Shown: one piece after another, positions 1 to 64,000 of the stretch
Layout: every line of letters begins with the position of its first letter
Numbering within the stretch: position 1 is the stretch's first letter
The notes under the pieces: generated by a model
What the model saw: only the letters and a program-made list of their open reading frames with translations
What the model was told of the DNA's origin: nothing
The model's database searches: none
Assembly: GCA_003020985.1 (NCBI GenBank)
Contig: PXRM01000014.1
Location: 78,265 to 142,264, forward strand
DNA length: 64,000 nucleotides
Reading direction: 5' to 3'
Source of the DNA: Halobacteriales archaeon QS_4_70_19
Lineage (GTDB): Archaea > Halobacteriota > Halobacteria > Halobacteriales > Haloarculaceae
Program-made: the position numbers and the translations under genes

Positions 1-1315
1 GGAGCTGCTGGAGGGTGTTGTCGGCGGGGGACTCGACGCGGATGCCCGCCGCGTTGCTGTCCTGCACCAGCGTCTCCTCGACCGTGGTCCCGGCCGTCTT
101 CGAGAGGAGGACGCCCTGACGGTCGCTCGACCGCACCGTGGTCCCGAGCGCCCCGTCGCCGGGAGCCGCGTCAGTGACGGTGACGCCGGTGGCGTCGCTC
201 AGGTCGATGCCGACGGTGTTGTCCGTGGCGTTCAGCCCCACGACGGTCGTGTTCGACCCGGCGAGGCGGGCGCCGGCGCCGCCGTTGCGGAGCGCGACCA
301 GCCCCGGCGCACCCGCGTCGGCACGCAGTTCGCGCTCGTCGTCCGCGACATCGAGCCCCGGGAGGTGGAAGCCGTGTCCGCCGTTGTCCGACGCGACGGC
401 CCCGGTGACGGTGGTGCGGTTCGTCTCCAGCCGCAGACCGTCGTCGGTGTTGCTCGTCGCCGTGACGTTCACGACCGTGGCCCCCGGCGTACTCTCCAGT
501 TCGACGCCGTGGACCCCGTTGTCGTCCGCGGTGACGTTGGTCAGGCTGGTCTCCCCGGCCGCGACATCGCGGACGAGGAGGCCGTGCCCATCGTTGTCCG
601 CGAAGGCGCCGCCGGTCACGCTCACCGCCTGCAACCCGAGCGCGGTCGTCAGGCCCGAACCGGCGTTGTTCTCGGCCGTGACGCGGACGAGCGTCGCACT
701 GCCACGGAGCAGCTCGGCGCCGGCCCCGTTCCGGCGGAGGTCGCTGTCGACGATGCGGAGCCCCGCCGTCTCGAAGGAGACGACACCGCCCCGTGAGTTG
801 TCGACAGCGGTGACGTTCTCGACCGTGACGTTGGAGACGTTCTCCCCGACCTTTCCGGCGCGCACGCCGATGTTGCTGTCGTTCACGCGCACGTCGTGGA
901 CCCGGACGTTGCTGACGGAGGCACCGCTGGTCTCCGGGACGACCGCGATGGCGCTCGACGAGGCGTCGCCGGAGACGCCGAACCCGTCGCCGTCGAGGTC
1001 GACGTCACTGGCGGTGATCGTGAGACAGGTCCCGCTCTTCGTGCTGAGGTTGCTTCCGAGACGGTACTTCGTGCCGGTGTTGCCCAGTGTCGTGCATTCG
1101 TCGACGACCGTGCGGTCCTCGGTCGCGGTGTTGCCACCGTCGGTCGACGTGTTGCCACCCGTCGTGTCGTTCCCGCCGTCGTTCGCCAAGACGGCGGTCG
1201 CTCCGACCAGTGCCGTGCTCGAAGCGAGTGCCCCCACCAGGAGGACGACCACCAGCGTCAACGCGAGGAGTCCGGAACCACCCGGCCCCCCCAGTCTGCC
1301 GGACTCGGATTTCAT
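1..1315 (-). CDS. secreted right-handed parallel beta-helix (NosD-like) repeat protein, C-terminus beyond window
   Basis: Minus-strand frame from ATG at 1315 reads MKSESGRLGGPGGSGLLALTLVVVLLVGALASS... (signal/TM) then repeated N-V-T-x-x-N-x-G-x-G-type beta-helix turns; open to window edge so absent from the ORF track. Confidence 0.75.
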   Translation of the reverse strand, partial: MKSESGRLGGPGGSGLLALTLVVVLLVGALASSTALVGATAVLANDGGNDTTGGNTSTDGGNTATEDRTVVDECTTLGNTGTKYRLGSNLSTKSGTCLTITASDVDLDGDGFGVSGDASSSAIAVVPETSGASVSNVRVHDVRVNDSNIGVRAGKVGENVSNVTVENVTAVDNSRGGVVSFETAGLRIVDSDLRRNGAGAELLRGSATLVRVTAENNAGSGLTTALGLQAVSVTGGAFADNDGHGLLVRDVAAGETSLTNVTADDNGVHGVELESTPGATVVNVTATSNTDDGLRLETNRTTVTGAVASDNGGHGFHLPGLDVADDERELRADAGAPGLVALRNGGAGARLAGSNTTVVGLNATDNTVGIDLSDATGVTVTDAAPGDGALGTTVRSSDRQGVLLSKTAGTTVEETLVQDSNAAGIRVESPADNTLQQL

Positions 1316-1457
1316 GTACGAAAACCTATATTAAAACTGTATTAAACTTCCGCCGGGCCACGCCCCTCCATTAAGTGGGGTCGTCAGTCTGCAGAGCGGT
1401 CCCGGTGGTCCCCCCGCCATCGGGCCGTTTTTGGTCCCCCCCGACACATCCGGCGGC

Positions 1458-3323
1458 ATGGACCACGACCGCGACTACGACTACGCCGACCTCGGACTCG
1501 TCGCGGGGCTGGAGATCCACCAGCAGCTCGACACCGCGACGAAGCTGTTCTGCTCCTGCCCGACGGTTCGCCGGGAGCCCGAGGCGGCGGACCGCCGCTT
1601 CACCCGCTACCTCCACCCGACGCGCTCGGAACTGGGGGAGATCGACGAGGCCGCCCTGGAGGAGTCGAAGGTCGAGCGCGAGTTCGAGTATCTCGCCTTC
1701 GACACCACCTGCCTCGTCGAGGAGGACGACGAGCCGCCCGCCCGGCTGGACGAGGAGGCCCTGGAGACGACCCTCGAGATCGCCGCGCTGCTGGACATGG
1801 ACGTCGTCGACGCGGTGCAGGTGATGCGGAAGATCGTCGTCGACGGGTCGAACACGACGGGCTTCCAGCGCTCGGCGCTCGTCGCGACCGATGGCGTCAT
1901 CGACACGAGCGAGGGGCCAGTCGCCATCACGGACATGCTCCTGGAGGAGGAGTCCGCCCAGCGCGTCGAGGAGACCGACGAGGGTGTCCGCTTCGGGCTC
2001 GATCGGCTCGGCATCCCGCTCGTCGAGATCGGCACCGGCCCGGACGTCCGCTCGCCCGAGCAGGCCCGCGAGGCCGCCGAACGCATCGGCATGCTGCTCC
2101 GCTCGACGGGGAAGGTCAAGCGCGGCCTCGGCACCATCCGCCAGGACGTCAACGTCTCCATCGAGGCCGGCGCCCGCATCGAACTCAAGGGGGTACAGTC
2201 GCTCGACGACATCGACGACATCGTCCGCCTGGAGGCCCACCGGCAGGTCCGGCTGCTGGAGCTCCGCGACGACCTCGCAGAGCGCGACGCGAGCGTGGGC
2301 GAACCCCGGGACGTGACCGACGTGTTCGCCGACACGGAGTCGGGGGTCATCGCGGGCGCGTCGGCCGTCGTGGGGGTCCCGCTGTACGGCTTCGACGGCG
2401 TGGTCGGCGCCGAGATACAGCCGGACCGTCGTCTCGGCACCGAGCTGTCCGACCACGCGAAGCGCCGCGGCGCCGGCGGCATCTTCCACACGGACGAGCT
2501 ACCGGCGTACGGCGTCACGGAGGCGGAGGTAGACGAGCTCCGCGAGGCGGTCGGTGCGGGCGAGGAAGACGCCGTCGCCATCGTCGCTGCCTCGCGCGAG
2601 GTCGCCGAGGCGGCCATCGAGGCGGTCGCCGAGCGCGCCGCGACCGCGCTGGAGGGGGTCCCCGAGGAGACCCGCGACGCCATGGAGGACGGCACCTCCC
2701 GCTACCTCCGCCCGCTGCCCGGCGCGGCGCGGATGTACCCGGAGACGGACGTGCCCCCCGTGGAGCCCGACCCCAGCGAGGTCGAGCGGCCGGAGCTGCT
2801 CACCGAGAAGGTCGAGCGCTACCAGGACGAGCACGGGCTCGACGCCGGCCTCGCCGAGCAGGTCGCCTACGGCCGCCGGATGCCGGTCTTCGAGGCGGCG
2901 GTCGCGCGTGGCATCGACCCGACGACCGCGGCGACGACGCTCGAGTCGACGGTCACGGAACTCCGGCGCGAGGAGGTCCCCGTCGAGAACCTCACCGACG
3001 ACCACCTGCTCGCCGTCCTCGAACTGGAGGCGGACGGCGACCTCGCCAAGGAGGGCATCGGCGAGGTGCTGACGGTGCTGGCGGAGCAGCCCGGCCTCTC
3101 GGCCGAGGCCGCGGTCGAGGAGGCCGGCCTCTCCGGCGTCGACGAGGCGGAGGTCCGCGAGGCCGTCGTCGGGGTCGTCGAGCGCAACGCCGACCAGATC
3201 GAGACGGAGGGGATGGGCGCCTTCTCCGCGCTGATGGGCGAGGCGATGGGCGCGCTCCGCGGGAAGGCCGACGGCGAGGTGGTGAGCGACGTACTGCGCG
3301 AGGAGATACAGAAACGGGCGTAG
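1458..3323 (+). CDS. gatE: Glu-tRNA(Gln) amidotransferase subunit E
   Basis: GLVAGLEIHQQLDTATKLFCSCPT, GTIRQDVNVSI, ELKGVQ motifs; 621 aa; archaeal GatE. Confidence 0.95.
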   Translation: MDHDRDYDYADLGLVAGLEIHQQLDTATKLFCSCPTVRREPEAADRRFTRYLHPTRSELGEIDEAALEESKVEREFEYLAFDTTCLVEEDDEPPARLDEEALETTLEIAALLDMDVVDAVQVMRKIVVDGSNTTGFQRSALVATDGVIDTSEGPVAITDMLLEEESAQRVEETDEGVRFGLDRLGIPLVEIGTGPDVRSPEQAREAAERIGMLLRSTGKVKRGLGTIRQDVNVSIEAGARIELKGVQSLDDIDDIVRLEAHRQVRLLELRDDLAERDASVGEPRDVTDVFADTESGVIAGASAVVGVPLYGFDGVVGAEIQPDRRLGTELSDHAKRRGAGGIFHTDELPAYGVTEAEVDELREAVGAGEEDAVAIVAASREVAEAAIEAVAERAATALEGVPEETRDAMEDGTSRYLRPLPGAARMYPETDVPPVEPDPSEVERPELLTEKVERYQDEHGLDAGLAEQVAYGRRMPVFEAAVARGIDPTTAATTLESTVTELRREEVPVENLTDDHLLAVLELEADGDLAKEGIGEVLTVLAEQPGLSAEAAVEEAGLSGVDEAEVREAVVGVVERNADQIETEGMGAFSALMGEAMGALRGKADGEVVSDVLREEIQKRA

Positions 3324-3431
3324 GACGGTATTCGTCCGTTGTTCCGGTCGTTTTCACATAACCGACCGCGTTCCGACCGTACGCCGACAGTTCGCATCGT
3401 ACCGGGCGAGAGCGATGCGAGCAGTCCGCCC

Positions 3432-4679
3432 CTACCTGTAGTGTTCCCAGTCTTCGACCGGGACGGTCTCGCCCTCGGCGAACCCCTCCGACTCCTCGGG
3501 CACCACGACCCAGCCGTCCGCGAGCGCCACCGACGAGAGCACGCCCGAGCCCGAGGCGCGGGTCGGGGTCGCCGTCAGGCCCTCGTTGTCGTCGCCGTCC
3601 GCCGTCTCGACCTGCACGCGCGCGAACGTCCGGACGCCGGGTCCGCTGGGGAGCTTCCGCGCGAGCGTCGCCGTCCGGGTGGGGTGCTCGCGTCGGGGGA
3701 GGTGGCCGGCCCGCTTGATGGCGGGCCGGAGGAACTGGACGGCGTTGACGATGCAGGCGACGGGGTAGCCGGGGAGCATCAGGACCGGCGTATCGCGGAC
3801 GATGCCGAAGCCGAACGGGTGGCCCGGCTTCAGCGCGACCCCGTGGACCAGCACCTCCCCGAGGCGGTCGACGACCTCCGGGATGAGGTCGCGCTCGCCG
3901 ACCGAGGAGCCGCCCGTCGTCACCACGATGTCCTTCGTGAGATCGCGCTCCAGCGCCGCGCGGAGCGCCTCCGGGTCGTCCGTGACGACGTTGCGGTAGG
4001 TGGCGGCCCCGCCCCAGCGTTCGACGTAGCGCGAGACGGTGAGCCCGTTCGTCTCGACCACCTCGCCGGGGCCGGGGTCGCGCTCGACCACCTCCTCGCC
4101 GGTCGGGACGACGCCGACGGTCGGCCGGTCGTGGACCTCGACCCGGCGGACGCCACAGGACTTCAGCAGCCCCATATCCGAGGGCCGGAGCTGGTGGCCG
4201 GGCTCGTAGAGGCGCTGGCCCTGCTCGACGTCCTCGCCGGGCGGGGCGACGTTCTCGCCCTCCGCGACGGCGTCGAACACCTCCACCTCGCCGGCGAACA
4301 GGTCCGCGTGCTCGACCATCACCACCGCGTCGGCCCCGTCGGGCAGGGCGCTCCCGGTGTGGACGCGCGTGGCCTCGCCCGGCCCGACGCTCGTCTCCGC
4401 GGGGTCGGCGTCGTCGCCCACCTCGCGGAGCACCTCCGGCGCGCGGTCGCTGGCGCCGAACGTGTCCGCGGCGCGGACGGCGAACCCGTCCATCGCGGCG
4501 CGGCGGTAGTCGGGGACCGCCCGCCGGGCGTCCACGGGCTCGGCCAGCGCGCGTCCCTCCGCTGTCGAGAGAGGGACCGTGTCCGTCCGGGAGAGCGGCG
4601 TGACGGCCTCGCGGAGCCGTTCCCGGGCGGCCGCGACCCGGGTCACCTCCTTGAACCCGTGCTCGTGCAGGTCGCTCAT
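3432..4679 (-). CDS. moeA: molybdopterin molybdotransferase MoeA
   Basis: AAMDGFAVRAADTFGA, HTGSALPDGADAVVMVE, TGGSSVGERD, LMLPGYPVA motifs; 415 aa, intact. Confidence 0.92.
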   Translation of the reverse strand: MSDLHEHGFKEVTRVAAARERLREAVTPLSRTDTVPLSTAEGRALAEPVDARRAVPDYRRAAMDGFAVRAADTFGASDRAPEVLREVGDDADPAETSVGPGEATRVHTGSALPDGADAVVMVEHADLFAGEVEVFDAVAEGENVAPPGEDVEQGQRLYEPGHQLRPSDMGLLKSCGVRRVEVHDRPTVGVVPTGEEVVERDPGPGEVVETNGLTVSRYVERWGGAATYRNVVTDDPEALRAALERDLTKDIVVTTGGSSVGERDLIPEVVDRLGEVLVHGVALKPGHPFGFGIVRDTPVLMLPGYPVACIVNAVQFLRPAIKRAGHLPRREHPTRTATLARKLPSGPGVRTFARVQVETADGDDNEGLTATPTRASGSGVLSSVALADGWVVVPEESEGFAEGETVPVEDWEHYR

Positions 4680-4787
4680 ACCGGGGGGAGGGGCGGGCGG
4701 CGCAAAAACTGGGGGGTCGTCGCCTCCGGTCCGGGACACCCGCCGGGAGATGGAAGATACTTGTCCTCCGGGGGGGATGGTGGGAGC

Positions 4788-5861
4788 GTGAACCGCCGGG
4801 CTGCGCTCCGTCGGCTGGCTCGCGAGCGCGCGGCCGACGAGTCCTGGCTCCCGGCCCGGGAGGAGACGCTCGGCCGCCGGGCGTGGCTCAAGCGGGCCGG
4901 CGCGGCGACGGTCGGCCTCGGTGCCGCCATCGCCACGAACAACGCCGTCCTCGGCTACGGAACGGTGACGGGGACGAACATCACCGAGCAGTCCATGGAC
5001 TCGATGGCCGCCCGGCCGTTCCTCGAGATGGAGCGGCGGGCGCCCGTCCCCGGCGGCCGGCTGGAGATCGACCGCCGCGGTGAGCGCCTTACCGTCCGTG
5101 GCGACGGAGTCCGTCGGCTCTCGCTCGCGGAGGCGACACCGGCGATGGCTCGCGAGGCGGCCACCGCGGTCGGTGTCGACCCCGAGACGGTCGGCGAGAC
5201 GACCGCCGACGTGCTCGCAATCCAGGCAGACGACGTGCGGTGGGAGCCGGTCACGTTCGACGCGTTCCGCGAGACGGTCGCGGCGGGCACTCCCCGGCCC
5301 GTCACCACGGGCCTCCTCCGGGCGCGGTACACCGACGCGAACCCGGAGACGGTGGCCGCGTTCACCGGCGCGGACCCGGCGGACCCGGTCGCGACCGCGT
5401 ACGCCCTCGCCGAGGCGTTCCGCGAGACGACCTACTACGACGTCCCGCGGTACCTCGCCGGATCGATCCAGTACAACGTCCTCCTGAACCTCGTGAAGCT
5501 CCGGCCGTACCTCCGGTCGGACACCTCGTTCGAGGCCCTCGCGGCTGGCCGGACCCGGGGGATGTTCTGCCAGGAACTCACCCACCGCTCGATCGAGGCG
5601 TTTCACGCCCCCTCCGTCCTCGAGCAGTCCCCGCCGGTCGCGTCCGTCGTGGCGTTCGATCCACGCCACAGGCACAACTACACGGCCCTCGCCACGGTCA
5701 CCCGCCGTGCCGGCGACCTCGTCGTCCCCATCGCCTTCCTCGACTACACCCACTCCACGCTGTACGACGACCTGAACCTCCGTGGCGTCCTGGGCGAGGG
5801 GCTGGAGGCGTACAACTCGCGTCATCGAGCGCGGGAGCTGACATGGTGGCAGCATCGGTGA
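4788..5861 (+). CDS. Tat-exported protein of unknown function (paralog A of HTTM-flanking pair)
   Basis: GTG start; twin-arginine RRAWLKRAGAATVGLGAA; conserved LGYGTVTGTNITEQS, CQELTHRSIEAFHA, RHRHNYTALATVTRR, THSTLYDDLNLRG shared with 7418..8455. Confidence 0.8.
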   Translation: MNRRAALRRLARERAADESWLPAREETLGRRAWLKRAGAATVGLGAAIATNNAVLGYGTVTGTNITEQSMDSMAARPFLEMERRAPVPGGRLEIDRRGERLTVRGDGVRRLSLAEATPAMAREAATAVGVDPETVGETTADVLAIQADDVRWEPVTFDAFRETVAAGTPRPVTTGLLRARYTDANPETVAAFTGADPADPVATAYALAEAFRETTYYDVPRYLAGSIQYNVLLNLVKLRPYLRSDTSFEALAAGRTRGMFCQELTHRSIEAFHAPSVLEQSPPVASVVAFDPRHRHNYTALATVTRRAGDLVVPIAFLDYTHSTLYDDLNLRGVLGEGLEAYNSRHRARELTWWQHR

Positions 5862-7354
5862 TGTCGCCCGGATCGGCCGGGCGCTGGGACCGGTTCCGGG
5901 CCGCCGTCGAACGCCGCCTCTCGGTCGACCGCCGGGCACTGGCGGCGCTCCGGGTCGCGCTCGGCCTGCTGCTGCTCGTGGACCTCCTCCTGCGGTCGCG
6001 GGCGCTCGTCGCCCACTACACCGACCGCGGGGTCCTGCCGCGCCCGGCGCTGCGGGAGGTCTACGGCCCGCTCGCGGATATCTCGCTCCACGCGCTCTCC
6101 GGCGGCGTCGCCCTGCAGGTCGCGCTGTTCGCGCTGGCCGGTCTCGCGGCGCTCGCGCTGACCGCCGGCTACCGCACCCGGCTCGCCGCGGTCGTCTCGT
6201 GGCTGCTACTCGTCTCCCTGCACGCGCGGAACCCGCTGGTGCTGAACGCCGGCGACTCCGTCCTCCGACGACTGCTGTTCTGGGGGCTGTTCCTCCCGCT
6301 CGGGGGCACCTGGTCGGTCGACGCGTTCACGGGTGAGCGTGACACGAGCGACCGGAACGGTACCGTCGTCGGCGTCGCGACGGCCGCGCTGCTCGTCCAG
6401 GTCGTTCTCGTCTACGCACTGAACGCCGTCATCAAGCTCCGCGGCGAGGCCTGGCCGAGCGGGACCGCCGTCCGGTACGTCCTCGGTATCGACCACCTGA
6501 CGGTGCTGCTTGGCGACGCCCTCGCCGGCTACCCGGCACTGCTAGAACCGCTGGCCCGGGGCTGGCTCGTACTGCTGGTTCTCTCGCCGCTACTGCTCGT
6601 ACTGACGGGCCGGCCGCGCGCACTACTCGCCGCCGCGTTCGCGGCCGGGCATCTCGGGATGGCGCTCACCCTCCGGCTCGGGCCGTTCCCGTTCGTCTCC
6701 ATCGCGGCCCTGCTGCCGTTCCTCCCGCCGCGGATGTGGGATATGGCCGGTCGTCGGCTCCGCGGGGTCGTCTCGGCAGCCCGCCGCGGGCGCATCGAGC
6801 GCGCCCTGCGACGGGTCACGGTCCCGCTACCCCGGGAGTCGACACTGTCCGACCGGCTCCGCACGGTGGACCGTCGCGTCGCGCCGGTCGTCGTGGCCGC
6901 CCTCCTCGTGGCGGTGCTCCTCTGGAACGCCGTCTCCATCGGTGTCGCACCCGCCCCGGCCGAGGTGCGGGACGCGAGCGAGGAGTACCGGTGGGACATG
7001 TTCGCCCCGGAGCCCCGCCGGACGGACGGCTGGTACGTCGCGCCGGCGACGCTGCCGTCCGGGGAGCGCGTCGACGCCTGGAACGGTGGCTCCGTCTCGT
7101 GGGGCCCGCCGCCCGACACCGCCACGACCTTCCCGAGCCACCGGTGGCTGGTCTATCTGCTCGACCTCCGGCGTCCCGGCGGGGCCCCGCTGCGTGACGA
7201 CTTCGGTGCCTACCTCTGTGACCGCTGGGCGGCTCGCCACGACTCGCGCCCGACGGACGTGTCCGTCGTCTACGTCGAGCGCCCGGTCGTGCTCGACGGG
7301 CCGACGGAGACGCGGCGCGTCGACCTCGGGACGTACCGCTGTCCGGCGGAATGA
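5843..7354 (+). CDS. HTTM domain-containing membrane protein (vitamin K-dependent gamma-carboxylase-like TM domain)
   Basis: Multi-TM protein with RVALGLLLLVDLLLRSRALVAHYTDRGVLPR and LLFWGLFLPLGGTWSVDAF pattern typical of HTTM; alternative ATG at 5861 forms a TGATG stop/start overlap with the upstream gene. Confidence 0.8.
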   Translation: MVAASVMSPGSAGRWDRFRAAVERRLSVDRRALAALRVALGLLLLVDLLLRSRALVAHYTDRGVLPRPALREVYGPLADISLHALSGGVALQVALFALAGLAALALTAGYRTRLAAVVSWLLLVSLHARNPLVLNAGDSVLRRLLFWGLFLPLGGTWSVDAFTGERDTSDRNGTVVGVATAALLVQVVLVYALNAVIKLRGEAWPSGTAVRYVLGIDHLTVLLGDALAGYPALLEPLARGWLVLLVLSPLLLVLTGRPRALLAAAFAAGHLGMALTLRLGPFPFVSIAALLPFLPPRMWDMAGRRLRGVVSAARRGRIERALRRVTVPLPRESTLSDRLRTVDRRVAPVVVAALLVAVLLWNAVSIGVAPAPAEVRDASEEYRWDMFAPEPRRTDGWYVAPATLPSGERVDAWNGGSVSWGPPPDTATTFPSHRWLVYLLDLRRPGGAPLRDDFGAYLCDRWAARHDSRPTDVSVVYVERPVVLDGPTETRRVDLGTYRCPAE

Positions 7355-7417
7355 GGGCCGGAGTCGAGCCGGGAGTGGGTGAAAAAGCACTTACCACTGA
7401 TACCGAAACGCCCGTTA

Positions 7418-8455
7418 ATGCGCCCGGACTCGCCCGACGATGACCCGGCGAATGAGGAGCCGGACACCGGGCGGTCCGTCTCGCGCCGTCAGGTGCTCGC
7501 CGGAGCGGCGGCGGCCACCGGGATTGCGAGCGCCGCCACGGTGAACCGGTTCCTGCTGGGGTACGGGACGCTGTCGGGGACCAACGTCACCGAGCAGTCG
7601 CTCTCGGACCTGGCGTCCGCCCCGTTCGCGGCCGGGACGCGGACGGTGTCGGTTCCCGGCGGCCAGCTGGAGCTGACGGGCGACCGCCTCACGCTGGTCG
7701 GTACGGATTCGGCGGCGTGTCACCTTCCCGAGACGACGCCCGAGCGAGGGGCCGAACTCGCCGCGCAGGTCGACATCGACCCGGAACCGGTCCGGCAGGT
7801 CGTTGCGGATGTCCGGTCGGTTCGTCGGGGGAACGTCCGGTTCGCCCCGGTACGGTTCGACGAGTTCTCCGACGCCGTCGCCCGGGGCCGCCCGCGTCCA
7901 GCGACGACCGGGTTACTCCGTTCGCCGCGGGCCGTGGTGGCGCCGGCCGACGTGTGGGCGTTCGTCGGTGAGCCGACTACGGCACCGACCGACCTCCTGC
8001 GGCGGCTCGCCGAGCGGTTCCACGAGACGACAGCGTACGACCTCACGAGGTTCGCGGGCAACGTCGTGGAGAACCGCCTCCCGGGCGGCAACCCACGCCG
8101 GCCACTGTCGGAGAGTTCCTTCTCGACGCTCCGGACCGACGACGCCGATGGGCTCCTGTGCTGGGACTACACGCGCCGAGGGGTCGAGGCGATACACGCG
8201 GTGCCGGCGCTTGACGGGCGGCCCGCCGCCGCGGCCACCCCGGCGCGCGACGACCGACACGGACACGTCTTCATGGCGTTGGCCGCCGTGACGCGCCGCG
8301 GTGACGGCGTCCCGGCCGTCGTCGTCACGTTCGTCGAGTTCGTTCATTCGGCGTTGTACGGCGATGTCGGGCTCCGAGGGGCACTCGGCGCCGACCTGAA
8401 CGCCTACGACGAACTCCACCGAGTCACGTCACTTCCCTGGTGGAACGGTGCCTGA
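7418..8455 (+). CDS. Tat-exported protein of unknown function (paralog B of HTTM-flanking pair)
   Basis: SRRQVLAGAAAATGIASAA Tat signal; LGYGTLSGTNVTEQSLSDLA, CWDYTRRGVEAIHAVPAL, RHGHVFMALAAVTRR, HSALYGDVGLRGALG; clear paralog of 4788..5861; ORF can extend upstream to 7379. Confidence 0.8.
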   Translation: MRPDSPDDDPANEEPDTGRSVSRRQVLAGAAAATGIASAATVNRFLLGYGTLSGTNVTEQSLSDLASAPFAAGTRTVSVPGGQLELTGDRLTLVGTDSAACHLPETTPERGAELAAQVDIDPEPVRQVVADVRSVRRGNVRFAPVRFDEFSDAVARGRPRPATTGLLRSPRAVVAPADVWAFVGEPTTAPTDLLRRLAERFHETTAYDLTRFAGNVVENRLPGGNPRRPLSESSFSTLRTDDADGLLCWDYTRRGVEAIHAVPALDGRPAAAATPARDDRHGHVFMALAAVTRRGDGVPAVVVTFVEFVHSALYGDVGLRGALGADLNAYDELHRVTSLPWWNGA

Positions 8456-8556
8456 ATTCATCTCGGACGGCGGGTATGAGCGCTTTCGATGGTGGTTGTG
8501 AGCGTGCCACGAGCCCAGCCACAAACCGTATATCCCGGCGCGTCGACCGACCACGT

Positions 8557-9543
8557 GTGTCGCAGGGACTGACCGACGCGCTGGCCTGGGTCTCCATCGC
8601 CGTGTTCACCCTGGCGGTGCTCGCGGAGCTGCGCGACCGCCGGACGGCCCGCTTCGTCGCGGTCGGGGCGTGGGCCGCCTTCGCCGTGTTCTGGCTCGCG
8701 CTCGTCCCCCAGTTCCTGCTCGTCGAGAAGAGCGCCATCGAGGGCGTCCTCAGTGCGCTCGCCGTCCCCGCGTCGCTGTCCGCCGCCTACCTCCTCTACC
8801 GTGGCCGCGAGTCGCTGCTCGTACTCACGCGGGGCGTGGCCGTGATGGGCCTCATCTACCTGCCCGCCACCACCATCCCCTGGATCTACGGGCCGCTCGT
8901 GGAGACGACGACCGCGCAGGTCGACTTCCTCATCCGGCTCGCCGGCTACGACCCGACGGTGACGACCGGCGAGAACGGACTGCGCAACACCTTCGTCTTC
9001 ACCACGGACGGCCACCAGTACGAGACGTTCATCATCCTCGCGTGCACGGGGCTGGGGAGCATGGCCATCTTCGCCGGCCTCATCGCCGCGGTGCGGGCCC
9101 CGCTCCGCAGGAAGTTCGCCGCACTCGCGGTCAGCGTCCCGGTTATCTGGGTGCTCAACCTCGTCCGGAACGCGTTCATCGCGGTCGCCTTCGGCAAGCA
9201 GTGGTTCCAGGTCGCGGTCCCGCAGGTGTCGATGCTGTTCGGCGTCCCCGCCGGGCAGGAGGGGCTGGTTTCCTTCTACCTCGCCGACAAGGTCATCGCC
9301 CAGTCCGCCTCCGTCGTCGCGCTGGTCCTCATCACGTACCCGGTCGTCCGGTTACTGCCCGAACTGGCGGCCGTCCTCGACGACGCACTCTACGTCGTCA
9401 CCTACCGGGAGTTCCACATCGCTGAGGCGCTGGGGCTGGAGGACGCGAGCGCCGGCGCGACCGGGGAGCGAGAGGACGGCGCCGGGCGGGAGCCGCCACG
9501 CCGCAGCGACTCCGGCCCCGTCGGCCCGACCGACGACGACTGA
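8557..9543 (+). CDS. artA: archaeosortase A-like transmembrane transpeptidase (copy 1)
   Basis: Multi-TM; ACTGLGSMAIFAGL (catalytic Cys) and NLVRNAFI (catalytic Arg) archaeosortase/exosortase motifs; GTG start, ORF extends upstream. Confidence 0.88.
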   Translation: MSQGLTDALAWVSIAVFTLAVLAELRDRRTARFVAVGAWAAFAVFWLALVPQFLLVEKSAIEGVLSALAVPASLSAAYLLYRGRESLLVLTRGVAVMGLIYLPATTIPWIYGPLVETTTAQVDFLIRLAGYDPTVTTGENGLRNTFVFTTDGHQYETFIILACTGLGSMAIFAGLIAAVRAPLRRKFAALAVSVPVIWVLNLVRNAFIAVAFGKQWFQVAVPQVSMLFGVPAGQEGLVSFYLADKVIAQSASVVALVLITYPVVRLLPELAAVLDDALYVVTYREFHIAEALGLEDASAGATGEREDGAGREPPRRSDSGPVGPTDDD

Positions 9544-9644
9544 CGACCGATGTCGCCACCACCGTCGCGCCGCGCCGGGTCGTCATGTATCACCGGAGCA
9601 GCCCCGGGCAAGACCTATAGGCGGAATCACCCAACGGTGGGTCG

Positions 9645-10703
9645 ATGACCGGACCCGCGGCGAGCCTGCTGTCGGCGCTCGCGGCGCTGGGGGCGCTGTC
9701 GGATCCGCTGGCGTGGCTGGTGGTGGCCACGTTCGTCGGCGGCAGCCTGCTGGAACTCCGCGCCCGCGAACCCGCCCGGTACGTCCTCGTGGGAGCGTGG
9801 CTCCTGTTCGCGCTGTTCTGGCTCACGCTGGTCCACCACTTCGCGTTCGAGCAGAAATCGGTGATCGAGGGAGTCGGTGCCGTCGCCGCGGTCCCGCTGT
9901 CGGCGTACGTCGGCTACCTGCTGTACGCCGGGCGCGACTCGCTGTTCGTCCTCTCGCGGGCCGTCGCGGGGATGGGCGCCGTCTTCATGCCGTTCGAGGC
10001 GCTCGCGGTCCTGCGGCGCCCGCTCATCGAGACGGTCACCGTCCAGACGGAGCTGCTGATGGGGCTGCTCGGCCAGGACCCGACGGTCCTGACCTGGTCG
10101 GAGGCGACCGAGCGCATCGCCGCGCAGTACGACTGGGCCGCCGCGCGTGCGCGCTCGTTCAGCGAGGAGCGGGGCTACTACGACTACCGCAACACGTTCT
10201 TCTTCCTCCACGAGGGGCAGTACCCCATCACCTACACCATCCGGCTCGCGTGCACGGGGCTGGGGAGCATGGCCATCTTCGCCGGCCTCATCGTCGCCGT
10301 GCGGGCGCCACTGCGCCGGAAGGCCCGCGCGTTCGCCGTCTCCATCCCCGTCATCTACGCGCTCAACCTCGTGCGGAACGTCTTCATCGGCCTCACGTTC
10401 GGCCAGCAGCGCCTCCAGGTGGCGGTCCCGCAGGTGATGAGCCTGTTCGGGACCAGCGACCCCCGGATGGTGTCGTACTTCCTCGCCGACCGTGTCCTCG
10501 CGCAGTCGCTCTCAGTGGTGGCGCTCGTGGCCATCACCTGGCTCGTCGTCCGGGAGCTCCCGGAGGTGCTGACCGTCGTCGAGGACGTGCTGTACGTGCT
10601 GACCGGCTCGGAGTACGACCTCCGGGACGCGCTGGACGTCGACGGGAGCGGCCCCGATTCGGACCCCGACCCCGCGCCCGTCCGCGCTGACGGCGGGGAA
10701 TGA
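9645..10703 (+). CDS. archaeosortase A-like transmembrane transpeptidase (copy 2)
   Basis: ACTGLGSMAIFAGL and NLVRNVFI motifs; collinear with copy 1 but with an extra ~25-residue segment before the Cys motif. Confidence 0.88.
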   Translation: MTGPAASLLSALAALGALSDPLAWLVVATFVGGSLLELRAREPARYVLVGAWLLFALFWLTLVHHFAFEQKSVIEGVGAVAAVPLSAYVGYLLYAGRDSLFVLSRAVAGMGAVFMPFEALAVLRRPLIETVTVQTELLMGLLGQDPTVLTWSEATERIAAQYDWAAARARSFSEERGYYDYRNTFFFLHEGQYPITYTIRLACTGLGSMAIFAGLIVAVRAPLRRKARAFAVSIPVIYALNLVRNVFIGLTFGQQRLQVAVPQVMSLFGTSDPRMVSYFLADRVLAQSLSVVALVAITWLVVRELPEVLTVVEDVLYVLTGSEYDLRDALDVDGSGPDSDPDPAPVRADGGE

Positions 10704-10706
10704 CCG

Positions 10707-11504
10707 TCAGGCCAGCCGTTCGTCCGCGAGGGCGGCGGGCGCGTCGGCCAGGGCCACCAGCGCGTCGCGCTCGACGTGGTGCAGGTCGCCGGGGAGGACG
10801 AGCAGGTGGAGCGGGTCGCCGAAGTCCCGACCGGCGAGCGCCGACAGGCGGTCGGCCGCGACGACCGGCGACGGGCTCCCGGCCCGCGCGACGGCGACGC
10901 CGAGGTCGTCCTCCCGGCCGGCGTCGGTCAGCAGCCCCGCCGCGGTGCTCGCGGTCATGTACTCGTCCGTCGCGGCCAGCTCGTGGGCCACCTTGATGTC
11001 GAGGAAACAGAGCGTGTGAAGCCCGCGCTCCCGGTTCGCGTCGACGGTGTCCAGAACGGACCCGGGCACGTCGTCGCCGCCGTGCGCGTACGGGAACGGC
11101 AGCGTCGTCGCCTTCCCGAACCGGTAGTTCTGGAGGCTCGTCAGGGAGGCGGCCGCGGCGGCCGCCGTGGTCCCGTGGACGACCCGCGTCTCGATGCCGC
11201 GCTCGTGTGCGCGCAGCCGAAGGTCGACGTGCGTGGTGGCGACCATCGTGTCCCCCGCGGTGCAGAAGACCGCGTCACCCGACGCGGCCGCGTCGAGGAT
11301 GGGGTCGGGCGTCCGTTCGACGCCCTCGCGGTCCCGGACCGTCACGTCGATGTCGTGGGACGCCTCCAGGTCGTCGACGGTCGCGCCCGCGAGCTTGCTG
11401 GTGTAGAACTCCGCGAACACCCGGTCCGCCCCGCGGATGGCGTCTCGCCCCTCGACGGTGATCGAGCGCTCGTCCCAGAGCCCGAGGCCGACGAACGTGA
11501 GCAT
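10707..11504 (-). CDS. dphB: diphthine synthase
   Basis: MLTFVGLGLWDERSITVEG, GDTMVATTH, NYRFGKATTLPF motifs. Confidence 0.95.
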   Translation of the reverse strand: MLTFVGLGLWDERSITVEGRDAIRGADRVFAEFYTSKLAGATVDDLEASHDIDVTVRDREGVERTPDPILDAAASGDAVFCTAGDTMVATTHVDLRLRAHERGIETRVVHGTTAAAAAASLTSLQNYRFGKATTLPFPYAHGGDDVPGSVLDTVDANRERGLHTLCFLDIKVAHELAATDEYMTASTAAGLLTDAGREDDLGVAVARAGSPSPVVAADRLSALAGRDFGDPLHLLVLPGDLHHVERDALVALADAPAALADERLA

Positions 11505-11555
11505 ACGAGGAGTCGGCGGGTGGCGGGCGTAAGCGTGACGACTGCTCCGCCCCCG

Positions 11556-11773
11556 TCACTGCCCGTCCGCGCGCTGGCGGGAGAGCGACGCGACCGTCCC
11601 GCAGGTGGGGCCGACCCCGTACGAGAGCGCCCGGGCGGCGGTTCCGAACGGTAGCGCGACTAACGACCGCGAGATGGCGTTCGGCTCCTCCCGGAGGACG
11701 ACCACCCCGAGGACCAGCGAGAGCAGCCCCCCGCGAGCGTCGCCACGACGAACGGCGATACCGGCTGCGCCAT
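11556..11773 (-). pseudogene. small membrane protein with single-base frameshift (or sequencing error)
   Basis: ATG at 11773 gives MAQPVSPFVVATLAGG, then frame must shift +1 at C6/G6 tract 11727-11732 to continue as LLSLVLGVVVLREEPNAISRSLVALPFGTAARALSYGVGPTCGTVASLSRQRADGQ. Confidence 0.5.
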
Positions 11774-11849
11774 CTCTCGGAGCGTTCTCGTACTGGGACA
11801 AAAGCGTGGGGGCCCGTCACAACCACCCGGAGACGGCCGGCTCGGGGGC

Positions 11850-12452
11850 TCAGAGACCGGACGGGCACTCGACCAGGGCCGGCGGGTCGGCACCGCGGCG
11901 CCCCCCGAGGAACTCGCGCTCGGCGGCCGCGAGGTCGTCCCGCTCGCGGAAGCGGTCGAGACCCGCGCGGTACGCCTCCGGGTGCACCGCTGCCGGGCGG
12001 TCGGCCGGCCGCGCCAGGACGAGTTCGGCCAGGCCGCTCGTCTCCCCGGTCCACCTGAACCCGGCCTTGTGGAGGGCCTCGTAGGAGAACGCGTTGTTGA
12101 CGCCGATGGCGACCTGCTCGAACCCCCGGTCGGCCGCCCGCGCCGCGACGAACCGGGCCAGGCGAGCGCCGAGGCCGCCGCCCCGGGCGTCCTGCCGGAC
12201 GGTCAGGTAGCGAATCTTGCACGTCCCGGCGTCGGTCCGGTCGGCGTCGAAGGCGGCCGCAGCGAGCACCGCCTCCGGGTCCGAGGGGTCCCCGCTGTCC
12301 TCACCGTCACCGCTGGTCCGGTAGGCCACGGCCTTCCCGGTCGCCGACATCACGAACTTCCCGGCGTAGGCGAACCGGCGGTGGTCCAGCCGTAGCGTCG
12401 GTCCGTCCGCCGGCCAGCCCAGTAGCGCGTACCCGACTGCCGACTCGTCCAT
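11850..12452 (-). CDS. GNAT family N-acetyltransferase
   Basis: IRYLTVRQDARGGGLGARLARFVAARAADRGFEQVAIGVNN GNAT core. Confidence 0.85.
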   Translation of the reverse strand: MDESAVGYALLGWPADGPTLRLDHRRFAYAGKFVMSATGKAVAYRTSGDGEDSGDPSDPEAVLAAAAFDADRTDAGTCKIRYLTVRQDARGGGLGARLARFVAARAADRGFEQVAIGVNNAFSYEALHKAGFRWTGETSGLAELVLARPADRPAAVHPEAYRAGLDRFRERDDLAAAEREFLGGRRGADPPALVECPSGL

Positions 12453-12637
12453 GCGACCGCTCGGGCGCGCGGCGACAAAACGGCCGTGGCGCCCCGACGC
12501 GGGTTTCCGACATATTCTCCCGATATTCGACAGACAGCCCGTATTACACGGATATCCACGGCGTTGACCACGGGCGGCTGCCGGCCGACCGTGCCGGGAA
12601 CGGGGCGCACAAGTCACCGGGTGTCGAAGCGTCGGGC

Positions 12638-13051
12638 ATGGACGCCGTCGGTGCCGTCACGAGCCGTGTGGACCGCTCCCCCACGACCGCCATCCTCGCG
12701 GCCGGTGACATCGCGCTCATCCTCCTGTTTTTCGTCCTCGGTGAACTCCAGCACGGGGGCGTCGCCGCGCTCCCCGGTCTGCCGTACGCGGCGGCCCCGT
12801 TCCTGTTCGGCTGGGTGGTCTCGTCGCTCGTCGTCGGCGTGTACGGGGCACCGTGGCGGCAGGCGCTCCACGACGCGGTCATCCGGACGGCCGGCGCGTG
12901 GACCGGCGCGGTCGCCATCGGCCAGCTCCTGCGCGACACCCCCTACCTGCCCGGGAACGCGAGTTCCGCGTTCGTCCTCGTCTCGCTCGTCGTCGGGATG
13001 GCGCTACTGGTCCCGTGGCGGGTCGCTGCGTTCCGGTTCGACCTGGTGTGA
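12638..13051 (+). CDS. DUF3054-like membrane protein
   Basis: ~137 aa, 4 TM; AAGDIALILLFFVLGELQHGG. Confidence 0.7.
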   Translation: MDAVGAVTSRVDRSPTTAILAAGDIALILLFFVLGELQHGGVAALPGLPYAAAPFLFGWVVSSLVVGVYGAPWRQALHDAVIRTAGAWTGAVAIGQLLRDTPYLPGNASSAFVLVSLVVGMALLVPWRVAAFRFDLV

Positions 13052-13117
13052 CGCCGCGCTCGTCCGTCGCGGGGGGAGAACGGCAGCCTTAGGCGATTCC
13101 GCCGCCGACCGGTACCC

Positions 13118-14128
13118 GTGAGCGACGACGACCGGCGGACGGAGCCGACCCCCTGCGTCCGCGTCCCGCGCGAGGACGGGGAGGCCACACGCGCCGCGCT
13201 CGCCGAGCGCGACCTCGTCGACGGCGACCACGAGATCACCGTCGCGGACGGCTGGCTCTTCGTCCCCGTGACGGACCCGACCGCCGTCCCCGACGAGTAC
13301 GACGTGGTCACCCACGAGATGCCCGTCCGCGAGGGGCAGACCCTGCCCGCGGACATCCTCGGCTGGGCGCCGACCTACGAGCGCCTCGGCGAGGTCGTCA
13401 TCCTCGACGAGGACGACCCCGAGCGCGCGCGGGCGGCCGCCGAGGCGGTCATGGACTCCTCGCTCCCGGCGGCGACGGTAATCAACCGCGCCTCGAAGGT
13501 GAAAGGCGAGACCCGCGTCCGCGACTGGGACGTCCTGGCCGGCGATGGGACGGAGGCGGTCCACCGCGAGTACGGCTGCGAGTTCCTCGTCGACATCGCC
13601 GAGGTCTACTTCTCGCCGCGGCTCGCGACCGAGCGCCACCGCGTCGTCGAGCAGGTGACTGCCGACGACCACCTGTTCGACATGTTCGCCGGCGTCGGGC
13701 CGTTCGTGATTCCGGCGGCGAAGCGTGGCGCGACCTGCGTCGGCGTGGACCTCAACCCCGCTGCCATCGACTACCTCCGCGAGAACGCCCGCCGCAACGG
13801 CGTGGCCGAGTGCGTCACCACCCACGAGGGGGACGTCCGCAAGGTCGTCGACCACGAGGGGTACGACGGCCGGGCCTCGCGCGTGGTGATGAACCTCCCC
13901 CACTCCGCGGACGACTTCCTCGACACCGCCGTCCGGCTCGCAGGCGACGACTGCGTCCTCCACTACTACGACATCCAGCACGAGGATGACCCGTTCGGCC
14001 CCGGCGAGCGGGTCATCAGGGACGCGGCGACGCCCACGTACGACGTGACGGTCGAGACCCGCCGTGAGGTCCGGTCGTACGCGCCCCACGAACTGAACGT
14101 CTGCCTCGACGTCCGGCTGTCCCGGTGA
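13118..14128 (+). CDS. trm5: tRNA (guanine(37)-N1)-methyltransferase Trm5 family
   Basis: GTG start; EVYFSPRLATERHRV, DMFAGVGPFVIPAAKRG, VMNLPHSADDFLD motifs. Confidence 0.93.
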   Translation: MSDDDRRTEPTPCVRVPREDGEATRAALAERDLVDGDHEITVADGWLFVPVTDPTAVPDEYDVVTHEMPVREGQTLPADILGWAPTYERLGEVVILDEDDPERARAAAEAVMDSSLPAATVINRASKVKGETRVRDWDVLAGDGTEAVHREYGCEFLVDIAEVYFSPRLATERHRVVEQVTADDHLFDMFAGVGPFVIPAAKRGATCVGVDLNPAAIDYLRENARRNGVAECVTTHEGDVRKVVDHEGYDGRASRVVMNLPHSADDFLDTAVRLAGDDCVLHYYDIQHEDDPFGPGERVIRDAATPTYDVTVETRREVRSYAPHELNVCLDVRLSR

Positions 14129-14192
14129 CTGCGGGCGGTTCCGGTACCGCTTCGGAATCCTTATACTGCGCACCCGGCTTCCACCGTGTAGC

Positions 14193-14266
14193 GCCGGTGT
14201 AGCTCAGACTGGCAGAGCGATTCCTTCGTAAGGAATAGGTCGGGGGTTCAAATCCCTCCACCGGCT
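14193..14266 (+). tRNA. tRNA-Thr (anticodon CGT)
   Basis: Acceptor gccggtg/caccggc, D-arm agctcagactggcagagc, anticodon arm attccTTCGTAAggaat, T-arm ggggttcaaatccct; no intron, CCA not encoded. Confidence 0.95.
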
Positions 14267-14433
14267 TCCTCCTCCGAACGACACCGAACAGCGCAAGCGC
14301 TCGGGAACTCGGAGCCGAACGGTCGACACGCGGAACGGCACGCACATGAGCGCCCGCATCCCCTCCCGGCTGCGGCGCGGGACGGCCGGAACGGAAACCG
14401 GAGCCAGCCGCTATCGCCCGGCCACCGGCCGCC

Positions 14434-14631
14434 TCAGCCCTCGTCGTCGTCCTCCCGGGCGTCCTTGACGGCGCCGAGCTTCGAGAGCAGTTCGTCTGTC
14501 CCGGCACCGGAGTCGAAGGTCATCTCCCCGTCGTGGACGTGTTCGTGCGCTGTAACGGTCTCCCCGTCGTCCTCGTCGGTACTCTGTTGGCGGTTCTCCC
14601 GTTCTGATTCGTCGTAGCTCCCGAAGCCCAT
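14434..14631 (-). CDS. DUF5786-like small acidic haloarchaeal protein
   Basis: MGFGSYDESERENRQQSTDEDDGETVTAHEHVHDGEMTF..., 65 aa. Confidence 0.7.
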   Translation of the reverse strand: MGFGSYDESERENRQQSTDEDDGETVTAHEHVHDGEMTFDSGAGTDELLSKLGAVKDAREDDDEG

Positions 14632-14847
14632 GTGCGAGCACCTACCAGACGCAGCGGCACAAGGGCGAGGGCGAGGGCGACGGTGGACTGGACGCGATGC
14701 TCCGCCGTCTTCCCGTCGTGGGCCCCGGAGCCCGTCTCGAACGGGCTCGCCACAGTGGCCTTCGCTTCGGTCCGCCGGAATCTGATTGTTTTGATGATTC
14801 GGGTGAAAACCGTGACGGGCTTCGTGCTCCGGTTCGAACTGGTGAAT

Positions 14848-15126
14848 ATGGAGTACGAGATTGGTACCGGGGAGCCGGTGAGTACGGCCGTCGTTCGGGC
14901 TGTGAGTGTCGTGGTCGGGGACGAACCCGGTTCCATCCCGCGTCTGGCGCACGTCCTCGCGCCGGATGCGCTAGACAGCCTCTTCGAACCGCAGTCCGAC
15001 GGTGCGCCCCGGAGCGGTGGTCGACTCTCGTTCGTCTACTGTCAGTGCCACGTCACCATCGAGAACGGCGAGTACCTCACGGTTCGACCGCTCGACAGCT
15101 ACACCCCGGACGACCGCCGGCCGTGA
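14848..15126 (+). CDS. HalOD1 output domain-like protein
   Basis: VSTAVVRAVSVVVGDEPGSIPRLAHVLAPDALDSLF...GGRLSFVYCQCHVTIENGEYLTV; start codon uncertain. Confidence 0.7.
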   Translation: MEYEIGTGEPVSTAVVRAVSVVVGDEPGSIPRLAHVLAPDALDSLFEPQSDGAPRSGGRLSFVYCQCHVTIENGEYLTVRPLDSYTPDDRRP

Positions 15127-15181
15127 GCCAGCGCAGGATGCAGTGCAGCGGAGTGACCCGAAATCGGCGGTCCCAGGGCGT

Positions 15182-15991
15182 CTAACGGGGGTCGCGTGCA
15201 GGTATCAACCCCTGCGACATCAGCCGGCGGGCGATCACGACGAGCCCGTTCCCGAACCCGGTACCGAAGATCGCCTGCTCCTCACCGCTGTCGGGCATGA
15301 TCGAACTCACCAGGATCCTGGAGCGGTCGACCAGAAGGAGTCGCCCGATGGCCGTCTCGTCCTCGGTCGCGTCACCACCGTGTAGCCACTCCAGCCCCGA
15401 GATGAACGTGGTCGCGCCCGGCACGGCCTCCTCGACCTCCTCCTGGAGCTGCTCGGTCAGCGTCCCGACCACCAGTTCGATGTCGGGGTCGACCGCGTTG
15501 AGGGTCTCGACCAGGTCGTCGGTCAGCAGCGACTCGTCGCCGATGACGAGGACGACCTCGTCCTCGGAACTCTCGAGGAGCTGCTCCGTCCGGTTCTCGA
15601 TCGCTTCGCGCCCCGTGATCGCCCAGATCTGCTGGACCGGGGAGTCCCCCTCCTCGTCGACGGTCTCGACCGTGGCGAGCGCATCACGCAGTCGCTCGAC
15701 GCGGCTCTCGTACTTGTCCTGGAGCGTCTCCGTCGCCTCCTCGAGCGGGACGGCGCGGAACTGCTGTGGACTCAAGTGCTCGATCTCGACCAACCCCTGC
15801 GCCTCGAGGATCCGTACCGCGTCGTACACCCGTGTCCGGGGAACGTCAGTTACCCTGCTGAGCTTCTTCGCAGTCCCCCTATTGAGTCGAGCCAGGCCGA
15901 CGAAGCATCTGGCCTCGTACTCCTTCAGGCCGAGGTCTTGGAGGATATCGATCGCCTCCTCCATGCTTTGCGGTGAATCCATTTGTCCCAA
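15182..15991 (-). CDS. TrmB family transcriptional regulator
   Basis: LQDLGLKEYEARCFVGLARLNRGTAKKLSRVTDVPRTRVYDAVRILEAQGLVEI winged HTH plus PLD-like C-terminal sensor domain. Confidence 0.88.
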   Translation of the reverse strand: MGQMDSPQSMEEAIDILQDLGLKEYEARCFVGLARLNRGTAKKLSRVTDVPRTRVYDAVRILEAQGLVEIEHLSPQQFRAVPLEEATETLQDKYESRVERLRDALATVETVDEEGDSPVQQIWAITGREAIENRTEQLLESSEDEVVLVIGDESLLTDDLVETLNAVDPDIELVVGTLTEQLQEEVEEAVPGATTFISGLEWLHGGDATEDETAIGRLLLVDRSRILVSSIMPDSGEEQAIFGTGFGNGLVVIARRLMSQGLIPARDPR

Positions 15992-16506
15992 CCTTCCGGG
16001 GTCGCCCCGGGACTAGTATGGACGTTGGCCCCCTATCGGATAGTACTATCTCTCCCCGCTTCGGCACGAACGACAGTGGAATGCAGCCACGTTTCCGTCT
16101 GTACCTCCGTCCCAGCCCGGGCTTCCCGGGACGTTGTTGACTTTTCCGGTGACTGTGCGGCCGGCCGCTGTCGATCGGACGACATCGCGGCTCCCTGCGA
16201 ACGATTGACCCTGATAATCACAAAAGAGATTTACGCGGGCGGTGCGACCGGGGTAGCGCACGGGAACAGTACGGTGACCCAACCCACCGTCCACCCCCGT
16301 GCTGGACGGGTCACCTCCGGTGGTCGGTCCGATACCAGCGGCCGGCCGGGTTACCGGATCGCAGGAGACGGGCCGGTGGCCGACGGCTCGTCGAGCCCGA
16401 AGCCCGTGCCGACGGAATCGGAACACGTCAGCAACGTGCCGACGAATCGGGGCACCGTCGGCCCTGTGCTGACAGAGGGAGGAGCAGGCCGGGAACGTGG
16501 CCGTCC

Positions 16507-16896
16507 TCACAGCCCTTCGATACACCGGAGCAGGAGCCCGGTCCGGGCGGACGGGACGTGGCGGACCTGTTCGACATCGGCGTTGTACTCGAGGACACCG
16601 ACGCCGTCCAGAGACGGCACCCGGATGCGTTCTAGGTCGACTGCGACCCGTTCGCTGCGCTCCACTCGCTCCTCCAGCAGCCCCTCGGCAGTTTCGACGG
16701 CCTCGACGACCTCGTCGGCACTGACCGTCTCGCCCGGGCGACTCAGCAGGTACCGGACCATGATCCGCCGTCGCGGGTGCAGGAAGGTCCGAACGGCCGT
16801 GTCGTCGGAGGGACGCCACGGAGGAACACCCGGCGAATCCTCCCGGTGCGTCGGAAGGGGGGCCACCGTTCCCCGTGACGGTTCACCCGTCGGCAT
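16507..16896 (-). CDS. DUF7344-like winged helix protein
   Basis: FLHPRRRIMVRYLLSRPGETVSADEVVEAV...RVPSLDGVGVLEYNADVEQVRHV. Confidence 0.65.
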   Translation of the reverse strand: MPTGEPSRGTVAPLPTHREDSPGVPPWRPSDDTAVRTFLHPRRRIMVRYLLSRPGETVSADEVVEAVETAEGLLEERVERSERVAVDLERIRVPSLDGVGVLEYNADVEQVRHVPSARTGLLLRCIEGL

Positions 16897-17251
16897 CCGG
16901 GGAGAGCGTCACGACCTTCCCGCGATTGGCCCTGACCCGCTCGACGACGCCCTCCTCCTCCATCTGACACAGCAGCCTGGAGACCGACGACTGGGACCAG
17001 CCGAGAATATCGTCGAGTTGCTGCTGTCGGATCTCCCCCTCGGAACGGACCACGTGGAGGATGTACTCCTCCGGGGTCAGCCCGGTCTCCAGGAAGAGTT
17101 CCGTGCGCGACATGGAGCTGTACTTCGACGCTTCCGACAGGTCGACCGCCGGGGCCTCGGACTGGGGGTGCCCGGATGGGCGCTCGTGAGCCGTTGGGAT
17201 GACCCGGCGGCGGACCTGGCGCACCAACCGCTCGAACCCGCAGTCAGTCAT
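16883..17251 (-). CDS. helix-turn-helix transcriptional regulator
   Basis: IRQQQLDDILGWSQSSVSRLLCQMEEEGVVERVRANRGKVV; overlaps 14 nt with downstream wHTH gene. Confidence 0.75.
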   Translation of the reverse strand: MTDCGFERLVRQVRRRVIPTAHERPSGHPQSEAPAVDLSEASKYSSMSRTELFLETGLTPEEYILHVVRSEGEIRQQQLDDILGWSQSSVSRLLCQMEEEGVVERVRANRGKVVTLSPDADG

Positions 17252-17886
17252 GCATTCGCCCCCGGATCGCTGGTCCTACGGATCTCCCGGAGCAGTCGGA
17301 GCCATCCCACATACCCCATCGATTACCCGCCCGTGGGCATAAGGTGGCCTGGTTTTCGAGATATTCATCAAAGTTCGGAATATCGTATCGTTACCTTCCG
17401 GAAAACATCGTAACGAGGAGAGTATCGAGGCCGTACTCGCCACAGGGAACGTAACCGTTGAACCGGGGAGCAGGCAGCCGGTGACACGTGGACATCATAG
17501 GGCTACTCCCCTCGGGATACACGGGGGTCGACGTCGACTCTCGAATGGAACCGGGGCGGTCGAGGGCCGGAAACTCGACGCCGTGACCGGTGGCTCGGCG
17601 GGCGACCGGCTCGTCGGCTATCCACCGGCGGGGCCCACCTGTCGGGGCATTGTCACGGTCGAGGAGACCGACACGTCGTGCTCACCGGCGTGGCTGGCGA
17701 ACGGCGCTGCCCCGTGGGCTCGCCGCAGGTGAGGAGTCGGGACCCGACGACGCCGACCCGGCACCGCGAGGCGACGACTGCTCCGTCGACCCCGGCAGCC
17801 CGTGAGAACCACGCGGATTCGATTCAGGAATCGTACTATTTCCTGTCGTGGCTTTGATTTATCACGGGCTGGCCATATCCTCAGCC

Positions 17887-18072
17887 ATGACCGATGACAC
17901 CTACCGGACGATCTGTCACACCTGCGGCGAGGAGTACACCTCGCACAGTCTGGAGCGGGCGAAGCGGGTGTTCCGGCGGCACTCCGAGCGGGGACATCGA
18001 GTCGAGGCCCGGGACGTCATCCTCTCCCGGATCGACCAGGCCGACGGGACGGGCAAGCCGGAGTTCTGGTGA
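17887..18072 (+). CDS. small C2H2-type zinc finger-like protein (61 aa)
   Basis: CHTCGEEYTSHSLERAKRVFRRHSERGH = CX2C-X18-H-X4-H. Confidence 0.65.
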   Translation: MTDDTYRTICHTCGEEYTSHSLERAKRVFRRHSERGHRVEARDVILSRIDQADGTGKPEFW

Positions 18073-18233
18073 GGGAACGGCCGACGGCAGCAGCCTCACC
18101 GCGAGCGTCGTACGCGGGGCTGCGGACCGTCGGGATCGACGCGGCAAACAGTTATGAACGACGTAACTTTTCCGGGCGTCGTGTATTTCGGTACGTGTTC
18201 GTCGGGAGCCAGGCGGCCGCCGAGGCGGTGCCG

Positions 18234-18455
18234 ATGTGGTATCGGTACCTGCTCCTGTTGGTAGGGAGCGCCCTCGCGGTGCTGGTGGGGACGCTGGTCG
18301 CGAACGTGGTGCGAGGACTGTGGTTCCCGACCGGGAGCGCCGACCGGCTGCCGCTCGTCCCGTACGGGGTGCTGTACCTGCTCCTCGTCGCCGGCGGGAC
18401 GTTCTGCAGTGGCCTCGTGCTGTACACGGTGCTGGGCACCGCCGGCATGTGGTGA
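18234..18455 (+). CDS. small two-TM membrane protein
   Basis: MWYRYLLLLVGSALAVLVGTLVANVVRGLW...YGVLYLLLVAGGTFCSGLVLYTVLG. Confidence 0.5.
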   Translation: MWYRYLLLLVGSALAVLVGTLVANVVRGLWFPTGSADRLPLVPYGVLYLLLVAGGTFCSGLVLYTVLGTAGMW

Positions 18456-18515
18456 GAGACACCGGACGACGCGGGCGGGGGGAGCCCAGGCCGGCACGGC
18501 ACCGGTGCCCCCGGC

Positions 18516-20504
18516 TCAGGACGTCGGGTTGGGCGCGTTTGGCACGTCGGGGCCCTCGTCGTCGTCCTCGCGGAACGACCGGTAGCCCTCCGGGTCGCCG
18601 TACAGCGGCGAGTCGTTCGCGCCGCCGTGGCCGTCGCCCTCGTAGTCGGGGTCGAGGGGCGCGACGGGAAGGCGGACCTGCGAGTCGTCGATGCCACAGA
18701 CGATGCGGACCGTGCCGCCCTGGTTCGAGCCCAGGGTGCCGCCGGCGGCGTTGGAGACGCGGAACGCCAGACGGTGGCCCTCCTCGATGACCAGGTCCGT
18801 GTGCAGGGAGCCGAACTCGACGAACTCCAGCGAGTTCGGCTGGAGGGCCTCGCCGTCGGTCGGCGTGGAGACACCGCGGGCGGGGACGCTGTCGCGGTAC
18901 CAGGCCCGGACCCAGGCGTAGGTCGCCAGCAGCGGCTTCTTCCGGTCGGGCGTGTGCTTGACCGTCGTCTCGTCGTCCGGCGAGACCCCCGGCGGCAGGT
19001 CCAGCACCTCGACCGCCGCCGTCGCGTCCGTCCCCTCGGCGATGAGCCCCAGCCGGAAGGAGAGCTGCCCGGAGAGCCGCGTGTCCGAGCCGAACGGCTC
19101 CGTGACGAACGTCTGCGAGTCCGGCGCGTCGCTGGTCGGGCCGTCGGCGTAGGCGACGGCGCCGCCCTCGCCACGGTCGCGGCTGGTCGTCCCATCCGGA
19201 TTGAAGTAGTGGACCTCGTCGCGCTCGGCGGCCGGGTAGGCGCCGCCGTTCTCCCAGGCGCCGTCGGCACGCTGGACCTCCACCTCCGGGTCGACCCCGG
19301 CGCCGGCGTCGATCCCCTTCAGGTACTGGGCGAACCAGCGGTGGGTCGCCTCGACAAACTTCGCCTGGAACGGGTGGGTGAGCTTGTCCTGCTCGATGTC
19401 GTCGGGCGTGTGCGGGTCACCGTGCTTCCCGTTGTAGAGCCAGAGCTTCGTCGGAAGCTCCGGCGGCAGCTCCTCCCAGAGGTAGCCGATGTTGTGGGTC
19501 TTGACGTTGTAGTCGAACAGGCCGTGGATGATGAACGTGGCCGCGTTGATCGAGGCCGCGTTCTTCGTGAACGAGCGCTCGCGCCAGAACGGCCGCTTCG
19601 CGTCCTGGTACGGCGAGGCGTGTCCCTGGGAGACCGCCGCGCCGAAGGTGGCCATGCAGGCCTTCCGCTCGAGCAGGTGGAGCGGGTAGCGGTCGTCGTC
19701 CGTCCCGGCGTTCTGCGTGTCCGCGGCCGGCAGGACCTCCGTGAACAGCGACGGCGTGACGAGCGACTGGCCGGCGATCTGCGCGCCGTTGACGAACGCG
19801 TAGTCGTACCAGCGACCGATGGCGCGGATCGGGATGATGGCCTTCAGCGCCTCCGGGTGGCGGCCGGAGATGGGCTGCTCGACCGCCGCGCCGATGGCCA
19901 TCGTCCCGTCGTAGGAGCCGCCGGTCATCCCCACGGCACCGTTCGACCACGGCTGCTCGACGAGGTGGTCGATGGCGTCGACGATGTCGTAGATCTCGTC
20001 GCGGTCGCCGTACTTCTGACAGCCCGATGAGTTGCGCGTCCCCCGGAGGTCGAGCTGGGCCACCGCGTACCCCCGCGGGACGAAGTACTCGTCGTACCAC
20101 TCCGGGAACGGGACCGACTCGCCGGCGCCCAGCCCCGGGACACCGGGCGAGGTGGGGACGTCCGGCCCCTGGTGGGGGTCCTTGAGCTGGCGGCGCCACC
20201 CCCGCCCGAGAGTGTTGTAGTACGGCGACGCGATCGTGACGGTCGGCACCGGCTCGTCCGCGTCCGGGCGGACGATGTCGACCCAGACCTCCGCGCCCGT
20301 CCGCGTCGAGATCTGCTCGTACTCGACGACGGCCTCGTCCGCGTCGAACCGCTCGGGGTCGACCTCGTCGAGGTCGGGCTTCTCGTCCGCCGTGTGGTCG
20401 GCCGCGACCGGGGACCCCGTCGAGAGGGCGGTCCCCAGCCCGGCGGCCGCGGCACCGCGGAGCATCCGACGCCTCGTGAGCCGCGAATCGGAGTTGTCGC
20501 GCAC
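18516..20504 (-). CDS. Tat-exported CocE/NonD family (X-Pro dipeptidyl-peptidase-like) hydrolase
   Basis: GTG start; RRRMLRGAAAAGLG; YAVAQLDLRGTRNSSG, GMTGGSYDGTMAIGAA nucleophile elbow. Confidence 0.88.
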   Translation of the reverse strand: MRDNSDSRLTRRRMLRGAAAAGLGTALSTGSPVAADHTADEKPDLDEVDPERFDADEAVVEYEQISTRTGAEVWVDIVRPDADEPVPTVTIASPYYNTLGRGWRRQLKDPHQGPDVPTSPGVPGLGAGESVPFPEWYDEYFVPRGYAVAQLDLRGTRNSSGCQKYGDRDEIYDIVDAIDHLVEQPWSNGAVGMTGGSYDGTMAIGAAVEQPISGRHPEALKAIIPIRAIGRWYDYAFVNGAQIAGQSLVTPSLFTEVLPAADTQNAGTDDDRYPLHLLERKACMATFGAAVSQGHASPYQDAKRPFWRERSFTKNAASINAATFIIHGLFDYNVKTHNIGYLWEELPPELPTKLWLYNGKHGDPHTPDDIEQDKLTHPFQAKFVEATHRWFAQYLKGIDAGAGVDPEVEVQRADGAWENGGAYPAAERDEVHYFNPDGTTSRDRGEGGAVAYADGPTSDAPDSQTFVTEPFGSDTRLSGQLSFRLGLIAEGTDATAAVEVLDLPPGVSPDDETTVKHTPDRKKPLLATYAWVRAWYRDSVPARGVSTPTDGEALQPNSLEFVEFGSLHTDLVIEEGHRLAFRVSNAAGGTLGSNQGGTVRIVCGIDDSQVRLPVAPLDPDYEGDGHGGANDSPLYGDPEGYRSFREDDDEGPDVPNAPNPTS

Positions 20505-20698
20505 GGGTGGAGGATATCTCGGCGCCGCATACCGGTTCTGCCGTGAGTGCGTGGCGATATATGCCGAGCTGCCGCCTGAATGCGCGGTTACCGACCGGAA
20601 ACCGGACGTGCGGTCGGAGCGCCGGAGGGCGGCCACCGTCCGACCGTCGGGTCGCCGGCACCGTCAGGGGTTACTCGGATGCCGCCGTGCCCGGACGC

Positions 20699-21842
20699 AT
20701 GGCAGGCGACTCACTCGCACCGGACGAACCGGACGTCACCACCTTCGAGGCGACGGTGGTCACCGCCGACGCCGACGACGCGGCCGACACGCCCGGGGTC
20801 GTTCTCTCGGAGACGTACTTCTACCCGGAGGGCGGTGGTCAGCCCGCCGACCGCGGGACCATCGCCGGCGTGCCCGTGGTCGACGTGCAGTCGACCGCCG
20901 ACGGCGTGGTCCACCGGCTGGCCGAGTCGCTCCCGGCCGACGAGGGCGATCCGGTCGCGTGCAGCGTCGACCCGGCGTTCCGCACCTACTGCCGCCGTGC
21001 CCACACGGCCAGCCACGCGCTCTACGGCGCGGGGCGACGGCTGTTCGACGACCTGGGCTACGGCGGCTTCGGCATCACGCCCCCGGACGGGGACGGCGGG
21101 AAGGTCCGGGTCGACCTCCGCACGCCGGATGGCATCGACGACGACGCGCTCGTCGAACTGGAGCGGCGCACGAACCGGGCGGTCTGGGACTCGCGCGAGG
21201 TCTCCTGGGAGCGCGTCCCGGCCGCGGAGGCACTGGACCGCGACGACGTCGCGTTCAACACGAAGACGGAGGAGGGCATCACCGGCGACACCGTCCGACT
21301 CGTCGAGATCGACGGCTGGGACGTGGCGGCCTGTGGCGGCACCCACGTCTCGAACACGCGGGAGATCGGCCCCGTCACCGTGCTTGACCGGTCGAATCCG
21401 GGCGAGGGCCGGACCCGCGTCGAGTTCGCCGTCGGGCCGCGGGCCGTCGACCGGCGGGCTGCGGACCACCGGGCGGCGCTGGGCGCGGCCCGGACAGTCG
21501 GGACCGGCGTCGCGGACCTGCCCGACGCGGTAGGCGACGGTCGAACGGGAGGGCGGAGCGTGGCTGGTCGGCACCGTCGACGGGGTCGACGCGAACGCGC
21601 TCGCCGACCGCGCGGGCGAACTGGCCGGCGACGAGGCGGCCGTCGTCGCACTCGTCGCCACGGACGCCTCACTGGCGGTCGCCACGGACGGGGCCGTCGA
21701 CGCCGGCGACGTGATCGCGGGCGTGACCGACCGGTTCGGCGGCGGCGGTGGCGGCTCTCCGACCGTCGCACAGGCCGGCGGCCTGGACGCCGACCCGGAC
21801 GCGGTCGTGGCGTTCCTCCGCGGCCACGAGCCGACGGCCTGA
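20699..21842 (+). pseudogene. alaX: alanyl-tRNA editing protein AlaX-L type, frameshifted/internally deleted
   Basis: N-part in frame from 20699 (ETYFYPEGGGQPADRG, AHTASHAL, GWDVAACGGTHVSNT); C-part VEREGGAWLVGTVDGVDANALADRAGELAGDEAAVVALVATDASLAVATDGAVDAGDVIAGVTDRFGGGGGGSPTVAQAGGLDADPDAVVAFLRGHEPTA is in a different frame after ~21534; span length is not a multiple of 3. Confidence 0.8.
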
Positions 21843-21896
21843 GGTCACGGGCCGCGCTCTCGAGGACCGGTTCGAGCGGGCACGGATTCCCGCCAG

Positions 21897-22625
21897 TTAC
21901 GACCGCGTCTCCGGCGGGAGCACGCCCATCTCGAAGCCGGGGCTGTAGCGGAGTTCGGGCCCGGCGGCCGGCTCCGGCAGCCCCGCGGCCGCGAACAGGG
22001 TGTTCGTCCGCAGCGTCGCCTCGACCGGCTGGAGCTCCCAAGGGGCCCGCTCGATGCGGCCGACCACGACCCCGTCGTCGTCGACCCCCGGCAGGGGCGC
22101 GGCCGCCTCAACGGCCGGGAACAGGTAGCTGAACCGCTCGATACAGAACGCCTCCAGGCTCCCCGGCTCGGCGACGGACGGCTCGCCGGCCGGCCGGTAG
22201 CGCGCCTGGAAGACGGCGCTCGGCCCGTCGTCGGTCCGGCGGCGGCTGCTGAACCGGACCGTGTCGCCGGCGCGACTGAGACGGCTCGCTGCGGGGCGGA
22301 AGGGGAGCCCGAACGCACGCCGGCCGACGGCGGCGCCCAGTCGACTGCCGCTGTCGAGCGAGAGGAAGTGGACGCCGGTCTCGTCGCCGTACTCGACGTA
22401 CGTGCGGAGGTTGAGCTGGGCGAACCCGCGCTCCAGCCCGCGGGGGACCGACAGCGACCCGGGCGAGACGGCGACGTTCTCCAGCGCCAGGGCGCTCACC
22501 CGCGCGGCGCCGTCGAACGTCGCGACCGACAGCGGGTCGGGGACGTGCGGCTCGAGGGCCGCGGGGTCGAGCGGCCAGTGGGCGAACAGGACATCGCGAC
22601 CGGTGACGGTGAGCAGTGGCGGCAT
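21897..22625 (-). CDS. DUF2071 family protein
   Basis: DVLFAHWPLDPAALEPHVPDPLSVATFDGAARVSALAL. Confidence 0.85.
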   Translation of the reverse strand: MPPLLTVTGRDVLFAHWPLDPAALEPHVPDPLSVATFDGAARVSALALENVAVSPGSLSVPRGLERGFAQLNLRTYVEYGDETGVHFLSLDSGSRLGAAVGRRAFGLPFRPAASRLSRAGDTVRFSSRRRTDDGPSAVFQARYRPAGEPSVAEPGSLEAFCIERFSYLFPAVEAAAPLPGVDDDGVVVGRIERAPWELQPVEATLRTNTLFAAAGLPEPAAGPELRYSPGFEMGVLPPETRS

Positions 22626-22712
22626 GGGCGGACGTCGGCCGTCCGTACGCTCGCCACCGACAAAACCCCCCGCCAGCACCGGGTCTTAGTCGCTGGGGCC
22701 CCGAACGGAGGT

Positions 22713-23447
22713 ATGGACGCTCCCGACGACACGACCACGTCGCTCGATGCCACGGGGACCCGCATCCTCGTCGCGGGTGCCACCGGCGGGACCGGACGGT
22801 GGGTACTCCGGGCGCTCGACGGCCGGCCGCCGACCGTCCGGGCGCTCACCCGCTCGGCCGACGGCCACGACCGGCTCCGCCGCCTCGGCGCGGACGAGGT
22901 GGTCGTCGGGGACCTGTTCGACCCCGACGACGCCCGCGCGGCGGTCGAGGACGTGGACGCGGTCCTCAGCGCCGTCGGCTCCGCCGGCCGGGCGGTCCTG
23001 ACCGCCGACGAGTTCGTCGACGGCACGGGCAACCGGAACCTCGTCGAAGCCGCCGCGGAGGCGGGCACGGAGGCGTTCGTCGTGGAGTCCGCACTCGGGG
23101 TCGGCGACGAGCCGGCCAGCCCGCTCGCGACGGCGTTCGACCTGTTCATCGGCCCGGTACAGCGGGCGAAGGCCGAGGCGGAAGCCGCGCTCCGGAACGC
23201 TCCACTCCGGCACACCATTCTCCGGCCGGGCGTGCTGACCGGCGGCCCCCGGACCGGCCTGGTGCAGACGGCCGAGCCCGGTGCGCGGCTCTGGGGCGGC
23301 GTCACGCGCGCGGACGTGGCCCACCTGCTCGCGGCCGCCCCGTTCACGCCCGCCGCGGCCGACCGGACGCTGGAGGTCGTCTCCAACCCGCTGCTGAAGC
23401 GGCGCGCCGAACCCATCGACTGGCAGCTCCCGCGAGAATCACGCTGA
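22713..23447 (+). CDS. NAD(P)-binding NmrA-like/atypical SDR
   Basis: ILVAGATGGTGRWVLRAL Rossmann motif; LRHTILRPGVLTGGP. Confidence 0.85.
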   Translation: MDAPDDTTTSLDATGTRILVAGATGGTGRWVLRALDGRPPTVRALTRSADGHDRLRRLGADEVVVGDLFDPDDARAAVEDVDAVLSAVGSAGRAVLTADEFVDGTGNRNLVEAAAEAGTEAFVVESALGVGDEPASPLATAFDLFIGPVQRAKAEAEAALRNAPLRHTILRPGVLTGGPRTGLVQTAEPGARLWGGVTRADVAHLLAAAPFTPAAADRTLEVVSNPLLKRRAEPIDWQLPRESR

Positions 23448-23663
23448 ATACGGGCAACACTATTCATTTGTAATCGGGATATCCGGCTGTTAGTCCGAAT
23501 ATTTGTTCAAAATCCGGAATAATGTTCCGAAACGTAGTATATGTCGATACCCCCGTCTCGTCGCACGACCCACTCCCCGGTTCCCCTCCCCTTCCAGCCC
23601 GCCGACGCCGGCCGGTCCCCCCGACGGCGAGGATGTATGCGGCTGCCGTCCCTGCATCCGGTA

Positions 23664-24626
23664 ATGACCGAGCGACCGGAGGTCGGCGCCGGCGTCACGG
23701 GCGTCGACCTGCACGGGCGGACGGCGGTGGTGACCGGGTCGACCAGTGGCATCGGCCGCGAGACGGCGCTCACGCTCGGGCGCCTTGGCGCGGACGTGCT
23801 CGTCCACGGGCGGGACCGCGAAGCCGGACGCGGGGTGGTGGCCGAGTTGCGGGCGGTCGGCGCCGACGCACGGTTCGAGGCGGCCGACTTTGCCGACGTC
23901 GACGCGGTCCGTGAACTCGCCGCGGCCGCCCAGGAGTGGACGGACGAGCTGGACCTGCTGGTGAACAACGCGGGCGGGCTGTTCCGGGACGGCGACCTGA
24001 CGGCCCTCGGCGTCGAGCGCACGTTCCACGTCAACCACCTGGCGCCGTACCTGCTGACGACCGAGCTGCTGGACCGGCTCGCGCCCGACGCGCGGGTGGT
24101 CACCACCGCCTCCGACGCCCACCGTGGCGTCGAACTGGGTATGGACGCCGTCACCGACCCCGGCGGCGGGTTCCGCGCCTACCAGCGGTCGAAACTGGCG
24201 AACGTGCTGTTCACGGCCGAACTCGCCCGCCGACTGGAGCGACGGGGCAGCGAGGTGACGGCCAACTGCCTCCACCCCGGCGCCGTCCCGGGGTCGGGGT
24301 TCTCCCGGTTCCTGCCCGGCCCCCTCCCGCGGGCCATCGCGGCGTTCGACGGGCTCCCGTCCGTCACCAGCGTCGCGGAGGGGGCCGAGACGGTGGTGTT
24401 CCTCGCGGCCTCGCCACGGGTCGACGGGGTCTCCGGGCGGTACTTCGTCGACTGCGAGCCCCGGACGCCGAGCAGGGCCGCCCGCGACCGCGCGGCGGCC
24501 GAGCAGCTGTGGACCCGCAGCGCCGACTTCCTCGGCCGTCATGAACGCATGCGGCGGACCCCCAGGGGTGGAGCCGGCTGCGAGTGGACAGTTACTTCAT
24601 GGGAGACCGGCAACCCCGGGGTATGA
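23664..24626 (+). CDS. SDR family oxidoreductase
   Basis: AVVTGSTSGIGRETALTL, LVNNAGG, YQRSKLANV. Confidence 0.9.
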   Translation: MTERPEVGAGVTGVDLHGRTAVVTGSTSGIGRETALTLGRLGADVLVHGRDREAGRGVVAELRAVGADARFEAADFADVDAVRELAAAAQEWTDELDLLVNNAGGLFRDGDLTALGVERTFHVNHLAPYLLTTELLDRLAPDARVVTTASDAHRGVELGMDAVTDPGGGFRAYQRSKLANVLFTAELARRLERRGSEVTANCLHPGAVPGSGFSRFLPGPLPRAIAAFDGLPSVTSVAEGAETVVFLAASPRVDGVSGRYFVDCEPRTPSRAARDRAAAEQLWTRSADFLGRHERMRRTPRGGAGCEWTVTSWETGNPGV

Positions 24627-24772
24627 GCGCCACTGTAGCCTTCATCGTCATCGCGATCTGCGTGCTGGCCATCTTTGCGGTCGGGGCGGCGGGCTGGTGG
24701 ATGGCCCTCGCGACGCTCTCCGAGGAGGACCACGACGAGGCCGAGCCGCAGGACGGCGGCCGCGCGGCCTGA
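24623..24772 (+). CDS. 49-aa single-TM protein
   Basis: MSATVAFIVIAICVLAIFAVGAAGWWMALATLSEEDHDEAEPQDGGRAA; ATGA overlap with upstream SDR stop. Confidence 0.55.
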   Translation: MSATVAFIVIAICVLAIFAVGAAGWWMALATLSEEDHDEAEPQDGGRAA

Positions 24773-24900
24773 CCACCGACCGCGACTGGACTCGACGCCG
24801 GGTCCGCGCCGACGGATCGACGACCCGTTCTCACCGAGCCATCGAGCGGTCGCTCCGGGAATCGCGCCGCACAAGTGGCCCCACCTCCCACGCTGCGACA

Positions 24901-26154
24901 GTGACCGCTGCAGACGAGGGGGACCGCTACGCCGGGCGGATGCTGGCCGTCCTCGTACTCGGCTGGGCCGTCCTCCAGGGTGGCCGGTTCATCCTGAGCC
25001 CGCTCCTGCCGGCCATCACCGACGACCTCTCGATGAACGCCGCCACCGCCGGCCTCGCGCTGAGCGGGTTCCAGGCGGTGTACGCCGTCACCCAGTACCC
25101 GAGCGGCCGGCTCTCGGACGCCTGGTCGCGCGCGACGCTCCTGCTCCCGGGGCTCGCCGTCCTCGTGGCGGCCTTCCTCGCCATCGGTGCGGCGCCGAAC
25201 TACCTCGCGTTCGTGGCCGGCGCCGTCCTCCTGGGCCTGGGGAAGGGTATCTACGTGACGCCGTCGCGGGCGCTGCTGTCGGACCTGTTCGTCGAGCGCC
25301 GGGGGCGAGCGCTGGGCGTCTACACCGCCGGGACGGACGTCGGCGGCCTGGCCGCGGCGGGCGTCGCGGCGCTCGTGCTGGCGACGACCCTCCCGTTCGT
25401 CGGACTCCCGGCGGGGTGGCACGCCGCCCTCGAGGCCGCCGACTGGCGCTCCCCGTTCCTCCCCATCGCGGCGCTGCTGGCGCTCGCGGCGCTCCTGTAC
25501 GTCGGCTGGAACCGCGAACCCTACCGGACGGGCCCGGTGTCGCTGGGCCTCCGGGACACGGTCCGACGGCTGGCGACCACCCGAGAGCAACGGGAGGTAC
25601 TGGCCGCCTACGCGCTCTTCTACTTCATGGTGGGCGGCTGGATCAACTTCCTCCCGACCTACCTGGCGGCCGCGAAGGGGGTCCCGGAGGTGGTGGCGTC
25701 GGCGGGGTTCGCGCTGGTGTTCCTCACCGGCATCCTCACCAAGCCGGCGGCCGGCTGGCTGTCGGACCGATTTCCCCGGCGGGCCGTCTCCGTCGGGGGG
25801 CTCCTCCTCGCGACCACGGCGCTGGCAGGGGTGGTGCTGGCCTCGTCGGTCCCCGTGCTGGCGGTCGGCGTGGTGGCGCTCGCCCTGGGGTATAAGACCC
25901 AGTTCCCCATCGTGGACGCCATCCTGCTCGACGCGGCGCCGGACGCGAACACGGGGGGCGACCTCGGGGCCGCACGGGCGCTGTTCCTCGGCATCGGGAG
26001 CCTGGGCCCGGCGTACGTCGGCACCATCGCGTCCGTCGCGGGCTACGAGGTGGCGTTCGCCGGGCTCGCGCCGTGTCTCCTCGTCGCCGCGGCCGTCATC
26101 GGCCGGCAGCACCGGCGCCGGCAAACGGCAGCGGGGGCGGCGATCGCCGACTGA
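24901..26154 (+). CDS. MFS transporter
   Basis: 12-TM pattern; YPSGRLSDAWSRATLL; LTKPAAGWLSDRFPRRAV; GTG start. Confidence 0.9.
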   Translation: MTAADEGDRYAGRMLAVLVLGWAVLQGGRFILSPLLPAITDDLSMNAATAGLALSGFQAVYAVTQYPSGRLSDAWSRATLLLPGLAVLVAAFLAIGAAPNYLAFVAGAVLLGLGKGIYVTPSRALLSDLFVERRGRALGVYTAGTDVGGLAAAGVAALVLATTLPFVGLPAGWHAALEAADWRSPFLPIAALLALAALLYVGWNREPYRTGPVSLGLRDTVRRLATTREQREVLAAYALFYFMVGGWINFLPTYLAAAKGVPEVVASAGFALVFLTGILTKPAAGWLSDRFPRRAVSVGGLLLATTALAGVVLASSVPVLAVGVVALALGYKTQFPIVDAILLDAAPDANTGGDLGAARALFLGIGSLGPAYVGTIASVAGYEVAFAGLAPCLLVAAAVIGRQHRRRQTAAGAAIAD

Positions 26155-26295
26155 CACCGTCCCGCACGGCAGTGTTAAGGACCGTCGATGAACGGCCGTT
26201 CGCTGATTCATCTGTAGGAAAGAATATCGCGTGCGGAGAATGGGCGAGCACGTGACACGGTCCGCCACGTGACGCCCGAGACATAGTGACCGAGT

Positions 26296-27435
26296 ATGAG
26301 ACTGAAACAGACATCTGCCGTCGTGCTGACGGCACTGGTGGTGGGGTCGGCGGTGCTGGCACTCCCCGTGATGGGGAGCGCAGCGACACCGGGGAACCCG
26401 CCCGAACCGGACAAGGAACAGCGACCGCCCTCCGACGGTGCGAACTTCACGATCATCCCGGACGACCCGACGCCGGACACCGGGACGGCCTACACCATGC
26501 TCTCGAAGGGTGTCGGCCCCTGGAACGGGAGCGACGGTCTCCAGGAGATCGACTACTACAAGATCACGACGCAGGACACCCGGTTCCGGGACTGTTCGCC
26601 GAGTGACGCGCAGGCGTTCGGGATCGACCGTGACAACGACGACCCCGGGACCGCCACGGACACCGGACTGCTGCGGCACATGCGTGACTACTCCGTTGAC
26701 GGCCGCGTCATCGCCGTCACCATCTACGACGAGGAGGACCTGGGCGGCGACCCGACGCACCTCAACGACACCGACGAGACGGTCGCCAAACTGGCGAACT
26801 GCGTCGTCACGCCCTCCGAGCCGGGCTGGTACCAGTTCAAGGGGTACGTGAACGGGACCAACTACGACGGGAAGTTCCAGGAGGTGCTGCTCTACTCGAA
26901 GTACTTCTACGTCTGTGACTGTTCGAGCGAGGCGGAGGCCCGCGAGCAGCTCGGGCCGCGCCCGTACAGCGACACGGACTCGGGCGACTCCGGGTCGGAT
27001 GGTGGCGACACGGACGCTTCGACCGCCACGCCCACCGCGACACCGGCCCCGGACGACGGGGGGACCGAATCGACGGTGACGGCGACCGCGACCGCCACGC
27101 CCACCGCGACCGCCACGCTGACTGCAACCGTCACGACCACGCCCGGCCAGGCAGCCGGGCAGGGCGACGGCTCGGACGGCGAGACAGCGACGGCCGACGA
27201 CAGCGGCGGTGACGGTGGTGTCAGCGACGGCGGTGCCGGCGATGGCGGCAGCGGTAGCAGCGCCGCGACCAGTACGGCGTCGGGGGGTGGCGACCAGCAG
27301 GCGGGCGGCAGCGGTGGCCAGGCCGGCGGCCGGGAGCGGCGGACCCCGACGGCCGGCGATGGCTCCGGCTTCGGACTGCTCGCGGCGCTGGGCGGCCTGC
27401 TCCTGACCGGACTGCTAGCCCGCCGGGACGACTGA
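26296..27435 (+). CDS. secreted protein with Thr/Pro-Gly/Ser-rich stalk and PGF-CTERM-like C-terminal sorting signal
   Basis: Sec signal MRLKQTSAVVLTALVVGSAVLALP; stalk TATPTATPAP...; C-term GDGSGFGLLAALGGLLLTGLLARRDD. Confidence 0.8.
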   Translation: MRLKQTSAVVLTALVVGSAVLALPVMGSAATPGNPPEPDKEQRPPSDGANFTIIPDDPTPDTGTAYTMLSKGVGPWNGSDGLQEIDYYKITTQDTRFRDCSPSDAQAFGIDRDNDDPGTATDTGLLRHMRDYSVDGRVIAVTIYDEEDLGGDPTHLNDTDETVAKLANCVVTPSEPGWYQFKGYVNGTNYDGKFQEVLLYSKYFYVCDCSSEAEAREQLGPRPYSDTDSGDSGSDGGDTDASTATPTATPAPDDGGTESTVTATATATPTATATLTATVTTTPGQAAGQGDGSDGETATADDSGGDGGVSDGGAGDGGSGSSAATSTASGGGDQQAGGSGGQAGGRERRTPTAGDGSGFGLLAALGGLLLTGLLARRDD

Positions 27436-27449
27436 CGCCCCGGGCGCCC

Positions 27450-28133
27450 TCACTCGCCCCCGCGCTGGTGGTACTCCTCCAGGATCGACGAGAGCATCGT
27501 CGACTCCGCCTTCCGAAGGTGCTCGTCGACGGTCGACGGCGCGAGTTCCAGTTCGTCGGCGAGCTCCGTCTGGGTGATTCCCCGCGGGATCCGGTAGTAC
27601 CCGCGGTCGACCGCGGTCTCGAAGATTTCGCGCTGGCGCTCGGTCAGGAGCGCACGGGCGTCCTTCCGGCCGGGCGTGTAGTGTCCCACCTCCTCCACGG
27701 TCACCCGGACGTCGTCCGGGACCGCGGTGAGCGCCTCCCGGAGTGTCGAATGTTGCCCCACGATACGGACCCTGAGACTCCCGTCCGCGCGGAACCGGAT
27801 GGGCGTCTCGACGATGAGTGCGTGGTCGTAGGGGAGCCCGAGCAGCGTCCCGTCGGGGTCGCTCAGCTCGAGGTGAGCGTAGCAGTGGAACCCGCCGTCG
27901 GCGTCGGGCCCCGTCAGGTCGTAGTCGAGGAGCCCTTCGCCCTGGATGGCCGCGATGGCCGCGTCACGGTCCCCCTCGAGCCGGTAGAGCAACGCGCCGG
28001 TCCCGTCGGCGTACGCGTCGAGGTGATGGAGGAGCTTGCGCGAGACCCCCTCGGCTGCGGCCAGGCGACCGTCGACCGGATGGATGCCCCCGTCGCCGAA
28101 GGTCAGTACGAGATCGAAGTAGCGGATGGTCAC
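27450..28133 (-). CDS. bacterio-opsin activator-type HTH (HTH_10) transcriptional regulator
   Basis: LLTERQREIFETAVDRGYYRIPRGITQTELADELELAPSTVDEHLRKAES; GTG start. Confidence 0.9.
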   Translation of the reverse strand: MTIRYFDLVLTFGDGGIHPVDGRLAAAEGVSRKLLHHLDAYADGTGALLYRLEGDRDAAIAAIQGEGLLDYDLTGPDADGGFHCYAHLELSDPDGTLLGLPYDHALIVETPIRFRADGSLRVRIVGQHSTLREALTAVPDDVRVTVEEVGHYTPGRKDARALLTERQREIFETAVDRGYYRIPRGITQTELADELELAPSTVDEHLRKAESTMLSSILEEYHQRGGE

Positions 28134-28282
28134 CACCTCCGAGACCGACGGTGACCGGACTCGGTACCGGGGTACGACTGGTGCGGAGGTGTTAACGGTT
28201 CCGACGCGAACCGCCCGCGGCTCCCGGTGCCGGCGCGAGGGGCGTCCCCGACGTTTATCCGTCGAGCACCCTCCTCCCCGCC

Positions 28283-28765
28283 ATGGAGAAGGTCGCCATC
28301 GACGACGTCGAGACGCGGAACAGCCCACTAGGAGTCCACAGCCTGCGCAAACCCGTCTCGTCGGCGCTCGGCACCGAACACTTCGCGATGAACTACTTCG
28401 AGCTCGAGCCGGGGGAGTCGTTCTCCGGCGGTCTCCACACTCACCACGACCAGGAGGAAGTGTTCTACGTGATGGAGGGCGCGGTGGAGTTCGACGTCGG
28501 GATGGAGCGGGAGACGACCGTCGTCGAGGCCGGCGAACTCATCCGATTCGCTCCCGGCGAGTACCAGACCGGGTGGAACCGCGGCGACGAACCCGTCAGC
28601 GGCTGGGCGCTCGGTGCCCCCGGCGCACAGCACGACTGGGACGAACTGGAGTCGGTCGTCGACTGCCGCGAGTGCGGCGAGGAGACGCCCCATGCGACCC
28701 GGATCAACGAGGAGGGGCGGTTCGAGATGACCTGCAACGACTGCGGGACCTCGTTCACGATGTAG
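28283..28765 (+). CDS. cupin domain protein with C-terminal zinc ribbon
   Basis: HTHHDQEEVFYVMEGAVEFDVG cupin; C-terminal CRECGEETPH...MTCNDCG. Confidence 0.88.
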   Translation: MEKVAIDDVETRNSPLGVHSLRKPVSSALGTEHFAMNYFELEPGESFSGGLHTHHDQEEVFYVMEGAVEFDVGMERETTVVEAGELIRFAPGEYQTGWNRGDEPVSGWALGAPGAQHDWDELESVVDCRECGEETPHATRINEEGRFEMTCNDCGTSFTM

Positions 28766-28849
28766 GGGGCCGCGCCGGCACGGACCCTCACGGCGATGGC
28801 ATCGGACACCCCCTGTGGCGACAACGGACAGACACGGGACGGAAGCCGG

Positions 28850-30595
28850 TCAATCCTCCAGCCGCAGGCGACGGACCACGAACGTCCGTTCCAGGGCGGC
28901 CAGGAACGGCCCCAGCCGGGGGCCCTGGTCCTCGTCGAGGAACAGGCGGTAGCCGGCGGTGAAGAAGTCGCCCACCTCGACGTCGTGGTCGCGGGCGGTC
29001 TCGTAGACGGCCTCCTGGAGCGCCTCGCCGTCCGGTTCCTCGCGCTCGACGAGGTCGGCGAGGTCGGCGAGCGCCGCCTCGACGTCGGCGTCGAACGCGA
29101 CGTCCGGCAGGGCCTCGGCGAGTCGGTAGTTGTACTCGTTGTCGGTGCGGACGGCCCAGTTGCGGGCCAGCGGGACGCGGTCGAGCGCGTCCGCGACGGC
29201 CCACTCGGGCGCGTCGTCGGGGATGTGTCCCGAGCGACGCGCCATCGTCTCCCGGAGGTCCTGATCGTCGGTCATCCCCAGCACCGCCGCGAAGGTGTAC
29301 GGGATGCGGACCCGTTCGGGGCGGCGTTCGTCGACGCAGAACGGGTAGACCCGCTCGGCACGCTCGCGCTCGTTCTCCGGAGCCTCGACCTCGCCGAAGT
29401 GGACGCGCTCGAAGCGGTCGAACTCGTCGACCAGCTGGTCCAGCGTCCCGATGTCGAAGTCACGGGCACGCTTCGGATCCTTCGCGAAGAAGAAGTGGAC
29501 CACCTCCCGCTCCAGCAGGTCCAACACCTCGCCGGCGAGGACGACGTTCCCGGCCGAGGAGGAGAACGGCTCCCCGTTGAGCGTGAACCACTCGTACACC
29601 ATCGGGACGGGCGGCTGGTCGCCGAAGACCGCGCGGGCGATGTGGTCGCCGGAGGGCCAGGACCCCTCGGCGTGGTCCTTGCCGAACGGCTCGAAGTCGA
29701 CCCCGAGGACGCGCCACTGGGCCGGCCACTCGAACCGCCACGGGAGCTTCCCCTCGCGGAACGTGGCGGTCCCCTCGTGGCCACAGCCCTCGATGGTCCT
29801 GTCGCCGGCCTCCACGTCCGTACAGCGGTAGTCCACGGTGCCGGCGTCGATATCGACCTCCGTCACCGTCTCGGTCACCCTCCCACACTCCGCGCAGATG
29901 GGGTTGAACGGGACGTAGTCGGCGTCGACCTTGTTCTGGTAGTTGGCCAGTACCTCCCGGGCGCGGTCGGCGTTCGCGAGGACGTGCCGGGTCGCGTCCG
30001 CCAGCCGGCCGGACTCGTACAGGTCGGTGTTCGAGACGACCTCGATGTCGACGCCCAGCTGCTCGGCGGACCGGCGGATGAGCCCCGAGAAGTGGTCGCC
30101 GTACGAGTCACAGCAGCCGAACGGGTCCGGGATGGCGGTGTACGGCTTCCCGAGGTTGCGCCCGAGGACGCCCGCGTCCTCCACCTCGCCGAGACCGACG
30201 ACGGTGCCGTCGCGGTCGGCGAGCTTCCGGGGGACCTTCCGGAGCGGGTCCCGGTCGTCCGTGGTGAACACCTGCCGGACCTCGTGGCCCCGCTCGCGGA
30301 GCACCTCGGCGACGAAGTAGCCCCGCATCACCTCGTTCATGTTGCCGAGGTGGGGGACACCGGAGGGCGAGATGCCGCCCTTGATAACGACCGGGGCGTC
30401 CGGGTCGCGCTCGCCGGCCTCGACGGTCGCCTCGACCTGCGCCTCGACGGCGTCGGCGACGGCATCGGCCCAGAAGGCGTGCCGGCGGTCGCTCTCGGCC
30501 AGCGAGTGCGGCGACCGGGCGCCGAACGCGTCGGCGTCGAGCGGTACGTCGGCCGCGTCCCCCGGGGCGTCGGGGTCGACCGGCTCGTCGCTCAC
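28850..30595 (-). CDS. lysS: class I lysyl-tRNA synthetase
   Basis: GISPSGVPHLGNMNEV, SSSAGN (KMSKS-equivalent), class I archaeal LysRS; GTG start overlapping pyrH stop. Confidence 0.95.
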   Translation of the reverse strand: MSDEPVDPDAPGDAADVPLDADAFGARSPHSLAESDRRHAFWADAVADAVEAQVEATVEAGERDPDAPVVIKGGISPSGVPHLGNMNEVMRGYFVAEVLRERGHEVRQVFTTDDRDPLRKVPRKLADRDGTVVGLGEVEDAGVLGRNLGKPYTAIPDPFGCCDSYGDHFSGLIRRSAEQLGVDIEVVSNTDLYESGRLADATRHVLANADRAREVLANYQNKVDADYVPFNPICAECGRVTETVTEVDIDAGTVDYRCTDVEAGDRTIEGCGHEGTATFREGKLPWRFEWPAQWRVLGVDFEPFGKDHAEGSWPSGDHIARAVFGDQPPVPMVYEWFTLNGEPFSSSAGNVVLAGEVLDLLEREVVHFFFAKDPKRARDFDIGTLDQLVDEFDRFERVHFGEVEAPENERERAERVYPFCVDERRPERVRIPYTFAAVLGMTDDQDLRETMARRSGHIPDDAPEWAVADALDRVPLARNWAVRTDNEYNYRLAEALPDVAFDADVEAALADLADLVEREEPDGEALQEAVYETARDHDVEVGDFFTAGYRLFLDEDQGPRLGPFLAALERTFVVRRLRLED

Positions 30596-31287
30596 GACTC
30601 CACCTCCTCGTCGGGGACGATCTCCGTGCCGTCGAAGTCGCCGGCGCGGACCGCCCGCCGGACGCGGTCGGGGTCGGCCCCGTCGAGGACGAGCGTCCGG
30701 ATGCCGGAGCGCTGGACCAGTTTGGCGGCCAGCAGGTCGATGGGTGCGTTCGAGCCCGCAGATCCCAGCGACCCGCCAGCGGCGACCAGCTCGACGAGGT
30801 CCGCCGCCGGGAGCCGCTCGTGTCGCTCGGCGTCGGGGTCCTCGTTCGGGTCGGCGTCGAACACGCCCGGGACGCTGGTCGCGTACACCAGCAGGTCGGC
30901 CTCGACGTACTCGGCGAGCGCGGCGGCGACGGCGTCGGTGGTCTGGCCCGGCACGACCCCGCCCATCACCACGAGCCCGTCTCGGCGGAGGGCCTCGGCG
31001 GCGGCGTCGTACTCCTCGGGCGGCTTGATGGGGCCATCCATCGCCGCGCCGAGGAGGCGGGCGTTCAGGCGCGTGACGCCGATCCCCAGCTGGTCGAGCT
31101 CGATCTCGTTGCCGCCCAGTTCGCGGGCGGCGTCGATGTACTCCCGGGCGACCCGGCCGCCGCCGACGACCGCGGCGACCTCGTGGTCCACCGCGAGCTC
31201 CGACAGGACCTTGCCGTACGCGGCGACCCGGTCCGCGGCCAGGTCCGGCGCGAGGACGCTCCCCCCGACGGAGACGACTACCTTCAT
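30592..31287 (-). CDS. pyrH: UMP kinase
   Basis: MKVVVSVGGSVLAPDL, VVGGGRVAREYI, MGGVVPGQTTDAVAA. Confidence 0.95.
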   Translation of the reverse strand: MKVVVSVGGSVLAPDLAADRVAAYGKVLSELAVDHEVAAVVGGGRVAREYIDAARELGGNEIELDQLGIGVTRLNARLLGAAMDGPIKPPEEYDAAAEALRRDGLVVMGGVVPGQTTDAVAAALAEYVEADLLVYATSVPGVFDADPNEDPDAERHERLPAADLVELVAAGGSLGSAGSNAPIDLLAAKLVQRSGIRTLVLDGADPDRVRRAVRAGDFDGTEIVPDEEVES

Positions 31288-31378
31288 GCTCGCCGGTTCC
31301 GCCGGGCGGGCGGTTAAGCTTCCGCTTGAGGGTCGAGCAGCCGGGGGATACAAGCCCGCAGGCCACCTGGCGTCGGGC

Positions 31379-32200
31379 ATGCAAGCAGTTGCCATCTGCG
31401 GGTCGGGGGCGGCGGCGCTGGCCGCTCGCCTGACCGACGCACTGGAGGGCCGCGTCGGCGTCGTCCGGCAGGTCGTCGAGGACGGTGGTGAGGCCGGCAG
31501 CCGAGTCTCGTCGGGCGAAAGTGCCGCGACCGTCCCCGGCGACGGGGCGGCGACGACCTACCGGCTGGGGGCCGACGCGTGGCACGCCAGCGGTCCGGGG
31601 CCCTCGCTCCGGGACGCCATCGAGCGACTCGCACCGGACCACGACCACGCGCTCGCGGTGGGCTTCCCGGAGGCCGACCTGCCGACGGTCATCGTCGGTA
31701 AGGCGGAGGTCCCGGGCGAGGTCATCGCGCGTGTCACCGACCCGGAGGGGCCGACAGCGGACGTCGTGGCCGCCATCGAGGCGGTTGAGCCGTTCGAGAC
31801 GCTGGAGTCGCTGGTCGCCGAGGTGAAACGCGCGCCCGACGCCGACCGCTCCGGCGCCATCGCCACGTTCACCGGACGCGTCCGTGCCCGGGACGGCCCC
31901 GACGACGACCGGACCCAGTATCTGGAGTTCGAGAAGTACGAGTCGGTCGCCGAGAGCCGGATGCGAACCATCGAGGACGAACTGGCGACCCGCGACGGGG
32001 TGTTCGAGGTCCGGCTCCACCACCGGACGGGCGTCATCCCGGACGGGGAGGACATCGTCTTCGTGGTCGTGCTGGCCGGCCACCGCGAGGAGGCGTTCCG
32101 CACCGTCGAGGACGGCATCAACCGGCTCAAGGACGAGGTCCCCATCTTCAAGAAGGAAGTCACGGAGAGCGAGACGTTCTGGGTCCACGAGCGGGAGTGA
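31379..32200 (+). CDS. moaE: molybdopterin synthase large subunit MoaE with N-terminal MobB-like domain
   Basis: GAIATFTGRVR, LEFEKYESVAESRM, LHHRTGVIPDGEDIVFVVVLAGHREEAF, PIFKKE. Confidence 0.9.
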   Translation: MQAVAICGSGAAALAARLTDALEGRVGVVRQVVEDGGEAGSRVSSGESAATVPGDGAATTYRLGADAWHASGPGPSLRDAIERLAPDHDHALAVGFPEADLPTVIVGKAEVPGEVIARVTDPEGPTADVVAAIEAVEPFETLESLVAEVKRAPDADRSGAIATFTGRVRARDGPDDDRTQYLEFEKYESVAESRMRTIEDELATRDGVFEVRLHHRTGVIPDGEDIVFVVVLAGHREEAFRTVEDGINRLKDEVPIFKKEVTESETFWVHERE

Positions 32201-32500
32201 CCCCCGGCGACCGGAGACGACCCCGCCGACCGGGGCGGCGCGAGGCCGCGCGGCCCCCGGTTCGCGACCCTGTTTTCGACGAACGAACCCTGAATACATC
32301 CGCCATCGCAGATGTAACGGAAGATGATGAGAGATAGCGAACGAAGGATTCAGAGCACTCGATAAAAGTTCTGAGCGATTCTCGAAAGGACGTGAAACGA
32401 ACTCTTTTCGCCCTCCGGGGGTCGAAACGAGCCGAAGACACGCCAAGCGACTCCCCTTTATATGCTGGTCTGGTCGCAAGGCGGGAGCGAGGTGTCAGAG

Positions 32501-32755
32501 ATGAGCGCAACCACGCAGTCCCCCTCCGACGACGCGGAGACCGAGAGCAAGTACGAACGCCTGCAGGCGTACCTCAGCGAGCGCGCCGAGGACGGCGAAC
32601 TCTACTTCAAGAGCAAGTTCATCGCGGACGAGGTCGGCCTCTCCGCGAAGGAGATCGGCGCGCTGATGGTACAGCTGCGCGACTCCGCGACCGACCTCGA
32701 GATCGAGAAGTGGTCGTACACGAGCGCGACCACGTGGCGCGTGGAACCCGCGTAA
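32501..32755 (+). CDS. conserved small haloarchaeal DUF7123-like protein
   Basis: YERLQAYLSERAEDGELYFKSKFIADEVGLSAKEIGALMVQL. Confidence 0.75.
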   Translation: MSATTQSPSDDAETESKYERLQAYLSERAEDGELYFKSKFIADEVGLSAKEIGALMVQLRDSATDLEIEKWSYTSATTWRVEPA

Positions 32756-33021
32756 TCGACGCCTCGACTCCCTACCCGACGGAGCCCCACCGCGAGGCCG
32801 CCCGACTGGTCCCCCGATCGGGTCCCCGCCGTGTGCCGGGTCGTTTTCGGTTTTTCCACCCCATTACGAACCTCTACTGCGCGGTATCTTGCTTAAATGA
32901 CTCATTATGGACGTTCATCTACAGTGTGCGGGTTGATATCGTGACAGTGGATTCCACAGCGGACGGGAGGATGCCGACGGAGGAGGGAACCGGGCCCGGC
33001 GACAGCCCGTGACGGGGGGCG

Positions 33022-34839
33022 CTAGTCCGAGTCCTCGAAGTAGAGGTCGGCGATCCGGTCGCCGGTGCGCATCGCGAGCGCCTGCCCGGTGTTGGTGGGG
33101 TTCGGCCCGCCGAGCCCGTTCGGGAGGACGGAGTGGTCGGCGATGAACAGCCGGTCCACGTCGTAGGCCTCGCAGTTCTCGTCGGCGACGAAGCCCATCC
33201 GCATCGTCGAGTGGATGTGGATGGCGCTGGGGCCGGCGTCGAGCCGGTGGACGTGGACGTGCTCGTCCGGGTCCAGCCCGTCCGGGACGGCTCCCCGGAG
33301 GATGTTCGCACAGCGGCGCGACAGCTCGTCTCGCTTGCGGATGTCGTCCTCGCCGGGCGTGTAGGTGACCTTCGGGACGGCCCCGTGCTCGTCGGTGTAG
33401 CCCGAGAGTTCGACGCGGTTGCGCTTCTGCGGCGCGTCGTCGGTCATGATCTGGAGCGAGAGCATCCGGTCGTAGCCGGCCATGAACCGCTTGAGCTCCC
33501 GGCCGGCGATGCGTCCGCGGGTGTCCCACGGCTCGTCCGGGTCGGCCTCGACCCCGACGTCAGCCAGGATGTCGCTGGTGAAGGTCCGGCTCGACCCGGC
33601 GATGGAGGAGAGCGAGGTCGTCCCGGGGGCGCCGCCGTACGTCTGGACGCCGCCGAAGCCGGGCCAGTCGAAGCGGGCGGCGATCTGCTCGCCGGCCCAG
33701 GGGTCGATCTCCTCCTGCCCGATGGCTTTCCGCAGCGCCTCCTCGCTGAACTGTCCGACGACGACCTCGCCGAAGTGGATGGTCAGTCCCTTCCCGACCC
33801 AGTCGCTGCGCGGGAGCGGGGAGTTGAGCCAGAGGCGGGGCGTCTCGATGGCCCCGGCCGCCAGGACGACGGCGTCGGCCTCGACGATGCGGGAGTCACC
33901 GCTCCAGGTGTCGCGGAAGCGGACCCCTCGGGCCTCGACGCTGCCGGGGCCACCCTCCGTGAGCACCTCCGTCACGAAGGCGTTCGGCCGGATGGTGACG
34001 TTGCCCGTCTCCAGGGCCTCCGGGACGAAGCCGATGGCGCTCGACTTCTTGGCCTTCTCGGCGTAGTCGGCCCCGCGCGGGTGCGGGTTGCCGGGGATCT
34101 CGGTCCCGACCAGCGTGTGCCCGCCGACGCTATCGGCGCTGTAGTCGTCCGTGGTTCGGTCATCGTTCGCCCGGAGCTTCTCGTCCGGGCGGGTGATGGC
34201 GTTCGGCTGGGGGCGGTACCCCTCGGCCTGGACGTCACGCCCCTCCAGCAGGTCGAACCCCTCGCTGGCGGCCCCCTGGTAGTAGAGTTCCTCCTTCGGG
34301 GTGGTCGGGGCGGGCGAGACGTTGAGCCGGTCCTCGACGGTCCGGTAGTAGGACCTGTCCGACCCGGGCGGGCCCGCCTCGGCGAGGTCCTCGTAGTCGA
34401 TGAGCCAGCCCTCGCCGCCGGCGGCCACGCTGTTCTCCTCGAACGCCGCAGGGTACGCCCGCGGATGACAGCCGGTGTAGTGCAGCGTCGTCCCGCCGAC
34501 GCCGGCGACCTGCAGGATGAGGCCGTACTCGGGCTGCTCGCGGTACCAGAGCGGTCGCTCGATGTCCGCGGGTCCCCAGACGAGCTTCTCCAGCATCTCC
34601 GCCTCGCGGGTGGTGAACTGCTCGTCGAGCAGCTCCCCCGAGAGGTCGTCGGGGTCCGAGGAGACCTTCGCCGTCCCCGGCCCCTCGGTCGGCGTGGGCC
34701 ACTTCTCGTTGCCGAACCAGGGGCCGGCCTCGAGGACCAGCACGTCCAGCCCGCGCTCGCCGAGCCGCTGGGCACAGGCCGGGCCGTCGCCGCCGGCGCC
34801 CACGACGATGACGTCGAAGTCGCCCGTGTTCGTGCTCAT
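33022..34839 (-). CDS. GMC family oxidoreductase
   Basis: VIVVGAGGDGPACAQRLGERGLDVLVLEAG FAD motif; HIHSTMRMG; ATGA overlap with upstream gene. Confidence 0.92.
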   Translation of the reverse strand: MSTNTGDFDVIVVGAGGDGPACAQRLGERGLDVLVLEAGPWFGNEKWPTPTEGPGTAKVSSDPDDLSGELLDEQFTTREAEMLEKLVWGPADIERPLWYREQPEYGLILQVAGVGGTTLHYTGCHPRAYPAAFEENSVAAGGEGWLIDYEDLAEAGPPGSDRSYYRTVEDRLNVSPAPTTPKEELYYQGAASEGFDLLEGRDVQAEGYRPQPNAITRPDEKLRANDDRTTDDYSADSVGGHTLVGTEIPGNPHPRGADYAEKAKKSSAIGFVPEALETGNVTIRPNAFVTEVLTEGGPGSVEARGVRFRDTWSGDSRIVEADAVVLAAGAIETPRLWLNSPLPRSDWVGKGLTIHFGEVVVGQFSEEALRKAIGQEEIDPWAGEQIAARFDWPGFGGVQTYGGAPGTTSLSSIAGSSRTFTSDILADVGVEADPDEPWDTRGRIAGRELKRFMAGYDRMLSLQIMTDDAPQKRNRVELSGYTDEHGAVPKVTYTPGEDDIRKRDELSRRCANILRGAVPDGLDPDEHVHVHRLDAGPSAIHIHSTMRMGFVADENCEAYDVDRLFIADHSVLPNGLGGPNPTNTGQALAMRTGDRIADLYFEDSD

Positions 34840-36032
34840 CGGAACCCACCTCCGTCGAGCCACTCGCCGAGACGCGACGGGAGCTCCCCGGAGGCGGACG
34901 GGTCGGCCGAGTCCCGTCCGGCACTCCCGTCGGCGGTCGCTCCCTCGTCGGCCCTGCCAGCGGTCGCATCGCGGCCGCCCGCACTGCCGGCGTCCGCGTC
35001 GCTCCCCGCAGGACGACCGACGTCCCCGCCCGGTGGGCCGTCGGCGCGTCGGCGCCCGTACCCGGTGGCCTCGAACGCCTCGTCCAGTTCGTAGCCCAGC
35101 AGGGCGTCGTGCCCCTCGGTGACGCCGGGGTAGCCGCTCTGGGCCCAGCCAAGCAGCGTGTCGTACTCCTCCGGGGCGCTGGTGTACTTCGCCGGGTCGA
35201 ACTCGCGCTCGCTGGGCGCGTCATCGATGAAGTCGTCGTAGGCGTTCATGTCGCTGTAGAAGACGATGGGCGGGAACACGACCGCCAGGGCGACGATGAA
35301 GCTCCCCGTGCGGCTGTACTCGCCGTCGTCGACCTCGCCGAACTGGCTCGCCCGGTTCTCCACATCGTACAGTGCCCGGAAGCGGTCCTCGCGGGAGAGG
35401 GAGGCGAACGGGCCACCGGCGGGGCCGAACCGGCCGGGCTGGGGCTGGTCCTCGTTGCCGCCTCGGGCGAGTAGTTCGCTCGCCGCCGTGTCCAGGATGG
35501 CCGCCAGCGCCTGCGAGAGCGGCGCCGTCTGCCCCGTGTTGGCCACCTTCGGGACCGGGACCTCGGGCGACATGAAGTCGTTGAGGATGTCGATGCACAT
35601 CTCGGTCATCCCGGTGTCGAGCCCGCCCAGTTGGTGGACTTCGTCGAGCTCCTCGCCGACCTTGTCCGTCGTGACCGGCTCCTCGGTCGTATTGGGCACG
35701 ACGGCGTCGATGATGGCCTCGAACGTCGCCACCGTGTGCGGGTCCTTCCCGTCGGCCTCCTCCGGCAGGTCCTCCTCGTCGACCTGCGAGAGGAGCGTCT
35801 CCACCTGCTGGAGGACCGGCCCCGGCGTCACGGTCCCCACGCCGACGCCCATGCCGGCCATCCCGCCGAGAAAGCCACGCCGGCTCTGGCGCGAGGGGTG
35901 GGCATGGCGTTCCCCGCCCCGCCCCCTGTCGGCGTCGGCCGCCGCGGGCGGTGGGTCGCGCTGGTCGTCGATGGTTCCCGCTCGTTCGTTCCCGTCGGTG
36001 TCTCCTCGGTCGGTCGCTGGTCGCCCTGTCAT
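34836..36032 (-). CDS. Tat-exported gluconate 2-dehydrogenase subunit 3-like protein
   Basis: SRRGFLGGMAGMG; FEAIIDAVVPNTTEEP; position upstream of GMC oxidoreductase. Confidence 0.82.
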   Translation of the reverse strand: MTGRPATDRGDTDGNERAGTIDDQRDPPPAAADADRGRGGERHAHPSRQSRRGFLGGMAGMGVGVGTVTPGPVLQQVETLLSQVDEEDLPEEADGKDPHTVATFEAIIDAVVPNTTEEPVTTDKVGEELDEVHQLGGLDTGMTEMCIDILNDFMSPEVPVPKVANTGQTAPLSQALAAILDTAASELLARGGNEDQPQPGRFGPAGGPFASLSREDRFRALYDVENRASQFGEVDDGEYSRTGSFIVALAVVFPPIVFYSDMNAYDDFIDDAPSEREFDPAKYTSAPEEYDTLLGWAQSGYPGVTEGHDALLGYELDEAFEATGYGRRRADGPPGGDVGRPAGSDADAGSAGGRDATAGRADEGATADGSAGRDSADPSASGELPSRLGEWLDGGGFR

Positions 36033-36298
36033 TGTTGCTCCGGCCCGTCGGCCGCCCACCACTGTCCGGTCGCCTCGACGCCCTCGCGTCTCCCGGTACA
36101 CCCCCAGGACGGCCGACGAGTCGCTCTGCAGGTGTTACGGACGACCGGGGCTAACGACTGTCGCCGTCTATGTAGGGACGTATATACGATACCCGACGAA
36201 CCCGACGGACGGAGCCCGGCAGCCGGCCCGCCGCCGGCCGAACGGGGCGTCGTCGTCCCGCAAGTCTTATGCACAGATGAGTCCGTCAGTGTACAGTA

Positions 36299-37084
36299 AT
36301 GGATACTACAGAGGAGCTGGCGCCGGCCGTCCGCTCCATCCTCGAGGCGGCCCGCGAGCGTGGCGGGAGCGACGGGCGGGTGACCGTCGACCCCCGATCG
36401 CTTCCGGACGCGTTCGCGGCCGCCGAGACGGACGGGCGGGTACCGCTGGTCGCGGAGGTGAAGCCGACCTCGCCGACGACCGAGGGCGAGCGCCGGGACG
36501 ACCCCGTCGCGCTGGCCGAGGAGATGGTCGCCGGCGGGGCGGCGGCGCTGTCGGTGCTGACCGAACCGGAGCACTTCGGCGGCTCGACCGAGGCGCTCGA
36601 ACGGGTCCGCGACGCCGTCGACGTGCCGGTGCTGCGGAAGGACTTCCTGCTCCGCGAGGCCCAGCTCGATGCGGTCGCGGCGGACGTGGTCCTGCTCATC
36701 GCGCGCTTCCTCGGTGACGACCTCGAACCGATGCTCCGCGCGGCCCGGGAGCGGGGGTTCCAGGTGCTCGTCGAGGTCCACGACATCGACGAGCTGGAGC
36801 GGGCGCTCGCCGCCGGGGCGGACATCGTGGGCGTGAACAACCGCGACCTCGCGGCGCTGGAGGTCGACCTGGAGACGTTCGAGCGCGTGGCGGGGTCGCT
36901 GTCGGCGAGCGAGCGTGAGAGCGTCACCCTGATTGCGGAAAGTGGCGTCGGTACCGTCGAGGACGCCGCGCGGATGCGACGGGCCGGGGCCGACGGACTG
37001 CTCGTCGGGTCGGCCATCATGGACGGGTCGGTCCGCGCGAACACGGAGCGGCTGACGACACCCGCCGAGGACCACACACAATGA
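36299..37084 (+). CDS. trpC: indole-3-glycerol-phosphate synthase
   Basis: [45 protein letters not shown]. Confidence 0.95.
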
Positions 37085-38373
37085 GCGAACATCAGCAACG
37101 ACGCGGAGACGGGAAGTTCGGACGCTACGGCGGCCAGTACGTCCCGGAGGCGCTGATGCCGGCCATCGAGGAGCTGACCGACGCCTACGAGCGCTACGTC
37201 CTCGAGAACGGGGACGGCTTCATGGACGAGTTCCGCCGGCGGCTGCGGGACTTCGGCGGCCGGCCGACGCCGCTGGGCCGGGCCGACCAGTTGAGCGAGC
37301 GCTACGGTATCGAGGTGTACCTCAAGCGCGAGGACCTGCTCCACGGCGGGGCCCACAAGCTCAACAACGCGCTGGGGCAGTGCCTGCTGGCGAAGTACAT
37401 GGGCAAGGAGCGCATCGTCGCCGAGACCGGCGCCGGGCAGCACGGCACCGCGACGGCGATGGCCGCGGCTCACCTGGACATGCCCTGCGAGATCTACATG
37501 GGTCGGCGCGACATCAACCGCCAGCGACCCAACGTCTTCCGCATGCGCATCAACGGGGCGGAGGTCAACCCCGTGGACGTCGGTCGCGGGACGCTGAAGG
37601 AGGCCATCAACGAGACGATGCGCGACTGGGCCACGACCGTCGAGACCACCCACTACGTCATCGGCTCCATCGTCGGCCCGCACCCGTTCCCGTCGATGGT
37701 CCGGGACTTCCACCGGCCGATGAGCGCGGAGACGAAGCGCCAGTCCCGCGAGCAGTTCGGCCGGCTCCCGGACGCGGTCGTCGCCTGCGCCGGCGGCGGG
37801 TCGAACACGATGGGCATCTTCTCCGAGTTCACCGATTCACGCGACGGAGATGACGAGGACGTGACCGACGTGGACCTCTACGCCGTCGAGGCCGGCGGCT
37901 CGACGCTCGACGTGGACGAGGAGCGCGGCGTCGCGCCGAACTCGGCGTCGCTCTCGACCGGCAGCGAGGGCGTCCTCCACGGCGCCCGGACGAAGGTGCT
38001 CCAGGACACGGACGGGCAGATCATGGAGTCTCACTCCGTCTCGTCCGGACTGGACTACGCCGGTGTGGGCCCGGAGCTCGCCCATCTCGTGGACGAGGGG
38101 CGGGTCGATGCGGTGAACGTCGACGACGATGCCGCGCTGGAGGCGTTCCACCGGCTCTCACAGGCCGAGGGCATCATCCCCGCGCTGGAGACTGCCCACG
38201 CGCTGGCCTTCCTCGAGGAGCACGAGAACCCCGCCGAACTCGGCGAGTACGTCGTCGTCAACGTCTCCGGCCGCGGCGACAAGGACCTCGAGGCGGCCAT
38301 GGAGGAGACGGCCGGCCGGAACCTGGCGAACGCCCCCGAGATGGACGTCTTCGAGGGGGAGGGCCTGCAATGA
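37081..38373 (+). CDS. trpB: tryptophan synthase beta chain
   Basis: [42 protein letters not shown]. Confidence 0.97.
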
Positions 38374-39215
38374 ACGGCGACCCGACACCCAGTACCCTCC
38401 TGCCGGACGGCGGCGAGAGCCGCATCCCGGACGCGTTCGACGGCGAGCCCGCGTTCGTCCCCTACCTCGCAGCGGGCGACCCCTCCTACGCCGGCGCGGA
38501 CTGCATCGAACTCGGGCTGCCGTTCTCCGAACCGATCGCGGAGGGGCCGACCATCCAGCAGGCCGTCGTCCGGGCGATGGAGGGGGGCATGACCGTCGAG
38601 CGCTACTTCGAGTTCGTCTCGGAACTGGACGTGGACGTCCCGCTGGTCTGTATGACCTACTACAACCTCATCTACCGCTACGGCGACGCGGCGGGCCCCG
38701 AGCCGTTCGTCGAGCGCGCGGCCCGGGAGGGCATCGACGGCTTCGTCGTGCCCGACCTGCCGGTCGAGGAGGCCGGTCCCCTCCGTGCGGCCTGCGACGA
38801 GCACGGGCGCGACCTCGTGTCCATCGTCGCGCCGACGACCGCCGACGAGCGGCTCCGGCGGCTGGTCGACCGCTCCTCCGGCTACCTCTACATCCAGGCA
38901 CGGCTCGGCGTGACCGGTGCTCGCACGAGCGTCTCCGGCCGCACGGCCGAGTCGCTCGCGCGGGTCGCCGAGACCGGGACGGACCTCCCCCGCGCGGTCG
39001 GCTTCGGCATCTCCTCGTTCGAGCAGGCTCGGGACGTCATCGCCGCGGGCGCCGACGGCGTCATCGTCGGGAGCGCCCTCGTCGATGTCGTCGCCGAGGG
39101 CCACGAGGAGGACCGACCGGTCGAGGAAACCGCGGCTCGGCTTGAGGACCTCGGCCGGGAGCTAACGGAGGGTGCGCTGGCGGGTGCCGAGACGGGGGCA
39201 TCACAGGCGGACTGA
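38370..39215 (+). CDS. trpA: tryptophan synthase alpha chain (short internal deletion relative to family)
   Basis: [42 protein letters not shown]; translationally coupled to trpB. Confidence 0.93.
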
Positions 39216-39283
39216 GGGGCGGAGACGTACACACCTGATTTCAGACCGGCATCGCGCCGTGAGACAGGCCACGGGGCGGGACT

Positions 39284-39449
39284 GGAAGGGGCCGGTTGGC
39301 CGGCGGCTTCGCCGCCAGCTAATAGATTGTCGGCTGCGCCGACAATCCGCTCGACCTTGCCCGGACGACGTAAGCACCACAGGGAGCGAGCAACGCGAGC
39401 GACCGAGGAGCGCAACGAGGCCCGACAGGTCGAGCGGCCGGGGGCTTTC
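39284..39449. other. multi-branched inverted-repeat element / candidate structured RNA
   Basis: Outer helix GGAAG-ggg-CCGG (39284-39295) with CCGG-ggg-CTTTC (39438-39449); hairpins GGCGGC-ttc-GCCGCC (39302-39316) and ATTGTCGGC-tgc-GCCGACAAT (39326-39346); inner helix CCGCTCGACCT (39347-39357)/AGGTCGAGCGG (39427-39437). Confidence 0.55.
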
Positions 39450-39470
39450 TACAGGCGGAGCAGGCCGAGT

Positions 39471-39492
39471 GCCTCGGGGCTTGCCCCCGAGG
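39471..39492. repeat. 22-nt palindromic repeat copy 1
   Basis: GCCTCGGGGCTTGCCCCCGAGG; 8-bp stem CCTCGGGG/CCCCGAGG; identical to 39798..39819. Confidence 0.8.
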
Positions 39493-39797
39493 GTGAAGGC
39501 TGTCGAAAGAGTAACCAAACCACGAGTCGCACAGTCTGTACAGTCAGAGACCCACAAAGACGGATTGAAGACCGTAATCCAACGCTGACTGAGGCGACTT
39601 GGAAATGCGACTCCTCTCAAAATCCTGCTACGGCAGGTGCGACGGGAGTTGTCGGGCGGGGTGGAGCCGCCGACCCTCACGGACGCATCGAGTGTTCGGG
39701 TGTGAATTCCAGCCGACCCATTTCGGGAAGGTCGAGGGGAAGTAAATTCGCCTGCGACGGCACGGCCCGGTTTGGGACGTGCGGTCAGGACGGCGAA

Positions 39798-39819
39798 GCC
39801 TCGGGGCTTGCCCCCGAGG
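39798..39819. repeat. 22-nt palindromic repeat copy 2
   Basis: GCCTCGGGGCTTGCCCCCGAGG; identical to 39471..39492. Confidence 0.8.
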
Positions 39820-39954
39820 TACTTCACAGGACGCCGCTGTCGATGATACCAGTCCAGCCGTGTGATTCGCGTTCGGCGACAATGACCCAGTTATCGTGCA
39901 ACGTCGGCCCCGACCGGAACGCCCTTGTTCGTACCTGCCACACCTACGGACAAC

Positions 39955-40749
39955 ATGGATGCAGGGAAGGCGGCCCGTCTGAACCGCATCGGGACGGACG
40001 GGCGGTACGTGGTGGTGCCGATGGACCACGGCATCACACTGGGCGCAGTGACCGGGCTGAAGGACATCGAGAGCACCATCGCCGCCATCACGCGCGGCGG
40101 TGCGGACTCGGTGCTCACCCAGAAGGGGATCGCACCGCGGGTCCACCCCAACAGGAACGACGCGGGCTACATCGTCCACCTGAACGGCTCGACCGCCGTA
40201 GGGCCCGACACGAACGACAAGCGGACGACCGGCTCCGTGGTCGACGCCATCCGGGCGGGCGCCGACGCCGTCTCCTTCCACGTCAACGTCGGCTCGGACC
40301 ACGAACCCGGCCAGATCGAGGAGCTCGCCGGGCTCACGACCGAGGCCGCCGACTACGGCCTGCCGGTGCTGGCGATGACCTACGCACGGGGCCCGGGCGT
40401 CGACGAGCACGACCCGGAGGCGCTGGGCCACGCCGTCCGGCTGGGCGAGGAACTCGGCGCGGACGTCGTGAAGACGGCGTACTCGGGCGATGCGGAGTCG
40501 TACGAGCACGTCTGCGAGTCCACCCGACTGCCGGTCGTCATCGCCGGCGGCGAACCCGACACCGACCGCGAGACGCTGGCCGACGTCCGTGGCGCGATGG
40601 ACGGTGGCGCCGCCGGCGTCTCGATGGGGCGCACCATCTTCCAGCACGACGACCCCGAGGCGATGACCCGCGCCGTCCACCTGGTCGTCCACGAGAGCGC
40701 CGACCCCGACGAGGCGCTGCGGGAGTCCGGACTGGCCGTCGAGGCCTGA
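39955..40749 (+). CDS. 2-amino-3,7-dideoxy-D-threo-hept-6-ulosonate synthase (archaeal aromatic pathway aldolase)
   Basis: YVVVPMDHGITLGAVTGL, VKTAYSGD, GGEPDTDRETLADV, GRTIFQHDDP; adjacent to trpCBA. Confidence 0.88.
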   Translation: MDAGKAARLNRIGTDGRYVVVPMDHGITLGAVTGLKDIESTIAAITRGGADSVLTQKGIAPRVHPNRNDAGYIVHLNGSTAVGPDTNDKRTTGSVVDAIRAGADAVSFHVNVGSDHEPGQIEELAGLTTEAADYGLPVLAMTYARGPGVDEHDPEALGHAVRLGEELGADVVKTAYSGDAESYEHVCESTRLPVVIAGGEPDTDRETLADVRGAMDGGAAGVSMGRTIFQHDDPEAMTRAVHLVVHESADPDEALRESGLAVEA

Positions 40750-40886
40750 TTTCCGGATAATCTGCCCGATTCTCGGCTTCCGTTCTAAGTACGTCAGATA
40801 CCCCCGCTGTTTCCGAACAACCGTGCCGATATCGTCCGCCGGTCCACGGTCCACCCCTTCATTACGGGGCCGGCCCAACGGCCGCC

Positions 40887-42738
40887 ATGAGCGAGCGGAA
40901 GGAGTTCAGGGACCTCGCGCCGCCCGGGGAGGCCCACGCGGCCATCGCCTCCCTCGACCTCACGCCCGGCCCGGAGCACGTACCGCTCCGGGAGGCGCGG
41001 GGGCGCGTCCTGCACGAGCGTATCGACGCCGCCATCGACGTGCCCGGCTTCGACCGGGCCGCCGTCGACGGCTACGCCGTCCACGCCGCGGACACGTTCG
41101 GCGCGGACGAGGCCGACCCCGCGTGCCTCGAGCTGGCGGGCGAGGTCCACAACCGACATGGAAGACGGGGAGGTCCTCGTCCGCACCTCGGTCGCACCCG
41201 GTGACCGCGTGATGTTCGCGGGTGCGGACGTGGCTGCCGGCGAGCGCGCGCTCGGACCGGGGACGGAGCTCGGCCCGCGGGAGATCGGGCTGCTCGCCGC
41301 CCTCGGCGTGGACGAGATCCCCGTCCGGGGGCGGCCGACGGTCGGCATCGTCTCCACCGGCGAGGAGCTCGTCCGGCCGGGGGCGGACCTGGACAGCGAT
41401 GCCGGGCAGATCTACGACGTGAACTCCTACACGACCGCCACGGCCGTCGAGGCGGCCGGCGGCGAGGCCCGGCTCTACCCGCACGCGGGCGACGACTACG
41501 ACGCGATGGAGGAGGCGCTGCGCGAGGCCGCCACGGAGTGTGACCTCGTGCTCTCCTCGGGGTCGACGTCGGCCTCGGCCGTCGACGTCATCTACCGGGT
41601 CATCGAGGAGCGCGGGGAGCTGCTGCTCCACGGCGTCGCGGTGAAGCCGGGGAAGCCGATGCTCGTCGGGCGCCTGGGCGGAAGTGCCTACGTCGGCCTG
41701 CCGGGGTACCCCGTCTCGGCGCTGACCATCTTCCGGACGTTCGTCGCGCCCGCCATCCGCGAGGCGGCGGGCCTGCCGGCAGCGGAGACCGCCACGGTCG
41801 AGGGGCGGATGGCCGTCCCCGAGCGCTACAGCGAGGGCCGACTGCGCTACATGCCCGCGGGGCTCGTGACCGACGGTGACGGCCGGACGCTGGTCTACCC
41901 CGTGGACAGGGGCAGCGGCGCGACCACGTCACTGGTCGAGGCCGACGGCGTCGTGGCCGTCGACCGCGACGTGGAGTACCTCGACGAGGGCGAGCAGGTG
42001 TCGGTCCAGCTGTTCTCGCCGGACGTGCGTCCCCCGACGCTGTTCGGCGTCGGCGAGGACGACCCCCTGCTGTCGGACCTGCTGGACCGAGTGGCCCGCG
42101 GACGCGGGCCGCAGTCGGCGAGCGGGGAGCGAGGCGACCCGCGAGCGGCTGTCTCGAGCGTCCAGCGGCCCCGCTACCTCGGCGTCGGCTCGCGCGAGGG
42201 GCTCCGGCGACTGCGCGACGGCGTCCCCGACGTGGCCGTCACGAGTGCCCCGGGGGAGGTCGATGTCGAGGCCGAGGCACTCGGCGCGTGGACTCGGGAG
42301 TGGGGGCTGGTCGTCCCGGCGGGCAACCCGGAGGCCATCGAGGGGCTGGGCGACCTCGTCGACCGCGATCTCCGGTTCGTCAACCGGACCTCGGCGTCGG
42401 GGCTTCGCACCTCGCTCGGGAACGCCGTCGCTGCGCTGGCCGGGGAGCGCGACGTCGACCGCCACGATCTCGTGGACGCCATCGACGGGTTCGACGCCGG
42501 GGCGCGGGCCCACGAGAGCCCCGCGCGGCGCGTCCTCGCGGGGAAGGCCGACGCGGGGCTCGGCCTCCGGGTGACGGCCGACCGCCTGGACGGAGGTTTC
42601 GTCCCGGTCGGGACCGAGACGGTCCGCGTCCTCGCGAACCCCGACCGCGTGGAGAAGCCCGGCGTGGCGGCGCTCCGCGAGGCGATCACGGACGCCGACG
42701 CGGACATCGCGGCACTGGGGGGCTACGGGCGGCCCTGA
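40887..42738 (+). pseudogene. MoeA family protein with C-terminal periplasmic-binding-like domain, frameshifted with missing active-site segment
   Basis: N-part 40887-~41150 (AAVDGYAVHAADTFGADEADPACLELAGEVH) and C-part from ~41155 (TDMEDGEVLVRTSVAPGDRVMFAGADVAAGERALGPGT...) are in different frames. Confidence 0.8.
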
Positions 42739-42747
42739 GGAGACGCC

Positions 42748-43500
42748 TCACTCGTCCTCTCCGTCCCGCAGCCGCTCCGGGTGTTCGAGCAGGCCGTTCC
42801 CGCGGCGGAGGATGCCCCGCAGCGTACGGGCTTCGCGGCCGGTCGGATGCGCGCGCCCCAGCACTCGCCGGAGGAGGCGCCGGGCCTTCGGTTGCTTCTC
42901 CTCGGGGTGGTTGACGCTGCGGAGGTAGCGGGCGAACTCCTCGTGGAGCCCCTCCAGCTCCGCCTCGTCGGCGCGCTCGATGGGGCCGTCCGGGAGCTGC
43001 GTGTCGGCGACGGTCAGCTCGCGGAGTTCGTACAGCACGACGGTCGCGGCCTGGCCCAGGTTGAGGACGGGGTAGTCGGCGCTGGCGGGGATGGCACACA
43101 CCTCGTCCAGCCGGCCGAGTTCCTCGTTCGTGAGGCCGACCCGCTCGCGGCCGAAGACGATGCAGGTGTCGGCCGTCACGTCGCGCAGGGAGTCGGCGAG
43201 GTCGGCGGGCGTCCGGAACGGGTAGCGGACGTGCTTGCGGGCGTCCTCGTTCGTGACGGCGGTACAGCCGACCGTGTGGTAGTTCTCGACGAGGTGGTCG
43301 AGCGTGACCTCGCGGGCGGTCGGGAGGACGTCCTCGCGGGCGTGGCCGGCCATGCCGTAGGCCTCGCCCTCCGGGTCGAGCGGCGGCGGGTCGACCAGCA
43401 GGAGGTCCGAGCAGCCGAAGTTCTTCATCGCGCGGGCGATGGTCCCGACGTTGCCGGGGGTCTCGGCGTCCACGACGGCGACGCTGATGTCGGGAGGCAC
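42748..43500 (-). CDS. trmJ: SpoU/TrmJ-type RNA methyltransferase
   Basis: VAVVDAETPGNVGTIARAMKNFG, IVFGRERVGLTNEEL, PVLNLGQAATVVLYEL. Confidence 0.92.
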   Translation of the reverse strand: MPPDISVAVVDAETPGNVGTIARAMKNFGCSDLLLVDPPPLDPEGEAYGMAGHAREDVLPTAREVTLDHLVENYHTVGCTAVTNEDARKHVRYPFRTPADLADSLRDVTADTCIVFGRERVGLTNEELGRLDEVCAIPASADYPVLNLGQAATVVLYELRELTVADTQLPDGPIERADEAELEGLHEEFARYLRSVNHPEEKQPKARRLLRRVLGRAHPTGREARTLRGILRRGNGLLEHPERLRDGEDE

Positions 43501-43551
43501 ACCGGGGATAGCCCGTGGAGGAGCAAAAACGCCGCGTCACGCCGCCACGCC

Positions 43552-44847
43552 TCAGCGACGGACGTAGAGTACGCCACCACAGAGGGCGGCCAGGCCGCCG
43601 AAGGCCGCGAGCACGGCGAACAGCGCGGCGTCGTTGGCGTACGTGAGGACGCCGCCGGCGACGGCCCCGCCCAGCGCCCCCACGCCGAACACGCCGAGGT
43701 AGGTGTAGCCGTACGAGAGTCCACGGGCGCCGGCCGGCGTGTACTCCGCGACGGTCGCCTGGTAGAACGGCTGGACGACGAACAGGAAGAAGCCGACGAG
43801 CGCGCACATGACCACGAGCGGGCCCAGGCCCAGCGTGGCGACGGGAAGGAAGAGCACGGCGAACACCGCGAGCGCGCCGTAGCCGCCGAGCAGCCCCAGT
43901 TCCACCGGGAGCAGGTCCGTCAACCGACCGCCCGCGTACTGGCCGGCAACCCCGACCATCAGCAGGCCGACGTAGAAGTACCGCTGTGGCGCGAGTTCGC
44001 GTCCGGCGAATTCGACGGGGGCGAGCGACGGGAACTCCCCGAGAATCTCGGGCAGGAAGGTGAGCAGTCCCCGGTAGTAGAGCCCGGAGAGCATCACGGC
44101 GGCGAACACGAGGACGAAGGCGCCGCCGAACAGGAGCCGCGAGTCCGCGAGGAACTCCGAGAACGACGAGACGGACCCGGAGGCCCGCGCGTCGGCCGCT
44201 TCGTCCTCCTCGTCCGCCCCGCCGTCGGTCGCGGTCCCGGCGTCGACGGCGGCCGTCTCGTCGACGTTGATGCGCGCGGCGGCGACGGCAGCGACGAGCG
44301 CCGGGACCGCCAGCAACCCCACGACGGCTCGCCAGTCGCCGAGACCGAACAGCAGCAGTGCCGTCGCGAGCGGGCCGAGCGCGATGCCGACGTTGCCGGC
44401 GACGCCGTGGTAGGCGAACGCCGAGCCACGCTCCTCGACGCCCTTCGAGATGAGCGCCAGCCCCGAGGGGTGGTAGACGGAGGCGGCGACGCCCCAGACG
44501 GCGAGCGCGAACGCGACCGCCACCAGCGACGGGGAGACCGCCAGCAGGAGGAAGGAGAGCCCCATCCCCACCAGGCAGGCGAGGATGAGCCGGCGGGAGC
44601 CGTAGGCGTCCGCCAGCACGCCGCCGGGGAGCGCACCGAGGCCGAACGGGGCGTACCCCACCGTGAGCACCACGCCCATCACGAACCCCGTGACCGCGAA
44701 CGTGCCGGTCGGGAGCGCCACCTCGGTGAACGTGGCCTGCCACACGGGAAGCAACAGCGGGAGCGACAGCTCGTACGTGTGCACCATCGCGTGGGCGACC
44801 ATCACCAGCCCCGTGATCGCCCGGTCGTTCCGGTTCACGTCTCCCAC
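43552..44847 (-). CDS. MFS transporter
   Basis: GALPGGVLADAYGSRRLIL; 12-TM pattern. Confidence 0.88.
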   Translation of the reverse strand: MGDVNRNDRAITGLVMVAHAMVHTYELSLPLLLPVWQATFTEVALPTGTFAVTGFVMGVVLTVGYAPFGLGALPGGVLADAYGSRRLILACLVGMGLSFLLLAVSPSLVAVAFALAVWGVAASVYHPSGLALISKGVEERGSAFAYHGVAGNVGIALGPLATALLLFGLGDWRAVVGLLAVPALVAAVAAARINVDETAAVDAGTATDGGADEEDEAADARASGSVSSFSEFLADSRLLFGGAFVLVFAAVMLSGLYYRGLLTFLPEILGEFPSLAPVEFAGRELAPQRYFYVGLLMVGVAGQYAGGRLTDLLPVELGLLGGYGALAVFAVLFLPVATLGLGPLVVMCALVGFFLFVVQPFYQATVAEYTPAGARGLSYGYTYLGVFGVGALGGAVAGGVLTYANDAALFAVLAAFGGLAALCGGVLYVRR

Positions 44848-45374
44848 TCCGTCGCCGCCGGCTTCAACACGTCGCTTCGTCAGCTACGCGAGCCGGAGGT
44901 GACCCTGGCTCTGTCGTCGCAGCCACGGGGGACACGTTCGCGCCCGTCTCGACCGCTGCAACCCGACGTTCGCGGCGTATCCGACTCGTAACTTACGAAG
45001 ATGGTATCGAGCGGGCACACAGCAGGTACGAGTCGTCACTGTGGGACTTATCAGTCGTATCTGGAAGGCACTTTACATGAACGACGGTCAAAATCATGAT
45101 AGATATGGCAGGTTGCTACGATCTCGCCGATTGAGCCGGTAACTCAGTAATCTTATCCCCATATATTCTATTATCCGCATATTCTATCTACCTTCCTTAC
45201 TCAGCTATTGTGTGGACGTATCTCAGTTTCCGGTCGTCGCGAACGGTCGGATAGCCGGCCACAGGGAGCCCATCGTTCCCCGGTCGCCGCTCCCGCCGTA
45301 CCGGTCGAGCGACACGTGTCGACCAGTCCGGGGTGGGCCACAAACACCAAACGGTGGCCGCGTGAACCGCCGGT

Positions 45375-46379
45375 ATGACCGACACGGAGGTGTTGTTCCT
45401 GCGGAGCGACGAGCTGTCCGACCTCGCCACGCCGGCCGAGTACGTCGAGGCCGTCCGCGAGGGGTACCGCGAGGTCGGGGAGGGTGCGGCGGCCGAGCCC
45501 CGGACGAAACTGGTGAACCAGTCGCCGCCGGGGATGCTGACGGGCTACATGGCCGTCCTCCCGGGGATGGGAGCCATGGGCGGGTACATGTACGCGGCCG
45601 GGTTCAGCGACCGCGACGCCCACTTCTTCCTGCCGCTGTTCGACGCCGAGAGCGGCCGGCCGAAGGCGCTCTTGGACGGGGCCTCCCTCAACCCGTTCAA
45701 GACGGGTGCCGCGGGCGGGGTGGCGGTCGACGAACTCGCCCGCCCGGACGCGACGGCCCTCGCGCTGTTCGGGTCCGGGGCGCAGGCCCGCGGGCAACTG
45801 CGCGCGGCCGTGGCCGTCCGGGACCTGGAGACGGTGGAGGTGTACTCGCCGACGAAGGAGCACCGCGAGGGGTTCGCGGCGGAGATGAACGAGCAGTTGA
45901 CCGCCTCGGTCGCGGCGGTCGCCTCGCCCGACGCCGCCGTCGAGGGGGCCGACATCGTCGTGACGGCGACGGACGCGAGCGACCCCGTCTTCGACGAGGA
46001 GATGCTGGAGGAGGGGACCCACGTCACCGTGATGGGGCAGTACGACGCCGACAAGCGGGAGGTCGATGCGACCGCGGTCGAACGGGCGACGTACGTGCCG
46101 GATCTCCGGGCCCGCGCCCACCAGGACGCCGGCGCGTTCCTGCAGGCCGTCGAGGAGGGCGTGATCGGTGAGGACCACATCCACGCCGAACTCGGGGAGG
46201 TCGTCGCAGGGGCGGCCGAGGGCCGGACCGACCGCACGGAGATCACCCTCTTCGACTCCGGCGGGACGGGCGTCGAGACCGTGGCCGCGGCCCAGATGCT
46301 GTACGAGAACGCTCGCGACGAGGGACTGGGTGAACTCGTCGACTTCGCACCCGCGAGCGAGGCGCTCACCGGAGAGTAG
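45375..46379 (+). CDS. ornithine cyclodeaminase/alanine dehydrogenase family protein
   Basis: LTGYMAVLPGM, GASLNPFKTGAAGGVA, LALFGSGAQARGQL, VVTATDASDPVF. Confidence 0.92.
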   Translation: MTDTEVLFLRSDELSDLATPAEYVEAVREGYREVGEGAAAEPRTKLVNQSPPGMLTGYMAVLPGMGAMGGYMYAAGFSDRDAHFFLPLFDAESGRPKALLDGASLNPFKTGAAGGVAVDELARPDATALALFGSGAQARGQLRAAVAVRDLETVEVYSPTKEHREGFAAEMNEQLTASVAAVASPDAAVEGADIVVTATDASDPVFDEEMLEEGTHVTVMGQYDADKREVDATAVERATYVPDLRARAHQDAGAFLQAVEEGVIGEDHIHAELGEVVAGAAEGRTDRTEITLFDSGGTGVETVAAAQMLYENARDEGLGELVDFAPASEALTGE

Positions 46380-46469
46380 CGTCGGAGTCGGTCCCGGGGG
46401 AGGGACCGGGAAGCAGACACGGAACGGCCGGGGCCGGGGTGGCACGCGGACGGCTCCGGCCGGGGGGAC

Positions 46470-46730
46470 CTACGCTTCGGTGGACCCGGCCTCGGCCCCG
46501 CCGACGGCGTCCGGGGCGGTCGTGCGGGACAGCGGCCGCGGCGTCTCGACGACCCGCGTCGCGAATCGCACCACGACGTACGGGAGGAGGACGAGCGTCA
46601 GCGGCAGCAGCGTCGCCGCAGCGACCGCGCCGAGGAGGGCAGGCGCGACGAGCGCCATCAGCCCCAGCCAGCCGGCGACGAGCAGGACGGTGCCGCCCAC
46701 GATCAGGCGGCGCGTGTGTGAGGGCGTCAT
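46470..46730 (-). CDS. small two-TM membrane protein
   Basis: RRLIVGGTVLLVAGWLGLMALVAPALLGAVAAATLLPLTLVLLPYVVVRF. Confidence 0.6.
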   Translation of the reverse strand: MTPSHTRRLIVGGTVLLVAGWLGLMALVAPALLGAVAAATLLPLTLVLLPYVVVRFATRVVETPRPLSRTTAPDAVGGAEAGSTEA

Positions 46731-46848
46731 TGGGGACCACCGGGGAGCGTCTCCCCGCGACCACCGCTACGGGACGATGAGTGAAAAGTATAATCTGAAG
46801 GACATTTCTGTAGGCGAAGTTACTGAAATTCGCTTCACCGACCGGGCG

Positions 46849-47889
46849 TCAGAGATACGGCGCGAGGCCGAGCGCCTGGACGAGCGGGATGCCGGCCGCG
46901 AGCGCGCCGACGAGGTACCCGCCGATGGCACCCCCGTTGAGGAGCGGCAGGCCAGCGTGGGCCCGCCCCTGCATCACGAAGTACATGAGCACGAGCAGGC
47001 CGAGGTTCGTCCCGACGATGGCCGTCAGCGCCGGGAGCGTCAGCGCGATGCCCGGGACCAGCGAGGAGACGCCGACGGGCGCGAAGAAGCCCGCCGAGGC
47101 GACGAGGACCGCGGGCATCACCGCGTCGCCCAGGCCGATAAAGAACGCGTCGCGCTCGTCGTCGGGGGCAGGGGTCGTAGCCTCGTCGCCGCCCCCGTCG
47201 GCCATCGCGGCGTCGTCCTCGTCCGCCGGATCCGCACCCTCGTCGGTCCCGGTGTCGTCCTCCGCGCTCTCGGCGGGCGGTGCCTCGTCGAGGAACGAGT
47301 ACGAGAGCGACAGCGGGACGACCAGCACCACGGGCACCTTCAGGTCCATCACCCCCTCCGCGAGCGTGAGCATGTGCTCCGTGCCGTAGACGCTGATGGC
47401 GTCGTACACCGCGAGGACGACGAGGAGGACGAGCGCAGGGAGGACACCGAAGTTGATGCCGAACAGTCCGGCCGCCCCGGCCCCCATGACGACGCCGGCG
47501 GCGTCGATGACGTACCACTCCGGGTGGACCCACAGCGCGACCGTGACGAGGCCGGCGAGGGCGACGGCGGGGGCGAACGCCGCCAGTCCCGGCAGCGGCG
47601 CCGCCGGCAGCAGCACCGCGAAGACGTAGAAGGAGAGGTAGCCCGACGAGACCACGAGGACGGCGCGGATGACGCGGTCGCCGCCGTACCTGAACGCCCC
47701 CAGCATCACGACCGTCGCGACGAGGATGGCACCGACGTACAGCAGGCTGTTGGTCGGGTCCGACGGGTTCTCGACGTCCTGGAACCCGGCGGAGTTGAAC
47801 GGCTCCACCAGCGCGAGCGCCCCCAGCTGGACGAGCAGGAAGATGCCCAGGATGGCCGCGACCGCGACGTACCGCCGGTCCACTCGCAT
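46849..47889 (-). CDS. presenilin-type (A22) intramembrane aspartyl protease
   Basis: VYDAISVYGTEHMLTLAEGVM, FIGLGDAVMPAVL, AGLPLLNGGAIGGYL; 9-TM pattern. Confidence 0.9.
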   Translation of the reverse strand: MRVDRRYVAVAAILGIFLLVQLGALALVEPFNSAGFQDVENPSDPTNSLLYVGAILVATVVMLGAFRYGGDRVIRAVLVVSSGYLSFYVFAVLLPAAPLPGLAAFAPAVALAGLVTVALWVHPEWYVIDAAGVVMGAGAAGLFGINFGVLPALVLLVVLAVYDAISVYGTEHMLTLAEGVMDLKVPVVLVVPLSLSYSFLDEAPPAESAEDDTGTDEGADPADEDDAAMADGGGDEATTPAPDDERDAFFIGLGDAVMPAVLVASAGFFAPVGVSSLVPGIALTLPALTAIVGTNLGLLVLMYFVMQGRAHAGLPLLNGGAIGGYLVGALAAGIPLVQALGLAPYL

Positions 47890-47992
47890 ACCCGCTCTGC
47901 GGGGGGATGGCGTTTGGGCGTTGCGCTCCTGATTGTGGGCCGTGCCGGTCGCCCGCCCCGGGAGTTATGCTCCCCGCCCCCGAACGGCGGGT

Positions 47993-48328
47993 ATGAGCAC
48001 TGACGCCGACGCGAGCGACGCCGCGGGAACGGACGCGAACGAGCCGACCATCACCCTCTACCGGCTGGAGGGGTGCCCGTTCTGCGAGTTCGTCGTCGAC
48101 CGGCTGGACGAACTGGACCTGCCGTACGACTCCGTCTGGGTGGAGGGGCTCCACTCCCGGCGCAACGAGGTGAAGCGCGTCTCCGGCCAGCGGCAGGTCC
48201 CCGTCGTCGTGGACGAGGCGACCGGCGTGACGATGAGCCAGTCCGCCCGCGTTCTCGAGTACCTCGACGCCACCTACGCTGGCGAGGACGTCGAGGTGGA
48301 CCCGGAGCCGAAGACCGAGGCGAACTGA
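47993..48328 (+). CDS. glutaredoxin/GST N-terminal-like protein
   Basis: ITLYRLEGCPFCEFVVDRLDEL, QRQVPVVVDEATGVTMSQS. Confidence 0.88.
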   Translation: MSTDADASDAAGTDANEPTITLYRLEGCPFCEFVVDRLDELDLPYDSVWVEGLHSRRNEVKRVSGQRQVPVVVDEATGVTMSQSARVLEYLDATYAGEDVEVDPEPKTEAN

Positions 48329-48359
48329 GCCGTCGGCCCCCGCCGCCGGACCGTGAGAC

Positions 48360-48788
48360 TCAGTCGTCGGACTGGGCCTCGTCGATCTCCTCGTCGGAGA
48401 GGGAGTGCGGGTCCCGTCCGGGGTCCGCGACGTTCGGTGCGCCGAGGGCGAGCACCTTCCCGGTTTCGCTCGCGCAGCGGTGCCCGTGGCCGATCATCGG
48501 CCCGGCGGCCCAGAAGGTCCCGGGGCCGACCTCCTGGAACTCCGCCTCGCCCGAGCGCCCGAGTTTGAGCGAGAAGCGACCCTCGAGCACGTAGAACAGC
48601 TCCTCCTGCTCCCCGTGGGCGTGGTAGCCGATCTCCTCGCCCTCCTCGAAGTGCCAGATCTTGCAGAGCATCTCCTCCAGCCCGAGGGCCGTGTCGATGG
48701 ACTGCATGTCCAGGTCCGGCGGAATCTCCTCGACCTCCGAGAGGTCTGTCACCTCCACGTCGTCCGTCTCGGTCACGCTGTATTCCAT
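48360..48788 (-). CDS. cupin domain protein
   Basis: IGYHAHGEQEELFYVLEGRFSLKLG. Confidence 0.88.
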   Translation of the reverse strand: MEYSVTETDDVEVTDLSEVEEIPPDLDMQSIDTALGLEEMLCKIWHFEEGEEIGYHAHGEQEELFYVLEGRFSLKLGRSGEAEFQEVGPGTFWAAGPMIGHGHRCASETGKVLALGAPNVADPGRDPHSLSDEEIDEAQSDD

Positions 48789-49016
48789 GGCAGTCGCCCG
48801 CACGCGCGGTCCCGACAAAACCGTTTGGGGGAGCGAGGGCGGAGCTGCACCGGGTCGCTGGTGGCTCGTGACCGGCGGCCCCCCAGTCACACTTGTTCGG
48901 CGGGACGGGAGTACTCGGCGGACACACAGCTGTCACGTGACGATAGTACGTAGGATGAATGCGATATTGCGCAGAAATTTTCCGAGTAGGAACTTTATCG
49001 GGAGTGTATGTAGGAA

Positions 49017-49778
49017 CTACGACCCCTCCTGCACTGCGTCCCGCAGCGCGGGCAGTACCTCGGTCACGTCCGCGCGGAAGTCGTACTCGGCGCGGTCCGA
49101 GAGGTCGGTCCGGTCGAGGTTGACGATACAGAGGGTCGCGCCCGCGTCCGCCGCCGTGCGGGGGAAGGAGGCGGCGGGTTCGACGGTGAGCGAGGAACCG
49201 ACGACGAGGAACAGGTCGGCGCGCTCGGAGAGCGACTGGGCGCGGAACAGAGGGTACTCCGGCAGCTGCTCGCCGAACAGCACCACGTCGGGCTTCAGCA
49301 GGCCGTCGCAGCGCGGACAGCGCGGCGGGACGGCGCCCGACCGCACGCGGTCGTAGACGCCGTCGGCCTCGAACGTCCGGTCGCAGTCGTAGCACGCGAC
49401 CCGCTGGCCGTTGCCGTGGACCTCGATGACCTCCTCGTTGCCCGCGTCCTGGTGGAGGCCGTCGATGTTCTGCGTGATGAGCGCGTCGAGGTGGCCGGCG
49501 GTCTCCAGGTCGGCGAGCGCCTCGTGGGCCGGGTTGGGCTGGAACCCGTCACCGAACAGGTCCTCGACCATCTCCACGCGCTCCTCCCAGAACCCCTCCG
49601 GGTCCGCCTCGAAGCGGGAGATGTGGAAGTCCATCGGGTCGTACTCCTGCCAGATGCCGTCCTCGCTCCGGAAGTCCGGGATGCCGGAGGCGGTCGAGAC
49701 GCCCGCTCCCGTCATCGCCACCACGGAGTCGGCGTCCCGGATGGCCCCCGCGGCGAACCGGATCTCGTCGTCGGTCAT
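49017..49778 (-). CDS. Sir2 family NAD-dependent protein deacylase
   Basis: AMTGAGVSTASGIPDFRS, TQNIDGLHQDAG, CYDC...CPRC zinc motif, VVGSSLTVEPA. Confidence 0.95.
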   Translation of the reverse strand: MTDDEIRFAAGAIRDADSVVAMTGAGVSTASGIPDFRSEDGIWQEYDPMDFHISRFEADPEGFWEERVEMVEDLFGDGFQPNPAHEALADLETAGHLDALITQNIDGLHQDAGNEEVIEVHGNGQRVACYDCDRTFEADGVYDRVRSGAVPPRCPRCDGLLKPDVVLFGEQLPEYPLFRAQSLSERADLFLVVGSSLTVEPAASFPRTAADAGATLCIVNLDRTDLSDRAEYDFRADVTEVLPALRDAVQEGS

Positions 49779-49990
49779 GTGGCGTGACAGGAGGTGAACG
49801 GACTAAAACGGCCCGGCGGGCGCTACTGCTCGTTCGGGTCGTCGTCACCGTCTCGATACCGGTGTCTCCGGAGAAGGAATTTCGTCAGGATGGCCGGGCC
49901 CTTGTGGCTCCGCTGGCCTTTGTCTGCAGGCGTTTCGAGGCGCTTCGATTCCATACAGGGGATGGTAGCCGATACCTGAAAAAGTTTCAC

Positions 49991-50473
49991 TCAGACCAGA
50001 TATGCCACGGCGACGAGGACGACACCGACGAGCAGACGGCCCTGTGTGACGAACAACAATCGCCCGTTGAGCGCGATTTCGTCGGCGTTCTCAGCAATCC
50101 ACTCGCCGAGCGTGTCGAGAAACTCGCGCTCCCACTTCGGGCTACCGGCGGCTCCCTCAGCGAGATACCGCAGATACTCTTGATTGGGGCCTTGATACAG
50201 GTCGGACTCACTGTAGGTGATGACACCTGCCACGAGCGACCCGAGCAGCGAGAGGAGCCCCGGCACGAGTGACCAGCCAGCCGCCGAAATATCTAGCTGA
50301 CCCAAACTGGCGAGAACACCGACTAGCACGACGACCAGCTGAACCGTCCGGAGTGCTTTGTCATCGACATCGCTCGCCGTCTCTTGCTGAGTTTCCAGAA
50401 CGACACGCGCTTCATGATAGGCGACCTCTCGCCGTTTCGTGGACCATTCCGCAGACTCGTCGGCATCGGGCAC
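49991..50473 (-). CDS. membrane protein of unknown function (TM pair plus C-terminal TM)
   Basis: DVDDKALRTVQLVVVLVGVLASLGQL...LLSLLGSLVAGVITYSE...NGRLLFVTQGRLLVGVVLVAVAYLV; lower GC than surroundings. Confidence 0.65.
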   Translation of the reverse strand: MPDADESAEWSTKRREVAYHEARVVLETQQETASDVDDKALRTVQLVVVLVGVLASLGQLDISAAGWSLVPGLLSLLGSLVAGVITYSESDLYQGPNQEYLRYLAEGAAGSPKWEREFLDTLGEWIAENADEIALNGRLLFVTQGRLLVGVVLVAVAYLV

Positions 50474-50670
50474 ATCCCATCTGCCCCGGCATCACCTTTC
50501 AACTCTCGTCTCCGCTTCCCTCCAGCGGCTGGTTCAGCTTCGGCGGACAGACCTCGACCCCACGGCGGTCGTAGAATGCCCGTACCCGGTCGTTGGAGAC
50601 GTTGATGCTCAGGCGACCCGCTGCGGACAGCGCGACGTCGACGTGCCGCACAAGGCCTTTACAATGACGC

Positions 50671-51027
50671 GTGTGTACGTCTCACGTGCGTCTTCGGAAG
50701 CTCCCCACCGTCGTCGGACTCTCCCTCTCCGGCACCGGAGTGGTCATCGGCGCGCTCACCACCATGTTCTACGCGGTCCTCCTCGCCGTCCGGCCGCCAC
50801 CATCTGGGGGTGCCGATGCCGGTGGGTTCAGCCCGCAGATGCTGTTCGTGGGAACGACGCTCGCACTCTTCAGCGGCGCCCTCTTCGCTGCATTCTACCA
50901 CAACGTCGTGGGCAAGTACCGGCTTCCTGACTCGCTGCAGGAGACGACTCTCCAGCGCGACGAGGCAGCCCTCGCGGGGGGCATCGCCGCCGTGCTTGTT
51001 CTGTACGTCGCCATTCTCTACGTTTGA
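50671..51027 (+). CDS. membrane protein of unknown function
   Basis: VVGLSLSGTGVVIGALTTMFYAVLLAV...FVGTTLALFSGALFAAFYHNVVG; 3 TM. Confidence 0.6.
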   Translation: MCTSHVRLRKLPTVVGLSLSGTGVVIGALTTMFYAVLLAVRPPPSGGADAGGFSPQMLFVGTTLALFSGALFAAFYHNVVGKYRLPDSLQETTLQRDEAALAGGIAAVLVLYVAILYV

Positions 51028-51045
51028 GGCCGTCCGGCGGCCGAG

Positions 51046-52278
51046 TTAGCCGCTCGGGTTGCCGAACGTGGGCAGGTTCTCCAGTTCGGCCTCGTCGAGG
51101 TCCCCGTCGAACGCCTCGCGGGCGATGACGCGCTGGTGGACCTCGTCGGCCCCGTCAACGATGCGGAACGCACGCACCGCCTCGTAGAAGTCCGCGAGCG
51201 GGAGCTTCCGGGAGATGCCGGCCCCGCCACAGCACTGCACGGCGAGGTCGATGGCGTCCTGTACGGTGTTGGCGGCGTACACCTTCGCCATGCCGACCTC
51301 GACGCGGGCCTGGTTGCCGCGGGTGATCTCCTCGGCGGCGTGGCGGACCATCGTCCGGGTGGCGTGGAGCCGCGTCTCCATGTCCGCGATCTCGTAGCGC
51401 TGGCTCTGCTTCTCCGAGAGCTTCGATCCGAAGGCGTCGCGGTCGGACATGTACGTCTTCGCGATGTCGAGCGCGCGCTCGGCCATCCCGGAGAAGCGCA
51501 TGCAGTGGGTCAGCCGGGCCGGGCCGAGCCGCTCCTGGGCGTGGACGAAGCCCATGTCCAGCCCGCCGAGCAGGTTCTCCTCGGGGACGCGGGCGCTGTC
51601 GTAGCGGATCTCGGCGTGGCTCTCGGGGAGGAGCGTCTGGCCGAGGTGCGGGGTGGGCTCGACGATCTCGACGCCGTCGGCGTCCGTCGGGACGAGGAAC
51701 AGCGAGCAGCCCTGGTAGGGGTGCTTGTCCTGGTTCGTCCGGGCCATCACGATGAGGACGTCGGACTCGTCACCCTGCGTGGTCCACCACTTGTGGCCGT
51801 CGATGACCCACTCGTCGCCGTCCTTCTCGGCGGTGGTCCTGATCATCTTCGGGTCGGAGCCGGCGCCGGCCCGCGGCTCAGTCATCGAGAAGCCCGAGCG
51901 GATGTCGCCGGCGACGAGCGGCTCCAGGTACTCCTCCTTTTGCCCGTCGGTGCCGACGAGCTCGATGGTGTGCATGTTCCCCTCGTCGGGCGCGTCGACG
52001 CGCATCGCGACCGCGCCCAGCAGCGAGCGGCCGGCCTCCTCGAACAGCGGGAGGACGTCGCGGAACTCCTCGCCCATGCCGCCGTGTGCCTCGTCGATCT
52101 GCGGGCAGTAGACCCCTCGGTCGCGGGCCTCCTCGCGGAGGTCCTCGATGAGCGACTCGTCGACGGGGCCGTGCCCCAGGTGCTCGCGCTCGGTCGGGAT
52201 GACGACCTCGTCCATGAACTCGCGTGCCCGCTCGGCCAGCTCCGTCGCCCGCTCGGAATCGTGGTAGTCGATATCCAT
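51046..52278 (-). CDS. acyl-CoA dehydrogenase family protein
   Basis: FSMTEPRAGAGSDPKMIRTTA, QRYEIADMETRLHATRTMV, QCCGGAGISRKLPL, RIVDGADEVH. Confidence 0.95.
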   Translation of the reverse strand: MDIDYHDSERATELAERAREFMDEVVIPTEREHLGHGPVDESLIEDLREEARDRGVYCPQIDEAHGGMGEEFRDVLPLFEEAGRSLLGAVAMRVDAPDEGNMHTIELVGTDGQKEEYLEPLVAGDIRSGFSMTEPRAGAGSDPKMIRTTAEKDGDEWVIDGHKWWTTQGDESDVLIVMARTNQDKHPYQGCSLFLVPTDADGVEIVEPTPHLGQTLLPESHAEIRYDSARVPEENLLGGLDMGFVHAQERLGPARLTHCMRFSGMAERALDIAKTYMSDRDAFGSKLSEKQSQRYEIADMETRLHATRTMVRHAAEEITRGNQARVEVGMAKVYAANTVQDAIDLAVQCCGGAGISRKLPLADFYEAVRAFRIVDGADEVHQRVIAREAFDGDLDEAELENLPTFGNPSG

Positions 52279-52446
52279 GTACGGGCTCTTGCCGTGCATC
52301 CATTGTAAAGGAATCGCAGCAATCCACCCGACTGCAGCCCACCACCACCGGTCGACCCCCACATATACGTACCCCGCGGGGGAACGGTTCCTTACAATGT
52401 TAGCAACCGTGCCAGGACGGCGGGCCGACCCGGCCCGGGTGGGCGG

Positions 52447-53532
52447 ATGAGCGACGGCGAGTCCGACTACTTCCGGCGCATCGTCGACGAGGACGCGCTC
52501 GCCGAGTATCTGGAGGCGGAGCTGGGCCCCTACGGCGGCAGCTACGCGGTCGAGCACCACAAGGAGGGCCACTCCAACGAGACCCTGTTCGTGACGTGGA
52601 ACGACCGGGAGCTCGTCGTCCGGCGGCCGCCGCCGGGCGAGACCGCCGAGAACGCTCACGACGTCCTCCGGGAGTACCGCGTGATGGACGCGCTCCAGGA
52701 CACCGAGGTCCGCGTCCCGGAGACGATCCTGGCGTGTGACGACCACGACGTCCTCGGCGCCGACTTCTACGTGATGGACCGGATGGACGGCGTCGTCCTC
52801 CGCGACGAGGAGCCCGAGCGGTTCGTCACGCCCGACCGCCGCCGGCAGATCGGCGAGGAGCTCGTGGACGGGCTCGCCGAGATCCACACCGTCGACTACG
52901 AGGCCGTCGGGCTGGAGGAGGGCGACTTCGGCTACCCGCCCGGATTCACCGAGCGGCAGGTCCGGCGCTGGTCCGAGCAACTGATGTGGGCCTTCGAGGT
53001 GACCACCGGAGAACGCGAGGTGGAGGAGCTGTACGACGTGATGAGCTGGCTCCAGGACAACGTCCCGGAGGACCCGCCCGCGACGCTGGTCCACGGCGAC
53101 TACAAGCTGGACAACGTGATGTTCGCCGACGACGACGAGCCCCGCATCAACGCCGTCTTCGACTGGGAGATGGCCACCCTGGGCGACCCGTTCACCGACC
53201 TCGGGTGGATGCTGTCGTACTGGTGGGACGCGAAGGACCCCGCCCCGCCCGAGTCGACGAACTCGCTATCGAACACGTTCATGACCCGCGAGGGGTACCT
53301 CACCCGGCGGGAGCTCGTCGAGCGCTACGAGGAAAAGACCGGCCTGGAGTTCACCGACGAGAGGTTCTACCGCGTCCTCGCGGTCTACAAACTGGCCGGA
53401 CTCGGCGAGATGTTCTTCCGCCGCTATCTGGAGGGTAACTCCGACGACGACATGTACCCGAAGATGCGCCACGGCGTGCCGGCACTGGCCGAGCGCGCAC
53501 AACGCATCATCGACGGCGAAGAGCCACTGTAG
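52447..53532 (+). CDS. phosphotransferase family protein (APH/ACAD10-like)
   Basis: SNETLFVTWNDRELVVRRPP, LVHGDYKLDNVMF, VFDWEMATLGDPFTDLGWML. Confidence 0.92.
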   Translation: MSDGESDYFRRIVDEDALAEYLEAELGPYGGSYAVEHHKEGHSNETLFVTWNDRELVVRRPPPGETAENAHDVLREYRVMDALQDTEVRVPETILACDDHDVLGADFYVMDRMDGVVLRDEEPERFVTPDRRRQIGEELVDGLAEIHTVDYEAVGLEEGDFGYPPGFTERQVRRWSEQLMWAFEVTTGEREVEELYDVMSWLQDNVPEDPPATLVHGDYKLDNVMFADDDEPRINAVFDWEMATLGDPFTDLGWMLSYWWDAKDPAPPESTNSLSNTFMTREGYLTRRELVERYEEKTGLEFTDERFYRVLAVYKLAGLGEMFFRRYLEGNSDDDMYPKMRHGVPALAERAQRIIDGEEPL

Positions 53533-53744
53533 TTCGCCTCTTAAGTGATAATCCCCCTTATAATCTCTTTCTATCCGATCCAAGCTTCTAGATTCCTCTA
53601 TTTCCAGATTATCTCGAGCCGACCAGAGCGTCCAGCTACGGTCGACCCGACCGGACGGCTCCGGTCTGCTTACCAGTCGGTAACGGGACTGGCTTAGGTG
53701 TCCGTTATCTAATAATTATATACAGTCAGTGTAATCGGAGAGGT

Positions 53745-55085
53745 ATGCGCAACAACCAGCCGTCGTCAACGCGCCGGACGTTCCTGCGGACGACCGGAGC
53801 GCTCGGGGCGCTGGGGGCGTCGGGGCAGGAGCTGACGGGCGTCACCGCCGAGTCGACGTCGCTCTCGACCACCACAGCTACGGGGACGGACGGTCCGTCT
53901 CGGGCCTGCGTGCTCGGACCGGACGAGACAGTGCTCGGCGGCGACGTCGTCGTCGGCGCGGACGGATACGGGACGATACAGGCGGCCTGGGACGCCGCGG
54001 CCGACGGCGACACCGTCTACGTCCACTCGTCGTACGACGCCGAGGCGGCCGGCGAGTCGTTCCCGGTCGTCCTCGACTACGGGCAGAAGGAGGTAGCGGT
54101 CGCCGGCGGACACCCGTCCGGCTCGGTCGTCGACGCCAGTCACACCGACCAGGACGTCTTCCACGTCGAGGGCGTGGCCCAATACGACTACCGGAACCAC
54201 CCGCTGCTGGCGAACCTCAAGATCGTCGGCGGGAACGTCGGCCTCCGCATTCGTGGCGCCCCGCACAACTGCTTCCGGAACCTCGTCGTCTACGCCACCG
54301 GGAGCCACGGCATCGCCATTGAGGAGGGCACCGGCCCGGACGGCGGGTCGCTCGGCTCGTTCGGGAACACGTTCATGAACTGCCAGGTGTGGAACGCGGG
54401 CGGCAACGGGTTCCACGAGGAGACCTCGGCGGACCCCCACGCGACGAACTACGCCTACTGCAAGGCCATGGCCTGCAAGGGCATCGGGTTCCGCCTGCGC
54501 GGCTGGATGACGAAGGTCCACGGCGGCGACGCCGAACTGAACCACGGCTGGGGCGTCGAGGTCCGGAGCTGCCAGAGCGTCCACCTCTCGGACGTCTACA
54601 TCGAGGGGAACGCGCGCGCCGAGTCGTTCCCGCTGGAGGTGTACGCCCGCTACGCGGACGGGCTCTCGATCGACAACTGCTACCTCCACGGCATCAACCC
54701 CCGCTCGACGGACCACTCGTACACCTACGTCCAGCGGGCGATCAACGTCCACGACTCGAACCAGATAGACATCCGGGACTGCACGTTCCGCCGGTACGGC
54801 GAGGGCGGCGTCGCCCTGTTCGGCTGTTCGGACGCCGACATCCACGTCCCCTCGCAGAACTACTCGGAGACGGACCTGCTGGCGATGGACCCGACGGCGA
54901 ACGGCTGCCTCCGCAGCCGGAGCGACGGGGCCGTGCTCCCGCAGGACCTGCAGGGCGTCGCCGGCCTGTTCGAGGGCGACTGTGGCTACCACGCCGACGG
55001 CACGAGCATCGCTCCGGCGGTCTGGTACGGCGGCGAGTGGCACGTCGCCGCCACGCAGCCGCTGAGCGAGACCACGAGCCAATGA
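53745..55085 (+). CDS. Tat-exported right-handed parallel beta-helix protein
   Basis: TRRTFLRTTGALGALGASG Tat signal; repeated N-x-x-I/V-x-G-N-x-x-G turns. Confidence 0.8.
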   Translation: MRNNQPSSTRRTFLRTTGALGALGASGQELTGVTAESTSLSTTTATGTDGPSRACVLGPDETVLGGDVVVGADGYGTIQAAWDAAADGDTVYVHSSYDAEAAGESFPVVLDYGQKEVAVAGGHPSGSVVDASHTDQDVFHVEGVAQYDYRNHPLLANLKIVGGNVGLRIRGAPHNCFRNLVVYATGSHGIAIEEGTGPDGGSLGSFGNTFMNCQVWNAGGNGFHEETSADPHATNYAYCKAMACKGIGFRLRGWMTKVHGGDAELNHGWGVEVRSCQSVHLSDVYIEGNARAESFPLEVYARYADGLSIDNCYLHGINPRSTDHSYTYVQRAINVHDSNQIDIRDCTFRRYGEGGVALFGCSDADIHVPSQNYSETDLLAMDPTANGCLRSRSDGAVLPQDLQGVAGLFEGDCGYHADGTSIAPAVWYGGEWHVAATQPLSETTSQ

Positions 55086-56182
55086 CCGACGCCGACGGCC
55101 CGACCGACGGGCGGGAGGCGGCGACAGGGACGACCAGGGACCGCCGCGGCCTCGCGGCGACGGCCGGAGTCCTCACCAGCCTGCTCGTGGGCGGCTGTTC
55201 GATAGTGGAGGAGCGCGCTCGCCGCCTCACCGGGCAGGACCGGGCCGAGAGCGAGCAGTCGATGGGCGCGGCGACGCCCTCTCCCGAGCCGACGGGGACG
55301 GCGACCTCGACCGCGCGACCGTCGCCGGCGGAGTCGCCGACGGGAACGTCGCCATCCGGGACCGATACCCCCCGGTCATCGGCCGGGGCGACCCCCGGTC
55401 GGGGCACCCCGCGGACCGTGACGCCGACCCGGCCACCCACACCCACGGAAACGGCCCGCCCGCCCGCCACCGACACCCCGGAGACCGCGGGGACGGCGGG
55501 TGGAACGGCGAGTCCGACCACGGCCGGCCCCGGCTCCGGTGGTAGTTCCGGTGGTGGCGGTGGTGGCGGCGGAGGGAGCGGTGGAGGCAGTAGTGGTGGG
55601 GGCGGTGGGAGCGGTGGCAGTGGCGGCAGCGGCGGTGGCGGAACGCCCCAGCCGACGGCGACTCCACAGCCGACCACGGAACCCACGCCGACTGCCACTG
55701 CGACACCGACCACCACGTCCACGCCGACCGAGACGACGCCGACCCCCACGGCGACCGAGACGCCCACGGCGACTGCGACCCCCACGGCGACCACGACTCC
55801 CACGCCGACCTCCACGCCCTCGCTCGGGCCCGCGCCGCGGACGCCCGTCGAACGGCTCTCGTCGACGGGGACGACGGTGACCGGGACGGTAACCGTCTCG
55901 GACCGGGACACCGGGTATCTCTGTCTCGTCGACGTCGAGACGACGGTCCCGTTCCGTTTCGGTGGAGGGACGGCCGAGGGCGGCGCAGTGAACTGGTATC
56001 TGGCCGACCCGACGGCGCTGGAGTCGTACTGGGACGGCGGCGACGGAGCGGTGTACGCGTCCTTCTCGGACTGGACGGCGTTCGACTTCGGCCCGTACAC
56101 GGCGGGCGCGGCGCCGACCGCGCTCCTCGTCGAGCCGGTCGACGGCGCCGTCACCCTCTCGTACTCGCTCACGCTCGGGTGA
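55082..56182 (+). CDS. putative lipoprotein with Gly/Ser and Thr/Pro low-complexity linkers and C-terminal domain
   Basis: Lipobox LLVGGC after TM segment; GGSGGGSSGGGGGSGG and TPTATPTATTTPTP runs; ATGA overlap with upstream gene. Confidence 0.78.
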   Translation: MTDADGPTDGREAATGTTRDRRGLAATAGVLTSLLVGGCSIVEERARRLTGQDRAESEQSMGAATPSPEPTGTATSTARPSPAESPTGTSPSGTDTPRSSAGATPGRGTPRTVTPTRPPTPTETARPPATDTPETAGTAGGTASPTTAGPGSGGSSGGGGGGGGGSGGGSSGGGGGSGGSGGSGGGGTPQPTATPQPTTEPTPTATATPTTTSTPTETTPTPTATETPTATATPTATTTPTPTSTPSLGPAPRTPVERLSSTGTTVTGTVTVSDRDTGYLCLVDVETTVPFRFGGGTAEGGAVNWYLADPTALESYWDGGDGAVYASFSDWTAFDFGPYTAGAAPTALLVEPVDGAVTLSYSLTLG

Positions 56183-56249
56183 GTCGGGCGGCGGGGAAGC
56201 GGGCGAGCGGGCCTGTGGGACCGCACTCGGGCTTATCTCCCTCCCGCAG

Positions 56250-56772
56250 GCGGGGTCGGACCGGGAGATCGCGAACGGGTTCGTCACGAAGGCCGACGAC
56301 TGGCGCGCGGAGGTCGACTGGGCCGACGCCATCGTGTTCGACGACATCTGGGTCGGGACGGGGGTCGGGAGCGGCGAGCTGGCCCGGGAGCTCCGGGATG
56401 ACGGCCACGCAGTCGTCGGGGGGGCGCCGAACACGGACCGCCCGGAGGAGGACCGCGGCTACGCGATGGAGATTCTCGAGGAGCGCGGGGTCGCCACCAT
56501 CGAGCACCGGGAGTTCTACGACTTCGAGGCGGGCATCCGACACGTCACACAGCAACCGACAGGTCGACGGACAGTGGCGGGCGGCCGGTGAGAGCGGGAT
56601 GCCCCTGGTCGTGACCGGGAAGGGGGAGACGACGACCGCGGCGCGCGAGCAGGCCTACGACCGGGTCGACAGAGTGCTGTTGCCCGACTGTTACTGCCGG
56701 GACGACATCGGGGAGCGCTGGGTCGAGGGGGACGGCGACCGGCTCCGGGCCTGGGGGTGCCTCGGTCCGTAG
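56250..56772 (+). pseudogene. PurD-like ATP-grasp ligase remnant (N-terminal and C-terminal fragments)
   Basis: GFVTKADDWRAEVDWADAIVFDDIWVG...GGAPNTDRPEEDRGYAMEILEERGVATIEHREFYDFEAGIRHV then, frame-shifted, LVVTGKGETTTAAREQAYDRVDRVLLPDCYCRDDIGERWVEGDGDRLRAWGCLGP; central ATP-grasp missing. Confidence 0.7.
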
Positions 56773-56963
56773 CCAACCGGTAGGTGCCTCGGTTCTATCC
56801 ACCGAAACGGGCCCGTACGGGCACGGGACGGGGCCGCCACTGGCGCGGATAGATGCGGACAATATGACCTACTCACTCGTGTTTATGACCCCCCACACGC
56901 AAGGCACACGGCTTCCGGGTACGCTACCTATAAGATGCTAGCGGCCGTCAGTTACCCCACTGA

Positions 56964-57911
56964 ATGGTCGACGACGAGCAGCTCTCTCGGAGCAAGGCCA
57001 TCCATCGGCGGACCGGGCGGACGTTCTACTACGCGACGCGGCTGCTCCCCGAGCGGGTGCGTCAGGCGACGTACGTTCTGTACGCGTTCTTCCGGGTCGC
57101 CGACGAGGTGGTCGACGACGCGGAGGGGCTGTCCGCGGCCGAGCAGCGCGAGCGCCTAGAGGCGATCCGGGAGGCCGCGCTGACCGGCGAGACGGACGAC
57201 CCCGTCCTGGTCGCGTTCGCCGAACTCCGGGAGCGCTACGACATCCCGGAGGAGGAGGTGACGGTGTTCGTCGACGCGATGCTGACGGACATCGAGACGT
57301 CGCGCTACGAGACCTACGAGGAACTCGAGGCGTACATGCGCGGGTCGGCCGCCGCCGTCGGCGTGATGATGACCTACGTGATGCGCCCGGACGACCCCGA
57401 CGAGGCCATCCCCGCGGCCCGGCGCCTCGGCGAGGCGTTCCAGATGACGAACTTCCTGCGCGACGTCCGCGAGGACGTCGTCGAGCGCGACCGCATCTAC
57501 CTCCCCCGGGAGACGCTGGAGCGCCACGGCGTCACGAGCGAGCAGATCGAGCGGCTCGAGTACGACGAGGCGTTCGCCGCGGCCGTCCGCGAGGAACTCC
57601 GCCGGACCGAGTCGCTCTACCACGAGGGCGTGGCGGGCATCGGACTCCTCCCGATGGACTGCCAGCTCCCCGTCCTGACGGCGGCGGTGCTCTACGCCGA
57701 CCACCACCGGCTCGTCCGCGAGCGCGACTACGACGTGCTCTCGGAGACCCCCTCGCTGTCGACGCTCCGGAAGCTGCGACTCGTCGCGGAGACCCGGTGG
57801 CACTGGTTCTGGAACAAGGACCCCGAGGCCGTCTTCGCGAAGGTGAGCGCCGTTCCGTCGGGGACCCAGCGTCGCCACGACCACCCCGGCGAGCCGCTCC
57901 CCGCGCGGTAG
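56964..57911 (+). CDS. crtB: phytoene synthase
   Basis: YVLYAFFRVADEVVDD, GEAFQMTNFLRDVREDVVERDRIYLPRE, LLPMDCQLPVLTAAVLYADHH. Confidence 0.95.
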   Translation: MVDDEQLSRSKAIHRRTGRTFYYATRLLPERVRQATYVLYAFFRVADEVVDDAEGLSAAEQRERLEAIREAALTGETDDPVLVAFAELRERYDIPEEEVTVFVDAMLTDIETSRYETYEELEAYMRGSAAAVGVMMTYVMRPDDPDEAIPAARRLGEAFQMTNFLRDVREDVVERDRIYLPRETLERHGVTSEQIERLEYDEAFAAAVREELRRTESLYHEGVAGIGLLPMDCQLPVLTAAVLYADHHRLVRERDYDVLSETPSLSTLRKLRLVAETRWHWFWNKDPEAVFAKVSAVPSGTQRRHDHPGEPLPAR

Positions 57912-58010
57912 TTCGGCACCGAATTTCCACGGTATTGGGTGATCCGACCCGCTCTTTTTCGGATTAGAACATAATTGTTCTAATTATTTCCTTATGTCCG
58001 GAGCACACAC

Positions 58011-58868
58011 TCAACCCCGCAGCGACGGCCACGTCGGTCGGACGTCGAAGTCGAACCGGTCGGTGGCGAGCAGGCCGGCGCCCAGCGCGGCCGCCAGGCC
58101 CACGGGCACCCAGTTGCCGAAGTAGGCGTTGACCGCCCCCCAGAGGAGGACGAAGGAGACGAGGTCGTCGAGCACGAACTCGCAGTCGGCCAGGCGCCCG
58201 CGCAGGCCCGCACGGGCGAACGCCGCGTCCAGCGTCACGACGGCTACGGTCGCGGACAGCACCCACCCGGCGTAGTTCGACCAGGGGACGCCGTAGTACG
58301 CCCCCGGAGGGTCGTACGCCCAGAAGGTGAGCGCCACGGCACCGGGGTCGAGCACGAGGTCCATCAGCAGGACCACCGCGATGACCGCGGGCAGGCGGAC
58401 GAGCGCCGCCTCCGCGCGCGGCCCCAGTAACAGCAGACAGAGTAGGTAGGCGTTGACGACGAGCGGGAAGAAGAAGACGGGCAGTCCCAGCGGCACCGTA
58501 TCCAGCAGCATCGGCCCCAGCTCGACGCCGTATTCGAAGCTCCCGTACGGGAAGCCGGTCAGGACGCCGACGTACTCGATGCCGTACGAGTACGCGGCGA
58601 GGACGAGGAGGCCCGCAGCGGCCCGGCGGTCGACCAGGGGCGCGAGTCCGGCCACGAGCGGCAGGCGCATCACGAGCGTCCCGAACAGGATGAGGTACGG
58701 GTTGAAGTTGACTACGCCGGGCAGGAGCCGCTCGGCCGAGGCGACCAGCAGCACCGCCCCCATCAGTGGGAAGACGACGGCGATGGTGAACCGGTGCTCC
58801 CGGACTAGGTCGTCCAGCCCCGCCTCCACCCGGGCGCGAGCCGGCAGGGAGAGCGCGTCCGTACTCAC
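58011..58868 (-). CDS. cruF: bisanhydrobacterioruberin hydratase CruF-type carotenoid protein
   Basis: EYVGVLTGFPYGSFEYG, VFFFPLVVNAYLLCLLLLG, MDLVLDPGAVALTFWAYDPPGAYYGVPWSNYAGW. Confidence 0.9.
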   Translation of the reverse strand: MSTDALSLPARARVEAGLDDLVREHRFTIAVVFPLMGAVLLVASAERLLPGVVNFNPYLILFGTLVMRLPLVAGLAPLVDRRAAAGLLVLAAYSYGIEYVGVLTGFPYGSFEYGVELGPMLLDTVPLGLPVFFFPLVVNAYLLCLLLLGPRAEAALVRLPAVIAVVLLMDLVLDPGAVALTFWAYDPPGAYYGVPWSNYAGWVLSATVAVVTLDAAFARAGLRGRLADCEFVLDDLVSFVLLWGAVNAYFGNWVPVGLAAALGAGLLATDRFDFDVRPTWPSLRG

Positions 58869-58937
58869 TACCCGTTCGGAGGGGTGGGCGGAGGAAAGGG
58901 GTTCGGATACGTACCGGGGGCGGCGGGCACCGCCGGT

Positions 58938-59711
58938 TCAGAGCCCGGTCGGGTGCTCGATGTACGTCGTCTCCACGTCCTCGTCCCAGCCGGCGACGCG
59001 GTCGGCCAGTGCTTGGACGCCGAACGTCTCCGTGGCGTAGTGGCCCGCCAGGAAGACGTGAACCCCGGCCTCGCGGGCCTCGTGGTACGCCGGCTGCTTC
59101 CCCTCGCCCGTGACGAGAGCGTCGACGTCCTTCTCGCGGGCCTCGTCCAGCCAGTCCGTACCGCTGCCCGTCAGGACGGCCACGTCCTCGATCTCGTCGG
59201 GGCCGAAGTCGAGTACCTGCACGGGGCGGCCGCCGGTCGAGAGTGCGGTGAGGTCGTCGCGCAGGTCCTCCACCGTCCGCGGGTCGGCCGCGCGGGCGCG
59301 CTGCCCGACGTGGACGCCGCCGGACTCGCCGAACGGCTCCACGACGTCGAGGCCGAGGTGCTCCGCGAGGAGAGCGGCGTTGCCGAGTTCGTCGTGCCCG
59401 TCCAGCGGCGTGTGGACGGCGTACAGCGCGAGGTCGCGCTCGACGAGCGCGGCGACACGGTCGTACTCCTTGCCGGTGACGGCGTCGATGCCGCCCCAGG
59501 AGATGCCGTGGTGGACGACGACGACGTCCGCGCCGCGTTCGGCCGCCGCCTCGAACGTCGCTACCACGCCGTCGACGGCGAACGCCGCCGTCTCGACCGT
59601 CGCGTCCTCGGGCCCGACCTGCAGACCCTGGACGGCGGCGTCGGCCGCGTAGTCCTCGACGTCGAGGAGGTCGTTCAGCCGCTCGGTGAACTGCCAGAGG
59701 GGAACGGACAT
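58938..59711 (-). CDS. Nif3-like dinuclear metal center protein
   Basis: NLLD-type start, GLQVGPE, VVVVHHGISWGG, YAVHTPLDGHDELGNAALLAE, GHYATETFGVQAL. Confidence 0.93.
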   Translation of the reverse strand: MSVPLWQFTERLNDLLDVEDYAADAAVQGLQVGPEDATVETAAFAVDGVVATFEAAAERGADVVVVHHGISWGGIDAVTGKEYDRVAALVERDLALYAVHTPLDGHDELGNAALLAEHLGLDVVEPFGESGGVHVGQRARAADPRTVEDLRDDLTALSTGGRPVQVLDFGPDEIEDVAVLTGSGTDWLDEAREKDVDALVTGEGKQPAYHEAREAGVHVFLAGHYATETFGVQALADRVAGWDEDVETTYIEHPTGL

Positions 59712-59827
59712 GCTTCGTCCTCGCAGGGGGGACGTTTCAGGGTTGCCGCTCGGCCGGCGACGGTCCCGGGAGCGGGCCCGCGGGCGCATCCCGGACGCTT
59801 TTCGCCGCGGCCGTCCCACGCTCCGGT

Positions 59828-60670
59828 ATGGACTACGACGGCCCGATCCTCGACGACCACCTCCACCTCGACCCCGTGAACGGCCGGGTCGTGGAGGCGG
59901 TCGAGGAGTTCGCGGATGCGGGCGGGACCCACCTGCTCGTGCTGAACAAGCCCTCCTGGAGCCTCGGCGTCGAGGTCGACGAGGCCGACGACTTCCGCGA
60001 GGGGTTCGACCTGACCGTCGACGCGGTCGAGCGCGCTACGGAGGTCCTCGACGGGCGCGCGTGGCCCGTCCTCGGTGTGCACCCGGCACTCGTCTCCCAG
60101 CTCGTCGACCGGGGGTACACGCCCGAGGCGGCCCGCGACCTGATGTGCGCCGGGCTGGACGTCGCTGCCGAGTACGTGAGCGACGGTCCGGCGCTCGCCA
60201 TCAAATCCGGGCGCCCCCACTACGACGTCGACGAGGCGGTGTGGGACGCCTCGAACGCCGTCATGCGCCACGCGTTCGAACGCGCCGCGGAGGTAGGGTG
60301 TGCCGTCCAGCTCCACACCGAGAGCGGCGAGGAGTTCGGCGAGGTCGCCGACTGGGCGGAGGCACGCGGGCTGCCGCGCGAGCAGGTCGTCAAGCACTAC
60401 GCCGGGGGGCGGACGGTCGGCCCGATGCCGAGCGTCATCGCGCGGAAATCCGAAATCGAGGACGCTCTCGACCACGGACGGCCGTTCATGCTCGAGACGG
60501 ACTTCCTCGACGACCCCGACCGCCCCGGGGCGGTCCTCGGACCGAAGACGGTCCCCCGGCGGACCAGATGGTTGCTGGAGTCGGGTCACGGGGACGCTGT
60601 CAGAACGGCCCACGTCGAGACGCCCGCACGCGTTTACGGCATCGACACCGAGGCGACACTCACCGGGTGA
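59828..60670 (+). CDS. TatD-related metal-dependent hydrolase
   Basis: ILDDHLHLDP, VLGVHPAL, VQLHTESGEEF, MLETDFLDDP. Confidence 0.9.
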   Translation: MDYDGPILDDHLHLDPVNGRVVEAVEEFADAGGTHLLVLNKPSWSLGVEVDEADDFREGFDLTVDAVERATEVLDGRAWPVLGVHPALVSQLVDRGYTPEAARDLMCAGLDVAAEYVSDGPALAIKSGRPHYDVDEAVWDASNAVMRHAFERAAEVGCAVQLHTESGEEFGEVADWAEARGLPREQVVKHYAGGRTVGPMPSVIARKSEIEDALDHGRPFMLETDFLDDPDRPGAVLGPKTVPRRTRWLLESGHGDAVRTAHVETPARVYGIDTEATLTG

Positions 60671-60754
60671 GTCGCCGCGAGCGCGGTCGCCGGGCCCCGG
60701 TGTCACGCCCGGTGCCTCGAAAGTCGTATAACCCCAGGCGCGTACGCCGGCAAC

Positions 60755-61336
60755 ATGAGCACGCCCCCGGACGAGTACTACACCGCGGAACGCTGGGAGA
60801 ACTGGGTCGACCGGCTCCGCGAGGAGGATCTCGATCCCGAGGAGGAGGAGTCGGCGCGCTTCCTCTGGAACCTGCGCGACGACGCGGCCATCGCCGTGGC
60901 GAAGATCGTCACTGCGGCCGCCGAGGAGGGCGAACTCGACGACGAGACCGCCCTCGCCAAGCTCGAGGAGATGCGGAACATCGTCTTCTCCGAGGTCCGG
61001 ATCGACGACGAGGACAAGACGATGCTCATCCAGAGCGTCCAGGCGTCGCTCGAGCCCGTCCTCTCGGCGGCCGAGGAGTTCGTCGCCAACGCGCCCGCCG
61101 ACGAGGCGAGCGCCGCGGAGTACGTCGACGCGGCCATCGACGCCGGCAACGGTGACGACCTCGACGCCGCCTTCGCCTACTGCGCGCAGGCCGGGACCCG
61201 CATCTTCGCGGGCGACGAGATCGACACGAGCATCGTCGAGGACATCGAACACGCGCTCGTCCTAGACTGGGTGAACGGCCTCGACAGCCTCCAGTCGGCG
61301 CTCGCGGACCCCGAGGTCGTCGAAGAGGAGGACTGA
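60755..61336 (+). CDS. DUF2150 family protein
   Basis: EYYTAERWENWVDRLREEDLDPEEEESARFLWNLRDDAAIAVAKIV. Confidence 0.85.
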   Translation: MSTPPDEYYTAERWENWVDRLREEDLDPEEEESARFLWNLRDDAAIAVAKIVTAAAEEGELDDETALAKLEEMRNIVFSEVRIDDEDKTMLIQSVQASLEPVLSAAEEFVANAPADEASAAEYVDAAIDAGNGDDLDAAFAYCAQAGTRIFAGDEIDTSIVEDIEHALVLDWVNGLDSLQSALADPEVVEEED

Positions 61337-61456
61337 CCGGCTGCCCACCGGGGGTGAAACGAGCGCCCCCTGTTCTTTCGTCCGCATCCCGGGACGGCAG
61401 TGAGAGACGGCTGCCCCCGCAGGTATATACGTCCGGATTCGGTACACAGCGTGAGT

Positions 61457-63160
61457 ATGCGTGGTGCCGGTGGCGGGTGGAACCGGGGACAGGCGATCCA
61501 GATAGGCGCACTTCTGCTGTTCGCCATCCTCCTCATCAGCCTCTCGCTGTTCCAGGTTTTCGTCGTCCCGAGCCAGAACGGCGAGATCGAGTTCAAACAC
61601 AGCCAGGAGGTCCGCTCGGACGTGCTCGGCGTCCGGAACGCCGTCCTGGATGCGGCCACCGGCGACCAGTCGTTCGTGGAGGTGAGTCTGGGCCCGACGT
61701 ACCCCTCGCGGAGCCTGTTCGTCAACCCGGGGGAGCCGGCAGGGACCATCCGGACGACCGAGCGCCAGCCGGTGACCATCATCAACGACACCGGCGGGAG
61801 CAATACGAACATCTCCGACGACGCCTGCCCCGGGTCGACCAGCGCAACCCGGGCGCTGGAGTACGGAATCGGCTACAACGTCTACGACGAGGCCCCCACT
61901 TACCGTGTCGAGCACACCGTCCTGTTCCGGAACTTCAGTTCGGACACCCTCCCGGGGTCGGACCAACGGCTGGTCGGAGAGAACAGCATCACCCTGCTCC
62001 CCATCCGGAACGAGTTCTCCGAGTCCGGGACCGGGACGGCGACGGTAGAGCCGGTTCCGGGGGGCACGATCACGACGCCGGTCTCCGACGCGCGCATCGA
62101 ACTCCCGACGGCGTACGACGAGGCGACCTGGAAGGAGATTCTCGAGGAACCCCGGTCACGCGGCGACGTGACCGTCTCCGTCGACGAGAGTACGACACCG
62201 AACACGCTCGTGCTGGCGTTCTCGGGCGAGTTCACGCTCTACTGCTCCCCTGTCGGGGTCAACGGCCCGCCGCCGTCCGGGGCCCGCCAGGGGAGTCTCG
62301 TCGGTGGAAGCGGTGGGACGGGGAGCATCAACCCGGCCAGTGCGAGTCAGGTCCAGCTGGTCAGCGTCAGCAAGGGGCAGGACAACGGCGTGGTCAACGT
62401 CACGCTGCGGAACACCGCGAGCCGGACGAAGTCGCTCTCCCGCGGGCGCATCCCGTTCTACTACACCGGCGGCCAGAGCGGCGACCCGACGGAGGCGGTG
62501 CTCAACGACAACGCCAGCGACACCCTGCGGATTCGCGAGCAGTTCGAGCGCATCGACGAGAACATCGTCATCGCCCGGAACGGCGGGGAGGTGACATTGA
62601 GTTTCGATTTCGACGACAAAGCCAGGGACGATCTCTACGTGTTCGAGGCCGTCTTCGACGACGGCACGTCGGCCGACTACTACATCGACACGCCGAAGTC
62701 GCAGGGAGGCAACAATCCGACGGCGACGGCCACGGCGACGGGGAATAACCCTGGCTTCAGCTCGGTGAGCGTCGAGAATATCCCCAGAGGGAGCACAGGA
62801 ACTGCCCAGACGGTGACGTTCTCGCCGGATTCGACTCTCCCTCAAGGTGAAACAGTGACCGTAACCCTGGACGATGCACAAGGTGTTACAGGGAGTGAAA
62901 AGCCGAATCCGGTCGACTACCAGCCAGCCTCGGTCGATACAGGAGCGAGCACGCTTCAGGGAGGGTCTGCCTCGCTTTCGGCGAGCACCAACACCGCGAG
63001 TATCACCTACACAGCATCGGGGAGAGATGTCGCCAGCAGCGAAACCGTGACCATCGAACTGACCGGTGTCGAAACCCGGGACGGGAACGCCGGACCGTTC
63101 ACCGTCCCATTCAGCAGGAGTGATGGAGGCTCCACGTCCGGTAACTTCAGTCTGACCTGA
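61457..63160 (+). CDS. surface/pilin-like secreted protein with C-terminal Ig-like tail
   Basis: N-term MRGAGGGWNRGQAIQIGALLLFAILLISLSLFQVFVVPSQNGEIEF; TATATATG linker; beta-rich tail. Confidence 0.72.
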   Translation: MRGAGGGWNRGQAIQIGALLLFAILLISLSLFQVFVVPSQNGEIEFKHSQEVRSDVLGVRNAVLDAATGDQSFVEVSLGPTYPSRSLFVNPGEPAGTIRTTERQPVTIINDTGGSNTNISDDACPGSTSATRALEYGIGYNVYDEAPTYRVEHTVLFRNFSSDTLPGSDQRLVGENSITLLPIRNEFSESGTGTATVEPVPGGTITTPVSDARIELPTAYDEATWKEILEEPRSRGDVTVSVDESTTPNTLVLAFSGEFTLYCSPVGVNGPPPSGARQGSLVGGSGGTGSINPASASQVQLVSVSKGQDNGVVNVTLRNTASRTKSLSRGRIPFYYTGGQSGDPTEAVLNDNASDTLRIREQFERIDENIVIARNGGEVTLSFDFDDKARDDLYVFEAVFDDGTSADYYIDTPKSQGGNNPTATATATGNNPGFSSVSVENIPRGSTGTAQTVTFSPDSTLPQGETVTVTLDDAQGVTGSEKPNPVDYQPASVDTGASTLQGGSASLSASTNTASITYTASGRDVASSETVTIELTGVETRDGNAGPFTVPFSRSDGGSTSGNFSLT

Positions 63161-63223
63161 TTTTCGACACCTGACGAACCCGCTGTCGACAGACACATAA
63201 GGGCTGCACCGGACCTCACGAGC

Positions 63224-64000
63224 ATGAGCGATCCGAGCGTCGGTATCGATGCGATGGAGATTCACACGGGGAAGCTGCGGCTCGACCTCGCGGAGACGTA
63301 CGCGCCCGCGAAGGGCGACGAACCCGAGAAGTACACGAAGGGCCTGGGGCTGTTCGCCTCCTCGTTCCCGGACGTCTACGAGGACATCGTGACGATGGGG
63401 GCGAACGCGGCCCACCGGCTGCTGGAGCGGCGCGGACTCCCGCCCGCCGACATCGGTCGCATCGACGTTGCCACGGAGTCCTCGTTCGACAACAGCAAGC
63501 CCGTCTCGACGTACATCGCAGGCTGTCTGGAGCAGGTGTACGACGAGGACTTCCACCACGCCAACAAGGGCGAGCGGAAGTTCGCCTGCATCTCCGGCAC
63601 ACAGTCGCTGGACGACGCGTACAACTGGATTCGCGCGGGGCGGCATCGCGGCCGGAAGGCGCTGGTCGTCGCGACGGACACGGCGCTGTACGCGCGGGGC
63701 GACCCGGGCGAGGCGACCCAGGGCGCGGGTGCCGTGGCGATGCTCATCTCCGAGGACCCCGACCTCGTGGAGCTGTCGACCCACCAGGGGTACGGGAGCG
63801 CCGACGAGACGGACTTCCTCAAGCCCAACCAGCAGTTCCCCAGCGTGGACGGGAAGCGGTCGGTGCAGGTGTACCTCGCGCGGATGCGCGAGGCGCTGGT
63901 CGACTACGAGTCCGTCGCGGGCGACACCCACCCGGACGACTTCGCGCTGGCGCCGTTCCACACCCCGTTCCCGGGGATGGTCCGGAAGGCGGCGCTGCTC
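63224..64000 (+). CDS. hmgB: hydroxymethylglutaryl-CoA synthase (3' end beyond window)
   Basis: GIDAMEIHTGKLRLDL, GRIDVATESSFDNSKPVSTYIAGCLEQ, FACISGTQSLDDAYNWI, FHTPFPGMVRKAA. Confidence 0.93.
   Translation, partial: MSDPSVGIDAMEIHTGKLRLDLAETYAPAKGDEPEKYTKGLGLFASSFPDVYEDIVTMGANAAHRLLERRGLPPADIGRIDVATESSFDNSKPVSTYIAGCLEQVYDEDFHHANKGERKFACISGTQSLDDAYNWIRAGRHRGRKALVVATDTALYARGDPGEATQGAGAVAMLISEDPDLVELSTHQGYGSADETDFLKPNQQFPSVDGKRSVQVYLARMREALVDYESVAGDTHPDDFALAPFHTPFPGMVRKAALL

Follow-up and report, generated by a model that had tools for sequence, protein, structure and literature searches.

Organization of the locus

The window, a 64,000-nucleotide stretch of a contig from Halobacteriales archaeon QS_4_70_19, carries a run of five genes on the plus strand that is bounded by two opposite-strand genes, MoeA and DPH5 (Table 1). 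Two of the five encode twin-arginine proteins, designated TatA and TatB, with a gene for an HTTM-domain membrane protein between them, and a pair of archaeosortase A (ArtA) genes, which was not part of the initial annotation, lies directly downstream on the same strand. The three co-directional open reading frames (ORFs) described in that annotation were all seen again in an ORF check, together with the 1-nt TGATG overlap, in which the ATG of the HTTM gene begins at the last base of TatA (5861). Moreover, the four motif blocks quoted as shared were all found in both TatA and TatB, and the middle gene was confirmed as encoding an HTTM protein, its PF05090 score exceeding the cut-off of 27.7 bits. 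The proposed paralogy of TatA and TatB was likewise borne out by 43% identity over the whole length and by their position as sisters in the family tree (100/99). When more Haloglomus rows were added, both fell in one clade, with TatB forming a long branch among the Haloglomus Tat proteins.

Two of the start sites were chosen among alternatives. The TatB frame is open from a GTG at 7379, and the ATG at 7418 is better placed ahead of the twin arginines; the frame of ArtA copy 1 is open from 8440, and the start at 8542 was selected to fit TIGR04125, for which the cut-off is 75 bits. When the rest of the window was searched for PGF-CTERM proteins with a regular expression, no convincing match emerged.

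Table 1. Genes of the plus-strand run, in positions of the window
Feature	Position	Strand	Evidence
TatA, twin-arginine protein, 357 aa	4788..5861	+	ORF; GTG start 4788, stop 5861
HTTM-domain polytopic membrane protein, 497 aa	5861..7354	+	PF05090, 36.1 bits
TatB, diverged TatA paralogue, 345 aa	7418..8455	+	ORF, alignment, conservation, tree
Archaeosortase A (ArtA) copy 1	8542..9543	+	TIGR04125, 310 bits, E 1e-92
Archaeosortase A (ArtA) copy 2	9645..10703	+	TIGR04125, 319 bits, E 2e-95

Distribution and conserved residues of the Tat family

Of 300 Halobacteria drawn evenly, 46 (∼15%) had full-length matches to the Tat family, and when a species-level genome collection was scanned, all of the records returned were haloarchaeal. 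Profile searches with TatA and TatB yielded no Pfam or NCBIfam match above cut-off, comparison of 35 family members with Pfam gave just weak signal-peptide and chance-level matches, and no description of the family was found by literature searches. The Tat family is an undescribed haloarchaeal protein family.

The N-terminal twin arginines are invariant in all 35 members, and the proteins are probably exported in folded form via the Tat route, as judged from sequence. The conserved cysteine, histidine, and arginine residues pointed out in the initial annotation hold across these 35 homologues, in which R178, R221, C261, R267, H294, H296, H346, and R347 are invariant, the RHxH motif occupying positions 293 to 296 and the HR motif positions 346 and 347 of TatA. 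D319 is kept in 34 of the 35 members, the exception being TatB, which has Glu at this position and retains the Cys and both His. Since 24 of the 35 members have no cysteine other than C261, an internal disulfide is not expected in them, and a lipobox lipoprotein was rejected because there is usually no second cysteine. The usual type of PGF-CTERM substrate of ArtA was also rejected, given that the tail (PGF, a hydrophobic stretch, and a basic end) is missing from the C termini of TatA and TatB.

Some family members are interrupted, by either decay or sequencing error: the Tat gene of the congener G204 (L062, 9372-10442) has an in-frame TAG, while those of L102 (G224) and Haladaptatus pallidirubidus (L122) appear split or frameshifted. 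In Natrialbaceae-type loci beside the L31e and eIF6 genes (L065, L087, L093, L096, L111, L117, and L126), the Tat gene is immediately preceded by the gene for a second, unrelated Tat-type protein of ∼340 aa and unknown family (cluster c26). In L069 (gene at 6695-7549) and L073, the gene just ahead of the Tat gene encodes a membrane protein judged by eye to be similar to PAP2-type lipid phosphatases, possibly a further link to lipids.

Gene neighborhood of the Tat family

In haloarchaea, surface proteins are cleaved at the C terminus and anchored to lipid by ArtA, PssA, and PssD (PMC7157517). In H. volcanii, whose sole cell wall component is the S-layer, ArtA-dependent maturation requires PssA and PssD, and archaetidylethanolamine is the proposed lipid nucleophile; across more than 70 haloarchaea, artA, pssA, and pssD were reported not to cluster (PMC7157517). 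Neighborhood maps with marker genes were drawn for about 80 Tat-family loci, of which 45, taken from the 300 Halobacteria, formed an unbiased subset. Within this subset, 16 loci have artA next to the Tat gene (with the HTTM gene between the two in G204), and in 14 the Tat gene immediately follows pssD, a phosphatidylserine decarboxylase homologue; in these loci, gene order links the Tat gene either to artA or to the gene for its lipid supply. Three of the neighboring PssD proteins were scanned, and all of them exceeded the cut-off of the model for the protein sorting system archaetidylserine decarboxylase (NF038088). Several ArtA loci are headed by an S-layer-type gene (SLG) with a PGF-CTERM tail (two proteins scanned), and the orders SLG-Tat-artA-artA, SLG-artA-Tat, artA-Tat-artA, and Tat-artA-artA were all seen, the Tat gene standing between the S-layer gene and artA in several loci. 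Neither artA nor pssD is next to the Tat gene in about one third of loci.

With a chance neighbor at ∼2 in 3500 genes, even four independent events would correspond to a P value of ∼2e-8. On the Tat tree, the deep branches of which are weakly supported, the artA-linked label requires four changes and the pssD-linked label five; therefore, the linkage was probably not inherited as one block. In several lineages, the position of the Tat gene ties together two genes of the pathway, artA and pssD, that are otherwise separate.

The HTTM gene and TatB

The initial annotation had proposed that the HTTM protein is the partner of an exported Tat pair, with conserved co-occurrence across Halobacteria as the check. 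When the neighborhood analysis was run, this co-occurrence proved not to be conserved: an HTTM gene follows the Tat gene in just 2 of the 45 unbiased loci, the consistent partners being artA and pssD, and a constant HTTM partner was rejected on the basis of the maps. The order of a Tat gene followed by an HTTM gene was observed in the window, its congener G204, the Haladaptatus-type loci L066, L110, and L113, and Halorarius (L125). The Haloglomus congeners G300 and G302 have Tat-artA-artA without HTTM or TatB and otherwise keep the order MoeA, Tat, artA, artA, DPH5. HTTM paralogues were found in 188 of the 300 genomes, in most cases away from any Tat gene. Those located at Tat loci do not form the closest group: an unlinked HTTM protein (G084) is 57% identical to that of the window, compared with 49% for a linked one (G128). 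The window protein is also weakly similar, below the cut-off, to SdpB-type proteins (TIGR04033), and no SdpA or SdpC neighbor was seen. Two Tat copies are particular to this genome, and nearly all other loci have a single Tat gene. The position of the HTTM gene between the two Tat genes looks incidental, and we read the HTTM gene and TatB as late local insertions into a plain Tat-artA-artA operon, in which HTTM could conceivably have a role.

Co-occurrence with PssD and ArtA

The Tat gene was found only where the pathway genes ArtA and PssD occur. ArtA was present in all 300 sampled Halobacteria, whereas the Tat gene is confined to ∼15% of them, and the Tat family would thus be an accessory rather than a core part. 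PssD was absent from 35 of the 300 genomes, nearly all of them in the window's own family, and present in every Tat-positive genome (46/46). Within the window's family, 12 of 12 Tat-positive genomes had PssD versus 17 of 51 others (Fisher P of 2e-5, uncorrected for kinship). One genus (g11) includes two genomes with both Tat and PssD and one with neither. In another genus (g3), the sorting-system PssD was missing from all 16 sampled genomes, all of which have ArtA.

Paired ArtA copies

R253 of H. volcanii ArtA is the critical third catalytic residue (PMC9263693). The equivalent arginine is replaced by Lys in ArtA copy 1 of the window (ADKVIAQ), and copy 2 has the catalytic Cys, Arg, and Arg all present. 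In Natronomonas-type loci, the ArtA copy downstream of Tat has Gly or Ser at the third catalytic residue. ArtA pairs with one copy altered at the third Arg and the partner intact were noted in the window, L089, L097, L121, L124, L130, L131, and L132. At least two ArtA genes were found in 6 of 46 Tat-positive genomes versus 7 of 254 others (P of 0.007, uncorrected for kinship). The altered copy may be a pseudo-enzyme or an ArtA of altered specificity, and its pairing with the putative Tat thiol protein is suggestive.

Predicted structure of the Tat protein

The AlphaFold2 model of TatA had a mean pLDDT of 82 and a pTM of 0.79. Two AlphaFold2 models agree that a helix begins at C261, that a strand begins at H296, and that a strand ends just before D319. 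In the predicted core, by analogy with transglutaminase-like (papain-like) thiol enzymes (PF01841 and relatives), Cys, His, and Asp occur in this order, with the Cys at a helix start, the His at a strand start, and the Asp at a strand end; the Cys-His and His-Asp spacings (35 and 23) nevertheless differ from those of a haloarchaeal transglutaminase core (∼44 and ∼16). The HMM and Foldseek searches envisaged in the initial annotation were run and returned neither an assigned fold nor a significant relative. Foldseek found no significant match for the full-length and core models against the PDB or for the full-length model against viral structures, the best match of the core model being transglutaminase 2 with a nonsignificant E value of 0.52, and neither hhalign against haloarchaeal transglutaminase cores nor a PDB sequence search supported a transglutaminase relationship. 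Because these fold and profile searches were without significance, it is the residue order that carries the transglutaminase-like reading. Transglutaminase membership was rejected, given that Pfam on the 35 members, the PDB sequence search, Foldseek, and hhalign all lacked significance; Peptidase_C93, which was not found in 31 relatives, was rejected as well.

Proposed role and alternative explanations

Judging from gene context, the Tat family very likely belongs to the ArtA lipid-anchoring pathway, and its conserved residues suggest that the Tat protein probably acts as a catalyst through its thiol. Taken as a whole, the explanation that we favor, with some reserve, is that the Tat proteins are exported, probably thiol-dependent accessories of ArtA/PssD lipid anchoring; the assignment of any particular step is considerably less certain. 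PssA and PssD would make archaetidylethanolamine, ArtA would remove the PGF-CTERM tail from surface proteins, among them the S-layer glycoprotein, and the C terminus exposed by the cut would be joined to the lipid. The folded Tat protein would leave by the Tat route and work outside the cytoplasmic membrane, where the invariant Cys, a His, and an Asp probably form its catalytic center; it would either help to pass the cleaved protein on to the amine of the lipid or trim or edit what ArtA has produced. We consider it unlikely that the Tat protein serves as a second cysteine acyltransferase of the pathway, one that is soluble and that takes over the cleaved C terminus or edits the ArtA product and finishes the amide transfer to archaetidylethanolamine; if this were true, cleavage and lipid attachment would be split between two different thiol enzymes in these archaea.

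The Tat protein might instead be a noncatalytic exported adaptor or chaperone that presents the S-layer protein or the lipid to ArtA, or a regulator of ArtA. This role draws on the same artA/pssD linkage and is favored by the lack of any enzyme fold or profile match and by the loci with the Tat gene placed between the S-layer gene and artA; however, a lone invariant Cys with His, Arg, and a near-invariant Asp is typical of an active site, not of a binding surface, and we consider such a role conceivable but rather doubtful. It is quite improbable that the linkage is passive, with the Tat gene having settled in two conserved blocks (DExH helicase-PssD-CDC48 and ArtA-DPH5-TRM5) and serving an unrelated surface function. 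The blocks are separate and have ArtA lipid anchoring as their sole common theme, and the Tat gene can precede or follow artA, also accompanies S-layer genes, and is confined to PssD-bearing genomes, although the roughly one third of loci located elsewhere, e.g., those of Natrialbaceae-type genomes with L31e and eIF6 genes alongside, would fit a passive linkage.

We give very little credence to a surface-modification system made up of the Tat pair and an HTTM enzyme, with ArtA as a bystander. Despite the Tat-HTTM order in three lineages (the window with G204, Haladaptatus-type, and Halorarius) and the overlap of the two genes in the window, HTTM genes are rare at Tat loci, missing from the congeners G300 and G302, and mostly located away from Tat genes in the genomes that have them. 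The more general idea of the initial annotation, namely that the exported proteins have an enzymatic domain and serve to modify the surface, survives in broad terms with the artA/pssD context and the conserved residues, and it falls with regard to the HTTM partner.

Significance and comparison with the H. volcanii pathway

Lipid anchoring after archaeosortase cleavage is still a model, and its reported parts are ArtA, PssA, and PssD, the genes of which are scattered in haloarchaea. The Tat family, in our preferred explanation an accessory of this process, is a specific candidate for a new part, with a candidate active-site Cys; its confirmation would give S-layer biogenesis an additional step or regulator. 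The Tat loci resemble the pathway of H. volcanii in that their recurrent neighbors are artA, pssD, and PGF-CTERM S-layer genes and in that ArtA and PssD are present in all Tat-positive genomes. They differ from it in two respects: the pathway has been described without a Tat-exported soluble partner, and its genes were reported as unclustered, whereas here the Tat gene joins either artA or pssD.
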